Shown here: positions 1 to 64,000 of the stretch, piece after piece
Layout of the letters: the number at the start of each line of letters is the position of its first letter
Position numbering within the stretch: position 1 is the stretch's first letter
From: Robiginitalea marina
GTDB taxonomy: Bacteria > Bacteroidota > Bacteroidia > Flavobacteriales > Flavobacteriaceae
Length of the DNA stretch: 64,000 bases
Assembly (NCBI RefSeq): GCF_024006985.1
Contig: NZ_JAMXIB010000003.1
Location: 1 to 64,000 of the forward strand
Direction of reading: 5' to 3'
Position numbers and translations under genes: made by a program
The notes under the pieces: generated by a model
The model's database searches: none
Told to the model about the DNA's origin: nothing
The model's input: only the letters and a program-made list of their open reading frames with translations

Positions 1-1041
1 CTGCTTGCCGAAAATAAGATCAACCGATACCTGCTGTATGCCTTCGGGGAGATCGTGCTGGTGGTGATCGGGATTTTGATTGCCCTGCAGGTCAACAACT
101 GGAATGAGGAACGAAAGAAGCAACAAGAAATCTCCAAATTGCTCCACGATATTGAACAGGACCTCCTGCTGAACTACGAATTGGCGGGCTTTGCGCTGGA
201 CTTTTACAAGGTGCAGGATTCCATTGCCAGGCGCATTGCCCATAAGACGCTGAGCAAAGCCGATTACCAAAACAATTCCCGCCTGAGCTATTACATCAGC
301 AATTGGGAATACTACCTGCCCGTGGAAAAAAACATCGACCAATTCGTGGAATCTGAAAAACTTGTCCCCCCTGAGTATAAGCCGGTGGTTGATGCGCTGA
401 AAAGGCTTCAGAATTTGAGCGCCGTGCTCGACGACACCTGGGCCAACCTGAAGGGGAATATCGATGAGAATACCCAACGGCTCACCAGCTTTAACTGGTT
501 TGTGAAAAACGATTCCGTTTCCACGGAACTACGCATAAACTATTTCCTGAACGATGAGGGTTATGAAACCCTGGCGCTGCGGTACTGGGTCCAAACCCAG
601 AATTATTACGATAAAATCTCCCGCTACAGGGCGCAAGCCATAGGTGCCCTGGCCACCATCAAAGCTACGAGGGACCGGTATAGCGCCCGCCAAATCCATG
701 GGTTGTTCCAAAAAAGTGGGATGCCCGCTTTTAAGCGGTATCCGTGCAGCGTTGTCCGTTCGGAGTTGCCGTCCTTAAAAACGATCAGGGCCAGCGAGCT
801 TTATGGCAACCTCACCCCGGACACCCTGCACATTGAGCTAACCAACAACCGGGGACAGGCTATTTCGGAATTTACCCTGGCCCCCTCCACCTTCATGAGC
901 ATCCCGGGGTCGGAATATTTCGGCCTCGACGGGGACAAGAATACCCTTGCCCGGGTAACGGACCCTGCCGGAAATTGCGTCGGCATCTATGGCGCTTTTG
1001 AAAACGGGTATCTTTTGATCCCTGAAAGCAATACCCCATGA
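1..1041 (+). CDS. DUF6090 family membrane protein (5' partial)
   Basis: The frame is open from base 1, so the gene begins upstream of the window. The visible start reads LLAENKINRYLLYAFGE, followed by a hydrophobic helix (VLVVIGILIALQV) and NNWNEE, the signature head of DUF6090 proteins of Flavobacteriia. A helical, probably coiled-coil stretch follows. The carboxyl end, about 80 residues beginning near TIRASELYGNLTPDT, looks beta-rich and is absent from the neighbouring paralogues, so this copy has an extended tail. The stop overlaps the start of the next paralogue (ATGA at 1038-1041), implying coupled translation. Function of the family is unknown. A membrane anchor with a non-cytoplasmic or cytoplasmic helical domain is all the sequence shows. 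Confidence 0.85.
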   Translation: MLAENKINRYLLYAFGEIVLVVIGILIALQVNNWNEERKKQQEISKLLHDIEQDLLLNYELAGFALDFYKVQDSIARRIAHKTLSKADYQNNSRLSYYISNWEYYLPVEKNIDQFVESEKLVPPEYKPVVDALKRLQNLSAVLDDTWANLKGNIDENTQRLTSFNWFVKNDSVSTELRINYFLNDEGYETLALRYWVQTQNYYDKISRYRAQAIGALATIKATRDRYSARQIHGLFQKSGMPAFKRYPCSVVRSELPSLKTIRASELYGNLTPDTLHIELTNNRGQAISEFTLAPSTFMSIPGSEYFGLDGDKNTLARVTDPAGNCVGIYGAFENGYLLIPESNTP

Positions 1042-1799
1042 AGTTCTTCCGCACCCTGCGCCAACGCCTGCTCACTGAAAACCGGGTTACCCGCTACCTG
1101 CTTTATGCCCTGGGGGAGATCTTACTGGTAGTTATCGGGATCTTGCTGGCCCTTCAGATTGACACCTGGAACGAAGCCAAAAAAGAGCAGCAGGCCTCCC
1201 GCGATTTCATTTCGCGCTTACTGAAGGAAGTGCGGAAAAATATCGGGTACGCCGGGGCGGAAATAGGGGTGGAGGAACGGCAGACAGCAGCTGCCAAAGC
1301 CATCCTGGGCCAGTTTCACGAGCCCGATGGTGCCGGATCGGGACGAATCCTGGATAGCCTGGTCTACATCATCCTATCAAACAACACCCTTGAAATCGCG
1401 TCGGGGACCCTGAACGAGGGGTTCAATACCGGTGCCATCGCCCTGATCAGGTCCGATTCCCTGAGGTCGGCCCTGTACAACCTTCCCTCCCGGATTGAGG
1501 AAATCAGGAAACAGGAAGAGATTGACCGCGAGGACATCAACGGGCATTTTACCAACTTCCTGTACTATAATTACAACTACCGGAATATGGACAATCACTT
1601 CTCCCCCTATAAAGGGCAAATTGGGGAGACGAAATTCCCTTCCTATCACAACCGGAGCCTGCTGGAATCGCCTGCCTTTGAAAACATGGTCGACAACCGG
1701 TTCTGGAATTGCCAGGAGCAATTGCGCCAGTTGCTTACATTCAACGAAGCGCTCACACGCATTGACGCCATGATCTCCGCCGTGCTTTCAGAGAGGTGA
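1038..1799 (+). CDS. DUF6090 family membrane protein
   Basis: This 253-residue protein starts MKFFRTLRQRLLTENRVTRY and carries one predicted membrane helix (LLVVIGILLALQI) at about residues 30-46, then DTWNEAKKEQQ and a long, mostly helical domain. Head and topology match the other DUF6090 copies at 1, 3178, 5810 and 6781, while the domain after residue 60 is only loosely similar. The ATG overlaps the stop of the preceding copy by four bases, so the two are almost certainly co-transcribed. No catalytic motif is visible. The gene ends just before a palindromic repeat (1831-1953) that could act as its transcription terminator. Confidence 0.85.
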   Translation: MKFFRTLRQRLLTENRVTRYLLYALGEILLVVIGILLALQIDTWNEAKKEQQASRDFISRLLKEVRKNIGYAGAEIGVEERQTAAAKAILGQFHEPDGAGSGRILDSLVYIILSNNTLEIASGTLNEGFNTGAIALIRSDSLRSALYNLPSRIEEIRKQEEIDREDINGHFTNFLYYNYNYRNMDNHFSPYKGQIGETKFPSYHNRSLLESPAFENMVDNRFWNCQEQLRQLLTFNEALTRIDAMISAVLSER

Positions 1800-1830
1800 T
1801 TTCAGGTGTGCCAATGATGATTTTGTGTTT

Positions 1831-1953
1831 CTGTCATTTCGAAGGAGTGTAGCGACTGAGAAATCTCACCTAACATATCCTGCACACCATTAATGAGATT
1901 TCTCACCCCCCTGAAGTGAGCTTCGCTCTACTTCAGGGGGTTCGAAATGACAG
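1831..1953. repeat. Palindromic dispersed element, copy 1
   Basis: The element is bounded by a perfect 13-bp inverted repeat (CTGTCATTTCGAA at 1831-1843, TTCGAAATGACAG at 1941-1953). Inside lie GAGAAATCTCAC and GAGATTTCTCAC, and a strong hairpin at 1907-1940 whose arms are CCCCCTGAAGT and ACTTCAGGGGG. Copies or fragments lie at 2986-3106, 6621-6712 and 7551-7618. No coding capacity; it resembles a MITE or large REP-like element. Confidence 0.8.
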
Positions 1954-2008
1954 TGCACACTAATGATCTGTTTTCAACGTACCAACCACTTGGAAGTTCC
2001 AAATAACC

Positions 2009-2899
2009 TTAAAGCGAAGTCGCCTTAAACGTATCCCCCTGCCGGAGGTCGCCGGTATCGTAGCCTTTTTTGAACCAGCGCATGCGCTGGGCGGAGGTGC
2101 CGTGGGTAAAGGAATCGGGGATTACCCGGCCCATCTGTTCGCGTTGCAGGCGGTCGTCGCCGATGGCATTGGCCGCATTGAGGGCTTCCTCCAGGTCGCC
2201 GGGTTCCAGGAGCCCGAAGAGTACCTGGGAATGGTGGGCCCACACCCCCGCGAGGAAATCGGCCTGCAGCTCGAGGCGCACCGAATAGTCATTGAATTCC
2301 TTCTGGGGGAGCTGCCCGCGCAGGCGGTCGATCTGGTCGGTAATGCCCATCAGGTTCTGGATGTGGTGCCCCACTTCGTGGGCAATCACATAAGCCTGGG
2401 CAAAATCGCCGGGGGCGTTCAGCTTGCGCTCCATCTCCTCGAAAAAACTGAGGTCGAGGTATAATTTCTCGTCCCCAGGGCAGTAAAACGGCCCGGTGGC
2501 GCTGGAGGCCCGGCCGCAGGCCGAAGCCACCGTGCCGCTGTACAGCACCAGGGTGGGTTCCCGGTAGTCGGGCAAAAGCTTGTTCCAGACATCCTCCGTA
2601 TTGGCCAGCACGGTAGCGCTAAAGGTGGCCAGCTCCCGGTCCTCCGCAGTAGGCTCATAAGGGGCAGCCGCCCCGGCAGGGCCGCCACCGCCCATTATAA
2701 AGCTCAAGGGGTTGGTGCCTGTGATAAAGGCGAATACCAGCAGCAGGCCCACGATGATCAGCCCGGTTTTGGAAAACAAGAGCCTGATGAGGGGGCCCAG
2801 GAGCATCGGGTTGATCCCCCGCCCGCCGCCCATGGACGGGCCCCGCTGGCCCCTGCGGTCTTCGACGTTTGAACTCTGCCTGCTGCCTCTCCATTTCAT
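2009..2899 (-). CDS. Neutral zinc metallopeptidase, YpfJ/KPN_02809 family
   Basis: The protein has the family's hallmark start (MKWRGSRQSSNVEDRRG), a glycine-rich stretch, one membrane helix (LIIVGLLLVFAFITG) and a periplasmic zinc-peptidase domain with HEVGHH (in AYVIAHEVGHHIQ) as the metal-binding HExxH. FYCPGDEKLYLDLSFF and the conserved downstream ELQADFLAGVW, which supplies further ligands, are present. About 296 residues, the usual family length. A longer frame reaches an ATG at 2938, but family starts begin at MKWRG, so 2899 is chosen. It is flanked on both sides by copies of the palindromic element. Substrate unknown; a membrane-anchored cell-envelope peptidase is likely. Confidence 0.9.
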   Translation of the reverse strand: MKWRGSRQSSNVEDRRGQRGPSMGGGRGINPMLLGPLIRLLFSKTGLIIVGLLLVFAFITGTNPLSFIMGGGGPAGAAAPYEPTAEDRELATFSATVLANTEDVWNKLLPDYREPTLVLYSGTVASACGRASSATGPFYCPGDEKLYLDLSFFEEMERKLNAPGDFAQAYVIAHEVGHHIQNLMGITDQIDRLRGQLPQKEFNDYSVRLELQADFLAGVWAHHSQVLFGLLEPGDLEEALNAANAIGDDRLQREQMGRVIPDSFTHGTSAQRMRWFKKGYDTGDLRQGDTFKATSL

Positions 2900-2985
2900 G
2901 GCCTGGTGGTTTTTGGAATTGCGTATTCCAAAATACAAGTTTTCGTTCGGAATTTAGAGGGGCTCGACGCTTAAATTACGGGTTG

Positions 2986-3106
2986 CTGTCATTTCGAAGG
3001 AGTGCAGTGACTGAGAAACCTCACCAAGCGACTTCTGCACACCATTAATGAGATTTCTCACCCCTGAAGTGAGCTTTGCTCTACTTCAGGGGGTTCGAAA
3101 TGACAG
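2986..3106. repeat. Palindromic dispersed element, copy 2
   Basis: Same 13-bp terminal inverted repeat as copy 1 (2986-2998 and 3094-3106), the same inner TGCACACCATTAATGAGATTTCTC block and the same hairpin (CCCCTGAAGT ... ACTTCAGGGG). It lies in the 278-bp gap between the YpfJ-type peptidase and the next DUF6090 gene. Identity to copy 1 is high across the full length. Confidence 0.8.
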
Positions 3107-3144
3107 CACCCTCCACGGCATACTGCCAACATATCCCAAGAACC

Positions 3145-3180
3145 CGTATCTTGTAGCAACCTAAAGACCCAGCCACCTTG
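3145..3180 (+). promoter_or_regulatory. Conserved 36-nt leader before a TTG start, copy 1
   Basis: These 36 bases, from CGTATCTTGTAGC to the TTG start codon, recur at 6748-6783 with 34 of 36 identical, although flanking sequence differs. TATCTTG resembles the -7 TAnnTTTG element of Bacteroidetes with one base missing. It is probably a shared promoter and leader of two DUF6090 genes. Confidence 0.45.
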
Positions 3181-3978
3181 TTCCGCTTCTTCCGCACCCT
3201 GCGCCAGCGCCTTGTAACCGAAAACAAATACAGCAAGTACCTGCTTTACGCCTTTGGGGAAATTATGCTTGTGGTCATCGGTATTGTGATCGCCCTGCAG
3301 ATTGACAATTGGAATGAAGAACGAAAACTAAGGATAGAAGAACAAATTCTGCTGAAGCAGTTAAAGGACGAATACATCGCCAACCTGGAGCAGCTCGACG
3401 GCAAAATAGCCATCCGAAATCTGCTCATAAAATCTTCAAAGGAATTACTGACCTGTTTCGACAATCCGGATGCAGCAAACAGAGACAGCGTAATTTCCAG
3501 ATTGGGGAACCTAAGCCTGACGGTCACCTATGACCCTATAGACAATGATCTTGTCGCTTCTGGAAAAATCAATATGATCCAAAACGAGAAACTGAAAAAA
3601 CTGCTGACCAAATGGTCGACGGACGTGATTCAGGTGCAGGAAGTTGAGGTCATATATCTCAACGCCCACAACAATGTGAACTTCCCCGCACTCTCCAAAT
3701 TTGGTCTGGGGCGGGCGATGAACAAGGCGCTTTACGATAAGGTTAACAGCGTTGAAGGTTTCTCCAATTTTTTACTCAACCGGGATGAATTGTTCCCGTA
3801 CGACTTCAAAAATTCAAGGTTAGAGCCTGACCTGCAGGCCATCCTCAACAATCCGGAACTGGAAGGCATGGTTTCCAATTCCATTTTTATCAATGAATTA
3901 ATCAACTCGGAATCAGCCACCCTCCGGAAACAAATCCTGGATATCCTTGATTTATTGCCGGCGTCGGAACCCAATTAG
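3178..3978 (+). CDS. DUF6090 family membrane protein (TTG start)
   Basis: A 266-residue paralogue whose head, FRFFRTLRQRLVTENKYSKY, aligns without gaps to its siblings. One membrane helix (IMLVVIGIVIALQI) is followed by DNWNEERKLRIEEQILL and a helical domain. The only start that keeps the conserved head is TTG at 3178; the same TTG start is used by the copy at 6781, behind the same 36-nt leader. It is followed at 3987 by a second, broken DUF6090 head that now opens the sulfatase frame. No known function. Confidence 0.85.
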   Translation: MFRFFRTLRQRLVTENKYSKYLLYAFGEIMLVVIGIVIALQIDNWNEERKLRIEEQILLKQLKDEYIANLEQLDGKIAIRNLLIKSSKELLTCFDNPDAANRDSVISRLGNLSLTVTYDPIDNDLVASGKINMIQNEKLKKLLTKWSTDVIQVQEVEVIYLNAHNNVNFPALSKFGLGRAMNKALYDKVNSVEGFSNFLLNRDELFPYDFKNSRLEPDLQAILNNPELEGMVSNSIFINELINSESATLRKQILDILDLLPASEPN

Positions 3979-3986
3979 ACCTGTGC

Positions 3987-4030
3987 ATGCTTCGCTTCTT
4001 CCGCAACTTACGCCCGCGAGGCCAGGCTTC
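3987..4030 (+). pseudogene. Remnant of a DUF6090 5' end
   Basis: The bases from ATG at 3987 encode MLRFFRNLRPRG and share CGCTTCTTCCGCAACTTACG with the intact DUF6090 gene at 5810. Similarity stops after about 30 nt. The frame runs on, in phase, into the downstream sulfatase, so a gene finder may take this ATG as the sulfatase start. Confidence 0.6.
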
Positions 4031-4064
4031 GGGAAATACCCATTTTAACCCTAACCCCAGGAAA

Positions 4065-5741
4065 ATGACCGAAAACGCACCCGTACTAAACCCCCCTTTA
4101 CTGAAATCGGGGAGTCGACCCAATTTAGTTGTGCTGTTGATCCTGTTGCTCAGTCTGGGGTCCTGTGCCGAAAAGCCGGAAAAACCCATCCCGAAGCGGC
4201 CCCCGAATATTTTGCTGATCGTGGCCGACGACCTGGGGTACACAGACCTGGGGTCCTATGGGGGCGATATCGAAACGCCCAACCTCGATACCCTGGCGGC
4301 GGCCGGGGTTCGGTTCAGCCGGTTCCATACCTCCCCCCTCTGTGCGCCCACAAGGGCCATGTTGCTCTCGGGAAACGACAACCATATCGCAGGCATGGGG
4401 GTGCAGGGACGGATCCCGGGCCAATTCGGGTACGAAGGGCACCTCACGGACCGCATCGTGCCGGTGCCCAGGCTGCTGCAAGACGGGGGCTACCACACCT
4501 TCATGGCCGGCAAATGGCACCTGGGCATGGAGCCTGAGAATAACCCTTTGCAAAAAGGCTTCGTACGCTCTTTTGTGAACCTTCGCGGGGCCGGGAACCA
4601 TTACGATGATCAGGGGATTTTTGAAGAGACCCCCAGGTCGCTGTATACCGAAGACGGAAAGCCGGCCCCCTGGCCGCAAGGGGCTTACAGCACGGATTTT
4701 TACACCGATAAACTGATCGCCTATATGGATGAGGCCCTTGCGCAGAACAAGCCGTTCTTCGGTTTTGCCGCCTATACCTCCCCGCACTGGCCGCTTCAGG
4801 TAGATGAAAAATACTGGAAGAAATATGAAGGCCGTTACGATGCAGGGTATGAAACGTTGAAAGCGCGGCGGCTGGAAAGCCTGAAGGCGGCCGGGATGGT
4901 CCCTGAAAATGCCGTCCTTCCCCCAAACCACGAACGGGTCATCCCCTGGGATTCCCTCACCGCCGACCAGCAAAAGATGGAAGCCCGGAAAATGGAATTA
5001 TATGCCGGCATGGTAGACAACCTCGACGTCAATGTTGGCAGGCTCATCCGGCACCTGAAGGAGACCGGGCAGTTCGAAAACACCCTCATCGTCTTTATGT
5101 CCGACAACGGGGCGGCAGCCGAGGACTTTTACCACCACCCCCATTACGGGCCGTTTATCCAAAAACACTTTACGGAAGACTATGAAGCCATGGGAAAGGC
5201 CAATTCCTTTATCTCCTATGGGCCGCAATGGGCCGAAGCCGGATCCTCCCCGTTCCGTTACTTCAAGGAGTTCCCCACGGAAGGGGGTACCGTGGCGCCC
5301 ATGATTGTGGCAGGCCCCGGCATACAGGGCAGGAACGCCATTCACGACGAGTTCCTGACCCTTATGGACCTGGCCCCCACCTTCTATGATTTGGCCGGGG
5401 TAACCTATCCGGAGCAATTTGAAGGAAAAGAAGTGTTTCCCCTGAGGGGAACTTCCATCCTCCCATTTCTTTCTGGAAAGGCAGACGCCATCCACCCCGA
5501 CGATTACGTGTTTGGCCTGGAGTTGCACAATTACGGGATGATCCGCAAAGGGGACTGGAAGCTCACCAATACCTCTGACCCCTTTAATGAAGGGGCGTTT
5601 GCCCTGTACAACCTCGCCGACGACCTGGCGGAAACCAATGACCTGAAAGCCACCGAACCCCAAAAATATGCCGAACTAATGGAGGCCTGGAAGGCGTTTA
5701 CGGCGGAGGTGCAGGCGCAAATCCCGCTTCCCGGGGAATGA
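4065..5741 (+). CDS. Arylsulfatase, S1 family lipoprotein
   Basis: The protein is a formylglycine-dependent sulfatase: PPNILLIVADDLGYTDLGSY supplies the first metal-binding aspartates, CAPTR (about residue 93) is the CxPxR motif whose cysteine is converted to formylglycine, and GKWHLG is the conserved lysine/histidine motif. The pattern CAPTRAMLLSGNDNHIAGMG resembles the Pseudomonas aeruginosa arylsulfatase branch. The start at 4065 (MTENAPVLN) puts a lipoprotein signal with lipobox LSLGSC (cysteine near 34) at the amino end. An in-frame ATG at 3987 would add 26 residues that are a DUF6090 head remnant. The likely role is desulfation of marine polysaccharides or smaller sulfate esters at the cell surface. 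No anaerobic sulfatase-maturase lies nearby. Confidence 0.9.
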   Translation: MTENAPVLNPPLLKSGSRPNLVVLLILLLSLGSCAEKPEKPIPKRPPNILLIVADDLGYTDLGSYGGDIETPNLDTLAAAGVRFSRFHTSPLCAPTRAMLLSGNDNHIAGMGVQGRIPGQFGYEGHLTDRIVPVPRLLQDGGYHTFMAGKWHLGMEPENNPLQKGFVRSFVNLRGAGNHYDDQGIFEETPRSLYTEDGKPAPWPQGAYSTDFYTDKLIAYMDEALAQNKPFFGFAAYTSPHWPLQVDEKYWKKYEGRYDAGYETLKARRLESLKAAGMVPENAVLPPNHERVIPWDSLTADQQKMEARKMELYAGMVDNLDVNVGRLIRHLKETGQFENTLIVFMSDNGAAAEDFYHHPHYGPFIQKHFTEDYEAMGKANSFISYGPQWAEAGSSPFRYFKEFPTEGGTVAPMIVAGPGIQGRNAIHDEFLTLMDLAPTFYDLAGVTYPEQFEGKEVFPLRGTSILPFLSGKADAIHPDDYVFGLELHNYGMIRKGDWKLTNTSDPFNEGAFALYNLADDLAETNDLKATEPQKYAELMEAWKAFTAEVQAQIPLPGE

Positions 5742-5775
5742 TTTTCCGGCGACTTTCCCGGCAAGTTGCCGCGGT

Positions 5776-5783
5776 TATTTTTG
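5776..5783 (+). promoter_or_regulatory. -7 promoter element TATTTTTG
   Basis: A perfect match to the Bacteroidetes -7 element TAnnTTTG, 26 bp before the DUF6090 ATG at 5810. No clear -33 TTG at 17-23 bp upstream is visible. Transcription would begin near 5790. Confidence 0.45.
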
Positions 5784-5809
5784 TACTTTGAACCCGCAAT
5801 ACCCAACCC

Positions 5810-6586
5810 ATGCTCCGCTTCTTCCGCAACTTACGGCAGCGCCTGCTAACCGAAAATAAGTTCAGCATGTACCTGCTGTATGCCGTGGGGGAGATCCTGC
5901 TGGTGGTGGTCGGGATTCTGATTGCTTTACAGGTGGATAGCTGGCATGAAACGCGATCGGAAAACAGGGAAGAAACCGCCATCCTGAAATCTTTGAAAAC
6001 AGATTTTCTCCAAAGTAAAATCAACGTAGACCATACCCTGGAAGACCAAACCAGGGTGGTGCGGTATTGCGCCCGCTTGTTCGAAGTCCTCAGCGAGGGG
6101 GATACAACGGTGCCGCCCGATTCCCTGGGGGAATTTATCTATCGGGGTGCCCTGTCGTACTGGCGGATGGAGCCCGCCAACGGGACCTACGATGCGCTCA
6201 TAGGCTCGGGGCGCGTTTCTCTGATTAAAAATCAGACCCTCAGCCGGTTACTGGCGGAATATTCGGCAGAACTGAAATACGGTTTCGAAGACGAGCTGCA
6301 AAGTACCGACCTCACCACCCTGTTGGTGGAAAAAAGCAGCGGTTTTGCCCCGGTTCTCGGAAAATCCGTGTTTGCCACGCATTTCCTGACAACGCGCAGG
6401 CAGTTCACGGATAAAGAAATACGGGAGGCCGTTGAGGCGTTGCGGTCCGACAACTCCTTTTTAGGCGTGCTGGCCATGAAGTATGCCCTTGAAGACAACC
6501 GGCTGAAATATCAGCAAAAGGTCTCAAAATATATCGCCGACATCCTGGTGCTGCTCGAGGAGGAACTCAGGGAAAAGGGATTGTAG
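5810..6586 (+). CDS. DUF6090 family membrane protein
   Basis: A 258-residue paralogue with head MLRFFRNLRQRLLTENKFSM, membrane helix LLVVVGILIALQV and DSWHETRSENREE, followed by a helical domain. At DNA level, about 72 nt of the head (from CGCCTGCTAACCGAAAATAA) match the gene at 6781 with a single mismatch, while the remainder has diverged widely. This contrast points to gene conversion or strong constraint on the head. It lies 68 bp after the sulfatase behind a TATTTTTG box, so it probably has its own promoter. Confidence 0.85.
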   Translation: MLRFFRNLRQRLLTENKFSMYLLYAVGEILLVVVGILIALQVDSWHETRSENREETAILKSLKTDFLQSKINVDHTLEDQTRVVRYCARLFEVLSEGDTTVPPDSLGEFIYRGALSYWRMEPANGTYDALIGSGRVSLIKNQTLSRLLAEYSAELKYGFEDELQSTDLTTLLVEKSSGFAPVLGKSVFATHFLTTRRQFTDKEIREAVEALRSDNSFLGVLAMKYALEDNRLKYQQKVSKYIADILVLLEEELREKGL

Positions 6587-6620
6587 CAGGGACGGGTTTA
6601 TGATTGGCTAATGCCATCCG

Positions 6621-6712
6621 TGTCATTTCGAAGGACCCCGATAGCTATCGGGGGAAGGGACGACTGAGAAACCTCACCAAAGATGTGCAGGGGCCTCTTG
6701 GGGAGAAATGAC
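6621..6712. repeat. Degenerate palindromic element, copy 3, with inserted palindrome
   Basis: The left end TGTCATTTCGAAGGA and the inner GACTGAGAAACCTCACCAA match copies 1 and 2. The right end is degraded (AAATGAC at 6706-6712). An 18-bp perfect palindrome, CCCCGATAGCTATCGGGG, sits at 6636-6653 and is absent from the other copies. Confidence 0.6.
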
Positions 6713-6747
6713 CGTTTCATTGAACTGTCAACTTCCCCCAAATATCG

Positions 6748-6783
6748 CGTATCTTGTAGCGACCTAAAGACCCAACCACCTTG
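6748..6783 (+). promoter_or_regulatory. Conserved 36-nt leader before a TTG start, copy 2
   Basis: 34 of 36 bases are identical to 3145-3180, again ending at the TTG start of a DUF6090 gene. Conservation outside coding sequence supports a shared promoter or translational leader. Confidence 0.45.
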
Positions 6784-7494
6784 CTCCGCTTCTTCCGAAC
6801 CCTGCGTCAACGCCTGCTAACCGAAAATAAGTTCAGCAAGTACCTGCTGTATGCCGTGGGGGAGATCCTGCTGGTGGTAATTGGGATCTTGATTGCGTTG
6901 CAAATCAACAATTGGAATGAAAATCGAAATAACAGATTCGCGGAAAAACGATACGTGAATGATTTGATTGAGGATTTGAAGAATGACTCAATCATGTTAA
7001 ACGATATTTATGGCTTCCTGGAATCCAAATCAAGGTCCAAGGAGAAAATAGCTCCCATTTTGCGCGGGGAGCTGGCCGCTGTTGATTCAATGGCCTATCA
7101 CTTCAACATGCAATGGGCAGTGCAGGACAGGTTTACCCCTACGACCACAACCATAGAGGAATTAAAAAATGACGGAAAGCTCAATATTATAAGGGATATT
7201 GGTTTGAGGCGAAAAATAGTGTCCCTTTACAACCTCTATTCCAAGGAGGAATTTGCCGAAGATATGTTCAACCAGCAAAATTTTAAATTGATGGGTTTAG
7301 CCAGCCAGCATTTCGGGAACCTGCTGGAACCAAAACCCGGGGAACTCTCGGAAGCCCTCCAAAATAAACCCTTTGTGAACGGGATCATTGCCAATTTCAC
7401 ATTTGCCAGAAAAGATGCCATTGACCAGCTTCAAAAACAGTGCGCCCTGCTGATCAGAGAATTAGAAGTTTACAAGGCCCGGATCAACGGGTAA
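6781..7494 (+). CDS. DUF6090 family membrane protein (TTG start)
   Basis: A 237-residue paralogue with the canonical head LRFFRTLRQRLLTENKFSKY, membrane helix ILLVVIGILIALQI and NNWNENRNNRFAEKRYV, then a helical domain of unknown function. The start codon is TTG. Upstream is the 36-nt leader shared with the gene at 3178. The gene is followed by half of a palindromic element (7551-7618). It is the last of the five tandem paralogues. Confidence 0.85.
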   Translation: MLRFFRTLRQRLLTENKFSKYLLYAVGEILLVVIGILIALQINNWNENRNNRFAEKRYVNDLIEDLKNDSIMLNDIYGFLESKSRSKEKIAPILRGELAAVDSMAYHFNMQWAVQDRFTPTTTTIEELKNDGKLNIIRDIGLRRKIVSLYNLYSKEEFAEDMFNQQNFKLMGLASQHFGNLLEPKPGELSEALQNKPFVNGIIANFTFARKDAIDQLQKQCALLIRELEVYKARING

Positions 7495-7550
7495 CACACG
7501 GGTGTCCGGGGCAGGGAAACACCCAGTGGCAGTCCCAAACAGCTGTTTTG

Positions 7551-7618
7551 CACATCGTTGATGAGATTTCTCACCCCTGAAGTAGAGCGAAGCTCACTTC
7601 AGGGGGTTCGAAATGGCA
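7551..7618. repeat. Palindromic element, right-half copy 4
   Basis: Only the right half is present: TGATGAGATTTCTCACCCC, the hairpin with arms CCCCTGAAGT/ACTTCAGGGG, and GGTTCGAAATGGCA. The hairpin loop (AGAGCGAAGCTC) is inverted relative to copies 1 and 2, as if the hairpin had flipped. Confidence 0.6.
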
Positions 7619-7634
7619 TAGTCCAAGCCCCGCA

Positions 7635-8894
7635 TCAGCCACCAAACCGATCGGCCCGCAATAAATCAATGGGCAGGTCCGTGGCCCCTTCCATGGCCAG
7701 GTCGGCCAGGACTTCGCCTATGGCGCTGGCGAACTTAAAGCCGTGGCCGCTGAACCCGGCGGCGACGACCACATCTTTGCCGTAGCCGGGCAGGGGGTCC
7801 ACCACAAAGTGGCCGTCGGGGGTGTTCGTATAGAGACAGGTTTTCATCGCCAGGGTTTGGGTATAGCCCTGCGGGAGGAACTGCTTCAGGAAGTTTACCA
7901 GTGCTTCTTCCTCGGCCTTGCGGGGGCTGCGGTCTGCCGCGGTGGGGTCGGCCACGGCCTCCCCCGGGTAGTGCTGGGCCAGTTTCAGCCCCAGCGGGCC
8001 GCCAAACGCCCCGGCAGGCAAAATGGGGAAACCGTAAAAGTCGCGGCCCTCGTGCTCCAGCAGCCAGCAGGGAAAGGTGCCCAGGGCAAAGCGGTCCCAG
8101 GCGGCGGGTTGCACCCAGGCCAGCGCCTGGCGCGTAACGTGCAGTTGGGGCGCCAGGGCGGGGAGCAGTTCCCGGGCCCAGGCGCCAGCGGTGACCACCA
8201 GTTTGCCGGCCCGATAGGTCTCCCGGGGGGTCCGCACCACCACGCCACCGGTGGTATGCTCCCACCCCAGGACCGGTTCTCCGGAGCGGATAACGGCCCC
8301 GCGCAGCAGGGCCTGTTCGGCCATCAACAGGATGCTGCGCTCAGGGGTGAGCAGGCCGGCCTCCGGTTCCTCCAGCCGCTGGTAGTCTTCGGGGAGGGCA
8401 AATTGCGGGTATTTTTCCCGGCAGGCTTCCGGGCTGAGCTCGTTCAGGGGGATGTTATACGTTTCGGCTGATTCCCGCACCGTCTGCAGGAAGGCGCTCC
8501 CAGGGGGCCCGAAATAGGTGAGCCCCGTTTCAAAATAGACCTGCGCCCCCGTTTCCGATTCCAGGGTTTTCCAGTTTTCGTAGGCCCGTTCCAGCAGGGG
8601 CACATAGCCGGTAGCTTCGCCGTAGGCCTTGCGGATGATGCGGCTTTGCCCGCCGTGCGAGCCCAGCTCGTGGGGGATGTCGTACTGCTCCAGCCCCAGC
8701 ACCCGGTAGCCGCGCCTGGCCAGGTGGTAACAGGCCGAGGCCCCCATGCTGCCGACGCCAATTACGATCACATCGAAGGAGGTGCTCGTTGGGGCCTTTT
8801 CCATGTTGCGGTGCACCCGGGCGTACAGCTCGGGCACTGTGAGGCCTGCCGTTACGGTGGCCGAGGTTTTATAGAGGAATTCCCTGCGTTTCAT
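7635..8894 (-). CDS. FAD-dependent sarcosine oxidase / N-methyl-tryptophan oxidase family, Tat signal
   Basis: The 419-residue protein begins MKRREFLYKTSATVTAG, a twin-arginine signal, and continues with FDVIVIGVGSMGASACYHLA, the FAD-binding GxGxxG fold of the DAO family, then HGGQSRIIRKAYGE, typical of monomeric sarcosine oxidase and SolA. MKTCLYTNTPDGHF near residue 360 carries the cysteine that binds FAD covalently in those enzymes. The expected reaction is oxidative demethylation of an N-methylated amino acid, giving formaldehyde and hydrogen peroxide. The Tat signal, unusual for this family, implies folding with flavin in the cytoplasm and export. No partner gene lies beside it. Substrate is not predictable. 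Confidence 0.88.
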   Translation of the reverse strand: MKRREFLYKTSATVTAGLTVPELYARVHRNMEKAPTSTSFDVIVIGVGSMGASACYHLARRGYRVLGLEQYDIPHELGSHGGQSRIIRKAYGEATGYVPLLERAYENWKTLESETGAQVYFETGLTYFGPPGSAFLQTVRESAETYNIPLNELSPEACREKYPQFALPEDYQRLEEPEAGLLTPERSILLMAEQALLRGAVIRSGEPVLGWEHTTGGVVVRTPRETYRAGKLVVTAGAWARELLPALAPQLHVTRQALAWVQPAAWDRFALGTFPCWLLEHEGRDFYGFPILPAGAFGGPLGLKLAQHYPGEAVADPTAADRSPRKAEEEALVNFLKQFLPQGYTQTLAMKTCLYTNTPDGHFVVDPLPGYGKDVVVAAGFSGHGFKFASAIGEVLADLAMEGATDLPIDLLRADRFGG

Positions 8895-9124
8895 GACCGG
8901 TTCTGGCCCCTGCCTTTTTGCCCGCCCGCCGGGCCTCAGTGGGGCGGGGTGCAGGGTTACCCTTAAAGATAGCGAAATTATAACCTGCTTCAGCGCCGAT
9001 GTCGCTCGCGGACGGGCATGTCGGGTTTCTTTATTCGATATAAAGCCTTTTGTTCCGCGGGTATTTTATGGCGTATTTTAGTCTTAGCTCCTTTGTTTGC
9101 CCGGGGTTAGCCAGGAGTAGGCTT

Positions 9125-9418
9125 CTAAATCCTTCTCCCTAAATCCCGAGACGCATGATGTACCATGAGTATGTGTATGTGGTGCTGATTCACTATTCGA
9201 TAAATTATGCGATAATTTCCTTCAACCAGTTCCCTAATATTGGGGTCTCCAATTTCCTCGACTACCTTTCCAAGTGAAGGTTGCTTTTTTAGGATTTGTG
9301 TACGGGAAAATATGCGCTCTATTTGAAATTTGGCATATCTGGCCGAATCGGGGGAAATATATTCAAAAATTTCCCTGAGATCCTGCCTGGCTGAATCCAG
9401 CCAACTTATTCGAACCAT
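9125..9418 (-). CDS. ParE/RelE-family toxin
   Basis: A 97-residue protein starting MVRISWLDSARQDLREIFEY, with the ParE-type core (RIIYRIVNQHHIHILMVHH) and a basic end (RDLGRRI). Size and motifs fit ParE toxins, which inhibit gyrase; RelE-like ribonuclease activity is the alternative. Its start overlaps the end of the upstream antitoxin gene by 13 bases, the usual antitoxin-first order. The conserved arginine and tyrosine cluster (YRIIYR) is intact, so the toxin looks functional. Confidence 0.85.
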   Translation of the reverse strand: MVRISWLDSARQDLREIFEYISPDSARYAKFQIERIFSRTQILKKQPSLGKVVEEIGDPNIRELVEGNYRIIYRIVNQHHIHILMVHHASRDLGRRI

Positions 9419-9588
9419 TTTTGAAGATCCTCTTTTAGTTCGTCCTCACTGATAGCTTCGCCACTTTGAGATTGCTGTATCCTTTTTTCAAGCTTGTCAA
9501 TAAAGATCAGGCGCTCAATCAGCTCGTCCATGGAGAACGTATCCGGGAACTTCTCGATGTGTTCCTTCAATTTTTCCTTTGTAATCAT
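9406..9588 (-). CDS. Antitoxin partner of the ParE-like toxin
   Basis: A 60-residue acidic, helical protein (MITKEKLKEHIEKFPDTFSM ... EDELKEDLQKWFE) directly before the toxin and overlapping it by 13 bp. It resembles short antitoxins found beside ParE toxins in Bacteroidetes; no helix-turn-helix or ribbon-helix-helix is obvious. The carboxyl half likely wraps the toxin. Assignment rests on position, size and charge. Confidence 0.75.
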   Translation of the reverse strand: MITKEKLKEHIEKFPDTFSMDELIERLIFIDKLEKRIQQSQSGEAISEDELKEDLQKWFE

Positions 9589-9821
9589 GCTGAATTTTTA
9601 CTCAAGGTACTCATTTCTTCTGCAATAAGATTGCAGTATTCCAGAAATATCCTAAGTCCTGTATTGGTCAGGATGAGGTTGTTGCCGGGCAGGACAGGGT
9701 TCATTTGCTGTCCCAAAAGGCCCGTAGCAGCCCGAAGGGACCCGTTCTGCATTTTCCTGCCGCCAGGGGGCATTCCCGCCTTTAAAACAAGCCATGCCCT
9801 TACTTGGCGCAGTTGGTTCAC
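9585..9821 (-). CDS. Hypothetical small protein overlapping the antitoxin start
   Basis: A 78-residue frame (MNQLRQVRAWLVLKAGMPPG...) ends with TGA overlapping the antitoxin ATG (ATGA at 9585-9588). That overlap is the only support for coding. Composition is unremarkable and no domain is recognised. It may be chance; the region before it (9822-9915) has no other gene. Confidence 0.25.
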   Translation of the reverse strand: MNQLRQVRAWLVLKAGMPPGGRKMQNGSLRAATGLLGQQMNPVLPGNNLILTNTGLRIFLEYCNLIAEEMSTLSKNSA

Positions 9822-9915
9822 CGCGCTTCCTCCTCCCCCAGAATTAACGCAATCTTAAACATGGGAATATTATAGTATTTTCGGATTTTAACCACCTTCC
9901 GAAAAATTCTACGCC

Positions 9916-11745
9916 ATGCTTCGACTTGCCTCCCTCCTTTGCCTTGTCTTGTGGTCTGCCGGGGCTTCTGCCCAGCAGAAACCCACCATCTACATCGACA
10001 TCCCCACCGAGAAAAAGCCGTGGAACCACATTGAGTGGAACGAGTCCCCGGCCCAGTTCCAGTTTGCCATCGTTACCGACCGCACCGGCGGGCACCGCCC
10101 CGGGGTGTTCCCCATGGGGATCCGGAAGCTGAACCTGCTGCAGCCGGAATTTGTGATGAGTGTGGGGGACCTGATCGAAGGGTATACCAAAGACACTGTG
10201 CAGCTGAATGCCGAATGGAAGGAGTTTATGAGCTTTATCGAGCCGCTGGAGGCCCCGTTCTTCTACGTGCCCGGGAACCACGACTTCACCAACGAGGTCA
10301 TGGAGGCCAAATGGAAGGAGCTCTTTGGGGTATCCTACTACCACTTCGTATATAAAGACGTGCTTTTCCTTTGCCTGAATTCCGAGGACAACCTCAGGGG
10401 CGCCGGCCGGGGCACCATTGGCGACGAACAGTTCGAATACATCAAAAAGGTGCTGGAGGAAAATGCCGGGGTGAAATGGACCCTGGTGTTCATGCACCAG
10501 CCGCTTTGGGTACAGGAAGACACCAAACGCTGGAAAGACGTGGAGGCCCTGCTGGAAGGCCGCAACCACAACGTTTTTGCCGGCCACTACCACCGCTACT
10601 GGAAGGCCCAACGGAACAACGGGAAATACATCGCCCTGGCCACCACGGGCGGGGGGAGCCGGTTGAGGGGCAGGGCCTATGGGGAGTTTGACCATGTGGT
10701 CTGGGCCACCATGACCGAAGAAGGCCCTGTGCTGGCCAATTTGTTCCTGGACGGCATTTGGGACGAGGATGTGGTTACGGAGGACCTGGTCGACCTGGTG
10801 CGGAACCGTCCTTTCCCCGTACAGATCGCGCCCATTTACGGCGAAGCCCCCGCCCCGGCGGAACTGTCGGCCGAGGTAAAGGCCACCAACCGCAGCGATA
10901 CCAAAATGCGCGTTTCCCTTAAAGGGTACACCCACGACCACCTCTTTTACCAGCTGGAGCAAACCGATTTTGTGGTGGAGCCCAACAACGTGGCCACCTT
11001 TGCCCTGAAGATGAAAAACCCGGGCCAAACCCCCCTGAGCGAGATGTCTTCCTTTACCGTGCGGGCCGAAATCACCTATGAATTCGAGGCGCAGCCCAAT
11101 GTCAGTTTTTCCAACGACTTAAAATACCAGCCCTTTGAGAGGCACCCGGTGCGAAAGGTGTCGGGGCGCAAGGTCGACGGGGACCTGAAGGACTGGAAAG
11201 GTGCGGAGTGGATCTCCGTGGACCGGCGGGACGGCGCCCCTTTCGATTATGACGGCCCCGCGGATTGCTCGCTGAAATTTGCCACGGCCTATGACGCGGA
11301 CTATTTCTACGTGGCCGTAGACCTCGCCGACAATGACTTCTTTGTGGCCGAAGACGGCTCTTACTGGGACCAGGACGGCCTGATTGTAGGGCTCGATGCC
11401 CGCCCCAAACACCTGAGCGCCTTTAACCAGGGCGAAGGGCGCGGCCGGGACTGGATCGCCTACCTGAGGACTTTTAAAAGCAAAAACCCGGTGTACGACG
11501 AAGCCCGCCTTCCGGCTGCAGTGACCTCCGCGGTAAAACGGACGGAAACGGGGGCCACCCTGGAAATCGCCTTTCCCATGGAGTACATCGAAAAAATGGG
11601 CGGGGCCGACTGGTCGAGCCTGCGGTTGGGCCTGGGATATTACGATTATGACGCCCGGGACGCCGAGCCGACCACCCTTTTCTGGTTTCCTGCCTGGAAT
11701 GCCACAGATGATGTGCCCGGGTCGGGGATGCTCTTCCGGGAATGA
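9916..11745 (+). CDS. Secreted metallophosphoesterase with CBM9-like C-terminal domain
   Basis: A signal peptide (to ASAQ, about residue 20) precedes a calcineurin-type phosphoesterase domain. Metal-binding motifs visible are D55 in VTDRTGG, GD at 84-85, GNHD at about 120-123, MHQPLW near 195 and GHYHRY near 227. After a linker domain, residues of roughly 400-609 (GDLKDWKGAEW ... ADYFYVAVDLADNDF) match the carbohydrate-binding family 9-like fold found at the ends of outer-surface Bacteroidetes enzymes. The first motif has DRT where DxH is usual, so the first metal site may be altered. Substrate unknown; a sugar phosphate or phospholipid in the periplasm or cell surface is plausible. Confidence 0.88.
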   Translation: MLRLASLLCLVLWSAGASAQQKPTIYIDIPTEKKPWNHIEWNESPAQFQFAIVTDRTGGHRPGVFPMGIRKLNLLQPEFVMSVGDLIEGYTKDTVQLNAEWKEFMSFIEPLEAPFFYVPGNHDFTNEVMEAKWKELFGVSYYHFVYKDVLFLCLNSEDNLRGAGRGTIGDEQFEYIKKVLEENAGVKWTLVFMHQPLWVQEDTKRWKDVEALLEGRNHNVFAGHYHRYWKAQRNNGKYIALATTGGGSRLRGRAYGEFDHVVWATMTEEGPVLANLFLDGIWDEDVVTEDLVDLVRNRPFPVQIAPIYGEAPAPAELSAEVKATNRSDTKMRVSLKGYTHDHLFYQLEQTDFVVEPNNVATFALKMKNPGQTPLSEMSSFTVRAEITYEFEAQPNVSFSNDLKYQPFERHPVRKVSGRKVDGDLKDWKGAEWISVDRRDGAPFDYDGPADCSLKFATAYDADYFYVAVDLADNDFFVAEDGSYWDQDGLIVGLDARPKHLSAFNQGEGRGRDWIAYLRTFKSKNPVYDEARLPAAVTSAVKRTETGATLEIAFPMEYIEKMGGADWSSLRLGLGYYDYDARDAEPTTLFWFPAWNATDDVPGSGMLFRE

Positions 11746-12101
11746 GGTTTGGGCCCCTCAAGAAGGACGCTTTGTTCCTTCTCCCGGCCATCCGGTCGTA
11801 TGTCATCAACAAATGGGCCGCTGCACAGGTGGGGTTGAAAACCATCGGGTTTGCCGCCTGAAGGGGTCGGATTTTGCCTGGGTTTCCGTCCGTTCCAGTG
11901 GTGGGGCCAGGGCCCCGCACACCATGGGTGTTGCGGTTGGTTTTGGGCAGCGCAGGGCATAATCAGGATGCGCAGCGGTTTTTCCCCTTTCCTTTGATTG
12001 GAATGAAGAGCCGCCCGCTTTCAATGGGCTTAAATTAATGCCCCGTGCAACGAATCAGGTTTGAGTTCATTATCTTCATCAAACTATAACTTACTTTACC
12101 C
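11746..12101. other. Gene-free stretch
   Basis: 356 bp without a credible gene; short frames on both strands have no family-like sequence. TTATCTTCA at about 12069-12077, following TTTGAG, could be a degraded -7 box for the gene at 12102. No repeat or terminator seen. Confidence 0.4.
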
Positions 12102-13823
12102 ATGGGTTTCATAAAGAACTTTTCCAAGAACCTTCTCCCTGATTCCGACAAGCCCCGCAACCTGCTACTGGCGCTCCTTTTGGCCGGCGGATGTACTGCG
12201 CCCCCAACCTATGACATCCTGATCCGGAACGGGCGTATTGTGGACGGCTCCGGGGAGGAAGGCTATATCGGCGCCGTAGGTATCAATGCAGATACTATTG
12301 CGGCCGTCGGCCAGCTCACGGACGCCAAAGGCATCGTTGAAATCGATGCAACCGGCCTGGTGGTTGCACCCGGATTTATCAATATGCTGAGCTGGGCGCC
12401 TGTCTCTTTGATGGAGGATGGCACCTCCCAAAGTGATATCCGGCAGGGGGTCACCCTCGAGGTTTTCGGTGAAGGCTGGTCCATGGGGCCCCTGAACGAA
12501 GCCATGAAGAAGACCCAGGAGGAAACCCAGGGGGATATCAAGTACGAGGTCGGATGGACCACCCTGGGGGAAGGCCTGCAATTCCTTGTGGACAAGGGGA
12601 TTTCGCCCAACATCGCCTCCTTTGTCGGGGCCACCACCCTGCGCATCCACCAGGTGGGCTACGAGGATCGACCCCCGACGGAAGCAGAACTGGATTCCAT
12701 GAAGCTCCTGGTCCGCCAGGCCATGGAAGACGGGGCACTGGGTGTGGGGTCTTCCCTGATCTACGCACCGGCCTTTTACTCCAGCACAGAAGAGCTGATC
12801 GAGCTCTGCAAAGTGGCGTCGGGGTACGACGGCATGTATATTTCCCACATGCGGAGCGAAGGCGAAAAGATCCTCGAAAGCCTGGATGAGCTCCTGCGCA
12901 TTGCTAATGAAGCCGGGATCCGGGCTGAGGTCTACCACCTGAAGCAGGGCGGGATGGCCAATTGGCCCAAATACGAGGCCGTGGTGGCGAAAATCGACTC
13001 CGCCCGGCAGGCAGGGCTGCACATCACGGCAGACATGTACACCTATACGGCGGGCGCCACGGGGCTGGATGCCTCCATGCCGCCCTGGGTGCAGGAAGGC
13101 GGTTATGAAAAATGGGCGGAACGGCTCCGGGACCCGGCAGTAAGGGCCAGGGTCATCCGGGAAATGAAGACCCGGGCGGAAGGCTGGGAAAACCTCTACG
13201 AGGCCGCGGGAACTGCAGAGAACCTGATGCTGGTTGGCTTTAAAAACGACTCCCTTAAATACCTCACCGGGAAAACGCTGGCCGAAGTGGCGGCCCTGAG
13301 GAATCAGAGCCCTGAAGAAACGGCCATTGACCTGGTCATACAGGATGGAAGCCGGGTAGGCACTGTTTATTTCCTGATGTCCGAGGAGAATGTAAAGAAG
13401 CAGATTGCCCTGCCCTGGATGAGTTTCTGTTCGGATTCCGGCTCCATGGCGCCGGAAGGGGTTTTCCTAAAATCCAACCCGCACCCGCGCGCCTACGGCA
13501 ACTTTGCCCGCCTGCTCGGAAAATATGTAAGGGAAGAAAAGGTAATCCCCCTGGAAGAGGCAGTACGCAAGCTCACCTCCCTGCCGGCTGCCAACCTGAA
13601 GATCGAGCGCAGGGGGGCGCTAAAACAAGGGTATTTCGCAGACCTGGCCATTTTCAACCCGGAACAGATCCGGGACCATGCCACCTTCGAGAACCCGCAC
13701 CAGTACGCTACGGGCATGGTCCATGTGTTTGTCAACGGCACCCAGGTCCTCCGCGAGGGGGAACACACGGGGGCGCTGCCCGGGCGCGTGGTCCGGGGCC
13801 CCGGTTGGAAACAGTCGCAATGA
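12102..13823 (+). CDS. D-aminoacylase-like amidohydrolase, lipoprotein, atypical metal site
   Basis: The protein has a lipobox (LLLAGGC, cysteine 31), the amidohydrolase start YDILIRNGRIVDGSGEEGYI, and the metal-dependent hydrolase ending (LKQGYFADLAIFNPEQI). It fits the N-acyl-D-amino-acid deacylase family in length (573) and layout. The usual GFIDxHxH is replaced by GFINMLSW (residues 91-98), so both histidines of the first metal site are missing, and the GNCG cysteine is replaced by GEGW (123-126). His249 (YISHMR), His279 (VYHLKQ) and a late aspartate (FCSDSGS) remain. It may use a single metal or a different chemistry. The ATGA overlap with the following sulfatase indicates translational coupling. 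Confidence 0.85.
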   Translation: MGFIKNFSKNLLPDSDKPRNLLLALLLAGGCTAPPTYDILIRNGRIVDGSGEEGYIGAVGINADTIAAVGQLTDAKGIVEIDATGLVVAPGFINMLSWAPVSLMEDGTSQSDIRQGVTLEVFGEGWSMGPLNEAMKKTQEETQGDIKYEVGWTTLGEGLQFLVDKGISPNIASFVGATTLRIHQVGYEDRPPTEAELDSMKLLVRQAMEDGALGVGSSLIYAPAFYSSTEELIELCKVASGYDGMYISHMRSEGEKILESLDELLRIANEAGIRAEVYHLKQGGMANWPKYEAVVAKIDSARQAGLHITADMYTYTAGATGLDASMPPWVQEGGYEKWAERLRDPAVRARVIREMKTRAEGWENLYEAAGTAENLMLVGFKNDSLKYLTGKTLAEVAALRNQSPEETAIDLVIQDGSRVGTVYFLMSEENVKKQIALPWMSFCSDSGSMAPEGVFLKSNPHPRAYGNFARLLGKYVREEKVIPLEEAVRKLTSLPAANLKIERRGALKQGYFADLAIFNPEQIRDHATFENPHQYATGMVHVFVNGTQVLREGEHTGALPGRVVRGPGWKQSQ

Positions 13824-15283
13824 AGATTCCCCGAACTATGCGCCGCGCTGTACCACTCCTGTTTTTGCTGTTCCTTTCGGCCCGCCTGACGGGCCAGGAC
13901 CCCCGGCCGAATATTGTGATGATCGTGGTGGACGACATGCGCTACGACGAATGGGGCGCGGGCGGGCACCCCTACCTGCAGACCCCGGAGATCGACCGGC
14001 TGGCCCGGGAAGGCACCCGGTTCAACAGGGCCTACCACGCGGTGCCTTTGTGCTCCCCGAACCGGGCGAGCATCCTCACGGGGCAATACCCTTCCCGGCA
14101 CGGGATTATCGATAACACCTCCAGGAACCAGGCCAGCTTTATGCTCGACCTCTTCCCGAAATACCTGCAGGAGGCCGGGTATACCACGGCCCATGTAGGG
14201 AAATGGCACATGGGCAACAGTTCGGCCCCCCGGCCCGGGTATGACTACTGGGTGTGCATGGAGGGGCAGGGAACCACCAACGACCCCGTGCTGTACGAAG
14301 GCGGTGCCTCCTATGTGGCCAAAGGCTACATCACCGATATTTTCACCGACAAGGCCTTGGGGTTTATCCGGGACCATGCGGAGGGCCCGTTCTTCCTGTA
14401 TATCGGGCACAAGGCCGTGCACCCCGAAGCGGTGCAGCGCGACGACGGCACCACGGACCTGGATGTCCCCAAGGAGTTTATCCCCGCCAAAAGGCACCAG
14501 GGGCTCTATGAAGGGAAAACCTACCAAAGAAGCCCCTCCTATTCCCCCACGGCTACCGTGGAAGGGGGAAAGCCCGTGATTGAAAATGCTTTTACACTGC
14601 GTGCAGAGGCCCTGGCGGCGGACCCGCGGTGGGCCGGCAGCATGGACCTGGGCATTGCGGAAAAAACCATCCAAACCCGGGCGGAAATGATGCTGGCCGT
14701 AGATGAAAGCCTGGGGCGGATCAGGGCCGAGCTCGAACGGCTCGGGATCAGCCAGAACACGGTGGTCATTTTGACCAGCGACAACGGATACTTTTTCGGG
14801 GAACACGGGTTTTCCCTGGAACGGAGGATGCCCTACGAGGAGTCGGTACGGGCCCCGCTCATTATCCGGCACCCCGGCATCGCTTCCCCGGTGAAGGAAG
14901 TGGGGGGCCTGGCCCTGTCGGTGGACCTGGCGGCTACTGCCCTTGATGTAGCCGGCATCCCCGTGGCGGCGACCATACAGGGGAAATCGCTGCTGCCCCT
15001 GCTCACCGGCCAGGCGGCGGACCTCCGCACCGTGGGGCTTATCGAATACTACAGCAATGAGAACCCCTTCCCCTGGACCGCCCAGCTCGATTACCGGGTG
15101 GTGGTTACCGACCGGTACAAATACATCAAATGGCTGCGGTTTGACCAGGCTGAATTGTACGACCTTGCCAGCGATCCGTATGAGCTGCAGAACCTGATCG
15201 GGGACCCCGCGCACCAGGGGGTGGTGAGGCAGTTGCAGGAGCAGCTAAAGCGCTTACAGTTGGAGGCTTTGGGGTTGGAGTGA
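13820..15283 (+). CDS. Sulfatase, S1 family, secreted
   Basis: A signal peptide (LLFLLFLSARLTGQ) is followed by PNIVMIVVDDMRYDEWG and CSPNR at residues 78-82, the formylglycine motif, then GKWHMGN. The 487-residue length and domain order fit iduronate or N-sulfoglucosamine-type sulfatases. The start at 13820 overlaps the deacylase stop as ATGA; an in-frame ATG at 13805 would add five residues (METVA) and no signal-peptide benefit. The pairing suggests a common substrate with both an acyl-amide and a sulfate ester, which is inference only. Confidence 0.9.
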   Translation: MKIPRTMRRAVPLLFLLFLSARLTGQDPRPNIVMIVVDDMRYDEWGAGGHPYLQTPEIDRLAREGTRFNRAYHAVPLCSPNRASILTGQYPSRHGIIDNTSRNQASFMLDLFPKYLQEAGYTTAHVGKWHMGNSSAPRPGYDYWVCMEGQGTTNDPVLYEGGASYVAKGYITDIFTDKALGFIRDHAEGPFFLYIGHKAVHPEAVQRDDGTTDLDVPKEFIPAKRHQGLYEGKTYQRSPSYSPTATVEGGKPVIENAFTLRAEALAADPRWAGSMDLGIAEKTIQTRAEMMLAVDESLGRIRAELERLGISQNTVVILTSDNGYFFGEHGFSLERRMPYEESVRAPLIIRHPGIASPVKEVGGLALSVDLAATALDVAGIPVAATIQGKSLLPLLTGQAADLRTVGLIEYYSNENPFPWTAQLDYRVVVTDRYKYIKWLRFDQAELYDLASDPYELQNLIGDPAHQGVVRQLQEQLKRLQLEALGLE

Positions 15284-15368
15284 GGCAGGAAAAGGCGGGG
15301 GAAGGCGTACGCTCTGGATTTCCCTATAGCCCCGGGAGGATCAATTGAAACAGGCACCCCCCCGCACT

Positions 15369-16313
15369 TCATTCCCCCGGATCGCAGGCATCCCAGCCCA
15401 TCTCGAAGTGGGTGTTCATATACGCGATAATGGCATCTGAAAAAGCCCGGGCAAAGGCTGCCCTGTTCGATTCGGTGTCCCTTACCCCGGCAAAATTTAA
15501 TTCCATTTGTAAGCCGTTAATGGCGATACCGGGAGCATAACTGGTGTGGTTTGCCGTAATATACCCGCCACTGAAATAGTTGGTGGTCGTTCCCGGGGAG
15601 GGGATGTTCCGGCTGGGTACCGAGGGGAAACCCCGGTCGCCCAGGAGGGTCCCAAACGATTGTTCGCCCCTTAAAAGCTGCGCGTGGGTGGCATTGTTGC
15701 GGTTGTTTCTGGCCAGATTCGCGATTGAACTGAAATTGATGTACTCAGTGGTGTTGAGGGTATTGTCGGGCAGGTCCAGTTCGTCATCAAAAAGCAGGTA
15801 CCCCAACTCGATGCGTTGTATCGGGTTTCCATGCCCGTGTAAATCCACAAAAAAGGTTTTGTTGGCGTACTGCCGGTTGGCCGAATTTCGGGCGCGCTTG
15901 ATAAAATTGTGGAATTCGTTCCAGGCCCTTTCTGCCTGGGCATTTCCGCAGGCCCCGTCCCCTATGTTCCGGTTGGGGTCCAGTTTGCTTCGCTTCAGGT
16001 GCGAGATAACCAGGTGGGGGTAGCACCCGGTGCTATTGAAGAGCTGGTTTTTGATTTCCAGGGCGGTTTCTAGGGTGAAGGCGTCCATGGTGTTTACCGC
16101 GTCGTTGCAGGTCCGGTCAGGGATTGACGCCGGATCGAGCGTTCCCCCATGGGAAACCGAAATAACCAGGGGCAGTGATCCGGCCTGGTATTCCACATAG
16201 CTGTTGGCGCCAAATTCGACCTCCTGCGAAGGTGTTGCGTTGTCCTGATCTTCCACGGTATCCTTCTGACACCCGAATAGAAGAACCAGGATCAGCAATA
16301 CGGTTGCCCTCAT
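15369..16313 (-). CDS. N-formylglutamate amidohydrolase-like lipoprotein
   Basis: The mature protein (lipobox LLFGC, cysteine near 15) shows SLPLVISVSHGG ... IPDRTC, HLKRSKLDPNR and FVDLHGHG, motifs of the N-formylglutamate amidohydrolase fold, a zinc-dependent deformylase/peptidase relative. The 314-residue length fits. Start 16313 is preferred because it opens the signal peptide (MRATVLLILVLLFGC); the frame extends to 16361 without a signal. The surface location argues against a role in histidine breakdown. Extracellular amide or peptide hydrolysis is more likely. It is convergent with the upstream sulfatase. Confidence 0.75.
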   Translation of the reverse strand: MRATVLLILVLLFGCQKDTVEDQDNATPSQEVEFGANSYVEYQAGSLPLVISVSHGGTLDPASIPDRTCNDAVNTMDAFTLETALEIKNQLFNSTGCYPHLVISHLKRSKLDPNRNIGDGACGNAQAERAWNEFHNFIKRARNSANRQYANKTFFVDLHGHGNPIQRIELGYLLFDDELDLPDNTLNTTEYINFSSIANLARNNRNNATHAQLLRGEQSFGTLLGDRGFPSVPSRNIPSPGTTTNYFSGGYITANHTSYAPGIAINGLQMELNFAGVRDTESNRAAFARAFSDAIIAYMNTHFEMGWDACDPGE

Positions 16314-16602
16314 ATCTTTTGCGCTATAGCCCCTTTGGGTGGGAACTGTCCTTTTGCACAAATTTAGGGATTGCCGGGCGGGTTTGTGGCGTTGGCCTGA
16401 AAAATCAGGCAGGTCATTTGTCGCCTCCCGGGGGGTTACTCCTTTTGCGTTTTTAAGGGGGGTGTTTGGTGAGGGGGGTAAAGCCCCCTATATTTAAGCC
16501 CTTCCAGTAAGGTGTAGCCTGCATCTGGAAGAGGTTCAGGGAAGTGAGGGGTTGGTTAGTACCCCATGCCGCTGGATTGAACGACCGAAAAACCATTAAA
16601 CC

Positions 16603-17298
16603 ATGAACACGCCGGTAATGCGGGTTCCAAAGGAGCGAAAGGCGATGGCCGCCATGACATTGATTTTAATGTCCATTACCTGTTCGGCCCAAAAGGCGTT
16701 GCAGGGAACCTACGCAGAACAAGGCGTGCCTATAGATGCGTATTCCTACTATACGTTTCACGGGCAAGGCGGATTTGAATATCACGCCGGCGGGGACCTT
16801 GGCGATGATTTTTTTGGAAGGGGAACGTATCGTATCTCGCACGACACGCTCTTCCTCGAGTATAGTGTGGATTCCGCGATACCCCTGCCCTACCATAAGG
16901 CAACTTTTTGGACCGATCTTACTGATTCCATTACCCTTGAGGTTCGGGTTAAGGACCTTGAAGGTTCTCCTATTGCACATGCCAACGTGTATTCCCGGGA
17001 ACACAGCGCTATCGGGAAGGTCGTGGACGGTGATGGGTTTGGCCGGTTCCGGCTCAAGCGCATCGAAACCGACTACGACATAACCGTTAGTTTTATTGGA
17101 TTTGTACCCCATACGATCAAAATACCCGGTTTCAGGAGCTATCGCCTGGACGTTTTCCTGAGTGAAACGGGCAAAGGGGTTCCCATTTACAAGCATTCCG
17201 ATACCCTGCGCATCGTGGAATTCACCGACGCCTATCTTGTGTTAAGGGGTGGGGATGATTCGGACAGTAGGTGGGTGAAGGTAGATGGGGGGGAGTGA
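16603..17298 (+). CDS. Secreted protein with carboxypeptidase-regulatory-like domain
   Basis: A signal peptide (AAMTLILMSITCSAQ) leads into a region with alternating strands, then residues of about 110-190 (LEVRVKDLEGSPIAHANVYS ... FIGFVPHTIKIPG) matching the CarboxypepD regulatory-like fold common in Bacteroidetes surface proteins. No barrel or plug follows, so it is a short stand-alone module of 231 residues. It may be a periplasmic binding or surface protein. The function is not known. Confidence 0.65.
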   Translation: MNTPVMRVPKERKAMAAMTLILMSITCSAQKALQGTYAEQGVPIDAYSYYTFHGQGGFEYHAGGDLGDDFFGRGTYRISHDTLFLEYSVDSAIPLPYHKATFWTDLTDSITLEVRVKDLEGSPIAHANVYSREHSAIGKVVDGDGFGRFRLKRIETDYDITVSFIGFVPHTIKIPGFRSYRLDVFLSETGKGVPIYKHSDTLRIVEFTDAYLVLRGGDDSDSRWVKVDGGE

Positions 17299-17588
17299 AA
17301 TGCATATTTCATTTAGGGGAGAAACGCCTGGGCTCGAAACAGGAAGGGTAACTTACTTCTATCCGGCACTTTGACAAGTTATCAACTTTTTGGTGTACGG
17401 ATTGTGTGGCCTTTAATGTTTATTTCCTCGTCTAAAGTTGTAAATTTATAGCGTATCAGGAACGCTAAATAGCGTACCAACCGGGCACAAAAGCCACGGT
17501 GGTTTAGAATGCGGACATTCGTCAAAAAAAATGAATCACAGTCCAATTATCATTCATGTCTGGTGCATTAACCTAAAATCAATGCACA
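17299..17588. other. Gene-free stretch
   Basis: 290 bp with no plausible gene. It includes two nearby AGCGTA-type motifs (TATAGCGTATC and AAATAGCGTACC around 17450-17480). No clear promoter assigned. Confidence 0.35.
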
Positions 17589-17828
17589 ATGAAGCATGTG
17601 TTTACTTCCCGAAAGGGCGACCAGGAATTGTTTTCGGGGTATTATAACCGTTTTTTAGCCCTTAGCAACCAGGAATTGATAGACTCCTATAATGCGCAGG
17701 TCCGCACGGGCCTCACCGGGGTGCATGCCCAGGCGGTTTATTTGCTTGCCCTGCGCAAGGCCATGAAAGAGCGTTTTGGCGAAAGCCCGGTTACCCTTGG
17801 GGATGGGGGGGTGGTTGGGTTGGAGTGA
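17589..17828 (+). CDS. Conserved hypothetical small protein
   Basis: The 79-residue protein (MKHVFTSRKGDQELFSGYYN ... GVHAQAVYLLALRKAMKER) is amphipathic and helical, with a tidy end (LGDGGVVGLE). It resembles a type of short conserved protein seen in flavobacteria, recalled from general pattern and not verified. No enzyme motif. Transcribed away from the following AT-rich cluster. Confidence 0.6.
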   Translation: MKHVFTSRKGDQELFSGYYNRFLALSNQELIDSYNAQVRTGLTGVHAQAVYLLALRKAMKERFGESPVTLGDGGVVGLE

Positions 17829-17945
17829 GGGCTCTGAGAAGGTATTGTGTTTTAAAATTGGGGTTTTTGTAGGATGATCAATCGTCTGGTTTTTTGAGAG
17901 ATTACTTATCATTTCAATAAAACTCTTAGCGTCTTTGAACGACTG

Positions 17946-19085
17946 TCAATTTTTTAGCCTTTTCAAATAATTCGCGATGCCAAGCACCTCAGCGTCGTCA
18001 AAAATGGGTTCAAAAAAATTGATATAGTCATTCAGCTCGTCTAAATTCTTGATCGCTATATGACGAAACTTTTCATTGGGCTTGTTGTTTATCATCACTA
18101 ACACATTTCGTGTCGGCAATTCCTTAGCTCCCCAATGATGTTGATTTAAATAGCCCCCTATTTTAGAGCCTTTTCCATTTAATAGTAGATATAAGGCATA
18201 ACCGGACCTTTGCATTTGGCTTACAGGAGATCTAAGATCGAGATTCATTACTGATTTCTTACTCCAGTTCTTAGTTTCAATGATAAAGACCCCCGCTTTG
18301 GTTACCAATAAATGATCTATTTGAATACTCCGTATTGTTTGATTCTCCTTTTTGTAATAGATGGGCTTATCGAATAGAATTGAATAATCATGAAAAAGGA
18401 CCGCAGTTGTCGATATCTTGTTTAGCTCCTTTGCCACTAAATTCTCTCCAATAGCTCCAGCAATTAATGGATTTAGCTCTGAAATTACTTTCCGTATGTG
18501 TTCTAGCTCATGAAGTTTGGTCTTAAATCGATTTGAAATAATACTTTCGCGATTTAATGAAAAGCTATTTACAGAACTTTCAAGAGATTTTAGATTGTAG
18601 AGTTTATTTTGGGTGCGGGACCTAACAACTCTTTTATATGACCTTTTGTAAACAAACAGAATAGTTTTTAAGACAATATACTTATACCAGTAAAGCACCT
18701 CAACTACTGGATTGCTAGTTTCTACCGATGCTGATGCTTCACAAAGCGTTGTTAGTTTGTTTATCCTTTGAATTAAGCGTGTTTCTACTTCGGCCTTTTG
18801 AAGTTGGTAGTCCTTTTCAATGGCCATTTTTTGTTCCAATAGCCTTTCATATTCAAGATTGTAATCTTGTTCTACCTTAAAAAGCAAATCTTCTTTATGG
18901 CGATCGAAATACTTGAGGAATTGCTTGATTTCACGGATTGAATTGAACCTTGATATACCCCTATTCTCGAATTCCTGGCGCAATCTTTTTAAGGACTCTA
19001 TTTGACCGTAAACTATCGGCATGGATTGGATTTTCGGAAGACTGCCAATGATTCTTAAGTACGAGCGCAAGTAGGTTAATACCAA
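17946..19085 (-). CDS. NERD-domain protein with N-terminal coiled coil
   Basis: The last 175 residues or so contain GAIGENLVAKELNKI and IDHLLVTKAGVFIIETKNW, the NERD (nuclease-related) core: aspartate, then E-x-K typical of PD-(D/E)XK folds. The amino half is predicted helical and charged (LEQKMAIEKDYQLQKAEVE). Codon and base use are much more AT-rich than the core genome. It is followed downstream by nothing on its strand. It lies beside a DUF2075 ATPase and an HNH nuclease, so a defence or DNA-repair role is a reasonable inference. Confidence 0.85.
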   Translation of the reverse strand: MVLTYLRSYLRIIGSLPKIQSMPIVYGQIESLKRLRQEFENRGISRFNSIREIKQFLKYFDRHKEDLLFKVEQDYNLEYERLLEQKMAIEKDYQLQKAEVETRLIQRINKLTTLCEASASVETSNPVVEVLYWYKYIVLKTILFVYKRSYKRVVRSRTQNKLYNLKSLESSVNSFSLNRESIISNRFKTKLHELEHIRKVISELNPLIAGAIGENLVAKELNKISTTAVLFHDYSILFDKPIYYKKENQTIRSIQIDHLLVTKAGVFIIETKNWSKKSVMNLDLRSPVSQMQRSGYALYLLLNGKGSKIGGYLNQHHWGAKELPTRNVLVMINNKPNEKFRHIAIKNLDELNDYINFFEPIFDDAEVLGIANYLKRLKN

Positions 19086-19349
19086 TCGATACCAAGAAAT
19101 TATGACATACCTCTTGTTTAATACGGCGACAAGTGACTTTTAGTGTATTTGAACAGGTATAATTCTGGATGGAAATTTCTAGATGGGGGTAATAATTTTT
19201 TTTCGTAATTACATAAGGCAACCTATTGTGAGACGAGCTTTTAGTATTCAACTTGCATAATTCTTTTCTATGACTTTAAATCCTATTATTTATACTAATA
19301 GTTATTTGAAGTAATGAGCTCGGCCAGTAGTAGTAAAAATGCCTCCAAA
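19086..19349. other. AT-rich gap between NERD and DUF2075 genes
   Basis: 264 bp, strongly AT-rich, with no convincing gene. A minus-strand frame overlaps the NERD start but has no family similarity. Confidence 0.35.
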
Positions 19350-21326
19350 CTAGATCACGGGAATCCCCAGTTCTTTAAGGTAATTAAACGTCGGATCATA
19401 AATTTCAGGTTTTCGAGTATGGTCATTTGAATTACCCTCTGGAACAACGATTACCATTCCTTGTCTTGCTCTTGTCAAAAGGACCCTGTACGCATTTATC
19501 AAATATTTTTTACGTTCTTCTTTGTGTATGTGTTGCCATTTACTGCCGACGAATGAGAATGTTTTCCATCCTTCCTTTGAATATCTCAAGTCCCCGTCCC
19601 ATGTTAAACAGGCCCAATCTAATTCGAGGCCTTGTACATGAAATTCTGTAGCCACATCTTCTAGGTAATAAGAGGACCTAACATCATCTTTATCATTAAG
19701 AAACCAATGAACTGGATTCATGGGTGACTTAACATCTATCGCGAAGGGTTTTAAGCGTTGTGCTTGAGAAGAAACAACGAGCCCGTATCTTTCACTCCCT
19801 CTCGCTTTTTCCCTTAACCATGCCTTTGCGGCTCGTAAATCTCTTGTAAGAACAATAGGATAATTCTCCTTGAATTTTAAATGAGTTCTAATGGCCTCCT
19901 CCCTATTCAGATCCAATAGATTCTTGATGAAATTAGAAAGATTCTCTGCCCTAAAAGAGCGCATAGAAACCGCTAGGTGCAAATCAGCATCTAATGTTAC
20001 TTCTGTCACCTTTTGCAGTTCAGAAATGGCCTCTGAAGCGGCATATTCAGACTCTGTAAGATTTGGTGATATATAGACTTCCCAATTATAAAAGCGGTTT
20101 TTGATAGCACTAAGCCACTCAGAAATCCCCGCCTCCCCTGTGTTTATTTCTTGTCCGCCACCCACCAAGCAAACAATTACCGCCCAATCTTGATGACGAT
20201 CCAAACAAGAAATTAGAAATTCAGGTTCAGAATAGTCAAAGTCGTGCTGCCCTTTTTTTTGCTTCATGAACTTTACGGTTTGCTCCTTGTGCCAGGCCCT
20301 TTGTGCTTCATCGAAAATTGCCACATGATCATAGGGCGGCTTTGGATCAACCAGGTATGCGTCACGATAATGGTGAATGTTTTGAATAAAGGCTTTTACG
20401 CTGGTCTTGGCCTTTCCTTTTGAAAGCTTTATTCCTTTTGCCCGCTCATTAATAACCTTATCTCGGGCTAGAGCTTCCTGAAGTATTGCCACTAATGGCC
20501 CGTTTCCCGACAAGTAAACACTTGCGTTTCCATTTTCTTCGTCGAGATGAGAGGTGGCCACCTTGAGACCAACTAGGGTCTTTCCTGCCCCCGGAACCCC
20601 GGTAACAAAGCAAATTGTCTTTCTTTTCTCTGTCCTTGCCTCCTTTATTAGTTGTGATATTACGGACGTAGTTTTTGTTAAGTTTTTGGCTTCAGCATCA
20701 CTCCTGGTTATTTCATCAACTGTATGATTATGATAGAGCGAAAGTGCCGCTTCAACGATCGTAGGAGTTGGATAATAGCGGCCTTTGGAAAAAGCAACGG
20801 GGTCTAAGTATTGTGTGTTTCCATAGAAATCTAGCGCACTTCGAATCGCAAGCCGCAAGTAAGATTTATTGACTTTTATAGGGCGTAATAAATTATCATC
20901 ATGTGTGGTGGTCGCGATTTCTATAAATGACGCTTTGGCCTCTGTTGCCACCAGGATGGGAGCCAATAATGCTCGGTGACTTGGCTCATGGAAATTTTTC
21001 AAATCCAATGCATAGTCCCAAACCTGATCTATATTAATCCGGTGGTATTTGGTCTCTCCAACCTTGAATTCAATCACAAAGACCACTCCTTCTATAATTG
21101 TAAGCGCATCAACTCTTTTACCCATTCGAGGAATAGAAAATTCAAAGAAGATTGTTCCTTCATAATCCTTTAATGCCTCTTGTAACAAGGGGATTTGAGT
21201 TTCCCAAGATTTATTCTGATTTAAGGTGGAATCAAATTGATTAGCGAGCGTAATCTCTCCTATAATTTCTTCCGTGCTTTTCGATAAAAAGGAAGTAATG
21301 GAATCTTTATAGTAGAAGTTCAACAT
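19350..21326 (-). CDS. DUF2075 P-loop ATPase with PD-(D/E)XK-like N-terminus
   Basis: A 658-residue protein with two parts. Near residues 62-90 (FEFSIPRMGKRVDALTIIEG, then VVFVIEFKVG) D73, E86 and K88 form a plausible PD-(D/E)XK nuclease-like site. Walker A GVPGAGKT is at 243-250, a Walker-B-like stretch (VAIFDEAQRAW) near 335-345, and later helicase-like motifs (LVVSSQAQRLKPF, LTRARQGMVIVVPEG) belong to the DUF2075 superfamily-1-like ATPases. Such nuclease-ATPase fusions occur in phage defence; Nhi of Staphylococcus epidermidis is remembered as related but not checked. AT-rich, transferred-looking. Confidence 0.88.
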   Translation of the reverse strand: MLNFYYKDSITSFLSKSTEEIIGEITLANQFDSTLNQNKSWETQIPLLQEALKDYEGTIFFEFSIPRMGKRVDALTIIEGVVFVIEFKVGETKYHRINIDQVWDYALDLKNFHEPSHRALLAPILVATEAKASFIEIATTTHDDNLLRPIKVNKSYLRLAIRSALDFYGNTQYLDPVAFSKGRYYPTPTIVEAALSLYHNHTVDEITRSDAEAKNLTKTTSVISQLIKEARTEKRKTICFVTGVPGAGKTLVGLKVATSHLDEENGNASVYLSGNGPLVAILQEALARDKVINERAKGIKLSKGKAKTSVKAFIQNIHHYRDAYLVDPKPPYDHVAIFDEAQRAWHKEQTVKFMKQKKGQHDFDYSEPEFLISCLDRHQDWAVIVCLVGGGQEINTGEAGISEWLSAIKNRFYNWEVYISPNLTESEYAASEAISELQKVTEVTLDADLHLAVSMRSFRAENLSNFIKNLLDLNREEAIRTHLKFKENYPIVLTRDLRAAKAWLREKARGSERYGLVVSSQAQRLKPFAIDVKSPMNPVHWFLNDKDDVRSSYYLEDVATEFHVQGLELDWACLTWDGDLRYSKEGWKTFSFVGSKWQHIHKEERKKYLINAYRVLLTRARQGMVIVVPEGNSNDHTRKPEIYDPTFNYLKELGIPVI

Positions 21327-21527
21327 TGTTTAGAAATGAAATCTAGTTGATTATTTAAATCGGACCCTATGGATCTGTAGCTTTTCCCTTTATATAGGCC
21401 TCGTTAAAACAGGACAGCTTAACTTTCGAATTTATTAATTTTAAATTTTACCTGTCCGTTGAATATAGGTGCCCCAAAAATTAGTACAGAGAATTCGATC
21501 TATATTCCCGCCAAATGATTTTATCCC

Positions 21528-22586
21528 TTGAATTCTGAACATTTAAATCGTGTCTTCCAGAATACCACCAATAGCTATAAATACTACTGGTGGCTGTCTA
21601 TTTTGGAAATCTTCTCACAGCAGGAACAAAAAGAAATCAGTTTTGATGAAATAGTATTTAAAACCATCAGCAAGCTGTGGTACCCTGTGAATTATTTCAA
21701 ACTTTCATTCGGAACAGCCGATCAATGCGCAACGTATATAAAAGAAATAAAACAGCACTACCTCCTTGAAGACGATTTAAACGAGCATGATTTGTATGAA
21801 TTCCTTACTGAAAACAAAGACTCTGATTTGCTTTCAAAAATTACTGCAGAACTTACCAGATATGTTCCTTACAGGTTTATTAGACCGTGGTTTAGCCAGG
21901 AAACAAGAGGGGTAAAGGATAGCCGGGTAAATTCAAAAATACTGGAGGTCCAAGATGAAACGGCGCCTTATCAAATTGATGCGGGCTCAAAAAAAATAAT
22001 TATTAATGAATCATGGGTTAAATGGCTTAAAAGGTATCGTACCCTGGCAAAGGCACATACTTTATTCAGCTTAGTGAGGTATCTTGAAAAAAGGAATCCC
22101 AATGTTTCAAGCCTTTCAAAGAAGCTTGAAAAACCAGAAACAAGAAATCTCACCTCAGCCACCAAATATTGGAGGAGTTTTGTCTCAACTAATCCAAACG
22201 AAGTTGATGTTTTTGGCAAAAAGCCTTTGGGGGCTTTGGATAATTTTAGCCTGGATCATTACATGCCCTGGAGCTTCTTCACGCATGACCTGATTTGGAA
22301 TTTACACCCTGTAGAAAAACAGATAAATAGCTCAAAAAACAACTTAATCCCAGATAGGAGTTATTTAAAACCGTTTGCTGGTCTACAGTACAGTTTTTGT
22401 AATTTCTTATTGAAAAAGGAGGAAAACAAGGCCCTTGAGAGTTATTATTCCTTTTTTAAGTGCTCGAAAGATGGTTTAAATCAGCTGTCTAAATATGAGT
22501 TTCTCAGGAAGATGGAGCGTTTCTATTTACCCCAATACGAAATTGCCGAAAACATGGGTTTTGATAGTAATTGGCGTTTGTCATAA
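21528..22586 (+). CDS. HNH endonuclease-like protein
   Basis: The 352-residue protein is helical with one recognisable motif near 243-271: LDHYMPWSFF, WNLHPVEKQINSSKNN. The DH, N and K/N residues fit an HNH (beta-beta-alpha metal) nuclease. The first 230 residues resemble no domain I can name and may bind a partner or DNA. It is divergent from the DUF2075 gene, with a 201-bp AT-rich intergenic region that could hold both promoters. AT-rich composition matches the cluster. Confidence 0.75.
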   Translation: MNSEHLNRVFQNTTNSYKYYWWLSILEIFSQQEQKEISFDEIVFKTISKLWYPVNYFKLSFGTADQCATYIKEIKQHYLLEDDLNEHDLYEFLTENKDSDLLSKITAELTRYVPYRFIRPWFSQETRGVKDSRVNSKILEVQDETAPYQIDAGSKKIIINESWVKWLKRYRTLAKAHTLFSLVRYLEKRNPNVSSLSKKLEKPETRNLTSATKYWRSFVSTNPNEVDVFGKKPLGALDNFSLDHYMPWSFFTHDLIWNLHPVEKQINSSKNNLIPDRSYLKPFAGLQYSFCNFLLKKEENKALESYYSFFKCSKDGLNQLSKYEFLRKMERFYLPQYEIAENMGFDSNWRLS

Positions 22587-22887
22587 ATTCCTAATCCGCG
22601 CTATTTCATAGCTTTTCATATTTAATCCCTAAGCGGGAGGTCTTCCTGAAAAAGGGAAAGTCATTTTAAATTTCTGATCTCCTCTGATTCCCAAGCCCGA
22701 CCCTCCAAGGCCTGCCCATAGATTTATGAGAGGTCACTCCTGATTTCACCTACCACTCTGGCATAAGATTTGGTGCCTATTTTAAAAGACAATTCCTCCT
22801 ATATATCCTTGCGCTCCAACAATGAAGCCCTGATGGTCGTTTGTAGTTTGTAGCGCAAATTTCCGGTAAAACGAAACAGCGCAACCC
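22587..22887. other. Gap with a possible gene remnant
   Basis: 301 bp with no intact gene. On the minus strand a reading of about 60 codons between 22640 and 22840 gives TTIRASLLERKDI, SFKIGTKSYARVVGEIRSDL and YGQALEGRAWESEEIRNLK, broken by three in-frame stops. It looks like a decayed gene but I cannot name the family. Confidence 0.3.
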
Positions 22888-23358
22888 GTGAAACGCCTTA
22901 CCTACATCTTACCCGCAGCACTCCTGGTCTTTGGGTGCCAGCGTACCCCTGAGTCTTCTGTTCCTCCGCTCAGCGAAGAAAGCAGGCCTGATACCCGTTC
23001 CTGTTGGTCAAAAGTGGACCGGGAATTGGTGTTAAAGGCCATCCTTGGGACTGAAGATTTTCAGCTGTACCTGCATCCGGAAGTGGACGGCAGGTTGCCT
23101 GTTTTATTATCCGAAAATACCTTTGTTACCCCTGATCTTACCCTTTTTTCAAATGGACAAAAGGTGGTGGTTACCGAATATGACCCGAACCCTGAAAGCA
23201 CCACCCATAAAATCACCATCACCCATATGGATTGTGAAAAAGAAGTCCTGAATTACTCGGTTTATTACCCTGTTGAGGGCGCGTTTATGGAAGGCGCGGC
23301 AAAAAAAATACAGGGGCGTTGGGTGGCCACGGTGTCACATGTCGGCGAAAAAAATTGA
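22888..23358 (+). CDS. Hypothetical lipoprotein (GTG start)
   Basis: A 156-residue protein with a lipoprotein signal (ILPAALLVFGC, cysteine near 17) and no recognised domain. Mature residues (LILSENTFVTPDLTLFSNG-like pattern) suggest a beta-rich fold. Start codon GTG. Base use is closer to core than that of the surrounding cluster. Confidence 0.55.
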   Translation: MKRLTYILPAALLVFGCQRTPESSVPPLSEESRPDTRSCWSKVDRELVLKAILGTEDFQLYLHPEVDGRLPVLLSENTFVTPDLTLFSNGQKVVVTEYDPNPESTTHKITITHMDCEKEVLNYSVYYPVEGAFMEGAAKKIQGRWVATVSHVGEKN

Positions 23359-23459
23359 TGATTAATCCAAATAACACTCATAGGGATTACTACAGCTATG
23401 GGCAGTTTTCAATCCCCCCATCCAGTAATGGTTTAGCCTTGCCTGGTACCTGGGTTCAA

Positions 23460-24767
23460 TCACTCCTTCAAATTTAAAAGGGTCTTACCAATGCTATCCC
23501 GCAGCGCCGGGTGCACCTGCACGGCATCGGCAAACTGTTTCCATTGATTTACGGTGTGGTTGATCTCCTCTACAATTTCCGGGGCCTTCTTGCAGCGGAT
23601 GGAGGCCCCAATCACCAGCAGATCGGCTTTGGTGATGTGGTTTCGCTTTCCGTTGATGCTCAGGGCGTGCTGGCTTACCCACTGGCTCCCCGGGCGGTAG
23701 GCATGGCACAGGTCATAGGCGGGGGCAAGCTCCCAGCGGCCACCCTGTTTCAGAAGAAAGGCAAAGTTCTTGGTATGGTCGTCGCAATTGCGGGCGATGA
23801 CGTTGAAGACCATCCTGCGGAACATTTGCTCGGCATCGGCATAGGTGAGTTTAAGCTCCCGCATGCATTGGAAGAGCTGCTCGTAACTGAAACTGCTGAC
23901 CAGGTTGTAATCGAAGTGCTTTAAGGCGCAAAAGGTCTGCACGTGGTGCTTTACATCCCCGTCTTCCCGGTCGAAGCGCCGGGTCATAAAGTGGGCCCGG
24001 CCATGCTCTTCCAGCAGGCGCGAGGGCATCATCTCAATGCCACAGGCCTTGGCCATGTGGTAATAGGCCATTTCTACCCTGCCGTAGCCATGGCTGCTCC
24101 CCAATTGCACATCGCTCACGCCATCGAGCTTGATCAGCCAGTGTTCAAAGCCCCTGGGCGCTTTGGTCTGCCCCGAGCGTACTTCCCCGGTTTTTTCATT
24201 CCAGGCAATGACCGCTTTCGGACGGGCGCCCCCCGCTGAGGTCCCGATTTTCAGGATTTCCTGTACGGCCTGTTCCTCGTCCTTTTGGAGGTTGGCGGTG
24301 AAGGCTTCGCGCCGGTCCAGCATTCTTCGGGCGATATCCACCAGGCTATCGACCTCAATGGAAAACGTCCGTTTGTGCTCCTTCAGGGTAGCGGGCTCAA
24401 ATTCAAGCGCGCCCATGCCGCGTTTGCCTATAAAACAGAGCATTTCCACCGGGTTCATGCTGTCTTGTGGCCGCCCTTGCCCGGCCAGCCAAAGGTTGAT
24501 CAGCTGGTTGCCGTATTTGTCGGGCAGGGAATCGGCCAGCAGTCCAGGCAGGCCCCTGAAGGTGTCCAGGGCGGGATCCCTGTTCGTGCGCAGCTCCGGA
24601 AAGGAAAACTGGTTGCGGTTATTGGAAAGGGGCATTTTAAGGGGCGCCAGGTCCCAGCCGCTTGCCTTAAAGCCCGGATCATACTCAAAAGTCGCCAGCC
24701 CGGTGGTATCATCCCAGGCTACGGCCCCTGCCAAACGGCCCCATATATGTACTTCCGCTACCTGCAC
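23460..24767 (-). CDS. hipA: HipA-family serine/threonine kinase toxin
   Basis: The 435-residue protein has the HipA layout: an amino domain (VHIWGRLAGAVAWDD, FSFPELRTNRDPALD), a phosphate-binding loop with a serine (GTSAGGARPKAVIAW) like the autophosphorylated serine of HipA, and the catalytic NCDDHTKNFAFL followed by YDLCH in place of DFG. Known HipA kinases modify glutamyl-tRNA synthetase and cause persistence. Start GTG lies 3 bp after hipB, in the classic antitoxin-toxin order. All catalytic residues I can identify are intact. Confidence 0.9.
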   Translation of the reverse strand: MQVAEVHIWGRLAGAVAWDDTTGLATFEYDPGFKASGWDLAPLKMPLSNNRNQFSFPELRTNRDPALDTFRGLPGLLADSLPDKYGNQLINLWLAGQGRPQDSMNPVEMLCFIGKRGMGALEFEPATLKEHKRTFSIEVDSLVDIARRMLDRREAFTANLQKDEEQAVQEILKIGTSAGGARPKAVIAWNEKTGEVRSGQTKAPRGFEHWLIKLDGVSDVQLGSSHGYGRVEMAYYHMAKACGIEMMPSRLLEEHGRAHFMTRRFDREDGDVKHHVQTFCALKHFDYNLVSSFSYEQLFQCMRELKLTYADAEQMFRRMVFNVIARNCDDHTKNFAFLLKQGGRWELAPAYDLCHAYRPGSQWVSQHALSINGKRNHITKADLLVIGASIRCKKAPEIVEEINHTVNQWKQFADAVQVHPALRDSIGKTLLNLKE

Positions 24768-24770
24768 GCC

Positions 24771-25127
24771 TTACCAGTCTGTTTCATGGTTGTTTTCCCC
24801 GGGTTTCTTCGAGGCAGGGCGCACCCGCTGCCGCTTTTCCCGTTGCAACCTGGCAAGGGCCAGCGGACTGAGTTTTTCCTGCACTTCAAAGGCATGCAGC
24901 ACCTGTAACTGGTCCAACACCCGTAAAACCTGCAAGAGGGTGGCTATGGTAACCGTTTCGCCCCGTTCCAGCAGGCTGAGGGTAGAACGGCTGATGCCGG
25001 CTGCCCCGGCGAGCTCCTCCTGGGTCTTTTGCTGCTCCATGCGGTGGTGCCGGACAAAGGCGCCGATTCTTTGGGCTATTGCCTTATCGCTCATAGAGGT
25101 CCATTCTGTGAATGGTTTATCATTCAT
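24771..25127 (-). CDS. hipB: HipB-like XRE antitoxin
   Basis: A 118-residue protein with a helix-turn-helix (KTQEELAGAAGISRSTLSLL, then ERGETV) near residues 33-58, matching Xre/HipB regulators. It immediately precedes hipA on the same strand with 3 bp between. It is expected to bind its own promoter, in the roughly 270-bp AT-rich region at 25128-25392, and to neutralise HipA. No clear operator motif was recognised there. Confidence 0.88.
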   Translation of the reverse strand: MNDKPFTEWTSMSDKAIAQRIGAFVRHHRMEQQKTQEELAGAAGISRSTLSLLERGETVTIATLLQVLRVLDQLQVLHAFEVQEKLSPLALARLQREKRQRVRPASKKPGENNHETDW

Positions 25128-25404
25128 TAAGCGTGCTTGTTTTAGATAATGTATGAAATATGATTCAAAATTAGCGCATTCTATTCAAAGTAACAAATGT
25201 TTGAATGACTTATCGTTCGCCAGGGCGGATTAACACCTTTAGTGAATGAATTAGGATTCATTGGCTGCAAGAAATCGAGCTATCCTAAATGATTATCCCC
25301 CGGGGCGATTATTCGGGGACACTCGCAATAACGTTAATGTTAACCGGCTTTCATGTTCCGGATAAACGTTACCTTGGAATACCTTTAACAAGTTGGCATT
25401 CATT

Positions 25405-26526
25405 ATGAAGAAAAAAATGAAAAAATATTTAACTGCATTAATTGGACTTATCCTTTCAAGTTGTTCAAATGGACAAACAACCGTTGCTGAAAACGGGATT
25501 AAAAACCCAAATAATCGAATAACTAAAGAACAGTCTGAACTTCTATTTGAAAACACCAAATTATTTCCAAACAACACTCAATTATCACTTGCTTTAATTA
25601 AAAATGGAAAAGTTGACTTTATTGGAATTGAAAGAATAAATGACACAATTAAATTAATTGAAAATTATAAGGATGTTTTTGAAATAGGTTCTATAACTAA
25701 AGTATTTACAGCAACCTTATTGTCAAATTTTGTAAACGACCAAGAACTAAAATTAGATGACAATATCCAAGATTACCTTGATTTCAAAGTTAATTCCGAT
25801 AATGTAATCACTTTCAAGGAACTTGCAAATCATACTTCTGGACTTCCAAGATTGCCTTCAAACCTAAATCTTTTGTTTGTTGACCAAGACAATCCTTATA
25901 AAGATTACGACAAAGAAAAGCTTATAGATTATCTAACAAAAGAAGTCAAACTAAATCAAGAACCTGGAATTAGGTATGAGTACTCTAACCTTGGCGCTGG
26001 AGTTTTGGGATTTGAATTAGCAACTATTGCAAAATCAACTTATGAATTACTATTACAAGAGAAAATATTTACAAAATATAAAATGGTAAACTCTACGAGT
26101 AAAAGAGAAAATGTAAAAACTGAACTTGTGAAAGGATTAAACCCAAATGGGAAACCCACTTCGAATTGGGATTTTGATGTTTTAGCTGGTGGTGGAGCAA
26201 TTTTTTCTACTGTAGAAGATTTATCCAAGTTTGCTTTAGCTCAATTTGATATTGCGAATAAGGAATTAGCATTGACCCAAAAGCCTACATTTAAAGTAAA
26301 CGACAATATGAGTATAGGACTTGGATGGCATATTTTAAAAAGAAAAAATGGTGGCGAATTGATTTGGCATAATGGTGGAACTGGAGGCTATACTTCGTCA
26401 ATGGCCTTAGATTTAGAAAACAAAAATGGAATAGTAATACTATCCAATGTTTCTGCATTTAACGAAAAAACGGGCAATATTGACCAATTATGTTTCGGAC
26501 TGATAAAAACATTGGATGAAGACTAA
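25405..26526 (+). CDS. Serine beta-lactamase-like hydrolase (class C/PBP-like lipoprotein)
   Basis: The mature protein (lipobox near LILSSC, cysteine 20) has SxxK as SITK near 96-99, YSN (in YEYSNLG) as the Tyr-x-Asn motif, and WHNGGTGGY as the third, HxG-like motif. It belongs with esterase/DD-peptidase-like class C beta-lactamase homologues; antibiotic hydrolysis cannot be read from sequence. Start 25405 (ATG) opens the signal peptide; TTG at 25393 adds four residues. It is about one third GC, far below its surroundings, and is followed by a palindromic element, fitting a cassette. Confidence 0.85.
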   Translation: MKKKMKKYLTALIGLILSSCSNGQTTVAENGIKNPNNRITKEQSELLFENTKLFPNNTQLSLALIKNGKVDFIGIERINDTIKLIENYKDVFEIGSITKVFTATLLSNFVNDQELKLDDNIQDYLDFKVNSDNVITFKELANHTSGLPRLPSNLNLLFVDQDNPYKDYDKEKLIDYLTKEVKLNQEPGIRYEYSNLGAGVLGFELATIAKSTYELLLQEKIFTKYKMVNSTSKRENVKTELVKGLNPNGKPTSNWDFDVLAGGGAIFSTVEDLSKFALAQFDIANKELALTQKPTFKVNDNMSIGLGWHILKRKNGGELIWHNGGTGGYTSSMALDLENKNGIVILSNVSAFNEKTGNIDQLCFGLIKTLDED

Positions 26527-26532
26527 CGAAAT

Positions 26533-26663
26533 GCCAACAATGGCTATACGTAATGCTGTCGGAAGTGCTGAAATGAAAGTAATTACATTAAATAAACTAA
26601 CTGCTAAGCGGAAAGTAAAGTACCTCGAAATCCGGCACTAAGCATAGCCGAGACCGTTGTGGC
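26533..26663. repeat. Cassette-end palindromic element A
   Basis: Imperfect inverted repeat: left arm 26533-26562 (GCCAACAATGGCTATACGTA...), right arm 26632-26663 (..CATAGCCGAGACCGTTGTGG), separated by about 70 nt. The right arm contains CATAGCCGAGACCGTTG, related to the ends of two neighbouring units. attC-like in size and shape, though without a strict RYYYAAC/GTTRRRY pair. Confidence 0.55.
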
Positions 26664-26672
26664 CAATTAAAA

Positions 26673-27206
26673 ATGAAAGTCATTTTAAATACCAGAACAA
26701 AAATTTTAATCACAACAATCGTAGCTGTTTTTGTATTGGGCATTCTCATTTTGGAACATTTTCGCGGCGGTGTTATCTCGCATCACCTGTTAGCCAAAGA
26801 AGACATGCCTAAAATATCTAATTGGTGGGGGATTCTGATCGTTCCCTTAGTCTCCTGGGCATTGCTCACCCTTATTCAAAAGAGGCATAAGAGGTCCGCT
26901 AACCATCAAAAAATGGTTTCCAAACAGGAGATTTATGGTTTTATCGGTGCGTTTATCTTCGGGATTATTATTACGGTTCTATTTTATAATGCCCCTGAAT
27001 TGCCTGGATATCTTTTGTTAATGACATTTGTAGTAGCCCTTTTTCTTCCCATAGATAGACCTGAGTATTATTTAGGTTTTATTTTAAGCATGACCTATGG
27101 TTTTGGAGGGATTCTACCCGTTTTGTTTGGCCTGGGATTAATGGCGGTCTACACGATAGAATATCGTTACATCCGTAAAGGATTGCTGGAAGGTCTGCGC
27201 AGTTGA
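26673..27206 (+). CDS. Hypothetical polytopic membrane protein
   Basis: A 177-residue protein with about five hydrophobic helices (LITTIVAVFVLGILIL, WGILIVPLVSWALLTLI, GFIGAFIFGIIITVLFY, GYLLLMTFVVALFLPI, YYLGFILSMTYGFGGILPVL) and a basic segment after the second. No family recognised. It starts 9 bp after palindromic element A and ends just before element B, the expected position for a single-gene cassette. GC is below the core average. Confidence 0.6.
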   Translation: MKVILNTRTKILITTIVAVFVLGILILEHFRGGVISHHLLAKEDMPKISNWWGILIVPLVSWALLTLIQKRHKRSANHQKMVSKQEIYGFIGAFIFGIIITVLFYNAPELPGYLLLMTFVVALFLPIDRPEYYLGFILSMTYGFGGILPVLFGLGLMAVYTIEYRYIRKGLLEGLRS

Positions 27207-27212
27207 GGCGCC

Positions 27213-27236
27213 GGGCCATAGCCAGGGCCGTTGGCG
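27213..27236. repeat. Cassette-end element B (right arm)
   Basis: GGGCCATAGCCAGGGCCGTTGGCG lies 6 bp past a stop codon. CATAGCC-R-R-G-R-CCGTTG matches element A. Only the right arm is plain; the left part, near the stop codon, is short. Confidence 0.45.
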
Positions 27237-27269
27237 TTTATTTTATTCGAACCAGAACAGCACTAAAAA

Positions 27270-27380
27270 GTATACTTTTAGGTATACTTTTATTTTTTAA
27301 ACATACTTATATGTATTCTTTATGTTGTTTGTTTATACTTATTTGTATACTTTTGATTTAATATTAATACATATACGTAT
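27270..27380. promoter_or_regulatory. Four-site operator array ATAC-N6-GTAT
   Basis: Four palindromes of the form ATAC, six bases, GTAT start at 27272, 27303, 27335 and 27367. Pitches are 31, 32 and 32 bp, about three helical turns, so all sites face the same side of the DNA. They fill the AT-rich region just before the HTH gene at 27396. Likely bound by that HTH protein, alone or with its Fic partner, for autoregulation. Confidence 0.75.
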
Positions 27381-27395
27381 TCATTACTAACAGAA

Positions 27396-27857
27396 ATGAG
27401 AAACAAAAGACAACTTCTAATTGAACAATTAGACCAGAAATTGATGAAATTTCAAGAATCAGCATTGGTTTTGGTACCAACGAAGGGATGGATAAACACC
27501 ATTAGGACCACATTAAATATGACTCGGGACCAATTGGGCACCAAACTTGGAATGTCTAAAGGAGCAATACAAAAGATTGAAGAAAGAGAAGCTAAAGGCC
27601 AAATAACAATTAATAAATTAAAAGATGTGGGCCAGGCCTTAAATATGAAATTTGTATATGGATTTGTTCCAAATGATGGATCTATTGAAAATTTAATTCG
27701 CCTGGAATCGGAAAAATTAGCCCGGAAAATAGTGTTAAGGACCAATCAAAATATGAAGCTGGAGGACCAGGGAATTGGGGATGAAAAGTTAAATGACACT
27801 ATTAACGACCTCGCAAATGAAATTAAAAGAGAAGTACGAAAATCTTTATGGGATTAG
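27396..27857 (+). CDS. Mobile mystery protein A (HTH antitoxin-like)
   Basis: A 153-residue protein with an Xre-type helix-turn-helix (MTRDQLGTKLGMSKGAIQKI) near residues 45-65, matching the family called mobile mystery protein A, known to occur with a Fic-domain protein B in mobile elements. The end (LANEIKREVRKSLWD) is helical. It overlaps the downstream gene by 10 bp. Upstream lies a phased array of four palindromes, so it probably represses its own promoter. AT-rich. Confidence 0.88.
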   Translation: MRNKRQLLIEQLDQKLMKFQESALVLVPTKGWINTIRTTLNMTRDQLGTKLGMSKGAIQKIEEREAKGQITINKLKDVGQALNMKFVYGFVPNDGSIENLIRLESEKLARKIVLRTNQNMKLEDQGIGDEKLNDTINDLANEIKREVRKSLWD

Positions 27858-28444
27858 AATTAAAATATGAAGAAGGACAAACCCCTTTAGATGAAAATGA
27901 AAAGGAAGGTCTGAAAATTAAGTCGATTACAACTCAGGGAGAACTGGATGAATTCGAACAGTTAAACATTGAAAAAGCTGTGGAATGGACTATTCGAACC
28001 AATTTAAAAGCTGAGAAAATATTGACTGAAAAGTTTGTAAAAGACCTCCACAAACGAATGTATGGTGAAGTATGGAAATGGGCAGGTGAATTCAGAAGGT
28101 CAGAAAAAAACATTGGAATACCCTGGACACGAATTGGCATGGAATTGAGAAACTTGCTGGCCGACACCAAATATTGGATTGAAAATAATACGTATTCGCC
28201 AGAGGAAATTGCTATAAGATTCAAACATAGACTAGTATCTATTCATTGTTTTCCAAATGGCAACGGAAGGCACTCAAGACTGATGGCTGACATTATCATA
28301 GAATCAATATTCGGGAAAGAAATATTTTCCTGGCATCAATCAAATATGGCCAAAGCAGACGAAACAAGAAAAGAGTATATTAAATCGCTAAGGGAAGCTG
28401 ATAATGGAAATATTAAACCGTTAATAGAATTCGCAAAAAACTAA
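27848..28444 (+). CDS. Mobile mystery protein B (Fic/DOC domain)
   Basis: A 198-residue protein with a complete Fic motif HCFPNGNGRHSR at residues 133-144 (HxFxxGNGRxxR); the histidine, acidic-position asparagine and arginines needed for nucleotide transfer are in place. It overlaps protein A by 10 bp, the signature pair of this family. Fic enzymes typically transfer AMP to a protein; whether this one is a toxin is not shown by sequence. No obvious inhibitory S/TxxxE/DG helix identified. Confidence 0.9.
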   Translation: MGLELKYEEGQTPLDENEKEGLKIKSITTQGELDEFEQLNIEKAVEWTIRTNLKAEKILTEKFVKDLHKRMYGEVWKWAGEFRRSEKNIGIPWTRIGMELRNLLADTKYWIENNTYSPEEIAIRFKHRLVSIHCFPNGNGRHSRLMADIIIESIFGKEIFSWHQSNMAKADETRKEYIKSLREADNGNIKPLIEFAKN

Positions 28445-28446
28445 AG

Positions 28447-28495
28447 CCAGCAACGGATAAACCCTTAAAACGGTTCATATACCAGGCCGTTGCGC
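28447..28495. repeat. Cassette-end palindromic element C
   Basis: CCAGCAACGG (28447-28456) pairs with CCGTTGCGC at the far end; the right arm ATACCAGGCCGTTGCGC (28479-28495) matches elements A and B (ATA, CC, GG, CCGTTG). It begins three bases after the Fic gene stop. Confidence 0.55.
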
Positions 28496-28579
28496 TTCAT
28501 TATGAGAAACTCAATTAAGAAATAATACCCGGGAGAGCCGAAAACCGACCACAATAGGTATTAAATAACAACCGAAACC

Positions 28580-28987
28580 ATGAAAACCGAACAAACCATT
28601 CAAATCATTGACGCTTTGTACAACGCTTTTTCCACGGGCGATATACCAACTGTTCTGGGATTAATGCATCCCAAAATCGAATGGAACGAAGCCGAAAGCA
28701 ATTCGCTTGCAGATGGTAACCCCTACATAGGTCCGGATGCAATTTTAGAAGGTGTTTTTGCGCGTCTTGGTGCTAACCACGAATACTTTGGTTTACAGGA
28801 CATTAAACTTCACGGGATGAGCAACAACAAGGTCCTGGCTACGCTGCGATATGATGCTAAAGTCAACGCTACCGGCAAAGCCTATAATGCCCAGACCGCA
28901 CATCTGTGGACGCTAAATGACGAAGGCAAAATTACTGCCTTCCAGCAATATGTGGATACCAGGAAATTGGCAGATTCAGGGGCGTAG
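28580..28987 (+). CDS. SnoaL-like / NTF2-fold protein
   Basis: A 135-residue protein with the NTF2-like pattern: an early helix (IQIIDALYNAFSTGDIPTVL), MHPKIEWNEAES and a late beta-strand region (HLWTLNDEGKITAFQQYVDT). Typical length for SnoaL-like proteins, a fold used by ketosteroid isomerases and many unrelated enzymes. Function unassigned. It follows the cassette region; GC is intermediate. Confidence 0.75.
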   Translation: MKTEQTIQIIDALYNAFSTGDIPTVLGLMHPKIEWNEAESNSLADGNPYIGPDAILEGVFARLGANHEYFGLQDIKLHGMSNNKVLATLRYDAKVNATGKAYNAQTAHLWTLNDEGKITAFQQYVDTRKLADSGA

Positions 28988-29055
28988 TTTTGTTTGTGTT
29001 GACTTTCCAGCGCATAAAAAACGAAAGTGAACATGTATAGGTCCCCCTATTTCTT

Positions 29056-29388
29056 GGATAGAAAACCTCGCACCTAGAATCCACCTGGGTTGGTACGCCC
29101 TGCGGCGTACCGACCAGAGAAGCCCCGCTCCTGCAAACAGGTCCCGAACCGAAGGGAGGGATAGAAAATCTTGCACTTAGAATCCACCTGGGTTGCTTTC
29201 TCCTACGTCGAAAGCGACCAGTTCGTCCCGCTACTGCAAACACGTCCCGAACCGTAGGGAGGGATAGAAAACCTTGCACCTAGAATCCACCTGGGTTTGC
29301 AGGAATTCCACTTCAATGAAGTTTTATCCTTCTTTCCTGCCTGGGTTCATTCACTGCGTGAATGGACCAGTTCGTCCCGCTACTGCAA
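29056..29388. repeat. Three-copy 103-nt tandem repeat with variable hairpins
   Basis: Conserved blocks GGATAGAAAA, GCACCTAGAATCCACCTGGGTT, GACCAG and CCCGCTACTGCAAA repeat, with unit starts at 29056, 29159 and 29262 (exactly 103 nt apart). Between CTGGG and CCAG each copy has a different stem: GGTACGCC/GGCGTACC, GCTTTC/GAAAGC, then two (GCAGGAA/TTCCTGC and CATTCAC/GTGAATG). Stems change on both sides, so structure rather than sequence is kept. A truncated fourth start (ATAGAAAACC) follows. Confidence 0.8.
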
Positions 29389-29398
29389 ATAGAAAACC

Positions 29399-29427
29399 AC
29401 GCTTCGCTACCGCGAAGCGTTTTTTTT
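29399..29427 (+). terminator. Rho-independent terminator
   Basis: Stem ACGCTTCGC, loop TACC, stem GCGAAGCGT followed by eight T residues. Directed to the + strand. Confidence 0.75.
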
Positions 29428-29474
29428 CATTCCCGTCCGAAACCTCAAGCAAGCTTGGGTTTCTTCCTGGAATG

Positions 29475-29504
29475 AAAAAACCCACGCCTTCCGGCGTGGG
29501 TTTT
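29475..29504 (-). terminator. Terminator of the CAT-anticodon tRNA
   Basis: Stem CCCACGCC/GGCGTGGG with loop TTCC; six T residues follow on the minus strand, where the tRNA is read. T residues also follow on the plus strand, so it may work both ways. Confidence 0.8.
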
Positions 29505-29514
29505 CTGCTTGATG

Positions 29515-29588
29515 TGGTCCCACCTGGGCTCGAACCAGGGACCCTCTGATTATGAGTCAGATGCTCTAACCGACTGAGCTATAGGACC
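29515..29588 (-). tRNA. tRNA with CAT anticodon (elongator Met or Ile2)
   Basis: The minus-strand sequence folds as a standard 74-nt tRNA: acceptor GGTCCTA paired with TGGGACC, D-arm GCTCAGTCGGTTAGAGC, anticodon stem TCTGA/TCAGA around loop CTCATAA (anticodon CAT), T-loop TTCGAGC, discriminator A; CCA is not encoded. C4-G69 and C5-G68 pairs resemble Ile2 isoacceptors that need lysidine; elongator Met is the alternative. A terminator follows at 29475-29504. Confidence 0.92.
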
Positions 29589-29632
29589 TTTAGGTTGTCA
29601 AGACCTTATGAACTTATGTTTTTCGGACCTTA

Positions 29633-29699
29633 CCCCTAAGCGAGCTTTGCGCTACTTTGGGGCTTGCCCTGTAGTGAGCTCCGCTCTACTACAGGGCAA
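29633..29699. repeat. Pair of hairpins with GAGC/GCTC core
   Basis: Hairpin one (29633-29662) has arms CCCCTAAG/CTTTGGGG with one mismatch; hairpin two (29664-29699) has arms TTGCCCTGTAGT/ACTACAGGGCAA around GAGCTCCGCTCT. The loop module GTGAGCTNCGCTCTAC also occurs in the palindromic elements at 1831 and 2986. It lies between the epimerase gene end and the tRNA, possibly as a terminator. Confidence 0.6.
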
Positions 29700-29738
29700 T
29701 ATTACCACTATTTTCCCGGGGTCGCAACAGGGGTGTGC

Positions 29739-30146
29739 TTACTCCGGTGGGGCGTCCTGGCAGAGTTCGATCAGCACCCCGTTGGTGGTTTTGGGGTGCA
29801 CGAAGGCGACCAGCTTGTTGTCGGCCCCTTTCTTCGGGGTTTCGTTCAGGACGGTGAACCCCTCGGCTTTCAGGCGGGCGATTTCTGCGTGGATGTCGGC
29901 CACGTCGAAGGCGATGTGGTGGATGCCCTCCCCTTTGCGCTCCAGGTATTTGGCGATCGGGCTCCCGGGGGTGGTGGCTTCCAGCAGCTCAATCTTGTTC
30001 GGGCCCGCCTGGAAGAAGGACGTTTTTACGCCTTCAGAGGCCACTTCCTCCATCTTGTAGGGGGGTTGCCCGAAGAGTTTTCCGAAAAGGGCATTGGAGG
30101 CCTCCAGGTCGTTTACGGCAATGCCGATATGTTCGATTTTTCGCAT
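29739..30146 (-). CDS. mce: Methylmalonyl-CoA epimerase
   Basis: The 135-residue protein begins MRKIEHIGIAVNDLEASNAL, then ERKGEGIHHIAFDVADIHAE and ends NGVLIELCQ: a vicinal oxygen chelate fold with its two histidines and glutamate ligands, and a length typical of the epimerase. It interconverts (2R)- and (2S)-methylmalonyl-CoA in the propionate pathway. The frame continues upstream, but ATG at 30146 is the family-consistent start and leaves room for a divergent promoter with rbfA. Confidence 0.92.
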   Translation of the reverse strand: MRKIEHIGIAVNDLEASNALFGKLFGQPPYKMEEVASEGVKTSFFQAGPNKIELLEATTPGSPIAKYLERKGEGIHHIAFDVADIHAEIARLKAEGFTVLNETPKKGADNKLVAFVHPKTTNGVLIELCQDAPPE

Positions 30147-30185
30147 TCTGCCCCGGTTTCCCACGAAATTACGCACTTTTGTCTG

Positions 30186-30193
30186 TATTTTTG
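30186..30193 (+). promoter_or_regulatory. -7 promoter element TATTTTTG, near the rbfA start
   Basis: A perfect TAnnTTTG box ending only 4 bp before the rbfA ATG (30198). If transcription starts about 7 bp after the box centre, the mRNA would begin at or just before the start codon, so rbfA may be leaderless. Confidence 0.5.
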
Positions 30194-30197
30194 CGGT

Positions 30198-30590
30198 ATG
30201 GAGACCCAACGACAGAAAAAAATTGCAGGCCTGGTACAACAGGACCTGGCCGAAATCCTGCAGCGGGCCGCCGTGGACGGCGGGCTGAAAGGGGTAATCA
30301 TTTCCGTCTCCAAGGTTACCGTTACCTCCGACCTCTCCGTGGCCCGGGTGTACGTGAGCATCTTCCCCCCCAAAGAAGGGCCTGCCCTGCTGAAGGGGAT
30401 CCAGGCCGATAAGGTGAAAATACGCCACGAACTGGCCCAGCGCACCCGCCACCAGCTGCGGCGCGTGCCCGAGCTGATGTTCTTCCTCGACGACTCCCTC
30501 GACTATATCGAAAACATCGAAAAGTCGCTCAACGAAGGGGAGAACCCCATCGAAAACCCCGACTTGCTGGAACGCCGCAAAAAGTCCTGA
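30198..30590 (+). CDS. rbfA: Ribosome-binding factor A
   Basis: The 130-residue protein (METQRQKKIAGLVQQDLAEI ... VTSDLSVARVYVSIF ... LMFFLDDSLDYIENIEK) has the KH-like fold of RbfA, which helps 16S rRNA processing in 30S assembly. The 5' start at 30198 follows a -7 box by four bases. It is followed 3 bp later by the LolC/E-like permease gene, so the two share an operon. Confidence 0.93.
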   Translation: METQRQKKIAGLVQQDLAEILQRAAVDGGLKGVIISVSKVTVTSDLSVARVYVSIFPPKEGPALLKGIQADKVKIRHELAQRTRHQLRRVPELMFFLDDSLDYIENIEKSLNEGENPIENPDLLERRKKS

Positions 30591-30592
30591 GG

Positions 30593-31804
30593 GTGAAGGT
30601 GCCGCTGTACATCGCCGGCAGGTATTTGCGCTCGCGCAGCAGCCAGAACGCCGTAAACATCATCAACGCCGTCACCTTCGCCGTAATCGTGATCGGCTCC
30701 GCAGCCCTGTTTATAGTCCTCTCAGGCTTTTCGGGCCTGAAGTCCTTCAGCCTGTCGTTCAGCAACACCTTCGACCCCGACCTGAAGGCCGCCCCCCTTA
30801 CCGGCAAGACCTTTACCCTCGACCCCTCCGTTTCCCGCGCCCTGATGGACCTGCCCGAGGTGGCCTCCTTTTCGGCCGAACTGGAAGAGCGCGTATACCT
30901 GACCCATAAGCAAAAAAGCCGCATCGCCTGGATCAAGGGGGTCGACAGCGCCTATTCCCGGGTCACGGGCATAGACAGCACCCTCTTCCTGGGCCAGTGG
31001 GACCTGGTCGGCCAACAGACCGTGACCGGCATCGACATCGCCAACCTGCTGGGCCTGAGCATACAGGACTACCGCAGCCCCCTGGTGGTGCTGGCCCCGA
31101 AGCCGGGCAAGGGCAGCCTGGGGGCCGGCGGGCTGGGCGAGAAACCCTATAACCAGCTTTCCCTGGTGCTCAGCGGGGTCTACCAGCTCGAGGAAAACCT
31201 CGACAAAAAATATGTCTTCGCCGAATTGCCCCTTGTGCAGGCCCTCCTGGAGCGGGGCTACGACCAGGTGTCGGGCCTGAACATCCGCCTGCAGCCCGGG
31301 GCCGATGAGGAGGGGGCGCGCAAGGCCGTACAGGCCGTGCTGGGCCCCGGGGTGGGCCTGAAAAACCGCAAAGAGCTGAACCAGACCCTCTACCGCATGC
31401 TCAACACCGAGAACCTGGCCACCTACCTCATTTTTACCCTGGTGCTTATCATCGCCCTGTTTAACGTGGTGGGGGCCATCATCATGATGATCCTCGACAA
31501 GCAGCAGAATTCCCGCACCCTGTATTCCCTGGGGCTCACCCTGAAAGACCTGCGTCGCGTTTACTTCATCCAGGGCGTGATGGTCACCAGCGCCGGCGGG
31601 CTGATCGGCCTGCTGATCGGGTCGGCCCTGATTGCCTCCCAGCTGTTTTTCGGCTGGTTGAAAATCACCCCTTCCCTCGCCTACCCGGTGGAATACCGCC
31701 TGGCCAACGTGGGCATCGTACTGGCAACCATTTTGGTGCTGGGCGTCATTGCCGCGAAAATCGCGAGCACGCGCATTACCTATAAGCTTTTGAAGGGGGC
31801 CTGA
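30593..31804 (+). CDS. LolC/E-like ABC transporter permease (FtsX domain)
   Basis: A 403-residue membrane protein with an amino helix (VIVIGSAALFIVLSGFSG), a large periplasmic domain (KGVDSAYSRVTGIDSTLFLG) and three carboxyl helices (YLIFTLVLIIALFNVVGAII, then VMVTSAGGLIGLLIGSALI, and the last near IVLATILVLGVIAAK), the MacB/LolE FtsX arrangement. Role: lipoprotein release toward the outer membrane, by family; the ATPase is not adjacent. Start GTG at 30593, three bases after rbfA. Confidence 0.88.
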   Translation: MKVPLYIAGRYLRSRSSQNAVNIINAVTFAVIVIGSAALFIVLSGFSGLKSFSLSFSNTFDPDLKAAPLTGKTFTLDPSVSRALMDLPEVASFSAELEERVYLTHKQKSRIAWIKGVDSAYSRVTGIDSTLFLGQWDLVGQQTVTGIDIANLLGLSIQDYRSPLVVLAPKPGKGSLGAGGLGEKPYNQLSLVLSGVYQLEENLDKKYVFAELPLVQALLERGYDQVSGLNIRLQPGADEEGARKAVQAVLGPGVGLKNRKELNQTLYRMLNTENLATYLIFTLVLIIALFNVVGAIIMMILDKQQNSRTLYSLGLTLKDLRRVYFIQGVMVTSAGGLIGLLIGSALIASQLFFGWLKITPSLAYPVEYRLANVGIVLATILVLGVIAAKIASTRITYKLLKGA

Positions 31805-31807
31805 CCG

Positions 31808-32800
31808 TCAGGCAAATACGTGGTCCGAAAAGGCTTCCAGGGCCTCCTCGAAGGCGGTGAACACCTCGGCGGCATCGTCGCTGGTCACCATCCGCGCACG
31901 GAAGGGCTTGAAGTTCGGGATGCCCTTGAAGTAGTTGCTGTAGTGCCTCCGGGTCTCCAGGACCCCGAGGGTTTCCCCTTTCCAGGCGATGGCCATCTGC
32001 AGGTGCCTGCGGGCGGCATCCACCCGGTCGGCCATGGAGGGCGGCGGCAGGTGCTCCCCGGTTTTGAAGTAGTGTTTCACCTCCCGGAAAAACCAGGGGT
32101 ACCCGATGGAGGCCCGGCCGATCATGGCCCCGTCGAGGCCGTACCGGTCGCGCATGCGCATGGCCGCCTCCGGGGTATCCACGTCGCCGTTGCCGAACAC
32201 GGGGATGTGCATGCGGGGGTTGTTCTTCACCTCTGCAATGGGCCCCCAGTCGGCCTCCCCCTTGTACATCTGCACCCGGGTGCGGCCGTGGATGGAAATG
32301 GCCTGTATGCCTACATCCTGGAGCCGTTCCGCCACCTCCACGATGCGGATCGATTCGCTGTCCCACCCCAGTCGGGTTTTCACCGTTACAGGCAGGTGGG
32401 TGCGTCTGACCATGGCTTCGGTAAGCTTTACCATCAGGGGGATGTCGCGCAAGATGCCCGCCCCGGCGTTCTTGCATACCACCTTCTTGACCGGGCACCC
32501 GAAATTGATGTCGATAATGTCGGGGCCCGTGGCGGTGACGATGTCGATGGCCTGCAGCATGGAATCCATCTCGGCCCCGAAAATCTGGATGCCGATGGGG
32601 CGTTCCTTCTCGTAGATGTCGAGTTTGATGGTGCTTTTGGCCGCATCGCGGATCAGCCCCTCAGAGGAGATGAACTCCGTGTACATCAGGTCGGCGCCCT
32701 GCTCCTTGCAAAGGGTGCGGAAGGGCGGGTCGCTCACATCCTCCATGGGGGCGAGCAACAGCGGGAACTCCGGCAGGGTTACAGGGCCAATTTGCGGCAT
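31808..32800 (-). CDS. dusB: tRNA-dihydrouridine synthase B
   Basis: An FMN enzyme with LLLAPMEDVSDPPFR, the DINFGCPVKKVVCKNAGAGI catalytic block (second cysteine is the acid) and SIHGRTRVQMY; these match DusB, which reduces uridine to dihydrouridine in the tRNA D-loop. 330 residues. The GTG at 32806 could extend the protein by two residues; ATG at 32800 is preferred. It converges with the permease gene with 3 bp between. Confidence 0.93.
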   Translation of the reverse strand: MPQIGPVTLPEFPLLLAPMEDVSDPPFRTLCKEQGADLMYTEFISSEGLIRDAAKSTIKLDIYEKERPIGIQIFGAEMDSMLQAIDIVTATGPDIIDINFGCPVKKVVCKNAGAGILRDIPLMVKLTEAMVRRTHLPVTVKTRLGWDSESIRIVEVAERLQDVGIQAISIHGRTRVQMYKGEADWGPIAEVKNNPRMHIPVFGNGDVDTPEAAMRMRDRYGLDGAMIGRASIGYPWFFREVKHYFKTGEHLPPPSMADRVDAARRHLQMAIAWKGETLGVLETRRHYSNYFKGIPNFKPFRARMVTSDDAAEVFTAFEEALEAFSDHVFA

Positions 32801-32853
32801 GGGCACGGTTTTGGAAGGGCAAATTTACGAATTACCAGGGAATTGTGCCGAAC

Positions 32854-35265
32854 CTACTCGTTCTCAATTCGTTGTAATTCCTGTTTCTCCAGGTCCGAAG
32901 ACCGGTTCTGCAGGCGGAAATTCCCCAGGTTCCAGGTAACCCCCAGGCGCACAAAACGGGTCTCGGGTCGGGCGAAGAAGAAGTTGTCCTGGTTGTCAAA
33001 CCGGGTGGTGTAGGTGGCGTTGGCCCGGCCCAGAAGGTCTTCCGCCGTGAGGGACACCACGGCCCGGCCGTCCCACAGGGTCTTGCGAAGGCCCAGGTTC
33101 CAGGTGAGGGTTTCCGACATCCGGTACGACCCGTCCAGAAAGCCGCTTAAATACAACAGGGAGGTTTCCGCCGTCAGGCTGCCGTCTCTGGAAAGCGTAA
33201 AGGAATTGCTCACATACCCGTAATACCCGGTCACCTTGTTGGTAAAGGTCTCCACGTTGCTCTGCACGGCCAAAAAAGTTTCGTCTTCGTAGAACACCGA
33301 GTGGTAGGTGTACAGGTACCAGAAGGGGAACAGGGAGGCCGACACGGTGAAGTCGATGCCGTAAGAGGTGCTCTCCAGCACGTTCTGGTTGATTTGCACC
33401 AGGGTCTGGTTGTCGTTGTCCTGGAAGCTGAGGGTGCTGATGTACCGGCCGTTGTCGCGGTAATACAGGTCGATGAAAAAGGTGTTGTCGAGGGTGAGGT
33501 TGAGGTTGAAATTATGGCTGAAATTCGGCACCAGGTTGGGGTTTCCCTCGTCGAAGTCATTTTCGTTCAAAAAGAACCGGAACGGGTTCAGGTCGGCGTA
33601 GTTCGGGCGGGTCAGCTGGCGGCTGTAGGTAAAGGAGGTGCTGTGGTCCTCCCCCAGTTTCCGCTCCACAAACAGGGAGGGGAACCACTCCAGGTAGCTT
33701 TGCCGGTTGATCTCCTGCAGGGTCACCGACCGGGCTTCCACCCCGGTCTGTTCGGCCCGCAGGCCCGCCTTCAGCGACCAGCCCCCCCATTGCTGGCTCA
33801 GGCTGGCATAGGCCGCATACACGTCCTCGTCGTACTGGAAACGGTCCGAAAGGGCAATATCGAACGGGGGCTGGGTGTTGTTCACATCCAGGTAATCGAT
33901 GCGGCTGTCGGTGCGGATAAACGAGGCCCGCGCCCCGGTTTCCAGGGTACCCGCCCCCAGGGGGGTGGTGTAATCGGCCTGCCCGGTAAAGATGTCGATG
34001 CTTTGGAAGGCGTCGGTGGAAAAGGAAAAGTTCCGCAGGAAGGCACCGCCCGGGTCAAAATAGTTCGTGCTGCCATCCTGGAACCGCCTCAGTTCATTGA
34101 AGGTGTAATGCCCGTTGGCCTTCAGGCTTGCCCCTTCCTTCCCCAGGCTGCGCTCGTAATTCAGGTCGAAGGAGAGGTTTACCTGGTCGTCTTCCACCAC
34201 CGAGCGGGTGCGCAGGGTGGAGTCAACGGCCCCCTGGGCGTTGCGCATCACCGTCCCCAGGTCGTATGCGCCTGTTTTCCCCGGGGAATACGCCAGGTTG
34301 GTGGTCAGGTTCAGCCGGTCTTTTTCCGTGGGGGAGTAATCGAGGATCAGGTTGGCCTGCTGGGCCTGGGAACGGGTGATTTTTTCAATGTCCGTGTCCC
34401 AGGTCGCAAACACCGAACCCTGGTCGTCAATCCAGTTCACCCCGCTTTCGGTATCTTTGAATTCCTTCCTGGGGTTGATGGTATAGTTGGCAAAAAGCCC
34501 GAATTTGTCGGTTTTGAAGTAATGGCTGGTCCCCAGGCTGTACTTGGGGAAGACGGCCTGCTCCCACTGGGCCCTCACGCTTCCCTTATACCCCGGCACG
34601 ATGTTCTGGCGGGTGCGGATGTTCAGGATCGGGCCGTCCGCTGCCCCGTAACTGGCCGGCGGGATGGGGATGACCTCCACGGAGGAAACCAGGTCGCCCG
34701 AAAGGCCCTTGAGCAGTTCGGTCACCTCTTCCGGCGCCAGCTGTACCTTGCGGTCGTTCAGGTAAACGGTGGCCTGTTGCCCGCGGATCTCCAGGTTGTC
34801 CTGTACGGTGATCACCCCGGGGGCATTGCGCAGGATGTCCCAGGTATTGCCCTCGCTGGCCAGGGTGTTCTCCACCTTAAAAATGATGCGGTCCGACTTG
34901 CGTTCCACGGTAGGTTTCTGCCCAGTAACCACCACCTCGTCGAGGGCGTTGCTTTCGGCCTCCAGCACCAGGGCGCCGATGCGCACATCCTGCCGGACTT
35001 CCAGGGGCACCAGTATGGAGCGGTAGCCAAAATAGCTGGCCTGCAGGTAATACAGGTCTGCCGATACCCCGGACAGGGCAAAGCGGCCCTCTTCATCGGA
35101 GGAAATCCCCTTGACCTGGGCGCTGTCGGCCACCCTCAGCAGCAAAACGTTGGCATAGGGCAGGGGCTGGTTGTCCGTATCCTTCACGGCACCGGAAATC
35201 TCGTAGGTTTGGCCGGCTAGGCCCAAGGGGAACAACCCCAGCAAAAGCAGGTACTTGAATTTCAC
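32854..35265 (-). CDS. Outer-membrane beta-barrel receptor with carboxypeptidase-regulatory domain
   Basis: A signal peptide (KFKYLLLLGLFPLGLAGQ) is followed by a CarboxypepD-like domain (AGQTYEISGAVKDTDNQPLP), a plug-like domain (ALDEVVVTGQKPTVERKSDR, VTVQDNLEIRGQQATVYLND) and a large barrel ending VRLGVTWNLGNFRLQ. It resembles the OMP_b-brl_3 type of TonB-dependent receptor. Ligand unknown; no SusD gene adjacent. A frame to 35358 exists, but GTG at 35265 starts the signal peptide exactly, so it is chosen. Confidence 0.85.
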   Translation of the reverse strand: MKFKYLLLLGLFPLGLAGQTYEISGAVKDTDNQPLPYANVLLLRVADSAQVKGISSDEEGRFALSGVSADLYYLQASYFGYRSILVPLEVRQDVRIGALVLEAESNALDEVVVTGQKPTVERKSDRIIFKVENTLASEGNTWDILRNAPGVITVQDNLEIRGQQATVYLNDRKVQLAPEEVTELLKGLSGDLVSSVEVIPIPPASYGAADGPILNIRTRQNIVPGYKGSVRAQWEQAVFPKYSLGTSHYFKTDKFGLFANYTINPRKEFKDTESGVNWIDDQGSVFATWDTDIEKITRSQAQQANLILDYSPTEKDRLNLTTNLAYSPGKTGAYDLGTVMRNAQGAVDSTLRTRSVVEDDQVNLSFDLNYERSLGKEGASLKANGHYTFNELRRFQDGSTNYFDPGGAFLRNFSFSTDAFQSIDIFTGQADYTTPLGAGTLETGARASFIRTDSRIDYLDVNNTQPPFDIALSDRFQYDEDVYAAYASLSQQWGGWSLKAGLRAEQTGVEARSVTLQEINRQSYLEWFPSLFVERKLGEDHSTSFTYSRQLTRPNYADLNPFRFFLNENDFDEGNPNLVPNFSHNFNLNLTLDNTFFIDLYYRDNGRYISTLSFQDNDNQTLVQINQNVLESTSYGIDFTVSASLFPFWYLYTYHSVFYEDETFLAVQSNVETFTNKVTGYYGYVSNSFTLSRDGSLTAETSLLYLSGFLDGSYRMSETLTWNLGLRKTLWDGRAVVSLTAEDLLGRANATYTTRFDNQDNFFFARPETRFVRLGVTWNLGNFRLQNRSSDLEKQELQRIENE

Positions 35266-35373
35266 GATTTGGTTGGCCTGGCCTAAAGCTATAAAATTTT
35301 TCTTACAGCCCATTGCAGGAACCCGTATCCTCGTCCATCGGCATGCCAGGCTGACCATTCCGGTGCCGGCCGC

Positions 35374-36603
35374 CTAAAAACGGATGCCGGTGGAAATCGT
35401 GTCGCCCTCCCGCGCCACCACCACCGTGGTGCTGTCGCCCGCCTTGAAGGCGGAAAGGGCGCGCATGTAGCTCATCATGTCCACAATGGTGCTGTCGCCC
35501 AGCTGTACCACGACGTCGCCCTTCTGCAAACCGGCCGCAGCCGCGGGCCGTCCTTCGGTCACCCCGTCGATGCGCATCCCCTTGCCCGAAAACAGATAAT
35601 CGGGCATCACCCCCATGGCCACGGTAAAGCGGGGCGTTTCCTCGCTTTCGTTTTTGGTCTTGCGAAAGGCCACTTCCTTCTGGTCCTCCATGGCCCTGAC
35701 CAGCTCGAAGAGGTAGGTGGCAATCTGCTCCATCCCTTCGTAATTCAGGCGTTCGGCATCGTCGGAGGGCTTGTGGTAGTCTTCGTGCTGGCCGGTAAAG
35801 AAGTGCAGCACGGGGATGTCCTGCAAATAGAAGGAGGTATGGTCCGAAGGCCCGACCCCCGATTCGCGAAGCACCAGGTTAAACCCGGGGTTCAGGGAAT
35901 TGAGCAGCTGGGGCCAAATCGGGGTCGTACCCGTACCGCTGATGGACAGGGTTTTCTCCCCGTTGAGGCGGCCCACCATATCGAGGTTGATCATATAGGG
36001 CACGGCCTCCAGGTCGAGGGTCGGGTTCTTGGCGAAATAATTTGACCCGAGCAGGCCCATTTCCTCCCCGGAAAAGAGCATTATGAGGTAATTGTCGCGG
36101 GCCTCGGGCCACTCCTGTATCCTTTTGGCCAGTTGCAGCAGTACGGCCACCCCGCTGGCATTGTCGTCGGCCCCATTGTGGATGGCAGGGTCCCCGGCGT
36201 GCAGGGAGCCGTCCCCGCCCAGGCCCAGGTGGTCGTAGTGCGCCCCGAGGATGACGGTGCGGGAGCCGCCGTTGTCGATATACCCCAGCAGGTTCTTGCC
36301 GGTGAGGCTGCTGTCTGAGGCCGACCCGAATTCCACCTGGGAATGCGGGTCTTTGCGGGGGCGGAAACTGAATACCTGCAGGTAATCGCCGTCGGCGTCA
36401 AAGGGTTTGAGTTTCAGGTCCTGCATCCGTCCCTCCAGGTAGGCCGCGGCCAGGTCGGCCCCTTCCGTCCCGGTTTCCCGCCCCATGAGGGAGTCGCTGG
36501 CCAGGATCCGGACATCGTCCTGCATGGTCACTTCGGGGATGGGTTTCTCCCCGCAGGAGAGTGCCCAGAAAAGAATTCCTGCGAAAAATAGTTTGTACTT
36601 CAT
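35374..36603 (-). CDS. M28 zinc aminopeptidase with PDZ domain, lipoprotein
   Basis: The mature lipoprotein (lipobox ALSC, near 17) has the M28 metal ligands in order: HYDHLG, GADDNASG, SGEEMGLLGS, NLDMVGR and SDHTSFYL. After residue 310 or so comes a PDZ domain (RIDGVTEGRPAAAAGLQKGD, VVVQLGDSTI). 409 residues. It likely trims peptides at the cell surface. It is divergent from the PD40 protein, with a 35-bp gap that holds that gene's TAnnTTTG promoter. Confidence 0.9.
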   Translation of the reverse strand: MKYKLFFAGILFWALSCGEKPIPEVTMQDDVRILASDSLMGRETGTEGADLAAAYLEGRMQDLKLKPFDADGDYLQVFSFRPRKDPHSQVEFGSASDSSLTGKNLLGYIDNGGSRTVILGAHYDHLGLGGDGSLHAGDPAIHNGADDNASGVAVLLQLAKRIQEWPEARDNYLIMLFSGEEMGLLGSNYFAKNPTLDLEAVPYMINLDMVGRLNGEKTLSISGTGTTPIWPQLLNSLNPGFNLVLRESGVGPSDHTSFYLQDIPVLHFFTGQHEDYHKPSDDAERLNYEGMEQIATYLFELVRAMEDQKEVAFRKTKNESEETPRFTVAMGVMPDYLFSGKGMRIDGVTEGRPAAAAGLQKGDVVVQLGDSTIVDMMSYMRALSAFKAGDSTTVVVAREGDTISTGIRF

Positions 36604-36621
36604 AACTGGCTTCTATTTTTG
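36593..36621 (+). promoter_or_regulatory. Bacteroidetes promoter: -33 TTG and -7 TATTTTTG
   Basis: TTG at 36593-36595 and TATTTTTG at 36614-36621 are separated by 18 bp, the consensus spacing. It directs the PD40 lipoprotein gene at 36639. The -33 element falls within the last codons of the divergent peptidase gene's start, so both share space. Confidence 0.6.
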
Positions 36622-36638
36622 TCAAAAGTACATAACCT

Positions 36639-37748
36639 ATGAGAATCCTTCCCGTTCTTTTTGCCCTCTTGCTGGCCGGCGCCTGCAAAAACGACCCCAA
36701 AACCGCCCAGCCCGGGGCGAGCGAAGCCCCTAACCCCATGGCCAATGCCTCCGATACCCTCATCTACCCCGGGGAAAAACACTTCAAATCGCTGCGGCAG
36801 GTCACCTTCGGGGGCAACAATGCCGAGGCCTACTGGAGCTTCGACGACCGGCAAATCATCTTCCAGGCCGATACCGGCGCCTGGGGCGTGGAATGCGACC
36901 AGATGTTCGTGATGGGGGCCGATGACACCTTCATCGACCACCAGCCCCCCATGGTGAGCACCGGCCTGGGCCGCACCACCTGCGGGTATTTCCTGCCCGA
37001 CAACCAGCACATCCTGTATGCCTCAACCCACCTGGCAGACCCGAAGTGCCCTGAGGTCCCCCTGCGCCAGAACGGCAAGTATGTGTGGCCGGTATACGAC
37101 ACCTTCGACATTTTCGTGGCCGACCTGGAAGGGAACATCACCGCCCGGCTCACCGATGAGCCCGGGTACGACGCCGAAGCCACCGTCTCCCCCAAAGGCG
37201 ACAAAATCGTGTTTACCTCCGACCGCAGCGGCGACCTGGAGCTCTACACCATGAACCTCGACGGGAGCGGGGTCACCCAGATCACCGACGAGTTGGGGTA
37301 CGACGGGGGCGCCTTCTTTTCGCCCGATGGCAGCCAGATCATCTTCCGGGCTTCCCGCCCGAAAACCGAAGCGGAAATTGCGGAATACCGCGACCTGCTC
37401 GCCCAGGGCCTGGTGCAGCCCACCAACATGGAGCTCTTTATCTGCAATGCCGACGGCAGCGACCTGCGGCAGCTGACCTACCTGGGGAATGCCAACTGGA
37501 GCCCCTTTTTCCACCCCGACGGCGACAAGATCCTGTTTTCCAGCAATTTCGAATCCGACGGCGGCTTTCCTTTCAACCTTTACATGATCCGCACCGACGG
37601 CACCGGGCTGGAGCGCGTTACCCACGGGAAGACCTTTGATGCCTTCCCGGTATTTTCCAACGACGGCAAGTACCTGATCTTTTCCAGCAACCGCAACAAC
37701 GGGGGCACCCGCGACACGAATTTGTTTATCGCCGAGTGGCAGGACTGA
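36639..37748 (+). CDS. PD40/TolB-like beta-propeller lipoprotein
   Basis: A lipobox (LLLAGAC) is followed by repeated PD40 units: [80 protein letters not shown] and similar, the WD40-like PD40 propeller of TolB-type proteins. 369 residues give a five- or six-bladed propeller. No peptidase domain follows. Probably a surface scaffold or binding protein. The lepA gene begins 37 bp downstream behind its own box. Confidence 0.85.
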
Positions 37749-37761
37749 GCCGGAATTACGC

Positions 37762-37769
37762 TATCTTTG
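37762..37769 (+). promoter_or_regulatory. -7 promoter element TATCTTTG before lepA
   Basis: Perfect TAnnTTTG, 16 bp before the lepA ATG. No clear -33 TTG at consensus spacing. Predicted leader is about 14 nt. Confidence 0.5.
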
Positions 37770-37785
37770 CCTCCTGCTTACGGCT

Positions 37786-39582
37786 ATGAAAAACATCCGA
37801 AATTTCTGCATCATCGCCCATATCGACCACGGGAAAAGCACCCTGGCCGATAGGTTGCTCGACGCCACAGGCTCGGTCACCGAACGGGAGAAGCAGGACC
37901 AGCTGCTCGATAACATGGACCTGGAGCGCGAGCGGGGCATCACCATCAAGAGCCACGCCATCCAGATGGAGTACCCCTACCAGGGGGAAACCTATATCCT
38001 GAACCTGATCGACACACCCGGGCACGTCGATTTTTCCTATGAGGTGTCGCGCTCCATCGCGGCCTGCGAAGGGGCCCTGCTGGTGGTGGACGCCGCCCAG
38101 AGCATCCAGGCGCAGACCATTTCCAACCTCTACCTGGCCCTGGAAAACGACCTGGAGATCATCCCGGTGCTCAACAAGGTCGACCTGCCCAGCGCCAACC
38201 CCGAGGAAGTCACCGACGACATCGTGGACCTGCTGGGCTGCCGCCCCGAGGAAGTCATCCCCGCCAGCGCCAAGACAGGCCTGGGCATCGAAGACATCCT
38301 GAAGGCGGTCATCGAGCGCATCCCGGCCCCCAAGGGCGACCCTGAAGCCCCCCTGCAGGCCCTCGTCTTCGACTCCGTCTACAACCCGTTCCGGGGGGTG
38401 GAAACCTATTTCCGGGTGATGAACGGGGTGATCCGCAAAGGGCAGCGGGTAAAATTCATGGCCACCGGCAAGGTGTACGACGCCGACGAAATCGGCACCC
38501 TGAAACTCCACCAGGTCCCCAAAACCAGCATCGCCGCCGGCGATGTGGGCTACCTGATCACCGGGGTCAAGGACGCCCGGGAAATCAAGGTGGGCGACAC
38601 CATTACCTCCGCCGAGAAACCCACCACCGAGGCCATCTCCGGGTTTGAAGACGTGAAGCCTATGGTGTTCGCGGGCATCTACCCGGTAGACACCGAAGAC
38701 TATGAGGAACTGCGCAACTCCATGGAAAAATTGCGCCTGAATGATGCCTCCCTGGTGTTTACCCCGGAGAGCAGCGCCGCCCTGGGCTTTGGCTTCCGCT
38801 GCGGCTTCCTGGGCATGCTGCACATGGAAATCGTGCAGGAACGCCTGGAACGGGAGTTCGACATGACCGTGATCACCACGGTGCCCAACGTGAGCTACCA
38901 CGCCTACACCAAAAAGGATCCCGAGGCACACATTATCGTCAACAACCCCTCCGACCTGCCCGACCCCACGACGCTCGACCGGGTGGAGGAGCCCTACATC
39001 AAGGCCACCGTCATCACCAAGTCCGATTTTATCGGCAACGTCATGTCGTTGTGCATCGACAAGCGGGGGCAGATCACCAACCAGACCTACCTGACCCAGG
39101 ACCGGGTGGAGCTGAATTTCGACATGCCCCTGGCGGAAATTGTCTTCGATTTCTACGACCGGCTGAAAACCGTCTCCAAGGGGTATGCGTCTTTTGATTA
39201 TTCCCCCATCGGCATGCGCCCCTCCAAACTGGTGCGGGTAGACATCCTGCTCAACGCCCAGATGGTGGACGCCCTCTCGGCCCTGGTACACGCCGATAAC
39301 GCCTACCATATCGGGAAAAAGATGTGCGAAAAGCTCAAGGAACTCATCCCGAGGCAGCAGTTTGATATCCCCATCCAGGCGGCCATCGGGGCCAAGATCA
39401 TCTCCCGGGAAACCATCAAGGCCCTGCGCAAGGACGTGACTGCGAAATGCTACGGGGGCGACATCAGCCGGAAACGGAAACTGCTCGAGAAGCAGAAAAA
39501 AGGGAAGAAACGCATGCGGCAGGTGGGCAACGTGGAAATCCCGCAGCAGGCATTTATGGCCGTCCTGAAGCTGAACGATTAG
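37786..39582 (+). CDS. lepA: Elongation factor 4 (ribosomal back-translocase)
   Basis: A 598-residue GTPase with G1 [10 protein letters not shown]2 RGITIKSH, G3 DTPGHVDF, G4 NKVDLP and G5 SAKTGLG, then EF-G-like domains and the LepA-specific carboxyl end ([20 protein letters not shown]). Length and motif set are those of LepA. Acts on the ribosome, backing up tRNAs when translation stalls or in assembly. Confidence 0.96.
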
Positions 39583-39591
39583 CCCCTGCGC

Positions 39592-41451
39592 CTATTCGGC
39601 CAGGGAAACGATTTCCTCTTCCTCCTGGTCTTCATCCAGGACCTTGCCCATATACACCAGCTTATACCCCTCGTCGATCTCGCCCGGGCTTTTCAGGAAG
39701 GCGGGGATGATGTGGAGTTGCCCGTCCGGGGCCTTCAGGAACAGGGGGATGATGTCGTCGTCCCGGCGGGCCCGCTCCGAAAGCGCTTCAAAATGCGCCT
39801 GGTCCCTGAGGCCTATTTCGTGGATGGCCGGGAATTTGCGCACCGCGTCGAGGAACTTTACAAAATCGTCGGTATGGGAAAACAGCCCCTGCAGGTTGAC
39901 GTTCTCCGGGTCGTTGAGCTCGTCGGGTTCCACGATGCGGAACGACCCGTTTTCCCCAAACACCTCTTTGAATTTGTTGATGGCGTAGTTGTTGATGTCG
40001 GCATTGCCCGTCATGGCGATCAGGTACCCCACATCGTTCAGCTCGATGTTGTCGGTGAGGTTATCGGAGTAGATGTTGGCCGTAAAAGCTTCCAACCCCA
40101 GTTTTTTCGCTTTGTCGATGTTGGCCTGGTTGTTGTCGACCAGCACCACGTGCCGGTTGTTGCGCTGCAGGTAGCTGGCGATGAGGCGGGAGGCCTTGGA
40201 AGCCCCCACAATGAGGATGCCTTCCGATTTTTCCAGGAATACCCCCACCAGGCGGGCGAACTGCCGGGCGGTGGTGGCGTTTAGCAGCACGGTGCCGAGC
40301 ACCACGGTGAAGACCAGGGGGGTGATATATTCCGCCCCGGGTTCGCCCCGGGCCAGGAGCTTGGAGCCGAAAAGGGAGGCGATCCCCGCGGCCACGATCC
40401 CCCGCGGGCCCACCCAGCCGATGAAAACCTTTTCTTTGGTCTTCAGGCCCGAGCCCTGGGCGCTGAGGAAGACCCCCAGGGGCCGGATCACAAAGACGAT
40501 AATGGCAAACAACAGGGCCGTTTCCCAGGAATAGATCAGCTGCAGGTCCGCCAGGTTTATGTTGGCCGCCAGCAGGATAAAGAGGATGGAGATCAGCAAC
40601 ACGCTGAGCGATTCCTTGAAGTAGAGCAGCTCCTTGATGTTGGGCAGGTCCATGTTCCCCATCACCAGGCCCATCACCACCACGGCCAGCAGGCCAGATT
40701 CATGGGCAAAGACGTCCGATTCCACAAACACCAGCAGCACCACGGAGAGGGACACCACGTTGAGCAGGTAGTGGGGGATGAAGTTTTTCTTGATGGCAAA
40801 GGCCAGCCCGTGGGCGAAGGTGAAGCCGAAGGTGAAGCCAAAGAGCAAAATCTTGCCGAAATCGACCAGGGCCCGGGTGGTGTATTCCTGCCCCTCCCCC
40901 ACGCTGATGAATTCAAAGACCAGGACCGCCACCAGGGCCCCGATGGGGTCGATCAGGATCCCCTCCCATTTGAGCACGGCCGAAACGTCCTTTTTCAGGG
41001 GGATGTTCCTGAGGATGGGGGTGATCACCGTCGGCCCGGTCACGATAATCAGGGCGCTGAACAAAAAGGACATCTTCCAGGTGAGGCCAAAGACATAATG
41101 TGCGGCCACCCCGGCCCCGAAAAACGTGACTGCGGCCCCAAGGGTAATGAGTTTGGTGATTACGGGCCCCACGTTGGAGACCTCGGAGCGCTTCAGGGTA
41201 AGCCCCCCTTCGAAAAGGATAATAGCAATGGCCAGGGAGATGAAGGCGTACAGGCCCTCCCCGGGGAACAGGCCGTTCGTCCCGTTCCACACCGGCTCGA
41301 TCACTTTGGAGCCGTCTTCGGTGTACAGGGTGGAAATGGGCCCCACCAACAGCCCTATCAGGATCAGGGGCAGGATGGCCGGCAGCTTGAACCTCCACGC
41401 GACCCACTGCGCCACAATCCCCAAAATTACAATGCCTGCCAGTTCGATCAT
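39592..41451 (-). CDS. Na+/H+ antiporter (CPA1-type) with TrkA-N domain
   Basis: The amino two-thirds hold about a dozen membrane helices typical of CPA1 (IELAGIVILGIVAQWVAWRF, IFVIRPLGVFLSAQG, GWVGPRGIVAAGIASLFGSK), and the carboxyl third is a NAD-binding TrkA-N/RCK domain (GILIVGASKASRLIASYLQR). 619 residues. Start ATG 41451 (MIELAG) is chosen; upstream frame to 41826 is low-complexity and runs against the divergent MBL gene. Likely a nucleotide-regulated sodium/proton exchanger. Confidence 0.88.
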   Translation of the reverse strand: MIELAGIVILGIVAQWVAWRFKLPAILPLILIGLLVGPISTLYTEDGSKVIEPVWNGTNGLFPGEGLYAFISLAIAIILFEGGLTLKRSEVSNVGPVITKLITLGAAVTFFGAGVAAHYVFGLTWKMSFLFSALIIVTGPTVITPILRNIPLKKDVSAVLKWEGILIDPIGALVAVLVFEFISVGEGQEYTTRALVDFGKILLFGFTFGFTFAHGLAFAIKKNFIPHYLLNVVSLSVVLLVFVESDVFAHESGLLAVVVMGLVMGNMDLPNIKELLYFKESLSVLLISILFILLAANINLADLQLIYSWETALLFAIIVFVIRPLGVFLSAQGSGLKTKEKVFIGWVGPRGIVAAGIASLFGSKLLARGEPGAEYITPLVFTVVLGTVLLNATTARQFARLVGVFLEKSEGILIVGASKASRLIASYLQRNNRHVVLVDNNQANIDKAKKLGLEAFTANIYSDNLTDNIELNDVGYLIAMTGNADINNYAINKFKEVFGENGSFRIVEPDELNDPENVNLQGLFSHTDDFVKFLDAVRKFPAIHEIGLRDQAHFEALSERARRDDDIIPLFLKAPDGQLHIIPAFLKSPGEIDEGYKLVYMGKVLDEDQEEEEIVSLAE

Positions 41452-41623
41452 TCCCGTGTCTCCCGTTTGGTGGAAACCCAAAAATAGGGATTTGCGGCTA
41501 TCCGGCAGCCTGCCAAGCCGAAGTTTTCTGCTTCCGGGGGCGCGGGGGGGTCCCCGGGCCTGTCGCCGTGAAGGGTTTTCGTTCCGGAAAGCAATTCGTA
41601 CTTTCGGGGCAGGAAACGATGGT

Positions 41624-42481
41624 ATGGAACTGTATCCGATAGAAACGGGGAATTTTAAATTAGACGGGGGGGCCATGTTTGGCGTGGTGCCCAAAACCCT
41701 CTGGTCCCGCACCAACCCGGCCGATGATAACAACATGATCGATATTGCCGCCCGCTGCCTGCTGGTCGAATCGGGCGACCGCCTGATCCTCATCGATACG
41801 GGCCTGGGCAACAAGCAATCCGACAAGTTTTTCGGGTACTATTACCGCTGGGGGCCCCACTCCCTCGACGCCTCCCTGGCCAAGGCAGGCTTCCACCGCG
41901 ACGACGTCACCGACGTGTTCCTGACCCACCTGCATTTCGACCACTGCGGGGGCAGCATACAGTGGAACCGCGACCGCACCGGCTACGAACCCGCCTTTAA
42001 AAACGCGTTGTTCTGGACCAACGAAGACCACTGGGCCTGGGCCACCCGGCCCAATGCCCGGGAAAAGGCCTCCTTTTTGAAGGAAAACATCCTCCCCATG
42101 CAGGAAAGCGGCCAACTCCGGTTCGTGCCCCGGCAGGGGGAAACCTTCCAGCCGTATACCCCCCTGGGCTTCGGCATCCTGTATGTGGACGGCCACACCG
42201 ACAAGCAGATGATCCCGCACATTTCCTACAAGGGGCGCACAGTGGTGTTTATGGCCGACCTGCTGCCCACGGTGGGGCATATCCCCCTGCCCTATGTGAT
42301 GGGGTACGACACCCGCCCCCTGCTGACCCTGGAAGAAAAGGCCAAATTCCTCGACGACGCCGTGGCAGGCGAATATGTCCTGATGCTGCAGCACGACGCC
42401 CACAACGAATGCTGTACCCTGGCCGACACGGAAAAAGGCGCCCGCCTGAAGGAAGCATTCCGTTTCCGGGAGCTGTTCTGA
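41624..42481 (+). CDS. Metallo-beta-lactamase fold hydrolase
   Basis: A 285-residue protein with the MBL core LTHLHFDHCGG (HxHxDH), an upstream aspartate (ILIDTGLGNKQ), and further ligands (DGHTDKQMIPH, QHDAHNE). It resembles the AHL-lactonase-like/glyoxalase-like branch but substrate is not predictable. Start ATG 41624 (MELYPIETGNF); the frame extends back to 41126 inside the divergent antiporter, so the longer form is rejected. TACTTTCG at about 41599-41606 resembles a -7 box. Confidence 0.88.
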   Translation: MELYPIETGNFKLDGGAMFGVVPKTLWSRTNPADDNNMIDIAARCLLVESGDRLILIDTGLGNKQSDKFFGYYYRWGPHSLDASLAKAGFHRDDVTDVFLTHLHFDHCGGSIQWNRDRTGYEPAFKNALFWTNEDHWAWATRPNAREKASFLKENILPMQESGQLRFVPRQGETFQPYTPLGFGILYVDGHTDKQMIPHISYKGRTVVFMADLLPTVGHIPLPYVMGYDTRPLLTLEEKAKFLDDAVAGEYVLMLQHDAHNECCTLADTEKGARLKEAFRFRELF

Positions 42482-42587
42482 GGGGCTGTCTCCAGTTCCC
42501 CCGGGGAAGGAAAAGCCAACTTTAGGTGACTTTTAAGACGTATTTCCGCGAAGCGTGTTATTTTTACCGGAAATCTATTTCTGATCC

Positions 42588-44234
42588 ATGAAAAAACCTG
42601 CCTTCCTGTCGCTAAGGCCCCTGGCCTTTATCCTTTTGTCTGCCCTGTTGCTTTCCGCCTGCGGGTCCACCTCCCTGGTGAGCACGCCCCTGGAGAACAT
42701 CGATTCCGTGCCGCTGAAAATCAGCGACCTCGATGACGCCCAGAAAAAGCGTTGGGGACACGCCGACCTGCTCCGCGATACCATCCCTGGCATGAGCGTC
42801 GACCGCGCCTACGCCGAATTGCTGCCCAACCTCAAGCCCAGGGAAAAAGTGGTGGTCGCGGTCCTGGATTCCGGGATCGACCTCACCCACGAAGACCTCG
42901 ACGGGGTGCTGTGGGTAAACGCCAAAGAAGTGCCTGGCAATGGCAAGGACGATGATGGCAACGGGTATACCGATGACGTCCACGGGTATAACTTTTTGGG
43001 TGAAAGCCTCTATGAGCAGCTTGAATTTGCCCGCATCCTGCGCCTGGGCCGGGGCGATGCCGCATTGCAGGCCAAAGCCAAAGCCGAGCTTGAAAAGGAA
43101 CTGCCGGAAGCCGGCGCGAACAAACAGCGGTACGAGCAAATCCTGCAAGTGGTACAGGGGGCCGATGCGGCCGTAAAGGAACACCTGGGCAAGGATTCCT
43201 ACACCAAGGAAGAGGTGATGGCTATTGAGACCTCCGACGCCACCCTGCAACAGCAGCTGGGGGTGTTGCAGCAGATGTACAACTTCGAAGACAGCATCGG
43301 GGGGGTTATGGAACAACTCGAAGGCGGGGTGGACTATTTCACCAAGCAGCTCAACTACCACCTCAACGTGGACTTCAATGGACGCGAAGCGGTGGGCGAC
43401 GACCCCTATGACCTCAACGACCGGGGCTATGGCAACGGAAACCCGATGAACCGGGCCGAGGATGAGTCGCACGGCACCCACGTGGCCGGGATCATCGCCG
43501 CAGAGCGGGGCAATGGCCTTGGCGTGGACGGGGTGGCCGATTATGTACAACTGATGAGTGTGCGCATGGTGCCCGATGGCGATGAATACGACAAGGATGT
43601 GGCCCTGGGGATCCGGTACGCGGTAGACAACGGGGCGCGGGTCATCAACGCCAGTTTTGGGAAGTCCTTTTCGCCCAATTCGGAATGGGTCTTCGAAGCC
43701 CTTAAGTATGCGGCCTCCAAAAATGTCCTCTTTGTGCATGCCGCCGGGAATGACGGGCTGGACCTGGACGACCCGGAAAATGCCAATTTCCCCAACGACC
43801 AGGTGGCCACAGGCCCTGAAATCGCCGATAATGTGATCACCGTAGGTTCGCTCGACCAGACCTACGGGTCCGAAATGGTTTCTTCCTTCTCGAATTACGG
43901 GGCCTCTAACGTGGATGTTTTTGCACCGGGCGGAGGGATTTATTCCACCATGCCGGGCGGTGAATACGAATTCCAGGGCGGTACCTCCATGGCGGCGCCT
44001 GCGGTCAGCGGCATCGCAGCCCTGATCCTCTCCCGGTTCCCGCAACTGACGGCCGCGCAGGTGAAGAAGATCATCATGCAGTCGGGCCTGCCGGTGAAGT
44101 CCCCCGTTATCGTGGCGGGCGATGAAGACAACTCCAAGCCCTTCAGCAGTATTTCCCGCTCGGGCAAAATCGCCAACGCCTATAACGCCCTGATTTTGGC
44201 CGACAAGGTGGCCAATGGCAAAGTCGCACTGTAA
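42588..44234 (+). CDS. S8 serine peptidase (subtilase) lipoprotein with large insertion
   Basis: A lipoprotein (LLLSACG) with D94 in VVAVLDSGID, H295 in HGTHVAG and S467 in GTSMAAP, the subtilisin triad. Asp and His are 201 residues apart rather than the usual 30-40. The intervening 160 or so residues (LEKELPEAGANKQRYEQ, VMEQLEGGVDYFTKQL) are helical and charged, and could form a coiled-coil cap or substrate-specificity domain. No propeptide is obvious before D94. A second peptidase, an M1 enzyme, starts 15 bp after the stop, so the two likely form an operon for protein breakdown outside the cell. Confidence 0.92.
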   Translation: MKKPAFLSLRPLAFILLSALLLSACGSTSLVSTPLENIDSVPLKISDLDDAQKKRWGHADLLRDTIPGMSVDRAYAELLPNLKPREKVVVAVLDSGIDLTHEDLDGVLWVNAKEVPGNGKDDDGNGYTDDVHGYNFLGESLYEQLEFARILRLGRGDAALQAKAKAELEKELPEAGANKQRYEQILQVVQGADAAVKEHLGKDSYTKEEVMAIETSDATLQQQLGVLQQMYNFEDSIGGVMEQLEGGVDYFTKQLNYHLNVDFNGREAVGDDPYDLNDRGYGNGNPMNRAEDESHGTHVAGIIAAERGNGLGVDGVADYVQLMSVRMVPDGDEYDKDVALGIRYAVDNGARVINASFGKSFSPNSEWVFEALKYAASKNVLFVHAAGNDGLDLDDPENANFPNDQVATGPEIADNVITVGSLDQTYGSEMVSSFSNYGASNVDVFAPGGGIYSTMPGGEYEFQGGTSMAAPAVSGIAALILSRFPQLTAAQVKKIIMQSGLPVKSPVIVAGDEDNSKPFSSISRSGKIANAYNALILADKVANGKVAL

Positions 44235-44249
44235 CCCTTTGATGACCTG

Positions 44250-46094
44250 ATGACAAAGTTTGTTTTCCTTTTCCTGGCCGGCACTTCACTGCTCTGTGCA
44301 CAGGGCAACCACGCCTACTGGCAGCAACAGGTCGACTACACCATGGAGGTCTCCATGGACGTGAAGACCTTCAGGTACCAGGGCACGCAGAAACTGGTGT
44401 ATACCAACAATTCGCCCGACACGCTGGGGCGGGTGTTCTACCACATGTATTTCAATGCCTTCCAGCCCGGGAGCGAAATGGACCTCCGCCTGCAGGCCGT
44501 GGAAGACCCGGACGGGCGGATGACGGAAAACGGCAGCAGCCGCATTGCAGCCCTGCAGCCCGACGAAATCGGCTACCTGAGGGCGACCTCCCTGACCCGG
44601 GACGGGCTTCCCGTGTCGCATGAACTGGAAGGGACCGTGCTGGTGGTCGACCTGGCCAAGCCCCTGCTCCCGGGCGACAAAACCACCTTCGAGATGGTTT
44701 TTGAGGGGCAGGTGCCCCTGCAGATCCGCCGTTCCGGCCGCAACAGCAGCGAAGGGGTGGCCCTGTCCATGAGCCAGTGGTACCCGAAAATGGCCGAATA
44801 CGATTTTGAGGGGTGGCATGCCGACCCGTACATCGCCCGGGAATTCCACGGGGTGTGGGGCGACTTTGACGTAAAGCTGACCCTCGACAAAGACTACGTG
44901 GTCGGGGGCACCGGTTACCTGCAAAACCCGGAGGAAATCGGGCACGGGTACCAGGCCCCGGGCACAAAAGTGAAGGCCCCGAAAGGGAAAACCCTGACCT
45001 GGCACTTCAAGGCCCCCCGGGTACATGATTTCATGTGGGCGGCCGACCCGGAGTACGTACACGACACCCTCCGCATGGACAATGGCCCGGTGCTGCATTT
45101 CTTTTATAAAAACAAACCCGAACTGCGGGAAAACTGGAAAAACCTCCAGCCCAAAACAGCAGAGGCCATGGCTTTTTTCAGCCGGAACATCGGGCCCTAC
45201 CCGTATGAGCAGTACTCTGTGGTACAGGGGGGCGACGGGGGCATGGAATATGCGATGAGCACCCTGATCACGGGGGAACGCAGTTTTGAAAGCCTGGTGG
45301 GGGTGATGGTGCACGAATTGGCGCACTCCTGGTTCCAGCAGGTGCTGGCCACCAATGAATTGAAACACGAATGGATGGATGAAGGGTTCACCTCCTTCAT
45401 CTCGTCCCTTTGCATGAATGCCATCATGGACCAGCAGCGCGAAAACCCTTTCGAGGGATCCTACCGGGGGTATTACGCCCTGGCGCAATCGGGGCGGGAG
45501 CAGCCGCTGAGCACCCACGCCGACCGCTACAGCTTCAACCGCGGATACGGGATCTCTGCCTACAGCAAGGGGGAGGTTTTCCTCTCCCAGCTGGGTTACG
45601 TGATCGGGCAGGACAAGCTGATGGAAACCATCCGTCGCTATTACAACGACTTCAAGTTCCGCCACCCCACGCCCAATGATATTATCCGCACGGCAGAGAA
45701 AGTGTCGGGCCTGCAGCTGGGCTGGTACCTGACCGACTGGACGCAGACCACCAATACCATCGACTATGCCGTGAGCGCTGTGGAAAGCGATGGCGGCCGC
45801 ACCCGCGTGACCCTGGAGCGCAAAGGCCTCATGCCGATGCCCATAGACCTCCTGGTGGTCCTGAAAGATGAAAGCAGCAAGGTGTACCACCTGCCCCTTC
45901 GGATGATGCGGGGGGCCAAGGAAAACCCTTACCCCGGGATGGCCTGGGAAATCCGGACCGACTGGCCCTGGGCCCAACCGGTGTATACCCTGGAGCTTGA
46001 CGTGCCCAAAGAGCAGGTACAGGCCGTCCTGATCGATCCCTCGGGCCTGATGGCCGACGTGGACGGGGAAAACAACCTCTGGCAGTCCGAATAG
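44250..46094 (+). CDS. M1-family metalloaminopeptidase
   Basis: A 614-residue secreted protein (signal LFLAGTSLLCAQG) with HELAHSWFQQ (H355 first) and WMDEGFTSF, the HExxH-x18-E zinc site of M1 aminopeptidases. The GAMEN-like substrate motif is GGMEYAMSTL. Not a lipoprotein; likely periplasmic or surface. It begins 15 bp after the S8 gene and probably shares its promoter, giving endo- and exopeptidase activity in one transcript. Confidence 0.92.
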   Translation: MTKFVFLFLAGTSLLCAQGNHAYWQQQVDYTMEVSMDVKTFRYQGTQKLVYTNNSPDTLGRVFYHMYFNAFQPGSEMDLRLQAVEDPDGRMTENGSSRIAALQPDEIGYLRATSLTRDGLPVSHELEGTVLVVDLAKPLLPGDKTTFEMVFEGQVPLQIRRSGRNSSEGVALSMSQWYPKMAEYDFEGWHADPYIAREFHGVWGDFDVKLTLDKDYVVGGTGYLQNPEEIGHGYQAPGTKVKAPKGKTLTWHFKAPRVHDFMWAADPEYVHDTLRMDNGPVLHFFYKNKPELRENWKNLQPKTAEAMAFFSRNIGPYPYEQYSVVQGGDGGMEYAMSTLITGERSFESLVGVMVHELAHSWFQQVLATNELKHEWMDEGFTSFISSLCMNAIMDQQRENPFEGSYRGYYALAQSGREQPLSTHADRYSFNRGYGISAYSKGEVFLSQLGYVIGQDKLMETIRRYYNDFKFRHPTPNDIIRTAEKVSGLQLGWYLTDWTQTTNTIDYAVSAVESDGGRTRVTLERKGLMPMPIDLLVVLKDESSKVYHLPLRMMRGAKENPYPGMAWEIRTDWPWAQPVYTLELDVPKEQVQAVLIDPSGLMADVDGENNLWQSE

Positions 46095-46101
46095 GCCCGG
46101 G

Positions 46102-47307
46102 TCAGTTCCGGCTGTACCAGGGCGTGCCGGCGTAATCGCCATTGCGTGCCCGGTGTTCGCGGTTCTGCAACACAAGGTGGGTGGCGTCGCGCTGTCGGCT
46201 TCGATACCCCAGCAGGTGGAAAAAGGGTTTGCTCATAAAGCGGGCTACCCGCAGGTCCACCACCAACCGGTCCTGTCGTTCGTCTGCCCATTTTACCCCT
46301 GGCAGCAGACTCAGGGACCGGTGAAACTTCCATTTGCGCATCCGGGCAGACAGGCCCAGGGCCCACCTGGGGGTCTGGCGGATCAGGAAAAAGCCCTCTT
46401 CCCCCTGTTGCTGGTACAGGGGCATGAACAGGATGCCCGGTTTCTGCAATTCAAGGGGCTCCCCTTTCTGGGTGGCGACCCGGGCGCCCCTGGGGACCCT
46501 CTGGAAACTCCGGTACCCCTCCTCCATCCTAAACCCGTGCCCGTTGGAAAGCTCGTGCCGGTAAAACACCTCGTAAAAATAATGGTCGCACAGGGCGGCC
46601 TTTTGCAGGCGCTGATACCTTTGCCGGAAGCCCGCAAGGGATGGGGTTGCCCCTGAGAAATACAGGGTTAGCCAGATAAAATCCTCTGCCTGGGTAATGG
46701 CGGCAGGATCCTGGTGCTGGCCCGATTCAAAGCCAAGGGCGATATAGCCCAACTGGTTGATGTAGCTCAGCAGCGGGCCCTCAAGGTATTCCTCAATCCC
46801 CAAAATCACCGGCACCGGGAAAAGCCCGGAAAACTTGCGGTTGATCATGGAGTCATTGATGGTAATAAAGGGCAGCGTCTGGCTGGAGGTGGTATGCAGG
46901 TCGATAAAATAAAACGGGGCGGTCTCTTCCTCCAGGATGTGCAGCAGCAGGTCGTGGAGTAAAGCGAGTTCTTTCTCCTCGGGGGACCTCCGGCTTTCCG
47001 GGGTTGCTAAAATGCGTTCTATGCGCGCGGGGTTCCAGAGCCGGTTCAGGTCGTGCTGGAGGTACCGCTCCTGACGGCCAAGGGCGGGCAGGTTGCCCCG
47101 GATGCCGATTGCGGCCCCCTTCTCGCAGGTTGCTTCCCCTGACTCAAAGTCCGCGAAGACCTTTTCCAGGGCGCGTACCCCTGCGGGCTCATTTCCGTGG
47201 ATGCCCCCGAAAAAAACGACCGTGGGGCCCGGGACCCCGGAAGAAACCCTGCCAATGATCCGGTCGCCCGCCAGGGTAGATTGGGTGTCCTTTTGGGTCC
47301 ATACCAT
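46102..47307 (-). CDS. AstE/aspartoacylase-family zinc carboxypeptidase-like hydrolase
   Basis: A 401-residue protein with HGNEPAG (in GGIHGNEPAG), the metal-binding HxxE, HDLNRLW and FIDLHTTSSQ, the core of the succinylglutamate desuccinylase/aspartoacylase fold. It removes an acyl group from an amino acid or a terminal residue from a peptide; substrate unknown. The gene begins 4 bp after a GCS2-CBS gene on the same strand, a pairing remembered from amidoligase clusters. Confidence 0.82.
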   Translation of the reverse strand: MVWTQKDTQSTLAGDRIIGRVSSGVPGPTVVFFGGIHGNEPAGVRALEKVFADFESGEATCEKGAAIGIRGNLPALGRQERYLQHDLNRLWNPARIERILATPESRRSPEEKELALLHDLLLHILEEETAPFYFIDLHTTSSQTLPFITINDSMINRKFSGLFPVPVILGIEEYLEGPLLSYINQLGYIALGFESGQHQDPAAITQAEDFIWLTLYFSGATPSLAGFRQRYQRLQKAALCDHYFYEVFYRHELSNGHGFRMEEGYRSFQRVPRGARVATQKGEPLELQKPGILFMPLYQQQGEEGFFLIRQTPRWALGLSARMRKWKFHRSLSLLPGVKWADERQDRLVVDLRVARFMSKPFFHLLGYRSRQRDATHLVLQNREHRARNGDYAGTPWYSRN

Positions 47308-47311
47308 GAGA

Positions 47312-49168
47312 TCAAAGGTCGTTTGAAGTTAAAATGCCCACCAGGGCGTTGCCCACCACTACGGGCAGGCTGTTGATTTTGTGTGTTTCCATAAGTTTTC
47401 GCGCTTCGGCCACCCGGGCTTCCGGGCCTACCGTAATCAGGTCCTGCTTCATCAGGTCCCGGATCCGGGATTTGTAAATCGCTTCCGTCTCCTGGAGTTC
47501 GGCCACATCGGTCCAGCTCAACAGGCCGCTCAATTCGTTGTGGTCGTTCAAAATGGGCAAATGGTGGATATGGTTCCACTGCATCATCTGCACCACCAGG
47601 GCGGCACTGTCCTCTTCCTGGGCGGTAATGATCTTGGTGGTCATCAGGTCGCCCACGCGTTTTTTAGCCTTCGCCCCGTGGGCCACCTCGTTGACGTGGA
47701 TTTTTTTCCAGGCGTCTACGGGATATCCCTTGTACGACCGGTCGAAAAGCGAGGCCGTAAGCCTTCGCAAAGCCTCCGGCGGATTGAATTCCCGGCGCAA
47801 CTCGCGGTACGACTGCACCATCCATTCCGCCCCGTTTTGGCTGCGGATCCGCCTCTCGATGATCCCCAGGTAGCGCTCCACATCGGCCCGGTCCACATTC
47901 ACTCGGGCCAAGCCCTTATAGGCCATGGGAAGGAAAAACTCCAGCAACAGGTCGCGGGTGGGGATGATTTTCCCGTCCCAGTGGAACTGGGCAGCCATCC
48001 CGTAGCGGGCGGCATTGAAAAAGTTCTTTTTTGCATCCCTGAAGTCCATTTTCAGGTGGATCTGTTCCCATTCCCGGGGACGGCCCTTCATAACCCCCAC
48101 CCAGAACATCAGGTTGGCGATTTCATCGGAGGTGGTGGGCCCCGAAGGCATATAGCGGTTTTCGATCCGCAGGTGGGGTTTCCCCTGGGTGCGGCCGTAG
48201 CAGAGGCGGTTCCAGGGGTATACCGTGCCGTTGTGCAGGTTCAGGGCAGACAGCTCGGGGGTGACCCCCTTTTCCAGTTGCTGCAGGCTGTCTTCCCCCT
48301 CAAAGGAGGTGGAAATGAGGCTGCGGAACCGGAGGATCGATTTCTTGAAAAAGTCGGCAGGGCTGCCTTCGGCCCAGGAAGTGCCAAACCCTACCCGGGG
48401 TTGGCGTTCATTGAGCAGGAAGGTGCTCCTGCGGGTATCCACGCTCTGGGTAAAGAGGGCGATGCGCGTTTCTTCCCAAAGCTCCCGGCCCATCAGCATG
48501 GGCGAATTGGCGCAAATGCTCAAAATTGGCCCCGAGATGGCCTGGGCCCAGTTGTAGGTGTCGGCAAAGTCGTCCGGGTCGATCTGCAGGTGGGCCTGGA
48601 AACTCGTATTGCAGCCTTCGTACATAATCGAATCGTGGCGGAGGTGAACCTCATCCACCCCTTTGACGTGCAACTCCAGGTCGGCCTTGCGCACCCGTTT
48701 AATGGCATCGCTCAGGATCTTGTACCGTTCCTTGGGCGTCATATAGTCCTCCTTCAGGTAATGGGTGCTGATGGTGGGGAGGATCCCGGTAAGGATGATG
48801 TAGTTTTCGTGTTTTTCAGCCACTTCCTGCCCCAGGTCCAGCAAGTCGTTCAGTTGGCGGTGCATCTGTGAAAAACAAGTGCCGTCCAGGGGAAGGGGAT
48901 CCAGGTTGATCTCCAGGTTATACCGGGTGAGCTCGGTGGTAAAATGCGGTTCCGCGATGTCCTCCAGGATGGCAACCGCCTGGTTGGAAGGCTGCCAGTT
49001 CTTGTCGACCAGGCAAAACTCCTGCTCAGCGCCAATATGGATGGGGTCGCGGAGGAAGGACCCGTCCAGGGTCATCTGTTCAAGGGCTTCAAGGTCTGTC
49101 AGCAGCCGGCGGAAGTAGACGCTCCGTTCTTCGAAGGTGTCCAGGGGTTTGACCACATGGGTGCCCAT
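47312..49168 (-). CDS. GCS2-like carboxylate-amine ligase fused to CBS pair
   Basis: The amino 480 residues match the glutamate-cysteine ligase 2 (YbdK-like) family: IGAEQEFCLVDKNWQPS, NLEINLDPLPLDGTCFS, EGCNTSFQAHLQIDP, RIENRYMPSGPTTSDE. The final 120 (VGDLMTTKIITAQEEDSAAL, RDLMKQDLITVGPEARVAEA) form two CBS domains, which sense adenosine nucleotides. 618 residues. ATG at 49168 (MGTHVVKPLDTF) fits the family; an in-frame start at 49288 would add about 40 unrelated residues into the promoter region of rnpA. It likely ligates an amino acid to a carboxylate with ATP. Confidence 0.85.
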   Translation of the reverse strand: MGTHVVKPLDTFEERSVYFRRLLTDLEALEQMTLDGSFLRDPIHIGAEQEFCLVDKNWQPSNQAVAILEDIAEPHFTTELTRYNLEINLDPLPLDGTCFSQMHRQLNDLLDLGQEVAEKHENYIILTGILPTISTHYLKEDYMTPKERYKILSDAIKRVRKADLELHVKGVDEVHLRHDSIMYEGCNTSFQAHLQIDPDDFADTYNWAQAISGPILSICANSPMLMGRELWEETRIALFTQSVDTRRSTFLLNERQPRVGFGTSWAEGSPADFFKKSILRFRSLISTSFEGEDSLQQLEKGVTPELSALNLHNGTVYPWNRLCYGRTQGKPHLRIENRYMPSGPTTSDEIANLMFWVGVMKGRPREWEQIHLKMDFRDAKKNFFNAARYGMAAQFHWDGKIIPTRDLLLEFFLPMAYKGLARVNVDRADVERYLGIIERRIRSQNGAEWMVQSYRELRREFNPPEALRRLTASLFDRSYKGYPVDAWKKIHVNEVAHGAKAKKRVGDLMTTKIITAQEEDSAALVVQMMQWNHIHHLPILNDHNELSGLLSWTDVAELQETEAIYKSRIRDLMKQDLITVGPEARVAEARKLMETHKINSLPVVVGNALVGILTSNDL

Positions 49169-49275
49169 AGTTTCGGGTTTATGGGGGCGCAATTCGCCTG
49201 TTAAACGGCAATTTAAGACTTCAGGGGGCGCTTTAATATGATAATTGTCATCCGGGTTCCCCGTGTAATTATTCC

Positions 49276-49283
49276 TATTTTTG
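49276..49283 (+). promoter_or_regulatory. -7 promoter element TATTTTTG, at the rnpA start
   Basis: Perfect TAnnTTTG ending 3 bp before the rnpA ATG (49287). Transcription would begin near the start codon, so the mRNA may be leaderless. The pattern matches the rbfA promoter at 30186. Confidence 0.5.
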
Positions 49284-49286
49284 GGC

Positions 49287-49673
49287 ATGCTTTCCTATCG
49301 GTTTCCCAAGAAAGAAAAGCTTTCCCGGAAAAAACTGTGGGAGGCGGTATTCGAAAAGGGCGAAAGGCTCCGGTCCTTCCCCCTGGCCCTGTATGCCCTG
49401 AGGGCGGACCTCCCGGAGGGGGTGCCCGTGCAGGCCGGCTTTGCCGTCCCCAAAAGGTCGTTCAAAAAAGCCGTCGACCGCAACCGGATCAAACGCCTGA
49501 TGCGGGAAGCCTATCGCCTGGAAAAGGCGGGCAGATTTAACAATATGCAGGGAACCTATGCGTTCGTATTTTTATACCTTGGTAAGGAAATGCCCGATTT
49601 TAATAAGGTTTCCCGGGCCATGAAGACGATCCTGAACAATTTTGACCCCCATGAAGCACCTGCTGAAAACTAA
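49287..49673 (+). CDS. rnpA: Ribonuclease P protein component
   Basis: A 128-residue basic protein (MLSYRFPKKEKLSRKKLWEA) with the RNR motif in AVDRNRIKRLMREAYRL, hallmark of RnpA, which helps the RNA subunit mature tRNA 5' ends. ATG at 49287; a TTG at 49281 lies within the promoter. Its end overlaps the S41 protease gene by 23 bp. It is not next to rpmH here. Confidence 0.94.
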   Translation: MLSYRFPKKEKLSRKKLWEAVFEKGERLRSFPLALYALRADLPEGVPVQAGFAVPKRSFKKAVDRNRIKRLMREAYRLEKAGRFNNMQGTYAFVFLYLGKEMPDFNKVSRAMKTILNNFDPHEAPAEN

Positions 49674-51282
49674 AGTGGTCCTGCCCCTGCTGGCGGCCGG
49701 CATCTTCCTTACGGCGACCGGATTTAAAACGGATTTTTTCGAGATCGCCAAGCAAATCGAAATCTTTACCACCCTGTTCAAGGAACTCAATATGAACTAC
49801 GTGGATGAAACCAACCCGGCCTCCCTGATGGATACCGCCATCAAGAGCATGCTGCAGGACCTGGACCCCTATACGCAATTCCTGAACGAACAGGATGTGG
49901 AGGCCTTCAAGATCAGCAACGCCGGGGAATATTCGGGGATCGGGGCCCTGGTGCGTTCCTATGCCGACAAACTGGTTATCGTGGAGCCCTACAAGGGGTA
50001 CCCGGCCGATAAGGCGGGCCTGAAGGCCGGCGATGAGATCGTGAAAATCGGGGATATCGCGGTAGCCGACTTCAAGGAAGACGCGACGGAATTGCTCAAG
50101 GGGGCAGACCGTTCCTCGGTCATGGTCACCTACCGCCGGCAGGGGCAGCTGGCCACCGCCTCCCTGGAGCGGGAGGCCATAGAGGTCGATGCGGTACCCT
50201 ATTACCACATGGCCGACGACCAAACCGGATACATCGTGCTCGCGCGGTTCAACGCCAAGGCCAGCGAACAGACCCGCGCAGCCCTGCAGGACCTGAAAGG
50301 GCAGGGGGCCCAGCGCATTATCCTCGACCTGAGGAACAACCCGGGGGGGCTGCTTTCCGAGGCGATTAACGTGACCAACCTGTTCGTGCCGAAAGGGGAG
50401 CTGATCGTGACCACCAAATCCAAGGTGAAGAAGTTCAACCAGGAATACAAAACCCGCAATGCGCCCGAAGACACCGAAATCGCCCTGGCGGTATTGATCA
50501 ATGGCCGCAGCGCCTCCGCCAGCGAAATCGTATCCGGGGGGCTGCAGGACCTCGACCGGGCAGTGATTATGGGGGCCCGCAGCTTCGGGAAAGGGCTGGT
50601 GCAACGCCCCCTGAAACTCACCTACGGCACCCAGCTCAAAGTGACGATCAGCCGCTACTATACCCCCTCGGGCCGCTGCATCCAGGCCCTCGATTACCGG
50701 AACCGCGATGCCGAGGGCAACGCCCTGCGCACCACGGAATACCGGGAATTCACCACCCGCAACGGCCGCAGGGTAACCGACGGGGGGGGCGTGGTGCCCG
50801 ATGTAGAAATCGAAAAGCTGGGGTCCAACGAACTGATCCAGGCCCTGCAGGATGAACACGTGATTTTCGACTTCGCCACGGGGTATTACTATTCGCACAC
50901 CCATGAAACCGTTTCGGATTTCCGGCTCGACCCCAACGTTTACAATGATTTCCTCGGTTTTGTGAGCCGTAGTGACTTTGCCTTTGAAACCCGCACCGAA
51001 AAAGCCCTGCAGGAAGCCCTCAGCCACAGGGAGGACGTCATTTTCTCAGGGGCCGTGGAATCGGATTTCAAAGCCCTGCTGGCCCAGGTGGAGAAACAAA
51101 AGCTGAAGGCGCTGGACACCTATTCCGGGGAGATCCAAAAACTGCTGGAAGACGAAATCATCACCCGGTATTTCTACAGGGAAGGGCTCTACGACTACTA
51201 CCTGACGCACGACCCCTCCATCATGGCCGCCCGGGAGTTGCTGGGCAACCCTGCAGCCTATAGCAAAATCCTGCAAAACTAG
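49651..51282 (+). CDS. S41 C-terminal processing peptidase
   Basis: An exported protease (signal LLPLAAGIFLTATG-like) with a PDZ domain (YKGYPADKAGLKAGDEIVKI) and the S41 catalytic serine in NGRSASASEIVSGG with the lysine in SFGKGLVQ, a Ser-Lys dyad. 543 residues. The start ATG 49651 is the second in-frame ATG and opens the signal peptide; 49642 adds three residues. Overlap with rnpA suggests co-transcription. Trims periplasmic or envelope proteins. Confidence 0.9.
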   Translation: MKHLLKTKVVLPLLAAGIFLTATGFKTDFFEIAKQIEIFTTLFKELNMNYVDETNPASLMDTAIKSMLQDLDPYTQFLNEQDVEAFKISNAGEYSGIGALVRSYADKLVIVEPYKGYPADKAGLKAGDEIVKIGDIAVADFKEDATELLKGADRSSVMVTYRRQGQLATASLEREAIEVDAVPYYHMADDQTGYIVLARFNAKASEQTRAALQDLKGQGAQRIILDLRNNPGGLLSEAINVTNLFVPKGELIVTTKSKVKKFNQEYKTRNAPEDTEIALAVLINGRSASASEIVSGGLQDLDRAVIMGARSFGKGLVQRPLKLTYGTQLKVTISRYYTPSGRCIQALDYRNRDAEGNALRTTEYREFTTRNGRRVTDGGGVVPDVEIEKLGSNELIQALQDEHVIFDFATGYYYSHTHETVSDFRLDPNVYNDFLGFVSRSDFAFETRTEKALQEALSHREDVIFSGAVESDFKALLAQVEKQKLKALDTYSGEIQKLLEDEIITRYFYREGLYDYYLTHDPSIMAARELLGNPAAYSKILQN

Positions 51283-51328
51283 CCCATGGAGCCCCCCGCC
51301 GGAAGGTTCCGGCAAAAATGGTGATGCC

Positions 51329-52195
51329 TTGGAATCCCAACTGACAGAGGCCCTGGAGGCCATTTTCCGATTCAACATCCAAAAGGCCAGCCGGGTGGGC
51401 GGGGGCGACAGCGCTTCCGCCTTCCGGCTGGAAACATCCCGGGGCAGGTTTTTTGCCAAAATCATGTCCGGGCCGCAAGGGGCAGACATCCTCCGGGCAG
51501 AGGCCGATGGACTGCATGCCCTCGCCCGCACCAATACCCTGGGGACCCCCGGGGTTCTCGGGCTGGAGCCCCTGGAGCAGGGCGCCTGCCTCCTCCTGGA
51601 GTTTATTCCCACAGGGCCCGGCAGCCCACGCGCCTTTGAAGCCCTGGGTCGGGGGCTTGCGCAAATGCATGCCCTGCCGGCAAAGGGCTTTGGATGGGCC
51701 GGGCCGAATTATATCGGCCCCCTGCCCCAGCGCAACACCCCTGAAACGGATTGGGCCACCTTCTTTGCGCGCCACCGGCTGGAACCCCAATACGCTATGG
51801 CTGCCCGGGGTGGGTGGTTGCAGCCGGCGGACATCCCTGGCACCGGGCGCATCCTGGAGCATATCGTCCCGATGATGCCCGAAATTAAACCGTCCATCCT
51901 GCATGGGGACCTGTGGGGCGGGAACTACCTTATTTCGGAAAAGGGAACCCCATACCTGATCGACCCGGCCGCGTACTTCGGGCATTCAGAGGTTGACCTG
52001 GCCATGTCCCTGTTGTTCGGCGGTTTTCCCCAGCGCTTTTATGACGCCTATAGCGAAATCCTTCCCCGGGAAGACGGGTTTTCGCAGCGCGTGGAACTGT
52101 ATCAGCTGTATTACCTCCTGGTCCACCTGAACCTTTTCGGCTCCTCCTATCGCGGGGCAGTTATGGCGTCGGGCTCCCGGTTGTTCGGCCTTTGA
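51329..52195 (+). CDS. Fructosamine kinase-family protein
   Basis: A 288-residue kinase-like protein with RVGGGDSASAFRLETSRG, ILHGDLWGGNYLI (catalytic HGDLWGGN), and YLIDPAAYFGHSEVD, matching the fructosamine-3-kinase/ketosamine kinase family that phosphorylates glycated amines for removal. Start TTG at 51329; no in-frame ATG exists upstream. It lies between the S41 protease and the PQQ enzyme. Biological role inferred only from family. Confidence 0.88.
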   Translation: MESQLTEALEAIFRFNIQKASRVGGGDSASAFRLETSRGRFFAKIMSGPQGADILRAEADGLHALARTNTLGTPGVLGLEPLEQGACLLLEFIPTGPGSPRAFEALGRGLAQMHALPAKGFGWAGPNYIGPLPQRNTPETDWATFFARHRLEPQYAMAARGGWLQPADIPGTGRILEHIVPMMPEIKPSILHGDLWGGNYLISEKGTPYLIDPAAYFGHSEVDLAMSLLFGGFPQRFYDAYSEILPREDGFSQRVELYQLYYLLVHLNLFGSSYRGAVMASGSRLFGL

Positions 52196-52252
52196 TGCCC
52201 CGCCTGCAGCATTTGCCGGAAATTCCTATTTTTAGGACTTAAACCCCTTCCC

Positions 52253-54388
52253 ATGCCCCTTGCCCCGCACCCCTGTGTCCGGTTTGCCGCAATCGCGCTG
52301 ATGTTGCTTTCCGCCTGCGGGCGGGACCCCGGCGGGTCAGTGGCCCCCACTGCCGACTACCGGGACTGGTCGGCCTATTTGGGCGATGCGGGGCGCACCC
52401 ATTTCAGCACCCTCGGGGCCTTTACCCCCGAAAATGTTTCAACTCTAAAGCCGGCATGGGTAGCGGACCTCCCCGACTACGGCCAGATGCAAATGAACCC
52501 CCTGGTGGTCGACAGCGTGCTCTATGGGGTTACTGCAGCCCTCAGGGCTTTTGCCCTGGATGCGCGCACGGGCGAAAAAATCTGGGTGTTCGGAGACTCC
52601 CTTAAGGTTTGGCACTCCACAAGCAGGGGGGTGAGCTACTGGAGGGAGGGGGAAGACCAGCGGATCTTCTATACCCTGGGCTCTGACCTGTGGGCCCTGG
52701 ATGCCCGAACCGGAAAACCCGTGGCCTCCTTCGGGCAGGGGGGCAAAATAGACCTGCGCTCCGGCCTGCCGGAAAGCGCCCGGGAGAAATTTGTGATCTC
52801 CAATACCCCCGGCACGATTTTCAGGGATTTGATCATCATGCCCCTGAGGATTTCGGAAGGGGTGGGGGCTGCCCCGGGCGACATCATGGCCTTTGACGTG
52901 CGCACCGGAGAACTCGCCTGGGTCTTCCATACCATCCCCTACCCTTCAGAACCCGGCCACGGGACCTGGGGCAACCCCGAAACCTACCTGAACAGGGAGG
53001 TGGGGGCTGCCAATAACTGGGCCGGTATGGCCCTTGACGAGGAGCGCGAAATCCTGTATGTGCCCACCGGTTCGGCGGCGCCCGACTTCTACGGGGGCAT
53101 GCGCAAAGGCATGAACCTGTTTTCAGACTGCCTGCTCGCCCTCGATGCCAACACCGGGAAACGGCTCTGGCATTTCCAATTCGTGCACCATGATATCTGG
53201 GACCGCGACCCGCCAGCCCCGCCAACCCTGCTGACCGTGGAGCAAAACGGGAAGCGCATCCCGGCCGTCGCCCAGGTGACCAAGCAGGGATATGTGTTTG
53301 TATTCGACCGGGTGAGTGGGGAGCCCCTATTTGAGATCCGGGAAAAGAAAATGCCCCCTTCGTCCCTGGAAGGGGAACAGGCCTGGCCTTCCCAGCCCCT
53401 TCCCGTAAAACCCCGGCCTTTTGCGCGCCAGTCCCAGGATCTTACGGCCGAGGACATCAGCCCTTTCGCCCCGAACCGGGATTCCCTGCTGGAGCGCTTC
53501 AACAAAGCCGATAAAAGGCAATTTGCCCCGCCTTCCCTGGAGCCGGTTTTCCTGCTGCCCGGATACGACGGGGGGGCGGAATGGGGCGGGGCCGGGGCCG
53601 ACCCGGAAAACGGCATCCTGTATGTAAATTCCAACGAGATGCCCTGGATCCTGCAGATGCGCAAAACCGCCCCGGTAGATACCTCCCTGCCCCTTGGGGA
53701 ACAGCTGTACCAAACCCATTGCATGCTCTGCCACCAGCCCGGGCGGGAAGGGCTGGCCGCTAGCGGGTACCCTTCCCTGATCGGGGTCGGGGCCCGGTAC
53801 TCCGCAGAGGAACTGTCGCTGCAGATCACCAAAGGAAAGGGGATGATGCCGGGCTTCCCGCAACTCAGCAAGGCCGAAAAAGAAGCCCTGGTCGCCTTCC
53901 TGCTCGATGCCCCCGACAAGCAGGAGGTGGGGGCCTCGTCGGCCTCCCCTGTAGCCTCCCTGCCCTATGAACACACCGGGTACCACAAATTCCTCGACAG
54001 CAATGGCCTCCCGGGGATCTCCCCACCCTGGGGTACCCTCCACGCCATTGACCTGAACCGGGGAGAGTTCCTGTGGAGCATCCCCCTGGGCGATACGCCG
54101 GAACTCCGTGGCCAAACCGAAGGCCCCACCGGGACCGAAAACTACGGGGGGCCGGTAATCACCGAAAATGGATTGTTGTTTATCGCCGCCACCAAAGATG
54201 GATATGTGCGGGCATTTGACCGGCACACCGGGGCCTTGCTTTGGGAATACCTGCTCCCCGCCGCAGCTTTTGCCACCCCTGCCCTGTACGAAGTGGATGG
54301 AAAACAATACCTCGCCCTGGCGTGCGGGGGCGAGAAGCTCGGCACCCCCAAGGGAAACAAAATAATCGCCTTCAGCCTGGAACCATGA
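52253..54388 (+). CDS. PQQ-dependent dehydrogenase with embedded c-type cytochrome
   Basis: A lipoprotein (LMLLSACGRDP) with an eight-bladed PQQ propeller: repeated strands such as RDWSAYLGDAGRTHFSTLGA and LWALDARTGKPVASFGQGGK, and the haem-binding CMLCH at residues 490-494, placed within the sequence rather than at an end. Likely oxidises an alcohol, aldose or polyol in the periplasm and passes electrons through its own cytochrome. 711 residues. TATTTTTA at 52227-52234 resembles a -7 box. The stop overlaps the next start as ATGA. Confidence 0.9.
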   Translation: MPLAPHPCVRFAAIALMLLSACGRDPGGSVAPTADYRDWSAYLGDAGRTHFSTLGAFTPENVSTLKPAWVADLPDYGQMQMNPLVVDSVLYGVTAALRAFALDARTGEKIWVFGDSLKVWHSTSRGVSYWREGEDQRIFYTLGSDLWALDARTGKPVASFGQGGKIDLRSGLPESAREKFVISNTPGTIFRDLIIMPLRISEGVGAAPGDIMAFDVRTGELAWVFHTIPYPSEPGHGTWGNPETYLNREVGAANNWAGMALDEEREILYVPTGSAAPDFYGGMRKGMNLFSDCLLALDANTGKRLWHFQFVHHDIWDRDPPAPPTLLTVEQNGKRIPAVAQVTKQGYVFVFDRVSGEPLFEIREKKMPPSSLEGEQAWPSQPLPVKPRPFARQSQDLTAEDISPFAPNRDSLLERFNKADKRQFAPPSLEPVFLLPGYDGGAEWGGAGADPENGILYVNSNEMPWILQMRKTAPVDTSLPLGEQLYQTHCMLCHQPGREGLAASGYPSLIGVGARYSAEELSLQITKGKGMMPGFPQLSKAEKEALVAFLLDAPDKQEVGASSASPVASLPYEHTGYHKFLDSNGLPGISPPWGTLHAIDLNRGEFLWSIPLGDTPELRGQTEGPTGTENYGGPVITENGLLFIAATKDGYVRAFDRHTGALLWEYLLPAAAFATPALYEVDGKQYLALACGGEKLGTPKGNKIIAFSLEP

Positions 54389-55449
54389 ACAACCCTGTAG
54401 GTATATTGGTTGTGGGATGCGGGAATATGGGCAGCAGCCATGCCCGTGCCTACCATGCCCTGGAAGGGTTTGAACTCCTTGGACTGGTAAGCCGCAACCC
54501 GAAAAGCCGCAATGCGCTTTCCGCTGAACTCGGCGGATACCCCACTTTTGCCAGCCTTGGGGAAGCCCTCCATCAGGTACGGCCCCAGGCCGTTTCCGTG
54601 AACACCTACCCCGATTCGCACGCCCCCCTGGTCCGCGAAGCCCTCGAGGCCGGATGCCATGTTTTTGTGGAGAAACCCCTGGCCCTTACCGCAGAGGAAG
54701 CGGAATCCCTTGTGGCCCTGGCGGCAGCCAAAGGCCTCAAACTTGTGGTGGGTTATATCCTGAGGGTGCATCCCGCCTGGGCGCGCTTTGTGACCCTGGC
54801 CAGGACCCTGGGAAAGCCCCTGGTGATGCGGATGAACCTGAACCAGCAAAGCTCGGGGCCGCAGTGGTACACCCACAAACAACTCATGAAATCCATGTCG
54901 CCCATTGTGGATTGCGGGGTACACTACGTAGACATCATGTGTATGATGACCGGGGCGCGCCCGGTAAGTGTAAGCGCCATAGGGGCGCGCCTGTCGGAGG
55001 AAATCGACCCCGGGATGTACAACTACGGTCAGTTGCAGGTCCGCTTTGATGACGGCTCTGTCGGCTGGTATGAAGCCGGGTGGGGGCCTATGATCAGCGA
55101 AACCGCCTACTTCATCAAAGACGTTATGGGACCGCTGGGTTCCGTATCGATCTCCGACGTGCCCAAAGGGGCCTCCGATGACATCGAGGGGCACACCAAA
55201 ACGGGCATGCTCCTGAAGCACTCGGCCTCATTGGATGCTGCGGGGCATTTCGAAAATGAAGACGAGTACCTCCCCACGGGTGATGAACCCGACCACGATG
55301 GCCTGTGCCGGCTCGAACAGGAATTCTTCCTGAACGCGATCAGGGAAAATTCGGACCTCACCGCGCATCTCCGGGATGCCGTAGCCAGCCTTCGGATCGT
55401 GCTGGCGGCAGACACCTCAGTACGGTCGGGAAAAACTGTTTTCCTGTAA
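54385..55449 (+). CDS. Gfo/Idh/MocA-family NAD(P)-dependent oxidoreductase
   Basis: A 354-residue protein with an NAD-binding GILVVGCGNMGSSHARAYHA start, the EKPLAL motif (VEKPLALTAEEAESLV), and the conserved DCGVHYVDIM near residue 180. It probably acts on a sugar or inositol derivative in the cytoplasm. The start ATG 54385 overlaps the PQQ enzyme's stop, so the two are translationally coupled; a shared substrate, such as a sugar oxidised in stages, is inference. Confidence 0.9.
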   Translation: MNNPVGILVVGCGNMGSSHARAYHALEGFELLGLVSRNPKSRNALSAELGGYPTFASLGEALHQVRPQAVSVNTYPDSHAPLVREALEAGCHVFVEKPLALTAEEAESLVALAAAKGLKLVVGYILRVHPAWARFVTLARTLGKPLVMRMNLNQQSSGPQWYTHKQLMKSMSPIVDCGVHYVDIMCMMTGARPVSVSAIGARLSEEIDPGMYNYGQLQVRFDDGSVGWYEAGWGPMISETAYFIKDVMGPLGSVSISDVPKGASDDIEGHTKTGMLLKHSASLDAAGHFENEDEYLPTGDEPDHDGLCRLEQEFFLNAIRENSDLTAHLRDAVASLRIVLAADTSVRSGKTVFL

Positions 55450-55535
55450 CCGGAAGGGCGTCCTAAGACCCCTAATGTTTTGTTAATCTGCCCCCTGGAT
55501 TTGGTTTTCTCCGGTAATTTTTTATATTACTAGTT

Positions 55536-55913
55536 ATGATCCAGACAGAAAAACAAGAGAACCAGGAAGTATTGCAACAATCCATAGCCCACCTCGAAGC
55601 CCGCGGCTTCAATCAGATCAAAGCCGATATGGAAGGCTATGAAACCCCTAAATCCTATCTGAAAAAGAGCACGGGAAATTCCGTCACCCCCGACATTACC
55701 GCAACCAAAAACGGAATCAAGTATTTTTTCGACATCAGCCTGAAATCGGATACCCCCACCCTGCTGAAATCCAAATGGTTGTTCCTGGACACCCTGAGCC
55801 GGATGAAGTCGAACCGTTTCCGGATTATTACCTTCCGGGGGCATTACAAGTTCACCGACACGCTGCTCAATGAACTGAACCTGGGGAACAAACAGCCCAT
55901 TAAAATCACCTGA
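55536..55913 (+). CDS. Conserved hypothetical protein, possible PD-(D/E)XK-like fold
   Basis: A 125-residue protein: a helical start (QENQEVLQQSIAHLEARGFN), then VTPDITATKNGIKYFFDISLKS, which has the D ... D-x-S-x-K pattern of a PD-(D/E)XK-like fold without clear proof, and a strand-rich end. Related conserved hypotheticals occur in flavobacteria, from memory. Function unknown. It ends just before the convergent GNAT gene. Confidence 0.6.
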   Translation: MIQTEKQENQEVLQQSIAHLEARGFNQIKADMEGYETPKSYLKKSTGNSVTPDITATKNGIKYFFDISLKSDTPTLLKSKWLFLDTLSRMKSNRFRIITFRGHYKFTDTLLNELNLGNKQPIKIT

Positions 55914-55932
55914 AGGCCCTAAGGGTAGTGCT

Positions 55933-56382
55933 TCAATTTTCGGGGTCCTTCACCATGCGGATATGGGGTATCCCGTCTTCCAGGTAGGTTTCCCCAATGG
56001 AACGGAAGCCCAGGTCTTTATAAAATTTTTCGAGGTATTGCTGGGCTGAAAGGGTAATGGTCACGCCCGCGTACCGGCCACGCACCACCTCCAGGGAAGC
56101 CTCCATGATCTCGAGGCCCAAACCCTTCCCCCTGAAATCGCTGCGTACAGCGACCCGCCCGATACTGGCGTCGTCAAAATAGTCCCCCGGGCCAAAAACA
56201 CGCGTATAAGCCACCACGTCACCATTTTCTTTCCCAAGGACATGCAGCGCTTTGCGGTCTTTGCCGTCGAGGTCCTGATAGGCGCATTCCTGTTCCACTA
56301 CAAAAATAGCCGCACGCAATTGCAATACCTGATAGAGTTCCTCCTTTTCCAGTTCCCCAAAGGTTTTTACGCTTACCTCCAT
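55933..56382 (-). CDS. GNAT N-acetyltransferase, ElaA family
   Basis: A 149-residue protein with LYQVLQLRAAIFVVEQECAY, GRVAVRSDFRGKGLGLEIM (acetyl-CoA loop RGKGLG) and FYKDLGFRSIGE, the ElaA-type GNAT core. Substrate unknown. The start ATG is adjacent to the CDF transporter's stop (56383), so they share a transcript with that gene upstream. Confidence 0.88.
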   Translation of the reverse strand: MEVSVKTFGELEKEELYQVLQLRAAIFVVEQECAYQDLDGKDRKALHVLGKENGDVVAYTRVFGPGDYFDDASIGRVAVRSDFRGKGLGLEIMEASLEVVRGRYAGVTITLSAQQYLEKFYKDLGFRSIGETYLEDGIPHIRMVKDPEN

Positions 56383-57300
56383 TTAGTCCTGTACAATAAT
56401 GTTCTTACTGTCGCACTTACCGAATTCGGGCTGGATGTTCACGTGGTTGATGCCGAATTCGCGCTCGAGCAATGATTCAATTTCCGCCAGGATCTGATCG
56501 AATTCCGACAGCAGGATGTCCCTGTTAAAATCGAGGTGGGCCTCCAGATGCACCTCGTCTTCATTCAATTGCCAGATGTGCACATGGTGCACGTTCTTTA
56601 TGGGTTCCAGGCTGCAAATAGCCTCCACAATGCGCTGTACCTCTATGCTTTTAGGGGTAAAAAGCATTAATACCCGGGTGGAGCCCTTAAGCAGGTCGTA
56701 TCCCATAAACACCAGGTAAATAGCGATGAGGATGGTCAGGGCCGGATCGATCCAGAACCAGCCGAAAAAATACATTAGGAGCCCTCCTATAAGCACGGCT
56801 ACTGAAGCCATCATATCGGTAAGCAGGTGCAGGTAGGCCGAACGCAGGTTCATGTTGCGGTCTGAGTCGGACCGCAATAACAACACGCTGAAGCCATTGG
56901 CCGCAATGCCCAAAATGGAAAGCCAGATCACCACCCCCGTGCTGATGGGTTGCGGATCCATAAACCGCTCAATCGCCTCTTTGATCAGAAAAACAGCGAC
57001 CGCAATAAGCGAGGCCGAATTTACGAAAGCCGCGATGATTTCGGCCCTTTTATAGCCAAAGGTGCGGTTGGTGGACGCCTTCTTGCGCACCAGGGAATTG
57101 GCGGCGTAGCTGATCACCAGCGAAAGGACGTCGCTAAAGTTATGAAGGGCATCCGAAAGCAGGGCAAGGCTCCCGGAAATAAGGCCACCAATCACCTGGG
57201 CCAGGGTAATGACGATGTTCAGGATAATGGAAATAAGGAGGTTCCTTCCTTTCAGATCCCGTGAATCGTGGTGGTGATGGTGGTGGTGTCCGTGGCCCAT
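56383..57300 (-). CDS. Cation diffusion facilitator (zinc/cobalt efflux)
   Basis: A histidine-rich start (MGHGHHHHHHHDSRD) and about six membrane helices with SDALHNFSD (metal site HxxxD) and HLLTDMMAS, then a cytoplasmic domain. 305 residues match CDF transporters that expel zinc or similar ions. It shares a transcript with the GNAT gene downstream. No metal-responsive regulator adjacent. Confidence 0.9.
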   Translation of the reverse strand: MGHGHHHHHHHDSRDLKGRNLLISIILNIVITLAQVIGGLISGSLALLSDALHNFSDVLSLVISYAANSLVRKKASTNRTFGYKRAEIIAAFVNSASLIAVAVFLIKEAIERFMDPQPISTGVVIWLSILGIAANGFSVLLLRSDSDRNMNLRSAYLHLLTDMMASVAVLIGGLLMYFFGWFWIDPALTILIAIYLVFMGYDLLKGSTRVLMLFTPKSIEVQRIVEAICSLEPIKNVHHVHIWQLNEDEVHLEAHLDFNRDILLSEFDQILAEIESLLEREFGINHVNIQPEFGKCDSKNIIVQD

Positions 57301-57330
57301 GGAAAATTCCCGTTTTTTCGGGGAGTTGGC

Positions 57331-57762
57331 TTATTGGCAGGGGATCTTCTCGATACGCCGCGAATGCCGCCCTCCCGCAAAAGGGGTATTTAAGAACGTT
57401 TGGACCATTTCAAGGGCCTGGGGGATGGCAATAAACCGGGAAGGCAGGCTCAGGATGTTTGCATTGTTGTGCTCCCGGGCGAGGGAGACCAGTTCCTTGT
57501 TCCAGCAAAGCGCTGCCCTGATGTGCTGGTGTTTGTTGGCGGTCATGGCAGCCCCGTTTCCGCTGCCGCAGATGATGATGCCGTAATCTGCCGTGCCTTC
57601 CTCCACATCTTCTGCCACCGGGTGGATAAAATCCGGGTAGTCCACGCTGTCGGTACTGTCGGTGCCATGGTTGATGGTATCGATGCCCATGGACTTCAGA
57701 AGCCCAACAATGGCCAGTTTATATTCTGTTCCGGCGTGGTCGTTTCCTATAGATATTTTCAT
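57331..57762 (-). CDS. rpiB: Ribose-5-phosphate isomerase B
   Basis: A 143-residue protein (MKISIGNDHAGTEYKLAIVG) with CGSGNGAAMTANK holding the catalytic cysteine and HNNANILSLPSRFI, matching RpiB/LacAB enzymes that interconvert ribose 5-phosphate and ribulose 5-phosphate. Length is typical. It is divergent from rnr across a 581-bp AT-rich intergenic region. Confidence 0.93.
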   Translation of the reverse strand: MKISIGNDHAGTEYKLAIVGLLKSMGIDTINHGTDSTDSVDYPDFIHPVAEDVEEGTADYGIIICGSGNGAAMTANKHQHIRAALCWNKELVSLAREHNNANILSLPSRFIAIPQALEMVQTFLNTPFAGGRHSRRIEKIPCQ

Positions 57763-58343
57763 GATCCCCTTTTGATATGCGCTCTGTAAAAATACAAAAC
57801 CCTGCGCGGAAAGGCGTTATAAAAATGGGAAGGACTGTTGTTTATTACAGCCTCACAAACCCAATACCAGTGTTAAAAAACGGGGGATAACTTCTATACA
57901 AACTTCTTTGTGTATCCCGTAATTTTTTTGCAGTACAATAGTTAATCGGATACCGCAAGTGATTCTTGTAAGAAACTCCCCCCCGGATAATGACAAAACA
58001 CAGGGGAGAAATCAACCGTTCCCCCCGGTTTTTTTATTAAAAAATGTTGGTTTAAACCAGTTATCAGGCCTGGTTGATAACTTATCTATTGTTTTGATGG
58101 TCTGATTTTTAACCCTGGTAAAAGGTGTCAATGGATTCTTTATAACGACATATCCAACAACGACCCGGGTAACTTATCCCTGCAATTAACAAGCAATCAT
58201 AATCATCAAAAAAGGATTTCATTAAAGGAAAAATAAATGGTTATGATTTACTGTTTGGTTGGTAACTCGCTTCAGGACATTTGCGGCCTTACCGGGGTCA
58301 GGGAGAATTTTATTCGTAATTTGCGCCTGAAATTAATTAATGA
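57763..58343. other. Long AT-rich intergenic region
   Basis: 581 bp with no gene, between divergent rpiB and rnr. It contains several TTATC/GATAA motifs (at about 57886, 57985, 58061, 58076, 58083 and 58175) and an 8-bp inverted repeat (AGTTATCA at 58059-58066 and TGATAACT at 58075-58082). An extended regulatory region or a replication-origin-like site are both possible. Full DnaA boxes (TTATNCACA) are absent. Confidence 0.35.
58059..58082. promoter_or_regulatory. 8-bp inverted repeat AGTTATCA-N8-TGATAACT
   Basis: A perfect 8-bp inverted repeat with an 8-nt spacer in the rpiB-rnr intergenic region. Could be an operator for a dimeric regulator. No regulator gene is next to it. Confidence 0.4.
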
Positions 58344-60527
58344 ATGTCGAAGAAGAAAAAACGGGCTAAAAATCAACAGAACAACGAATTAACGAAAAGC
58401 ATTTTTACCGTACTTGAGGCTGAGCCCAACCAGAGCTTCAATTACAAACAAATTGCTTCAAGGCTCAAAATTACCGATACCCAGGGGCGTAACCTGCTGA
58501 TTAAAAGGCTTGAAGAGCTTAGCAATAAAAACAGGATCCAACAGACATCCCCCGGAAAATACAGCAGTTCCTACGTGCCCCAGGTTTTTACAGGTACGGT
58601 GGATGTGAATACCCAGGGCAATGCGTATATCACTGCCGAAGGGCTGGAAGATGACATTTTCGTAAGTTTTCCAAACCTCAACAAGGCATTCCACGGCGAT
58701 ACAGTGGAAGTACAACTACTGCAGAAGCGCAGGGGAAGCCGGCCTGAAGGCAAAGTCATTCGGGTAGTCAAGCGAAAGAAAACGGCGTTTGTGGGGATTG
58801 TGGACCTCTACAAATCCTTTGCCTTCATCAGGGCTACAGACAACCGGATGTATACCGATTTCTTTGTCTCCCTCGATAACCTCGGGAAGGCGGAACACCG
58901 CCAAAAGGTGATCGTGGAGTACCTGAGCTGGCCTGACGATGCCGACAGCCCGTATGGAAAAGTCACCACCGTATTGGGTACCCCCGGCGAACACGATACA
59001 GAAATCCACTCCATCCTGGCCGAGTACGGCCTTCCCTACACCTTTCCCCCGGAAGTGGAACACTATGCAAATTCGCTCGATACCCGCATCCATCCCAAAG
59101 AGGTGGCTAAACGGAAAGACTTCCGCGAAGTGCTAACTTTTACAATCGACCCCAAAGATGCCAAGGATTTTGACGATGCGCTCTCGTACCGGAAACTGGA
59201 GAACGGCAACCTTGAAATCGGGATCCATATCGCAGATGTTTCGCATTATGTAAAAACGGACAGCATCCTGGAAGAAGAAGCCTATAACCGGGCTACCTCG
59301 GTATACCTGGTCGACCGGGTGGTACCCATGCTTCCCGAGATCCTTTCCAACGATGCCTGTTCCCTGAGGCCCAGGGAAGATAAGTATACCTTTTCGGCTG
59401 TGTTTGAGCTCGATAGTGAGGCCAGGGTGCAGGAGCAGTGGTTTGGCCGCACGGTGATCCATTCCAACGAGCGCCTGGCTTATGAGGAGGCGCAGCACGT
59501 TATTGAAACGGGCAACGGTGCCATCCCCGGAGATATTTCCATTCGCGAGTCGGGCTATACCCTGCCGGATGACGTGGTGAAGGCGATTCTGGATATGAAC
59601 CGGCTGGCCCGGAAATTGCGCGATAAGCGGATGAGCCACGGGGCTATTTCCTTTGACAAGGTGGAAGTGAAATTTTTACTCAATGAGGAAAATGAACCCA
59701 CCGGGGTCTATTTTAAGGAAAGCAAGGATGCCAATAAACTCATCGAGGAATTTATGTTGCTGGCCAACAGGAAGGTAGCCCAATTCATCGGCAAGCAGCG
59801 CCCTGAAAAAACCTTTATCTACCGCATCCACGATGAACCCAACGAAGACAAGGTGCTCGCCCTGGGTGCCCTGGTCAAGCGTTTTGGGTACCAATTGGAT
59901 TTCAAGGACAAGAAATCGCTCAATAGTTCGCTGAACCGGTTGCTTGAAGACGTTAAGGGGAAGAAAGAGCAAAACATGGTCGATACCCTGACCATCCGCA
60001 CCATGAGCAAGGCCGTCTACAGCACTGAGAACATCGGGCATTACGGCCTGGCCTTTGATTACTACACCCATTTTACCTCCCCGATACGGAGGTATCCGGA
60101 TGTGATGGTGCACCGCCTGCTGCAGCATTATCTCGAGGGCGGAAAATCGCCCTCAGCAGCGGAATATGAAGAAAAGGCGAAACACTCTTCCCAAATGGAA
60201 TATCTCGCGGTAAGCGCAGAACGGGATTCCGTAAAGTATATGCAGATTAAATTCATGGAAGACCACCGCGACCAGGCCTTCAGGGGGGTGATCTCCGGGG
60301 TCACCGAATGGGGGATCTATGTGGAGATCATCGAAAACAAGTGCGAGGGGATGGTGCGGATCAGGGATATAAAAGATGATTATTATACCTTTGATGAAAA
60401 GCAATATGCCCTTGTGGGCGAACGCAGGGGTAAAATATACCAGTTAGGGGATGAAGTGGAGGTAATGGTAAAAAATACCGACCTCATTAAAAGGCACCTC
60501 GATTTCTCCCTGGTTGGAAAGGCATAA
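58344..60527 (+). CDS. rnr: Ribonuclease R
   Basis: A 727-residue exoribonuclease: a winged-helix and cold-shock-like amino end (NQQNNELTKSIFTVLEAEPN), the RNB catalytic block FTIDPKDAKDFDDALSY with conserved aspartates, and an S1 domain near the end (FRGVISGVTEWGIYVEIIEN). The typical highly basic carboxyl tail is short (RHLDFSLVGKA). Degrades structured RNA 3' to 5'. The next gene begins 23 bp later. Confidence 0.95.
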   Translation: MSKKKKRAKNQQNNELTKSIFTVLEAEPNQSFNYKQIASRLKITDTQGRNLLIKRLEELSNKNRIQQTSPGKYSSSYVPQVFTGTVDVNTQGNAYITAEGLEDDIFVSFPNLNKAFHGDTVEVQLLQKRRGSRPEGKVIRVVKRKKTAFVGIVDLYKSFAFIRATDNRMYTDFFVSLDNLGKAEHRQKVIVEYLSWPDDADSPYGKVTTVLGTPGEHDTEIHSILAEYGLPYTFPPEVEHYANSLDTRIHPKEVAKRKDFREVLTFTIDPKDAKDFDDALSYRKLENGNLEIGIHIADVSHYVKTDSILEEEAYNRATSVYLVDRVVPMLPEILSNDACSLRPREDKYTFSAVFELDSEARVQEQWFGRTVIHSNERLAYEEAQHVIETGNGAIPGDISIRESGYTLPDDVVKAILDMNRLARKLRDKRMSHGAISFDKVEVKFLLNEENEPTGVYFKESKDANKLIEEFMLLANRKVAQFIGKQRPEKTFIYRIHDEPNEDKVLALGALVKRFGYQLDFKDKKSLNSSLNRLLEDVKGKKEQNMVDTLTIRTMSKAVYSTENIGHYGLAFDYYTHFTSPIRRYPDVMVHRLLQHYLEGGKSPSAAEYEEKAKHSSQMEYLAVSAERDSVKYMQIKFMEDHRDQAFRGVISGVTEWGIYVEIIENKCEGMVRIRDIKDDYYTFDEKQYALVGERRGKIYQLGDEVEVMVKNTDLIKRHLDFSLVGKA

Positions 60528-60549
60528 GTTCACAGTAGACCTGCCGCTA

Positions 60550-61239
60550 ATGGACCGTAGAATCTTCATCTTATGGTTTGTTTTGTCGGGGTGGGCCACC
60601 CAGGGCACCCATGCCCAGGAGGCCACCCTGAACACCCCCCTGCAACCATTTTCCGAAATAAAAGTTTTCGATGGTATATCGGTGACCCTGATCCCCGGCG
60701 ACCAGAACCGGGCTGTGGTAAAAGGGGCAAACCTCCAGGAGGTGTCTGTAGTCAATACCGACGGCGTGCTGAAAATCAGGATGCAGGTTACGCGGATGTT
60801 CAGCGGGTATCGGACTTTTGTGGACGTTTACTACGCACAGCCCCTGAAGGTCATCGATGTGAATGAAGATGCCCGCATTATCTCCAGTGAAACCCTGCGC
60901 CAGGAGGTCCTTGAAGTGAAGGCCCAGGAAGGGGGGGAAATTCAGATCAGGGCCGAGGTCACCCAGTTTTTGGTGAAGGTGGTCACCGGTGGCCTGATTA
61001 CTGCAGAAGGGACCTCCAAAAACCAGGATGTACAGATTAATACCGGGGGTATATACAAGGGAAAAAATTTTAAGACAGGTTTCTGTACCGTAAACGTGAA
61101 CGCCGGTTCCCTGGCTGAAATCCACGCTACCGACTATGTAAAGGCCACCGTAAAGGCGGGCGGGGAAGTACAGGTATACGGCAAGCCCGCAAAAATGGAC
61201 GAGAAGACCGTTTTCGGCGGGACCATAAAAAGGATGTAA
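60550..61239 (+). CDS. DUF2807 (head GIN) domain protein
   Basis: A secreted 229-residue protein (signal LWFVLSGWATQGTHAQ) with the repetitive beta-helix pattern of DUF2807 proteins: FSEIKVFDGISVTLIPGDQN and LITAEGTSKNQDVQINTGGI. Such proteins of Bacteroidetes have unknown function. ATG 60550 opens the signal peptide; TTG at 60514 would overlap rnr and adds 12 residues. It is likely on the rnr transcript. Confidence 0.85.
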   Translation: MDRRIFILWFVLSGWATQGTHAQEATLNTPLQPFSEIKVFDGISVTLIPGDQNRAVVKGANLQEVSVVNTDGVLKIRMQVTRMFSGYRTFVDVYYAQPLKVIDVNEDARIISSETLRQEVLEVKAQEGGEIQIRAEVTQFLVKVVTGGLITAEGTSKNQDVQINTGGIYKGKNFKTGFCTVNVNAGSLAEIHATDYVKATVKAGGEVQVYGKPAKMDEKTVFGGTIKRM

Positions 61240-61244
61240 GTACT

Positions 61245-61910
61245 ATGTGGGAGGATATCCAGGCTGCGATCCCCTTGGGCTTCCTGTTGAGCTTCATGGT
61301 TGGGCCTGTATTCTTTGTTTTACTGGAAACCAGCGCCACCAAGGGCTTTCGGGCAGGCCTGGTACTCGACCTGGGGGTGATCCTGGCCGACATTTTCTTT
61401 CTGATTATCGCCTACTTCAGTAGTTACCAGTTGCTGGAGAACCTTAGCAACCAGCCCGGGCTCTATGTTTTTGGGGGCGTTATTTTGCTGGTTTACGGGT
61501 TGACCACCATCTTCAGGTCCGATTTCAAAGAAAAAAAGCCCCGGATCGTTACCCGGGGAAGCGATTACCTTGGCCTTTTTGTAAAGGGTTTCCTGCTGAA
61601 TTTCATAAATATCGGGGTATTGGTATTCTGGCTGGGGGTTATCATTATCGTGGGACCCAGCCTGGAGAATGAACCCAATCGCCTGATCACATTTTTCAGC
61701 GCCATGCTGGGGGCCTATTTGGCGACCGATATCGTAAAGATCCTGCTGGCCAAACAACTCAAAAGGAAACTGACGCGAAAGCGGATCTACCAGATCAAAA
61801 AGGTGCTGGGAATCATCCTTGCCCTATGCGGGGTGGTCCTGATCGTAAAGGGGTTCCTCCCTAAAGACAAGCTGAATATAGAGCAGGGGATCGAGCTGAT
61901 CAGGGAATGA
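61245..61910 (+). CDS. LysE-family amino acid translocator
   Basis: A 221-residue membrane protein with MVGPVFFVLLETSATKGFRA and five or six helices (GVILADIFFLIIAYF, LYVFGGVILLVYGLT, FLLNFINIGVLVFWLGVIII, LGIILALCGVVLIVKG). Fits LysE/RhtB exporters. Substrate not predictable. It begins 5 bp after the DUF2807 stop and ends at a bidirectional terminator (61912-61938). Confidence 0.85.
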   Translation: MWEDIQAAIPLGFLLSFMVGPVFFVLLETSATKGFRAGLVLDLGVILADIFFLIIAYFSSYQLLENLSNQPGLYVFGGVILLVYGLTTIFRSDFKEKKPRIVTRGSDYLGLFVKGFLLNFINIGVLVFWLGVIIIVGPSLENEPNRLITFFSAMLGAYLATDIVKILLAKQLKRKLTRKRIYQIKKVLGIILALCGVVLIVKGFLPKDKLNIEQGIELIRE

Positions 61911-61911
61911 A

Positions 61912-61938
61912 AAAACCCCGAAGGAGTATCGGGGTTTT
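61912..61938. terminator. Bidirectional terminator between LysE and tRNA-Cys
   Basis: Stem ACCCCGA/TCGGGGT with A-rich and T-rich flanks on either side (AAAAACCCCGA ... TCGGGGTTTT). It ends the LysE transcript on + and the tRNA on -. Confidence 0.75.
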
Positions 61939-61941
61939 CTG

Positions 61942-62012
61942 AGGCATCGAGCGGATTCGAACCGCTGTACAAGCTTTTGCAGAGCTGCGCCTAGCCACTC
62001 GGCCACGATGCC
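61942..62012 (-). tRNA. tRNA-Cys (GCA)
   Basis: A 71-nt tRNA on the minus strand: acceptor GGCATCG paired with CGATGCC, D-arm GCCGAGTGGCTAGGC, anticodon loop CTGCAAA (anticodon GCA), T-loop TTCGAAT and discriminator U73, which is a cysteine identity base. CCA not encoded. The anticodon stem's outer pair is mismatched (C-U). A terminator follows at 61912-61938. Confidence 0.92.
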
Positions 62013-62063
62013 TTTTCAGGAGCACAAAGGTATTATTTTTTCCGGCTTCAAAAAAACAATCTT

Positions 62064-62438
62064 TCATCGCGACTTCCGAAGAATCACGGTAACCTGCTGA
62101 ACATCCCCGCCCAGGGGAGGGTTGACTTTGGAAATTGCCACCTCCGCTTCTTCCACCTGTGGATGGTCCCTGAAGATGCGGCTCAGGATCCTGTCGGCAA
62201 CCGTTTCCAACAGGTGGCTCCTGGTTTCCATTTCTTCCCTGACAATCCCATGCAGGTGAACATAATCCACGGTGTCGGAAAGCCGGTCCGTCAGGGCCGC
62301 TTTTTCCAGGTTGGCCTGTACTTCGAGGTCTACCCGGTAGTCCGACCCGATAATGCCTTCTTCCCTGAGGCAGCCGTGGAAGGCATACAGGCGGATGTTA
62401 TCCAGGCGTACTTTTCCCAAAATGTTCGTTTTCTGCAA
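62064..62438 (-). CDS. folB: Dihydroneopterin aldolase
   Basis: A 124-residue protein (GKVRLDNIRLYAFHGCLREE) with the YAFHGC and VDYVHLHGIV blocks, and a late ETVADRILSRIF, matching FolB. It makes the hydroxymethyl-dihydropterin precursor of folate. No ATG in frame; the start is TTG at 62438 or 62420, the latter giving LGKVRLDN. Alone, without other folate genes nearby. Confidence 0.9.
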   Translation of the reverse strand: MQKTNILGKVRLDNIRLYAFHGCLREEGIIGSDYRVDLEVQANLEKAALTDRLSDTVDYVHLHGIVREEMETRSHLLETVADRILSRIFRDHPQVEEAEVAISKVNPPLGGDVQQVTVILRKSR

Positions 62439-62499
62439 AACTAGGACAAAAACCAGAGATTACCCTTGATCTGCAGTCGTTTTGGGCGCCCTTCCGGGA

Positions 62500-63450
62500 T
62501 TAATACGTACACCGGCAATTGCTCAGGCCCTGGAACAAATCGACCCCTACGGTAATCACGTGGGTCCCGTAACTGAACGCCAGGATATCATTGAGGATGA
62601 TTTGCACCGAGTAGGCGAAATAGAAATTCCCTTTCTTAAGCCCCGCAAAGGGGGCAATGTACAGGGGGCGGCCGATCTGGTCGTTTAAGAACCGGTAGTT
62701 TACCCCCGTATAGTAATAGTCCTCAAAATCGTAGAGGCGCAATTTCATATTCAGGTCGGTTTCGGAACGCCCGTCGCTTTCAAAGATCTTATAAAGGACA
62801 GAGGGCTCCAGCTCCAGCCGGCTGTTTTTGTTTTTGGAATAGCGGAACCCCGTGTAAACGTAATAATTCCGGAGTTGGTTCGGCTCAAAAATGGGGTTGA
62901 ACCCGGTGAGGTCCTTATCGATGAGGTTGGAAGCATTGACGCTGAGGTAAAACTTGTTGATCCGGTACATTACCCCCACGTCGAAGTTGTGGTTGCTGGT
63001 GGACCGGTCGTCGGTTACAGAAGGGTCTCCCCCCAGGTTCTGGAATTCCTCGATGTCGATCCGGAACTGGTTGAAATTATACGAAATCCCGAAAGAAAGG
63101 AATTCATCTTCGTATTTGTCGAGGGTCAGGTGGTGCGCAAAAGACAGGCGGGCACCCTGCTGGCGGGTGAAGCCGTTGCTGTCGTTATACAGGAAAATCC
63201 CCGCCCCCGAACGGTTGCCGATACGGGCGTCGGCAGCCAGGGACTGGGTTTCCGGGGCGTCCTCGATCCCCACCCACTGGCTCAGGCCGTTCAAGCGGAT
63301 CTTGACGTGGTCGCCGATCCCGGCATAGGTCGGGGCCAGCACAAAGGGGTTGTCTGCCAGGTACTGGGAGAGCTGAGGCGAGTTCAATTCCTGTCCGCTA
63401 GAACTCAGCGCGCCTGCCATCAACAACACAAGTAAGAATCTGAAACGCAT
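62500..63450 (-). CDS. PorP/SprF-family type IX secretion membrane protein
   Basis: A 316-residue outer-membrane protein (signal FRFLLVLLMAGALSSSGQ) starting QELNSPQLSQYLADNPFVLA and with barrel strands (GAGIFLYNDSNGFTRQQGAR, LSFGISYNFNQFRIDIEEF). It belongs to the PorP/SprF family that anchors or secretes type-B adhesins such as SprB. It is followed upstream on the same strand by a gene ending in a type-B sorting domain, a common pairing. Confidence 0.9.
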   Translation of the reverse strand: MRFRFLLVLLMAGALSSSGQELNSPQLSQYLADNPFVLAPTYAGIGDHVKIRLNGLSQWVGIEDAPETQSLAADARIGNRSGAGIFLYNDSNGFTRQQGARLSFAHHLTLDKYEDEFLSFGISYNFNQFRIDIEEFQNLGGDPSVTDDRSTSNHNFDVGVMYRINKFYLSVNASNLIDKDLTGFNPIFEPNQLRNYYVYTGFRYSKNKNSRLELEPSVLYKIFESDGRSETDLNMKLRLYDFEDYYYTGVNYRFLNDQIGRPLYIAPFAGLKKGNFYFAYSVQIILNDILAFSYGTHVITVGVDLFQGLSNCRCTY

Positions 63451-63470
63451 AGCTAGTTTAGGTTAAGTTC

Positions 63471-64000
63471 TTAGCGGTACAGGGTGAAATGGCCCACAAA
63501 TTCCCGGGTGTCCCGTTCCCCGTTCAGTTTGATTACGTACCAGTAGTCTCCGGTTGGGAGTTCCCTTCCGTCGTAGGTGCCGTCCCAACCCTGGCTTCCA
63601 TAGGCTTCCTCGGCAACCACTCTACCATAACGATCATAAATTTTTATTAGTATTTCCGGGAAGCCCTCCATGTTTCTGGGGATCCAGAAATCGTTGTTTC
63701 CATCGCCATCCGGGGTAAAGAAATTCGGGATTTCGATGTCTATGAACTCCATGAAAATCTGGGCCTCGGCCACACAACCATTCTGGTCCACCACGCGGAC
63801 GGTATAGGTGCCGGTTTCCGTGATGTAATACGTGTTGTCGGCACCGTTGTCGTCATCGTTGAAATAGAAGGTGTATTCGGGCACCCCGCCGCCGGCAATG
63901 GCCGTGATCTCATTGATGTTCTGTTGGGCCAATGCAAGGGTGAGCGGCTCAAATGCCTGTATTTCAAAGTCGATGGTCAGTACACACCCGTTGGCGTGCG
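63471..64000 (-). CDS. T9SS type-B sorting domain protein (C-terminal fragment)
   Basis: The frame is open to the window edge, so the start lies beyond it. The end (NFFTPDGDGNNDFWIPRN, IKIYDRYGRVVAEEAYGSQG, WDGTYDGRELPTGDYWYVIK) is the gliding-motility-associated carboxyl domain (type-B sorting) of surface adhesins. Upstream residues (NGCVLTIDFEI, TGTYTVRVVDQNGCVAE) are SprB-like repeats. It is followed by the PorP/SprF-like gene 21 bp downstream and likely cotranscribed. Secreted by the type IX system and fixed at the surface. Confidence 0.92.
   Translation of the reverse strand, partial: HANGCVLTIDFEIQAFEPLTLALAQQNINEITAIAGGGVPEYTFYFNDDDNGADNTYYITETGTYTVRVVDQNGCVAEAQIFMEFIDIEIPNFFTPDGDGNNDFWIPRNMEGFPEILIKIYDRYGRVVAEEAYGSQGWDGTYDGRELPTGDYWYVIKLNGERDTREFVGHFTLYR

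Follow-up and report, generated by a model that had tools for sequence, protein, structure and literature searches.

DUF6090 genes consist of two halves that apparently evolve separately: the head evolves in concert, and the tail forms a specificity domain that is stable and apparently mobile. The first ~47 codons, together with the leader where both genes have one, convert with their siblings, most visibly among near neighbors, and conversion is limited to the head because the flanking sequences are not homologous. The tails have diverged from one another within a single family, and purifying selection acts on them in close relatives. DUF6090 genes are gained and lost one at a time, and related tails occupy unshared loci and are able to follow another head start. 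The evidence argues strongly for gene conversion confined to the heads over mobile tails under purifying selection, the mobility itself being the step that we infer. We give a probability of about 0.75 to the whole explanation, in which head conversion and single-gene turnover are combined with probable tail transfer and with a putative docking head that carries a specificity bundle.

The window, the 64,000-nucleotide stretch analyzed here, is the start of a contig of Robiginitalea marina (G000:C33:1-64000). Its DUF6090 region contains the following features:

1..1041, + strand: DUF6090 gene 1, truncated at the contig edge; its head begins at codon 12 and is followed by the bundle and a C-terminal extension
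1038..1799, + strand: DUF6090 gene 2, ATG start; overlaps the end of gene 1
2009..2938, - strand: neutral zinc metallopeptidase (PF04228), between DUF6090 genes
3135..3326, + strand: leader and head block of gene 3, 81% identical to 6738-6929
3178..3978, + strand: DUF6090 gene 3, TTG start; AlphaFold2 model md374c04cd35c, pLDDT 93.0
3987..4019, + strand: 11-codon head relic with which the sulfatase frame 3987-5741 begins
5810..6586, + strand: DUF6090 gene 4
5840..5907, + strand: 68-nt head stretch (nt 31-98 of the gene 4 CDS), differing from gene 5 at one base
6738..6929, + strand: leader and head block of gene 5, counterpart of 3135-3326
6781..7494, + strand: DUF6090 gene 5, TTG start; AlphaFold2 model m65dbe5d38f01, pLDDT 93.7
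6811..6878, + strand: 68-nt head stretch (nt 31-98 of the gene 5 CDS), differing from gene 4 at one base

All five frames reach the Pfam DUF6090 (PF19578) cutoff of 23.5 bits (33.6, 23.5, 28.5, 35.9, and 46.2), with a match that rests on the last part of the head and the first part of the tail; no Rfam match was found in window positions 1 to 9000. The initial annotation had described these genes as paralogues with alike heads and dissimilar tails, and this holds for 10/10 pairs, with identities of 72 to 85% (amino acids) and 70 to 84% (nucleotides) in the heads versus 18 to 27% and 37 to 42% in the tails. Across R. marina, 435 pairs have a mean amino acid identity of 64% in heads and 24% in tails. 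About 72 nt of the heads of genes 5810 and 6781 had been reported to differ at one base; the single mismatch is real, at CDS nt 59, and the longest run of near identity covers 68 nt (CDS nt 31 to 98). The divergence placed after residue 60 is also real, with its boundary at ~codon 48, and the diverged tails still belong to one family. Likeness between genes 3178 and 6781 starts ~43 nt upstream of the TTG. The sixth head fragment, noted where the sulfatase frame begins, is indeed present as an 11-residue relic at 3987, with 29/33 nt the same as in gene 5810; the sulfatase domain begins at residue 73 of this frame, and the sulfatase orthologues found by search have 59% and 55% identity.

The motif TGTCATTTCGAA is found at window positions 1832-1843, 1941-1952, 2987-2998, 3094-3105, 6621-6632, and 7607-7618. 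All six copies in the 64-kb window (≤1 mismatch; 0.21 expected) fall in the DUF6090 region, and they are partly paired as inverted repeats ~110 nt apart; the motif may be an array-linked, REP- or MITE-like element. Downstream, window positions 9125-9588 hold a 97-aa frame and an overlapping 60-aa frame before it, which we take to resemble a ParE-type toxin and its antitoxin. C-terminal sequence beyond the bundle is present in L031 (C9:23853, 450 aa), L043 (C7:40205, 348 aa), and window gene 1-1041 (>346 aa), and one of these extended members has an internal repeat.

A profile search of the R. marina genome returned 36 matches at E≤1, and head criteria gave 30 full-length DUF6090 genes; heads were set aside as partial if their HMM E was ≥1e-6, if they began beyond position 3 or fell short of model position 40, or if their frame had <140 aa. 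Window gene 1, clipped by the contig start and thus retaining just 36 head codons, fails these criteria and is absent from the 435 R. marina pairs and from the comparisons of 106 genes given below. The congeners G001 to G009 have 30, 8, 9, 42, 52, 48, 6, 7, and 12 matches (E≤0.001, except G005 and G006 at E≤0.1). Elsewhere in the family, two genera have 38 and 28 matches, and most have 0 to 4. In the phylum sample, 19/118 genomes have DUF6090 matches, several with dozens, and the genomes rich in copies come from several families; one genome has 40 genes within the 57 kb examined. The largest set, 93 preliminary candidates of which 26 were scored, is in one 4.1-Mb contig of G174, a member of the same family. 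Several R. marina contigs end in or near DUF6090 heads (C33 start, C44 end, C9 end, and C15), as if the repeated heads had broken the assembly and split one larger array. No paper naming "DUF6090" or "PF19578" and no description of the family were found in the literature searched.

Conversion leaves a statistical trace among neighboring genes. For 29 pairs ≤1.5 kb apart, drawn from 106 genes of seven congeneric genomes (G005 and G006 partly sampled, with 36 and 23 genes) with heads permuted within genomes, nucleotide identity of neighbors is 0.745 in head codons 2 to 24 versus 0.608 ± 0.020 permuted (0/5000), and 0.755 versus 0.706 in codons 25 to 47 (0/5000). The excess stops at ~codon 48; tail identity is 0.232 in neighbors versus 0.238 in distant pairs, showing no excess. 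Fourfold-degenerate sites of the heads follow the same pattern (0.55 to 0.57 in neighbors versus 0.38 to 0.40 in distant pairs), and the neighbor effect is repeated in two other genera, G033 (24 pairs, 38/5000) and the single-contig genome G034 (8 pairs, 1/5000). Individual tracts begin at the start codon or common leader and reach nt 113 to 146, and the sequence outside is unrelated: the tract in L156 covers nt 1 to 113 with 5 mismatches and unrelated flanks, and that in L160 covers -4 to 146 with 6 mismatches. A rare insertion of ~27 to 30 nt inside the head is common to one neighbor pair. A Sawyer-type runs test inside heads gave mixed results and did not pick genes 5810/6781. In L031, upstream of C9:19780, a second head start relic (leader plus ~9 codons) stands directly before an intact head, and this doubled start appears to be a recombination scar.

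Conversion can be seen directly in G083 and G095, close Balneolaceae metagenome-assembled genomes (MAGs) with syntenic DUF6090 arrays that supply the decisive case. Seven of the nine array genes in G083 have a near-identical tail in G095. In these seven orthologues the heads differ at 36/987 sites and the tails at 31/4254 (odds ratio 5.2, P=1.3e-10); in the 150-nt segments upstream there are 74 differences in 1048 sites, very unevenly spread. One pair, L211 (-, 4668) and L212 (+, 7492), has 21 differences in CDS nt 4 to 123 versus 1/150 upstream and 6/588 in the tail; this block is a conversion tract inside the head. One gene is opposite, with 13 tail differences and no head differences. The segment shared among paralogues outdiverges its flanks at synonymous sites in three genome pairs: head and tail divergences are 0.122 versus 0.024 for G083/G095 (P=5e-8), with 0.259 versus 0.106 and 0.320 versus 0.148 in the two further pairs, G083/G156 and G095/G156; head and tail divergences are equal for G095-G111 and G111-G156 (1 and 2 gene pairs). 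A search for the donors of two converted heads found no near-exact copy in five genomes; outside the own gene the best matches were 87% (87 nt) and 91% (70 nt), and most were 80 to 85%. Head differences match bases found in siblings more often than by chance at all sites in the first set (31/36 versus 24.1, P=0.0025) and in a second (56/59 versus 39.4, 0/20000); a third set (14/16 versus 12.4) and synonymous sites alone (57/62 versus 54.1, P=0.09) are not significant.

How do the tails evolve? Profile searches that were started from four tails of the window and iterated recovered 391 to 402 of 424 tails, indicating that the tails are one old family. Tail dN/dS is 0 to 0.35 in 15/17 comparisons of close relatives, the 15 being those where it is defined. 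Diversifying selection on the tails is thereby rejected at short time scale, and the idea of tails diversifying now was not supported; between orthologues, the head changes more readily than the tail. Tail matches of 50% in either other genome were found for 8/30 genes of G000, 8/49 of G005, and 10/43 of G006 (the fuller sets for the latter two), versus 0, 0, and 2 inside the own genome; with no such pair among the 30 and 49 genes of G000 and G005, the source of the genes is not recent whole-gene duplication. For 22 congener tail pairs with 49 to 85% identity, drawn from the same fuller sets, 19 have no common neighbor within 6 kb, some loci being clipped by contig ends, and in 14/22 head codons 2 to 24 are less identical than the tail (taken position by position with indels ignored, which affects L039 and spoils one of the 14). 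The top pair has 85% tail identity and a different head start, with DNA alignable only from codon 17; core RNase R has 74% identity between the same two genomes. Across 13 tail-orthologue pairs (48 to 84% amino acid identity), head codons 2 to 24 have identities of 0.559 (amino acids) and 0.630 (nucleotides) versus 0.557 and 0.588 in unrelated genes; codons 25 to 47 are partly linked to the tail. At the locus marked in three congeners by orthologues of the window zinc metallopeptidase, a DUF6090 gene is absent in G001 and single in both G006 and G004, and the latter two genes are alike only over ~residues 4 to 66, with unalike tails. The initial annotation had proposed gene conversion acting on the head, and the neighbor permutation test, head-only replacement in syntenic orthologues, and the differing tails behind the head at this locus, which holds no DUF6090 gene in a third species, all bear it out. 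Neither equal head and tail identity nor an unvarying array in relatives was found.

The common membrane anchor proposed earlier is present in the AlphaFold2 models of genes 3 and 5 (84 and 58 sequences), each of which shows an anchor and a helical bundle. In both, a short helix at the N terminus is followed by a single helix that takes in the membrane span (residue 18 to ~95) and then by long helices packed as a bundle; both proteins stop at the bundle, and Pfam gives no output domain. The product is predicted to be an N-in, C-out single-pass membrane protein in which a basic amphipathic helix (~2-14) precedes a strongly conserved membrane helix (~25-45) that would run into a periplasmic helical bundle of ~200 residues. 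The other force proposed for the head, selection, is evident as amino acid constraint, which extends across genera. Among 240 nonredundant heads, R9, Y21, Y24, G35, I36, and A39 are invariant; G27 and E28 are as well, but E28 was fixed by the selection filter, which allowed only G/A/S at position 27; the same filter qualifies the weak helical periodicity of conservation (P=0.048). We take G35-A39 to fit the GxxxA helix-packing pattern. This fit and the invariant residues point to a common docking surface in the membrane, and the head would then be a common membrane docking module. Sequence searches gave no credible solved relative (best E 0.34), and Foldseek gave no match at E≤0.001 in PDB or BFVD. 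VIA Z scores reached 13.0, mostly for designed bundles; the best natural folds, including PilJ, PcaY, Tar, OspC, and BBK32, score ~8 to 10, which may reflect a mere common helical arrangement. The Tar and PcaY domains score 8.2 to 9.7 (root mean square deviation [rmsd] 3.3 to 4.5 over 124 to 145 residues), below the helical level of ~13.

An invertible shufflon would have inverted copies and its own invertase; most DUF6090 arrays are same-strand. In a scan of 75 of 195 near neighbors, chosen mainly as operon-like or short, no constant operon partner was found among the 25 commonest of 72 Pfam families, DUF4440 being the commonest at 5/75, and none of these 25 was a recurrent toxin or recombinase. 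A 154-aa protein with a lipoprotein-like start adjoins DUF6090 genes at L032:2874-3335, L146:6737-7198, and L172:10106-10570, with 56 to 58% identity between species. A recombinase search of R. marina (PF00589) returned seven integrase matches, none beside a DUF6090 array and one (C22:136445-136921) ~1.6 kb from a single DUF6090 gene. A defense or phage origin was tried by profile and rejected for six members, which had no credible PADLOC or PHROGs match.

Could the pattern arise without recombination between heads? Duplication in tandem, with strict constraint on the head and fast divergence of the tails, would account for the amino acid constraint across genera and the homology of nearly all tails. 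Neighbor heads are alike at fourfold sites and their tails are not, however; the tails have dN/dS of 0 to 0.35, G000 and G005 are without recent full-length duplicates, and head-only replacement between G083 and G095 orthologues contradicts it, making this reading highly improbable. An assembly or consensus artefact of a repeated ~140-nt segment might be suspected behind the Balneolaceae head differences, since G083 and G095 are both MAGs, but a wrong join would exchange flanks rather than an inner block with near-identical flanks, and the neighbor effect recurs in single-contig G034; we regard it as very unlikely.

Recombination might instead act mainly by tail replacement or unequal crossing-over at heads, head-only conversion being minor. 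The 19/22 related-tail pairs without common neighbors, the 85% pair with its different head start, single-gene gain and loss, and relic heads all speak for this, whereas the G083/G095 tract retains both flanks, which crossing-over would not; we find it doubtful as the main process, though with an appreciable chance. A rival of another kind concerns function: each tail would neutralize one foreign toxin or phage, the genes being orphan immunity or phage-exclusion factors. The large species-specific repertoire, single-gene turnover, and arrays suit such a role; low tail dN/dS does not, nor do the neighbor scan, the one integrase match in seven near a DUF6090 gene, and the PADLOC and PHROGs results, and we consider it unlikely.

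We prefer head-bounded conversion over probably mobile tails. Under this explanation, tails would move horizontally; recombination in heads would also swap heads and tails, delete or add units, and leave relics like that at 3987. The head may be kept uniform because it would dock, within the membrane, with fellow family members or with a partner they have in common, and the bundle would bear the individual specificity. A further proposal, possible but speculative, is that DUF6090 is a constant/variable repertoire: through conversion, dozens of co-resident proteins would go on sharing a single, exchangeable docking helix within the membrane, and a horizontally acquired periplasmic bundle could join the same oligomer or partner once its head had been overwritten to the local type. 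Head-bounded tracts make half-gene concerted evolution measurable, and whole-gene DUF6090 trees mix two histories. The tracts also point to the membrane helix as what these proteins have functionally in common, which gives work on the family a lead that can be tested.

Several known systems combine conserved and variable parts. PE/PPE, polymorphic-toxin, and Borrelia 5'-conserved families have a conserved N-terminal segment, a variable remainder, and recombination; unlike these, DUF6090 has no secretion-system, toxin, or repeat signature that we found. Like the four-helix-bundle periplasmic sensor domains of Tar, NarQ, and PcaY, it has a membrane-continuous helical bundle (Z 8.2 to 9.7, below the level that would exceed a common helical arrangement), but it lacks their second membrane helix and cytoplasmic output domain. 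Orphan immunity arrays include the recombinase-associated rAID arrays, with nonsynonymous change at the effector interface (PMC12247911), and the Vibrio T6SS arrays (PMC5361080). DUF6090 arrays resemble both in consisting of variable, gained-and-lost genes, but unlike rAID they have almost no integrase nearby and a low dN/dS. In terminal reassortment of secreted effectors, an N-terminal module is reused with different C-terminal parts (PMC5675462, citing Stavrinides 2006). The DUF6090 N-terminal module is also reused before differing C-terminal parts; unlike those modules it is a membrane anchor that is converted in place as well, and its tails are one family, no joining to nonhomologous C-terminal domains having been encountered and few members carrying extra C-terminal sequence. 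Finally, bacterial paralogues such as tuf are kept in concerted evolution by gene conversion and are closer to each other than to orthologues, at synonymous sites too; in the cases considered, this involves whole genes, mostly in complexes (PMC6053082). DUF6090 differs in that conversion reaches the first ~47 codons only, in up to dozens of copies, while the remaining ~200 codons stay divergent.

Follow-up and report, generated by a model that had tools for sequence, protein, structure and literature searches.

Palindromes at a conserved pitch but with drifting sequence precede mobile mystery A/B genes and probably form an autoregulatory operator

Background

Few unexplained cargo genes are as common on plasmids and islands as those for mobile mystery proteins A and B, and the papers on them that we found in the PMC literature mention them in gene lists only. 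The 64,000-nt stretch of the Robiginitalea marina genome analysed here (the window) carries such a pair, and four copies of one short palindrome stand at regular distances immediately before it. What are these four sites for, which protein reads them, and how far does their layout extend among relatives of the pair?

Four palindromes precede an A/B operon

A first-pass annotation made from the letters of the window had described four ATAC-N6-GTAT sites with start-to-start pitches of 31, 32 and 32 bp, directly upstream of a mobile mystery A/B pair, and both the positions and the pitches proved exact (Table 1). Together the sites fill the 126 bp preceding the operon, and 15 nt separate the end of the closest one from the A start codon (ATG at 27396). 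They are the only exact matches to ATACN6GTAT in the window, compared with a mean of 0.29 and a maximum of two in 100 dinucleotide shuffles, none of which reached four. In the whole 3.25-Mb genome, two matches 4-30 bp apart occur at this array only (three overlapping pairs; none with a reversed-pattern control). Single matches number 37 in the genome versus 25 for the control. We therefore rejected a wider genomic regulon of A, as single sites are only mildly above the control and no further close pair exists. When palindromes were fitted with the pitch left free between 20 and 50 bp, the window locus returned gaps of 32, 32 and 31 with a score of 30.3, against a best score of 8.9 in eight shuffles.

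Table 1. Coordinates of the predicted sites, candidate promoter elements and genes at the window locus
Feature	Position	Strand	Remarks
Operator site 4 (predicted), farthest upstream of the A gene	27272..27285	.	ATACTTTTAGGTAT, exact ATACN6GTAT
Operator site 3 (predicted)	27303..27316	.	ATACTTATATGTAT, exact ATACN6GTAT
Candidate -33 element	27325..27331	+	TTG 27325-27327 (20 bp before -7) or TTTG 27328-27331 (16 bp)
Operator site 2 (predicted)	27335..27348	.	ATACTTATTTGTAT; between candidate -33 and -7; ends on the T of the -7 TA
Candidate -7 element	27348..27355	+	TACTTTTG; fits TAnnTTTG
Operator site 1 (predicted), closest to the A gene	27367..27380	.	ATACATATACGTAT; 3' of the candidate -7 element; 22 bp from dyad to ATG
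Mobile mystery protein A, 153 aa, XRE-type HTH, predicted repressor/antitoxin	27396..27857	+	TIGR02612, HTH_3, AlphaFold helices
Mobile mystery protein B, 198 aa, Fic-domain protein	27848..28444	+	TIGR02613, PF02661, Fic motif HCFPNGNGRHSR intact

The identity of the genes was likewise borne out. Protein A scored 136.5 bits against TIGR02612 (cut-off 122.6) and protein B 256.5 bits against TIGR02613 (cut-off 124.4), and their reading frames overlap by 10 nt. Among homologous loci, B adjoins A in 128 of 136, and the B frame is already open before the A stop codon in 126 of 128. Active-class Fic proteins carry the motif HxFx[D/N]GN[G/A]RxxR, and by sequence this motif is present in the B protein of the window (HCFPNGNGRHSR) and in 121 of the 128 B homologues. 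The arrangement of two small overlapping genes with the DNA-binding partner first is that of type II toxin-antitoxin systems, and toxin-antitoxin behaviour would be plausible for A and B. A survey of Tn7 cargo, in the part of it available to us, places TIGR02613 under Fic/Doc (PMC8649781). B on its own also matches the HMM of the PADLOC candidate defence system PDC-S04 (E 3.5e-20), the activity of which, according to the accessible text of one study, was not confirmed in the one host used there (PMC12409345).

An AlphaFold model of A (pLDDT 74, pTM 0.47) is predicted to contain an N-terminal helix, the HTH and two long C-terminal helices, and a model of the A protein from a second locus, L137, shows the same helix order (pLDDT 72, pTM 0.42). 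A sequence search of the PDB with A yielded no relative, and Foldseek with the A model gave weak HTH matches (best E 0.1). With VIA-align, residues 25-90 reached a Z of about 7, and the folds nearest to the HTH of A are XRE/Cro proteins including HipB, 434 Cro and SinR.

Pitch is conserved across the family but site sequence is not

Proteins above the TIGR02612 cut-off were found in 40 of 395 Bacteroidota genomes and in 19 of 199 genomes of the same family as the window genome (the window genome being counted in both). Comparison of upstream sequences revealed that repeats before other A genes lie at a similar distance from each other but differ in their letters, with AAGG..CCTT in some loci, GTAAAC..GTTTAC in others, TCAG..CTGA in Rhizobiaceae and GTATC..GATAC in Vibrio. 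The first-pass annotation had proposed looking for both motif and pitch before homologous genes; the pitch and the palindromic layout recur, but ATACN6GTAT itself recurs, among the loci compared, only in three close relatives (L028, L052 and L059).

Autocorrelation of the 140 bp upstream of A in 40 Bacteroidota loci (four of 44 having been dropped) gave combined z values of 16.2 at lag 33, 8.4 at lag 66 and 6.4 at lag 32, with the next-highest value at lag 8 (z 5.0). The corresponding values for 80 alphaproteobacterial loci were 25.2, 14.6 and 8.2, and a few short lags reached z 4-7; all 80 were kept, including three with misplaced starts (L132, L139 and L157) and one titled as a cyanobacterium. 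Because both lineage sets contain relatives, loci were thinned to representatives: from 145 loci, 136 were usable (nine were partial, had no start or had a short upstream region), and 55 of these remained at less than 70% protein identity. The Stouffer z of the 55 was 18.6 at lag 33 and 9.6 at lag 66. The strongest lag fell within 31-34 or 64-67 in 41 of the 55, compared with 5 of 53 segments further upstream, 3 of 55 within A, 6 of 54 downstream of B and 4 of 55 shuffled sequences. At less than 50% identity, 13 of 18 representatives still had the expected lag (z 9.8).

We then fitted palindromes of any sequence at a regular pitch of 27-39 bp, with the dyad on or between base pairs, to the 55 representatives. 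The fit exceeded the shuffles of the same locus in 53 of them, and the mean score was 24.3 versus 8.3 and 7.3 in two control segments, the gaps of which spread over the whole range from 27 to 39. Dyads lie between base pairs in all 55 arrays, compared with 28 of 53 and 26 of 55 control segments. Fifty loci scored at least 13 (L008, L023, L029, L078 and L142 scored lower), with two, three, four or five sites in 3, 21, 25 and 1 of them. Their 124 gaps measure 31 bp (3), 32 bp (45), 33 bp (74) or 34 bp (2), which means that 119 are of 32 or 33 bp though 27-39 was allowed. Among the 55 representatives the nearest dyad lies anywhere from 3 to 50 bp before the start codon, and the array is thus unlinked to the start position.

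Low complexity favours TA-rich palindromes, and the stretch from 27261 to 27395 in the window has a GC content of only 18.5%, but neither shuffles nor control segments of the same loci reproduce the array, and the same pitch is kept in GC-rich genomes. Chance repeats in AT-rich DNA are thereby ruled out as the origin of the array, to the point that we assign them a negligible probability. The idea that XRE genes in general are preceded by fixed-pitch arrays was also rejected, as none of nine testable XRE genes below the family cut-off had a 32-33-bp array above shuffles. One of these non-family genes (L070) showed gaps of 33, 35 and 33, yet scored below its own shuffles, and two (L062 and L068) had a weak lag of 33 (z 3.1) unsupported by the array fit. 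In one family member, a Robiginitomaculum MAG (L145, 1360-1500), there is hardly any difference between the four units (lag 33, z 12.4), as if they had lately been copied from each other.

After the model had been set, ten plasmid loci were added from Shewanella, Vibrio, Thiothrix, Xanthobacter, Gemmobacter, Ruegeria, Rhizobium, Ochrobactrum and Euzebya (Pseudomonadota plus one actinomycete; two of the loci encode identical A proteins). With any pitch of 20-50 bp allowed, gaps were solely 32-34 bp in nine of the ten. The locus from Euzebya (Actinomycetota) fits with its annotated start only, with gaps of 33 and 33, a score of 20.0 versus 10.5 and a strongest lag of 33 (z 4.0). By lag alone and with the starts as initially assigned, six of the ten had the expected strongest lag.

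These distances bear on whether the sites are independent of one another. The sites of the window lie within +/-17 degrees at 10.5 bp per turn, and the earlier claim that they share one face of the DNA is thus true of this locus; it holds less well for the family, as a pitch of 33 bp amounts to 51 degrees per step. The family conserves a distance of 32-33 bp and not an exact number of helical turns, and plain helical phasing therefore does not fit all members. If A bound each site independently, with no contacts between dimers and the spacing kept by promoter geometry or DNA bending, single palindromes would suit an XRE protein well and the common orientation of all four window sites would be accounted for. 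However, helical phasing alone would permit 21-22 or 42-43 bp just as well, and the ten added loci gave 32-34 bp only. We consider independent sites unlikely. The use of 32-33 bp alone, when 21, 32 and 43 bp would all face the same way and 33 bp is some 50 degrees per step out of phase, favours contacts between dimers; if adjoining dimers touched each other directly, a constant spacing, give or take about 1 bp, would be required. Cooperative binding is thus a reasonable inference from the fixed distance, and it may take the filament-like or looped form that the first-pass annotation put forward.

Arm sequence covaries with the predicted recognition helix of A

Across 82 loci the half-site combines an arm that varies, at positions -8 to -4 from the dyad, with a TA at -2/-1 (T 0.70, A 0.69). 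We compared arm sequences with each column of the A alignment in these loci by a partial Mantel test that removes overall protein distance (six of 88 loci with scores under 13 were dropped, and L028 was fitted out of register). Residue 56 had a partial r of 0.52, whereas the largest value in 100 permutations over all columns was 0.29; the runner-up column had 0.28, leaving residue 56 alone above the permutation maximum in a test that sets the tree aside and treats related, non-independent sequences as they come. In the AlphaFold model, residue 56 is the second residue of the helix spanning approximately residues 55-66, the third helix of the HTH and its predicted recognition helix. Residues 56/57 are GA with TATAC arms, often QG with GTAAAC, QT with TCAG and PT with TTAGG. 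This covariation of arm sequence with a recognition-helix residue indicates that A is likely to be the protein that binds the sites.

One site overlaps a candidate promoter

The Bacteroidota promoter consensus is given as TTTG / TAnnTTTG in the portion of the source that we could consult (PMC2483708). In the window, site 2 occupies the spacer between the candidate -33 and -7 elements. Among 30 Bacteroidota representatives, ten contain TAnnTTTG (shuffles: mean 3.2, largest 10, reached by one of 300 shuffled sets), and six contain TTG-N17-23-TAnnTTTG (shuffles: mean 0.29, largest 3). Eight of the ten have the midpoint of TAnnTTTG 10 bp downstream of a dyad, and the other two have it 12 bp upstream. 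Since TAnnTTTG is at some sites partly made up of arm bases, the dyad register is not fully independent evidence, and the overlap of one site with a promoter in some Bacteroidota is indicated indirectly, from sequence. In Pseudomonadota a similar placement occurred in 8 of 41, with slid controls reaching up to 3; for alphaproteobacteria a promoter register is no more than suggestive.

The same features speak to whether the repeats instead serve the mobile element itself, as iterons, a centromere or another site of replication, partition or transfer. Many Pseudomonadota carry the pair on plasmids, A has matches in 225 plasmid records, and in L071 the pair adjoins parAB. But in several phyla the array stands immediately in front of A, on chromosomes as well as plasmids, its sites interlock with the candidate A promoter, and its arm sequence follows the recognition helix of A. 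We regard such a role as very improbable.

A proposed lattice of A dimers

Taken as a whole, the sequence comparisons make it probable that A binds as dimers to a lattice of sites and thereby represses the operon that encodes it, with the distance between sites set by protein contacts. The comparisons show the sites, their pitch, symmetry and conservation and the identity of the genes; repression, cooperativity, dimer contacts and any role of B are what we infer. The four sites would be the autoregulatory operator of the A/B operon. One A dimer would sit on each palindrome through its XRE HTH, with one monomer per arm and an AT-rich step (TA/TA) at the dyad. As a palindrome of about 16-18 bp would leave about 15 bp to the next one, there would be space for the N- and C-terminal helices of A, or for B, and neighbouring dimers could be held 32-33 bp apart by contacts through A's terminal helices or through B. 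These contacts would lead to cooperative loading; the loaded dimers would occupy about 110-130 bp and close the promoter that has one of the sites in its -33/-7 spacer. A drop in free A, whether from loss of the element, excess B or proteolysis, would empty the array steeply and the operon would be expressed again. Contacts would fix the geometry and a few helix residues would set the taste for sites, which might allow mobile copies to drift and avoid cross-repression.

B itself might set the lattice as a corepressor that bridges A dimers, as in conditional cooperativity. The overlapping frames and the position of B beside A in nearly all loci are consistent with such a complex, and toxins have precedents as corepressors in the accessible text of PMC3920265, but two loci in which no B was found downstream (L158 and L017) still have strong arrays. 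The other B-less loci (L005, L029, L032 and L071) have weak arrays and are too few to weigh. We hold bridging by B to be possible but somewhat doubtful, and return to the lattice of A dimers as the preferred reading.

In a broader and more tentative form, which we rate a little below even chances, A, with or without B, would be a lattice-forming repressor that builds a one-dimensional polymer on DNA with a three-turn repeat (32-33 bp), in which the number of sites (mostly three or four) sets the sharpness of the switch; the geometry would be frozen across phyla, and reading residues and sites would change together and insulate copies from each other. If this is true, fixed pitch with free sequence would provide a motif-free rule for finding operators here and perhaps in other families. 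Such operator evolution, with geometry kept and sequence free, is unusual, and the array offers a first concrete, testable mechanism for the A/B pair. The dozens of natural pairs of site and recognition helix could serve as a ready set of orthogonal repressors.

Comparison with known multi-site operators

Multi-site operators of HTH proteins are already known, from HipB and PaaR2. Like A/B, E. coli hipBA is a two-gene operon with an XRE/HTH antitoxin-repressor and four palindromes before the gene, which in the available text are bound cooperatively with the toxin as corepressor (PMC3920265). However, its sites are TATCCN8GGATA at an irregular pitch of 28, 39 and 28 bp (measured on K-12), compared with ATACN6GTAT at 31, 32 and 32 bp in the window; the partner is the kinase HipA and not a Fic protein, and A has two additional long C-terminal helices. 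In our array fit hipBA gave a single gap of 28. The window array was therefore not assigned to the hipBA type of four-site operator, as both sequence and pitch differ. Just upstream of the island that carries A/B, the window also contains a HipB-like/HipA-like pair of the YjjJ type (23460-25127, minus strand). Its hipB-like gene (24771-25127) has no lag of 32 or 33 upstream, and the array fit there gave 41-bp gaps slightly above shuffles (15.4 vs 13.4).

PaaR2, of the paaR2-paaA2-parE2 operon of prophage CP-933P, also has a multi-site HTH operator, and the regulator forms octamers, but in the excerpts available it is a CI/Cro-like switch with two divergent promoters, a three-gene operon and ParE instead of Fic as toxin. 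YefM-YoeB resembles the proposed A/B operator in that two palindromes, set 12 bp apart, are bound cooperatively, an effect lost on respacing, and in the recurrence of paired motifs across many genomes (PMC3920265, PMC4803016, as far as their text was available). It differs, in the same texts, in having two sites about one turn apart, another antitoxin fold and a core hexamer that is conserved instead of drifting. The Xre-RES system of P. putida shares an XRE antitoxin, autorepression of the operon and a higher-order complex on two DNA sites, but these sites (one of them predicted) are about 20 bp apart, the toxin is RES and the complex is 4:2 (PMC12204516, accessible part). As to Fic proteins with XRE partners, a survey of type II systems lists 22 Fic_Doc-xre neighbour pairs, and the portion of its text that was available contains neither the word "mystery" nor any treatment of how operators are laid out (PMC2701414). 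Within the PMC literature, outside which most subscription papers and preprints lie, we found no paper on an operator of mobile mystery A/B, nor one on any operator with its pitch kept across phyla and its sequence drifting with the reading helix.

Genomic setting

The A/B operon of the window is part of an AT-rich island, with 31-40% GC as opposed to 58-63% in the flanks. A phage origin was considered and rejected: no match was found in a phage collection, and none in viral contigs with one query, which is a weak test. In Shewanella sp. ANA-3 (L166, 1-3501) the pair stands between qatCD of the Qat anti-phage system and a type I restriction gene, a defence-island setting.

Between 25380 and 28500 of the window, short ends that read (C)CGTTG(G/T/C).. 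occur at four places, near 25391, 26652, 27226 and 28487, each before an island gene, and they resemble the 3' ends of integron attC sites. The would-be cassettes encode a serine hydrolase, a 177-aa membrane protein, the A/B pair and a SnoaL-like protein. No integron integrase over the cut-off was found in the genome. At 28444-28498 the fold of the bottom strand is better than that of shuffled sequence (z -2.7), which is not the case for three other stretches. GTTGGC also occurs 148-166 nt before A in L011, L028, L054 and L059. Beyond the SnoaL-like gene, between it and the next genes, a 52-nt repeat occurs three times at a spacing of 103 bp (29056-29313).

Follow-up and report, generated by a model that had tools for sequence, protein, structure and literature searches.

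Many Bacteroidota carry an apparently undescribed small non-coding DNA element 3′ of tRNA and tmRNA genes, possibly a new type of mobile cassette

Genes for tRNAs are classic landing sites for islands and phages. Tandem repeats are also found 3′ of a tRNA gene in Escherichia coli, where part of the tRNA 3′ end is present in each of the tyrT/rtT repeats (RF00391); these repeats occupy one locus in one lineage, and we know of no cloverleaf family among them. In integrons, the core of the attC site spans 7 bp. Integron attC sites and their cassette arrays keep their structure while their sequence is free, fold in a strand-specific manner, end in a variable terminal hairpin, and are stacked as units at a fixed dock (PMC2727003). 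Integrative elements that target tRNA genes, such as Ms6, carry a block identical to the tRNA from the T-loop to the 3′ end and leave the tRNA intact (PMC1762012). REP sequences and BIMEs, which are associated with RAYT transposases, are short extragenic palindromic repeats of 20–40 bp that occur in arrays and are dispersed (PMC3733652).

The small non-coding DNA element described here, apparently hitherto undescribed, is found in many Bacteroidota, directly 3′ of genes for tRNAs and tmRNA. It shares with integron arrays the conserved structure with free sequence, the variable terminal hairpin and the stacking of units at a fixed dock, and its fold appears to be strand-specific as well. However, the dock is a tRNA or tmRNA gene, the units carry no genes, a 17-nt tRNA-derived block takes the place of the 7-bp core, a four-arm cloverleaf is added, and ten carriers contained no IntI over the cut-off. 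The identity block and the intact tRNA recall Ms6-type elements, but the unit is about 200 nt long, has neither an integrase nor any other gene, has a conserved fold, and occupies many tRNA species per genome. Like rtT, the units stand in tandem 3′ of a tRNA gene and include part of its 3′ end, whereas the cloverleaf family has no Rfam match. It is short, palindromic and arrayed, as REP/BIME sequences are, but it is far longer than these, is bound to tRNA ends, and has no associated Y1 transposase. One of its hairpins (hp1) is an intrinsic terminator with GNRA loops and a T-run, yet it is only one arm of a four-arm structure, which is then followed by a mimic matched to the tRNA. Because every known family that was seriously considered failed a defining feature, the family is considered categorically new, although proof of the integration model presented below would equally justify calling it a variant of site-specific integration. 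In searches on tRNA-adjacent palindromic repeats in Bacteroidetes and on rtT, which covered open-licence papers only and are weak evidence, the family was not described, nor was any small, gene-free, structure-conserved, tRNA-bound element across a phylum.

The window, a 64,000-nt stretch of the Robiginitalea marina genome, contains a tRNA-Met (CAU) gene on the minus strand at 29514–29588 (ARAGORN; Rfam RF00005, 71.6 bits) with an array at its 3′ end. Abutting the gene, at 29384–29513 on the minus strand, is an intact unit of about 130 nt that folds on this strand into a cloverleaf: helix A around hp1, a long B/hp2 arm, and hp3, together with a CAAG/ATTTG extension. It scores 127 bits with our covariance model and is one of the 14 sequences used to build that model. 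All of its arms are read on the minus strand. The hp1 arm (29477–29504; AAAACCCACGCC-GGAA-GGCGTGGGTTTT), an inverted repeat with 100% complementarity, is the intrinsic-terminator hairpin of the tRNA. The B helix and hp2 (29422–29480) form an inverted repeat with the apex CAAGC-TT-GCTTG, in which helices 4–6 covary, and hp3 (29399–29420), which belongs to a further inverted repeat, is preceded by an A-run and is therefore terminator-like on the plus strand.

In a full unit, the cloverleaf next to the tRNA is followed by ATTTGCAG, about 12 nt, and a T-arm mimic, in which the T-stem of the neighboring tRNA forms the base and the T-loop is swapped for a variable hairpin. The 3′ side of the mimic runs on, in intact units, into a full copy of tRNA nucleotides ~58–74. 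The same cloverleaf arrangement, with quite different sequences, is found 3′ of each of about 14 tRNA genes in the genome of the window. At several loci the duplicated tRNA 3′ end is followed by an ordinary terminator, and in L051, L058, L060 and L075 the terminator after the second block is unlike the unit's own, as expected for the original site.

The repeats at 29056–29383, with which this analysis began, are decayed tandem derivatives of the far half of this larger cloverleaf unit. Their natural reading direction is the minus strand, that of tRNA-Met, and they lie 3′ of the gene. The original prediction was of three 103-nt tandem repeats at 29056–29427. Direct-repeat analysis recovers their starts at 29056, 29159 and 29262, with two gaps of 103 nt, and two of the units are 93% identical over a 71-nt part. 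The first two copies occupy 29056–29158 and 29159–29261; direct repeats and flank comparison show the third (29262–29383), which reaches up to the cloverleaf, to be longer and chimeric. The predicted interval contains repeats, but it excludes most of the true object, the intact cloverleaf that extends up to the tRNA. Across the copies, 36 nt of flank (GGATAGAAAA..CACCTGGGTT) are almost invariant while the stems vary, and all four predicted self-complementary stems are present. In the reading direction, the first T-arm mimic (29341–29370) has the tip CATTCAC/GTGAATG, the loop of which reads C[GCA]G on the minus strand. Next comes a remnant unit (29287–29340) with the block AACCCAGGTGG and the stem GCAGGAA/TTCCTGC but without its own T-stem 5′ side. 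The second mimic (29188–29221) has the tip GCTTTC/GAAAGC, and the third (29085–29117) has the tip GGTACGCC/GGCGTACC. What is left of the duplicated tRNA 3′ block lies at 29184–29194 and again at 29081–29091, in both places as AACCCAGGTGG, which each window repeat still carries. On each strand the array folds better than expected by chance (z = −4.7 and −4.2, with no shuffle equaling the native sequence). A resemblance to the T-arm of the tRNA had been suspected from the sequence. Reverse-complementing the T-arm's 3′ half plus the acceptor strand does yield the block CCACCTGGG.

The tip types of the Met locus recur, little changed, at the same tRNA in other Robiginitalea species. Copy 2, of the GCTTTC type, is one base from its counterparts in G002 and G003; relatives of copy 1, of the GGTACGCC type, are present in G005 and G008. 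Such recurrence fits the proposal of a hairpin-swapping mobile module, as does the finding that successive units of the same array can be unrelated in sequence while they have the tRNA block in common. Just past the array, at 27396–28444, is a gene pair matching mobile mystery proteins A and B (TIGR02612 and TIGR02613; HTH plus Fic domain), a name that reflects a tie to mobile regions.

Matches to the covariance model come from 60 of 149 Flavobacteriaceae genera; the genome of the window alone has 21. In a sample of 296 genomes of the class 74 have the element, and two genomes outside the class have it too. Further copies with other stems are widespread, and the matches exclude the opposite case, in which there would be no more copies and the stems would be random palindromes. 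Of 114 matches studied in context, 108 lie at tRNA/tmRNA 3′ ends: 79 directly adjoin an intact tRNA, and a 3′-end fragment of a tRNA or tmRNA borders 29 of the other 35, against 4 of 105 random stretches. The family and its location at tRNA/tmRNA 3′ ends are solid. At the locus syntenic to tRNA-Met, dozens of genomes from other genera have a plain tRNA plus terminator, which makes the presence of the element patchy.

The cloverleaf shape is kept while the sequence is free. A plain sequence alignment of 14 members shows covariation in 23 of 32 pairs. When 83 family sequences are aligned to the model, 93.9% of cells are paired and double changes occur in all 32 pairs; a model-fitted alignment favors structure, but the covariation score of 0.747 far exceeds those of shuffled (0.189) and slid partners (0.07–0.12) all the same. 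The compensatory variation that was predicted from a few stems is very strong family-wide, with 756 double-change cells compared with 203 expected. The four-arm architecture is fixed and the end motifs are near-invariant across the phylum.

It could be argued that such variation requires no mobility. Arrays would grow by local events only (unequal recombination, replication slippage, and template switching at hairpins beside tRNA genes), and covariation would arise from palindrome-correcting mutation. The unit is near-palindromic, as this proposal would have it, and neighbors in L168 and L178 are plain tandem duplicates at 93–95% identity, which also counts against insertion as the only source of new units. 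In L266 (G241), at tRNA-Ser(CGA), tandem units have an inverted hp1 loop, GAAG versus TTCG, a sign of hairpin-templated change. However, four fixed arms and near-invariant end motifs across a phylum are hard to obtain from mutation alone. In L062, L075, L202 and L210, moreover, neighboring cloverleafs are 56–60% identical, against a background of 60 ± 5%, and the tRNA blocks ahead of them are identical over 16–17 nt. Neighbors at background identity that share an identical tRNA block look like independent insertions. Local growth is also difficult to reconcile with L070, in which an exact direct copy of the tRNA end and hp1 occurs together with an inverted arm of unrelated sequence, and we regard it as quite unlikely to be the whole explanation. 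A single template-switch origin was rejected as a misfit with the same locus.

Taken together, the units also match the tRNAs next to which they lie. The 17-nt tRNA 3′ block has 11.12 matches to its own downstream region compared with 9.56 ± 0.12 for other tRNAs (n = 75), and the T-stem 5′ strand has 3.61 compared with 3.13 ± 0.07, so that the T-arm likeness is specific to the adjoining tRNA. At about 16 loci the duplicated tRNA 3′ end flanking the unit agrees at 14–17 of 17 nt. One further candidate was dropped. A spacer that copies the acceptor 5′ strand and complements the acceptor strand, giving a full acceptor/T-arm minihelix, seemed persuasive by eye but does not discriminate between own and other tRNAs (3.96 versus 3.88 ± 0.08 matches and 4.53 versus 4.60 pairs).

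For the cloverleaf unit, no clean pair of empty and occupied sites was found, which weighs against integration; the genus of G065 is represented by one genome. Such a pair exists for a different palindromic element at tRNA-Asn, where L251 (G005) is occupied and L252 (G002) is empty. The flank lies directly after the tRNA in G002, and in G005 it follows a second copy of GGTTCGAGCCCAAGAGGGGGAGCC, the tRNA 3′ end being duplicated with palindromic elements between the copies. A second palindromic element of about 65 nt (CTGGCnCCTCGCTn..GGTCCACCGGACC..nCGCTCGGYCC) recurs beside tRNA 3′ ends (L246, L006, L007, L010, L022, L023, L213, L249, L251 and L253), in another genus too, and is frequently fused to the T-arm mimic or straight to the duplicated tRNA 3′ end. 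Between tRNA-Asn and its terminator, L033 and L265 (G000) and L250 (G001) have GAAGCnGAGC..GCTCGCTTC plus a long hairpin, which by eye is unrelated to the cloverleaf.

Islands with a tyrosine integrase use the same tRNA end in the genome of the window. Some of the tRNA 3′ fragments beside matches in this genome are ends displaced by such islands, which lie between the tRNA and the displaced end with its cloverleaf, at a distance of 7.3 kb for tRNA-Asp and 17 kb for tRNA-Pro. Tyrosine-recombinase ORFs immediately follow tRNA-Pro(TGG) (L288, 262–1617) and tRNA-Asp (L289, 1547–2833). The shared insertion point and the cloverleafs at displaced ends could mean that larger islands or ICEs left the units behind, as ends that survived the loss of the middle. 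In the islands examined in this genome, however, no cloverleaf stands beside the integrase end; it lies outside, on the displaced side, and an origin as island debris is very unlikely.

The unit, at about 200 nt, has no room for an integrase gene. All ten carriers tested have tyrosine recombinases, which makes these enzymes possible, but their presence does not discriminate, and no recombinase could be tied to the element family in these ten genomes, a point against the integrative reading. The integron integrase (TIGR02249) scored above the curated cut-off in 0 of 10 element-rich genomes. A known repeat machine, either an IS200/605-type Y1 transposase as in REP/RAYT systems or a reverse transcriptase, would suit an element that is short, palindromic, multi-copy and strand-specific and that ends at the tRNA 3′ processing site. 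Y1_Tnp (PF01797) is, however, absent from the genome of the window despite its 21 element matches, and across the family Y1 transposase and element co-occur 23 times against 23.4 expected. The reverse transcriptase domain RVT_1 (PF00078) is likewise missing here, and 9 of 11 further element-rich genomes lack it too (2 of 12 carriers have one). Movement by a known repeat machine is therefore largely refuted and is scarcely credible. No phage or plasmid relatives were found by blastn.

A second characteristic that bears on the nature of the element is the strand on which it folds. Internal single mismatches were counted on the tRNA-sense strand after folding with G.U forbidden. G.T mismatches outnumber A.C by 55 to 8, A.G outnumber C.T by 17 to 4, and G.G outnumber C.C by 13 to 1, although P values are optimistic since the matches are mutually related and most were picked with a model permitting G.U. 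Folding the opposite strand instead returns almost the same counts. By arm, the G.T:A.C ratio is 34:2 in B/hp2 and 10:0 in hp1, where the bias is strong; it weakens to 7:2 in hp3 and vanishes in helix A (4:4). In loci picked by tRNA adjacency the bias persists (8:1 and 18:1). The pattern suggests that the tRNA-sense strand acts as a folded single strand, and a symmetric duplex cruciform is disfavored as the functional form by the 55:8 ratio.

This strand could be RNA or DNA. The main rival to our reading holds that the tRNA transcript reads through hp1, and that cloverleaf and mimic form a structured 3′ trailer, either influencing the processing of the tRNA or mimicking it, with selection on the RNA keeping the structure. 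The G.T and purine–purine excess on the tRNA-sense strand fits a folded RNA, the unit begins at the tRNA 3′ end, hp1, which has to function as RNA, has RNA-type GNRA tetraloops in 39 of 112 cases, and a G.U pair in helix 1 is conserved in 58 of 82 sequences. However, hp1 and its T-run constitute an intrinsic terminator ahead of the remainder of the unit, and the patchy presence of the element, with plain tRNA-terminator loci in many genera, is at odds with a needed function. No Rfam family matches: at the array nothing exceeds the gathering score, with weak leader and terminator matches only, and rtT (RF00391) has no match over the array up to E = 10. In the whole window, Rfam reports only tRNAs and a SAM-I/IV riboswitch (17448–17540, 60.7 bits). 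In their loop types, hp3 and the mimic tips favor GNA triloops over GNRA. These triloops occur in 39 of 116 hp3 arms and 29 of 110 mimic tips, compared with 6 of 112 hp1 arms and 0 of 63 ordinary terminators. GNA and GNNA loops are classic, very stable loops of DNA minihairpins (PMC4686876). Because GNA loops occur in RNA too, they favor single-stranded DNA in hp3 and the tips but stop short of proof. The plain structured-RNA array offered in the original prediction is consequently not the best reading, given these DNA-hairpin-type loops and the position of the unit past an intrinsic terminator, and we judge it unlikely that the element is the RNA trailer of a read-through tRNA transcript, though this is a serious competitor.

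We give about even weight to the proposal that these are small (~200 nt) integrative elements, non-coding and specific to tRNA 3′ ends, that function as folded single strands with a logic like that of attC. The window repeats would then be the worn end of an element array whose dock is the 3′ end of tRNA-Met. Every element would comprise a cloverleaf and a hairpin with a copy of the T-stem at its base, the 3′ side of which would continue as tRNA nucleotides ~58–74. Insertion at the tRNA would leave the gene an intact 3′ end and push older units outward. The active form would be the folded, single tRNA-sense strand, most likely a single-stranded DNA recombination site read by its shape, and a tyrosine recombinase, from the cell or from a resident island, could act on it in trans. 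The variable stems would be the tips, in which pairing rather than sequence may count. Insertion as an event, single-stranded DNA over RNA, and the role of a recombinase are what we infer from these patterns; the G.T bias is also expected of RNA, and the unbiased helix A fits the integrative reading poorly. A wider proposal, possible but more tentative, is a phylum-wide cassette system with tRNA and tmRNA genes as docking sites and with gene-free cassettes read as folded tRNA-sense single-stranded DNA, each bearing a T-arm mimic for its tRNA. It would follow an integron-like logic without the integron integrase.

Many tRNA genes lie a few hundred bases from contig ends in G000 (contigs C1, C3, C10, C11, C13, C22 and C46), as if arrays break short-read assembly. 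The integrative reading, if true, would help to explain the many tRNA genes at contig ends in this assembly. If the RNA reading were true instead, the elements would constitute a large undescribed RNA family. On either reading the family is missing from Rfam and can now be searched by covariance model. The findings are suggestive of a small mobile cassette of a new type that docks at tRNA genes. If this is true, the family would be a second, unrelated instance of recombination sites recognised by fold rather than by sequence, and a testable single-stranded DNA recombination system outside integrons; the order of insertion would be recorded naturally at tRNA genes.
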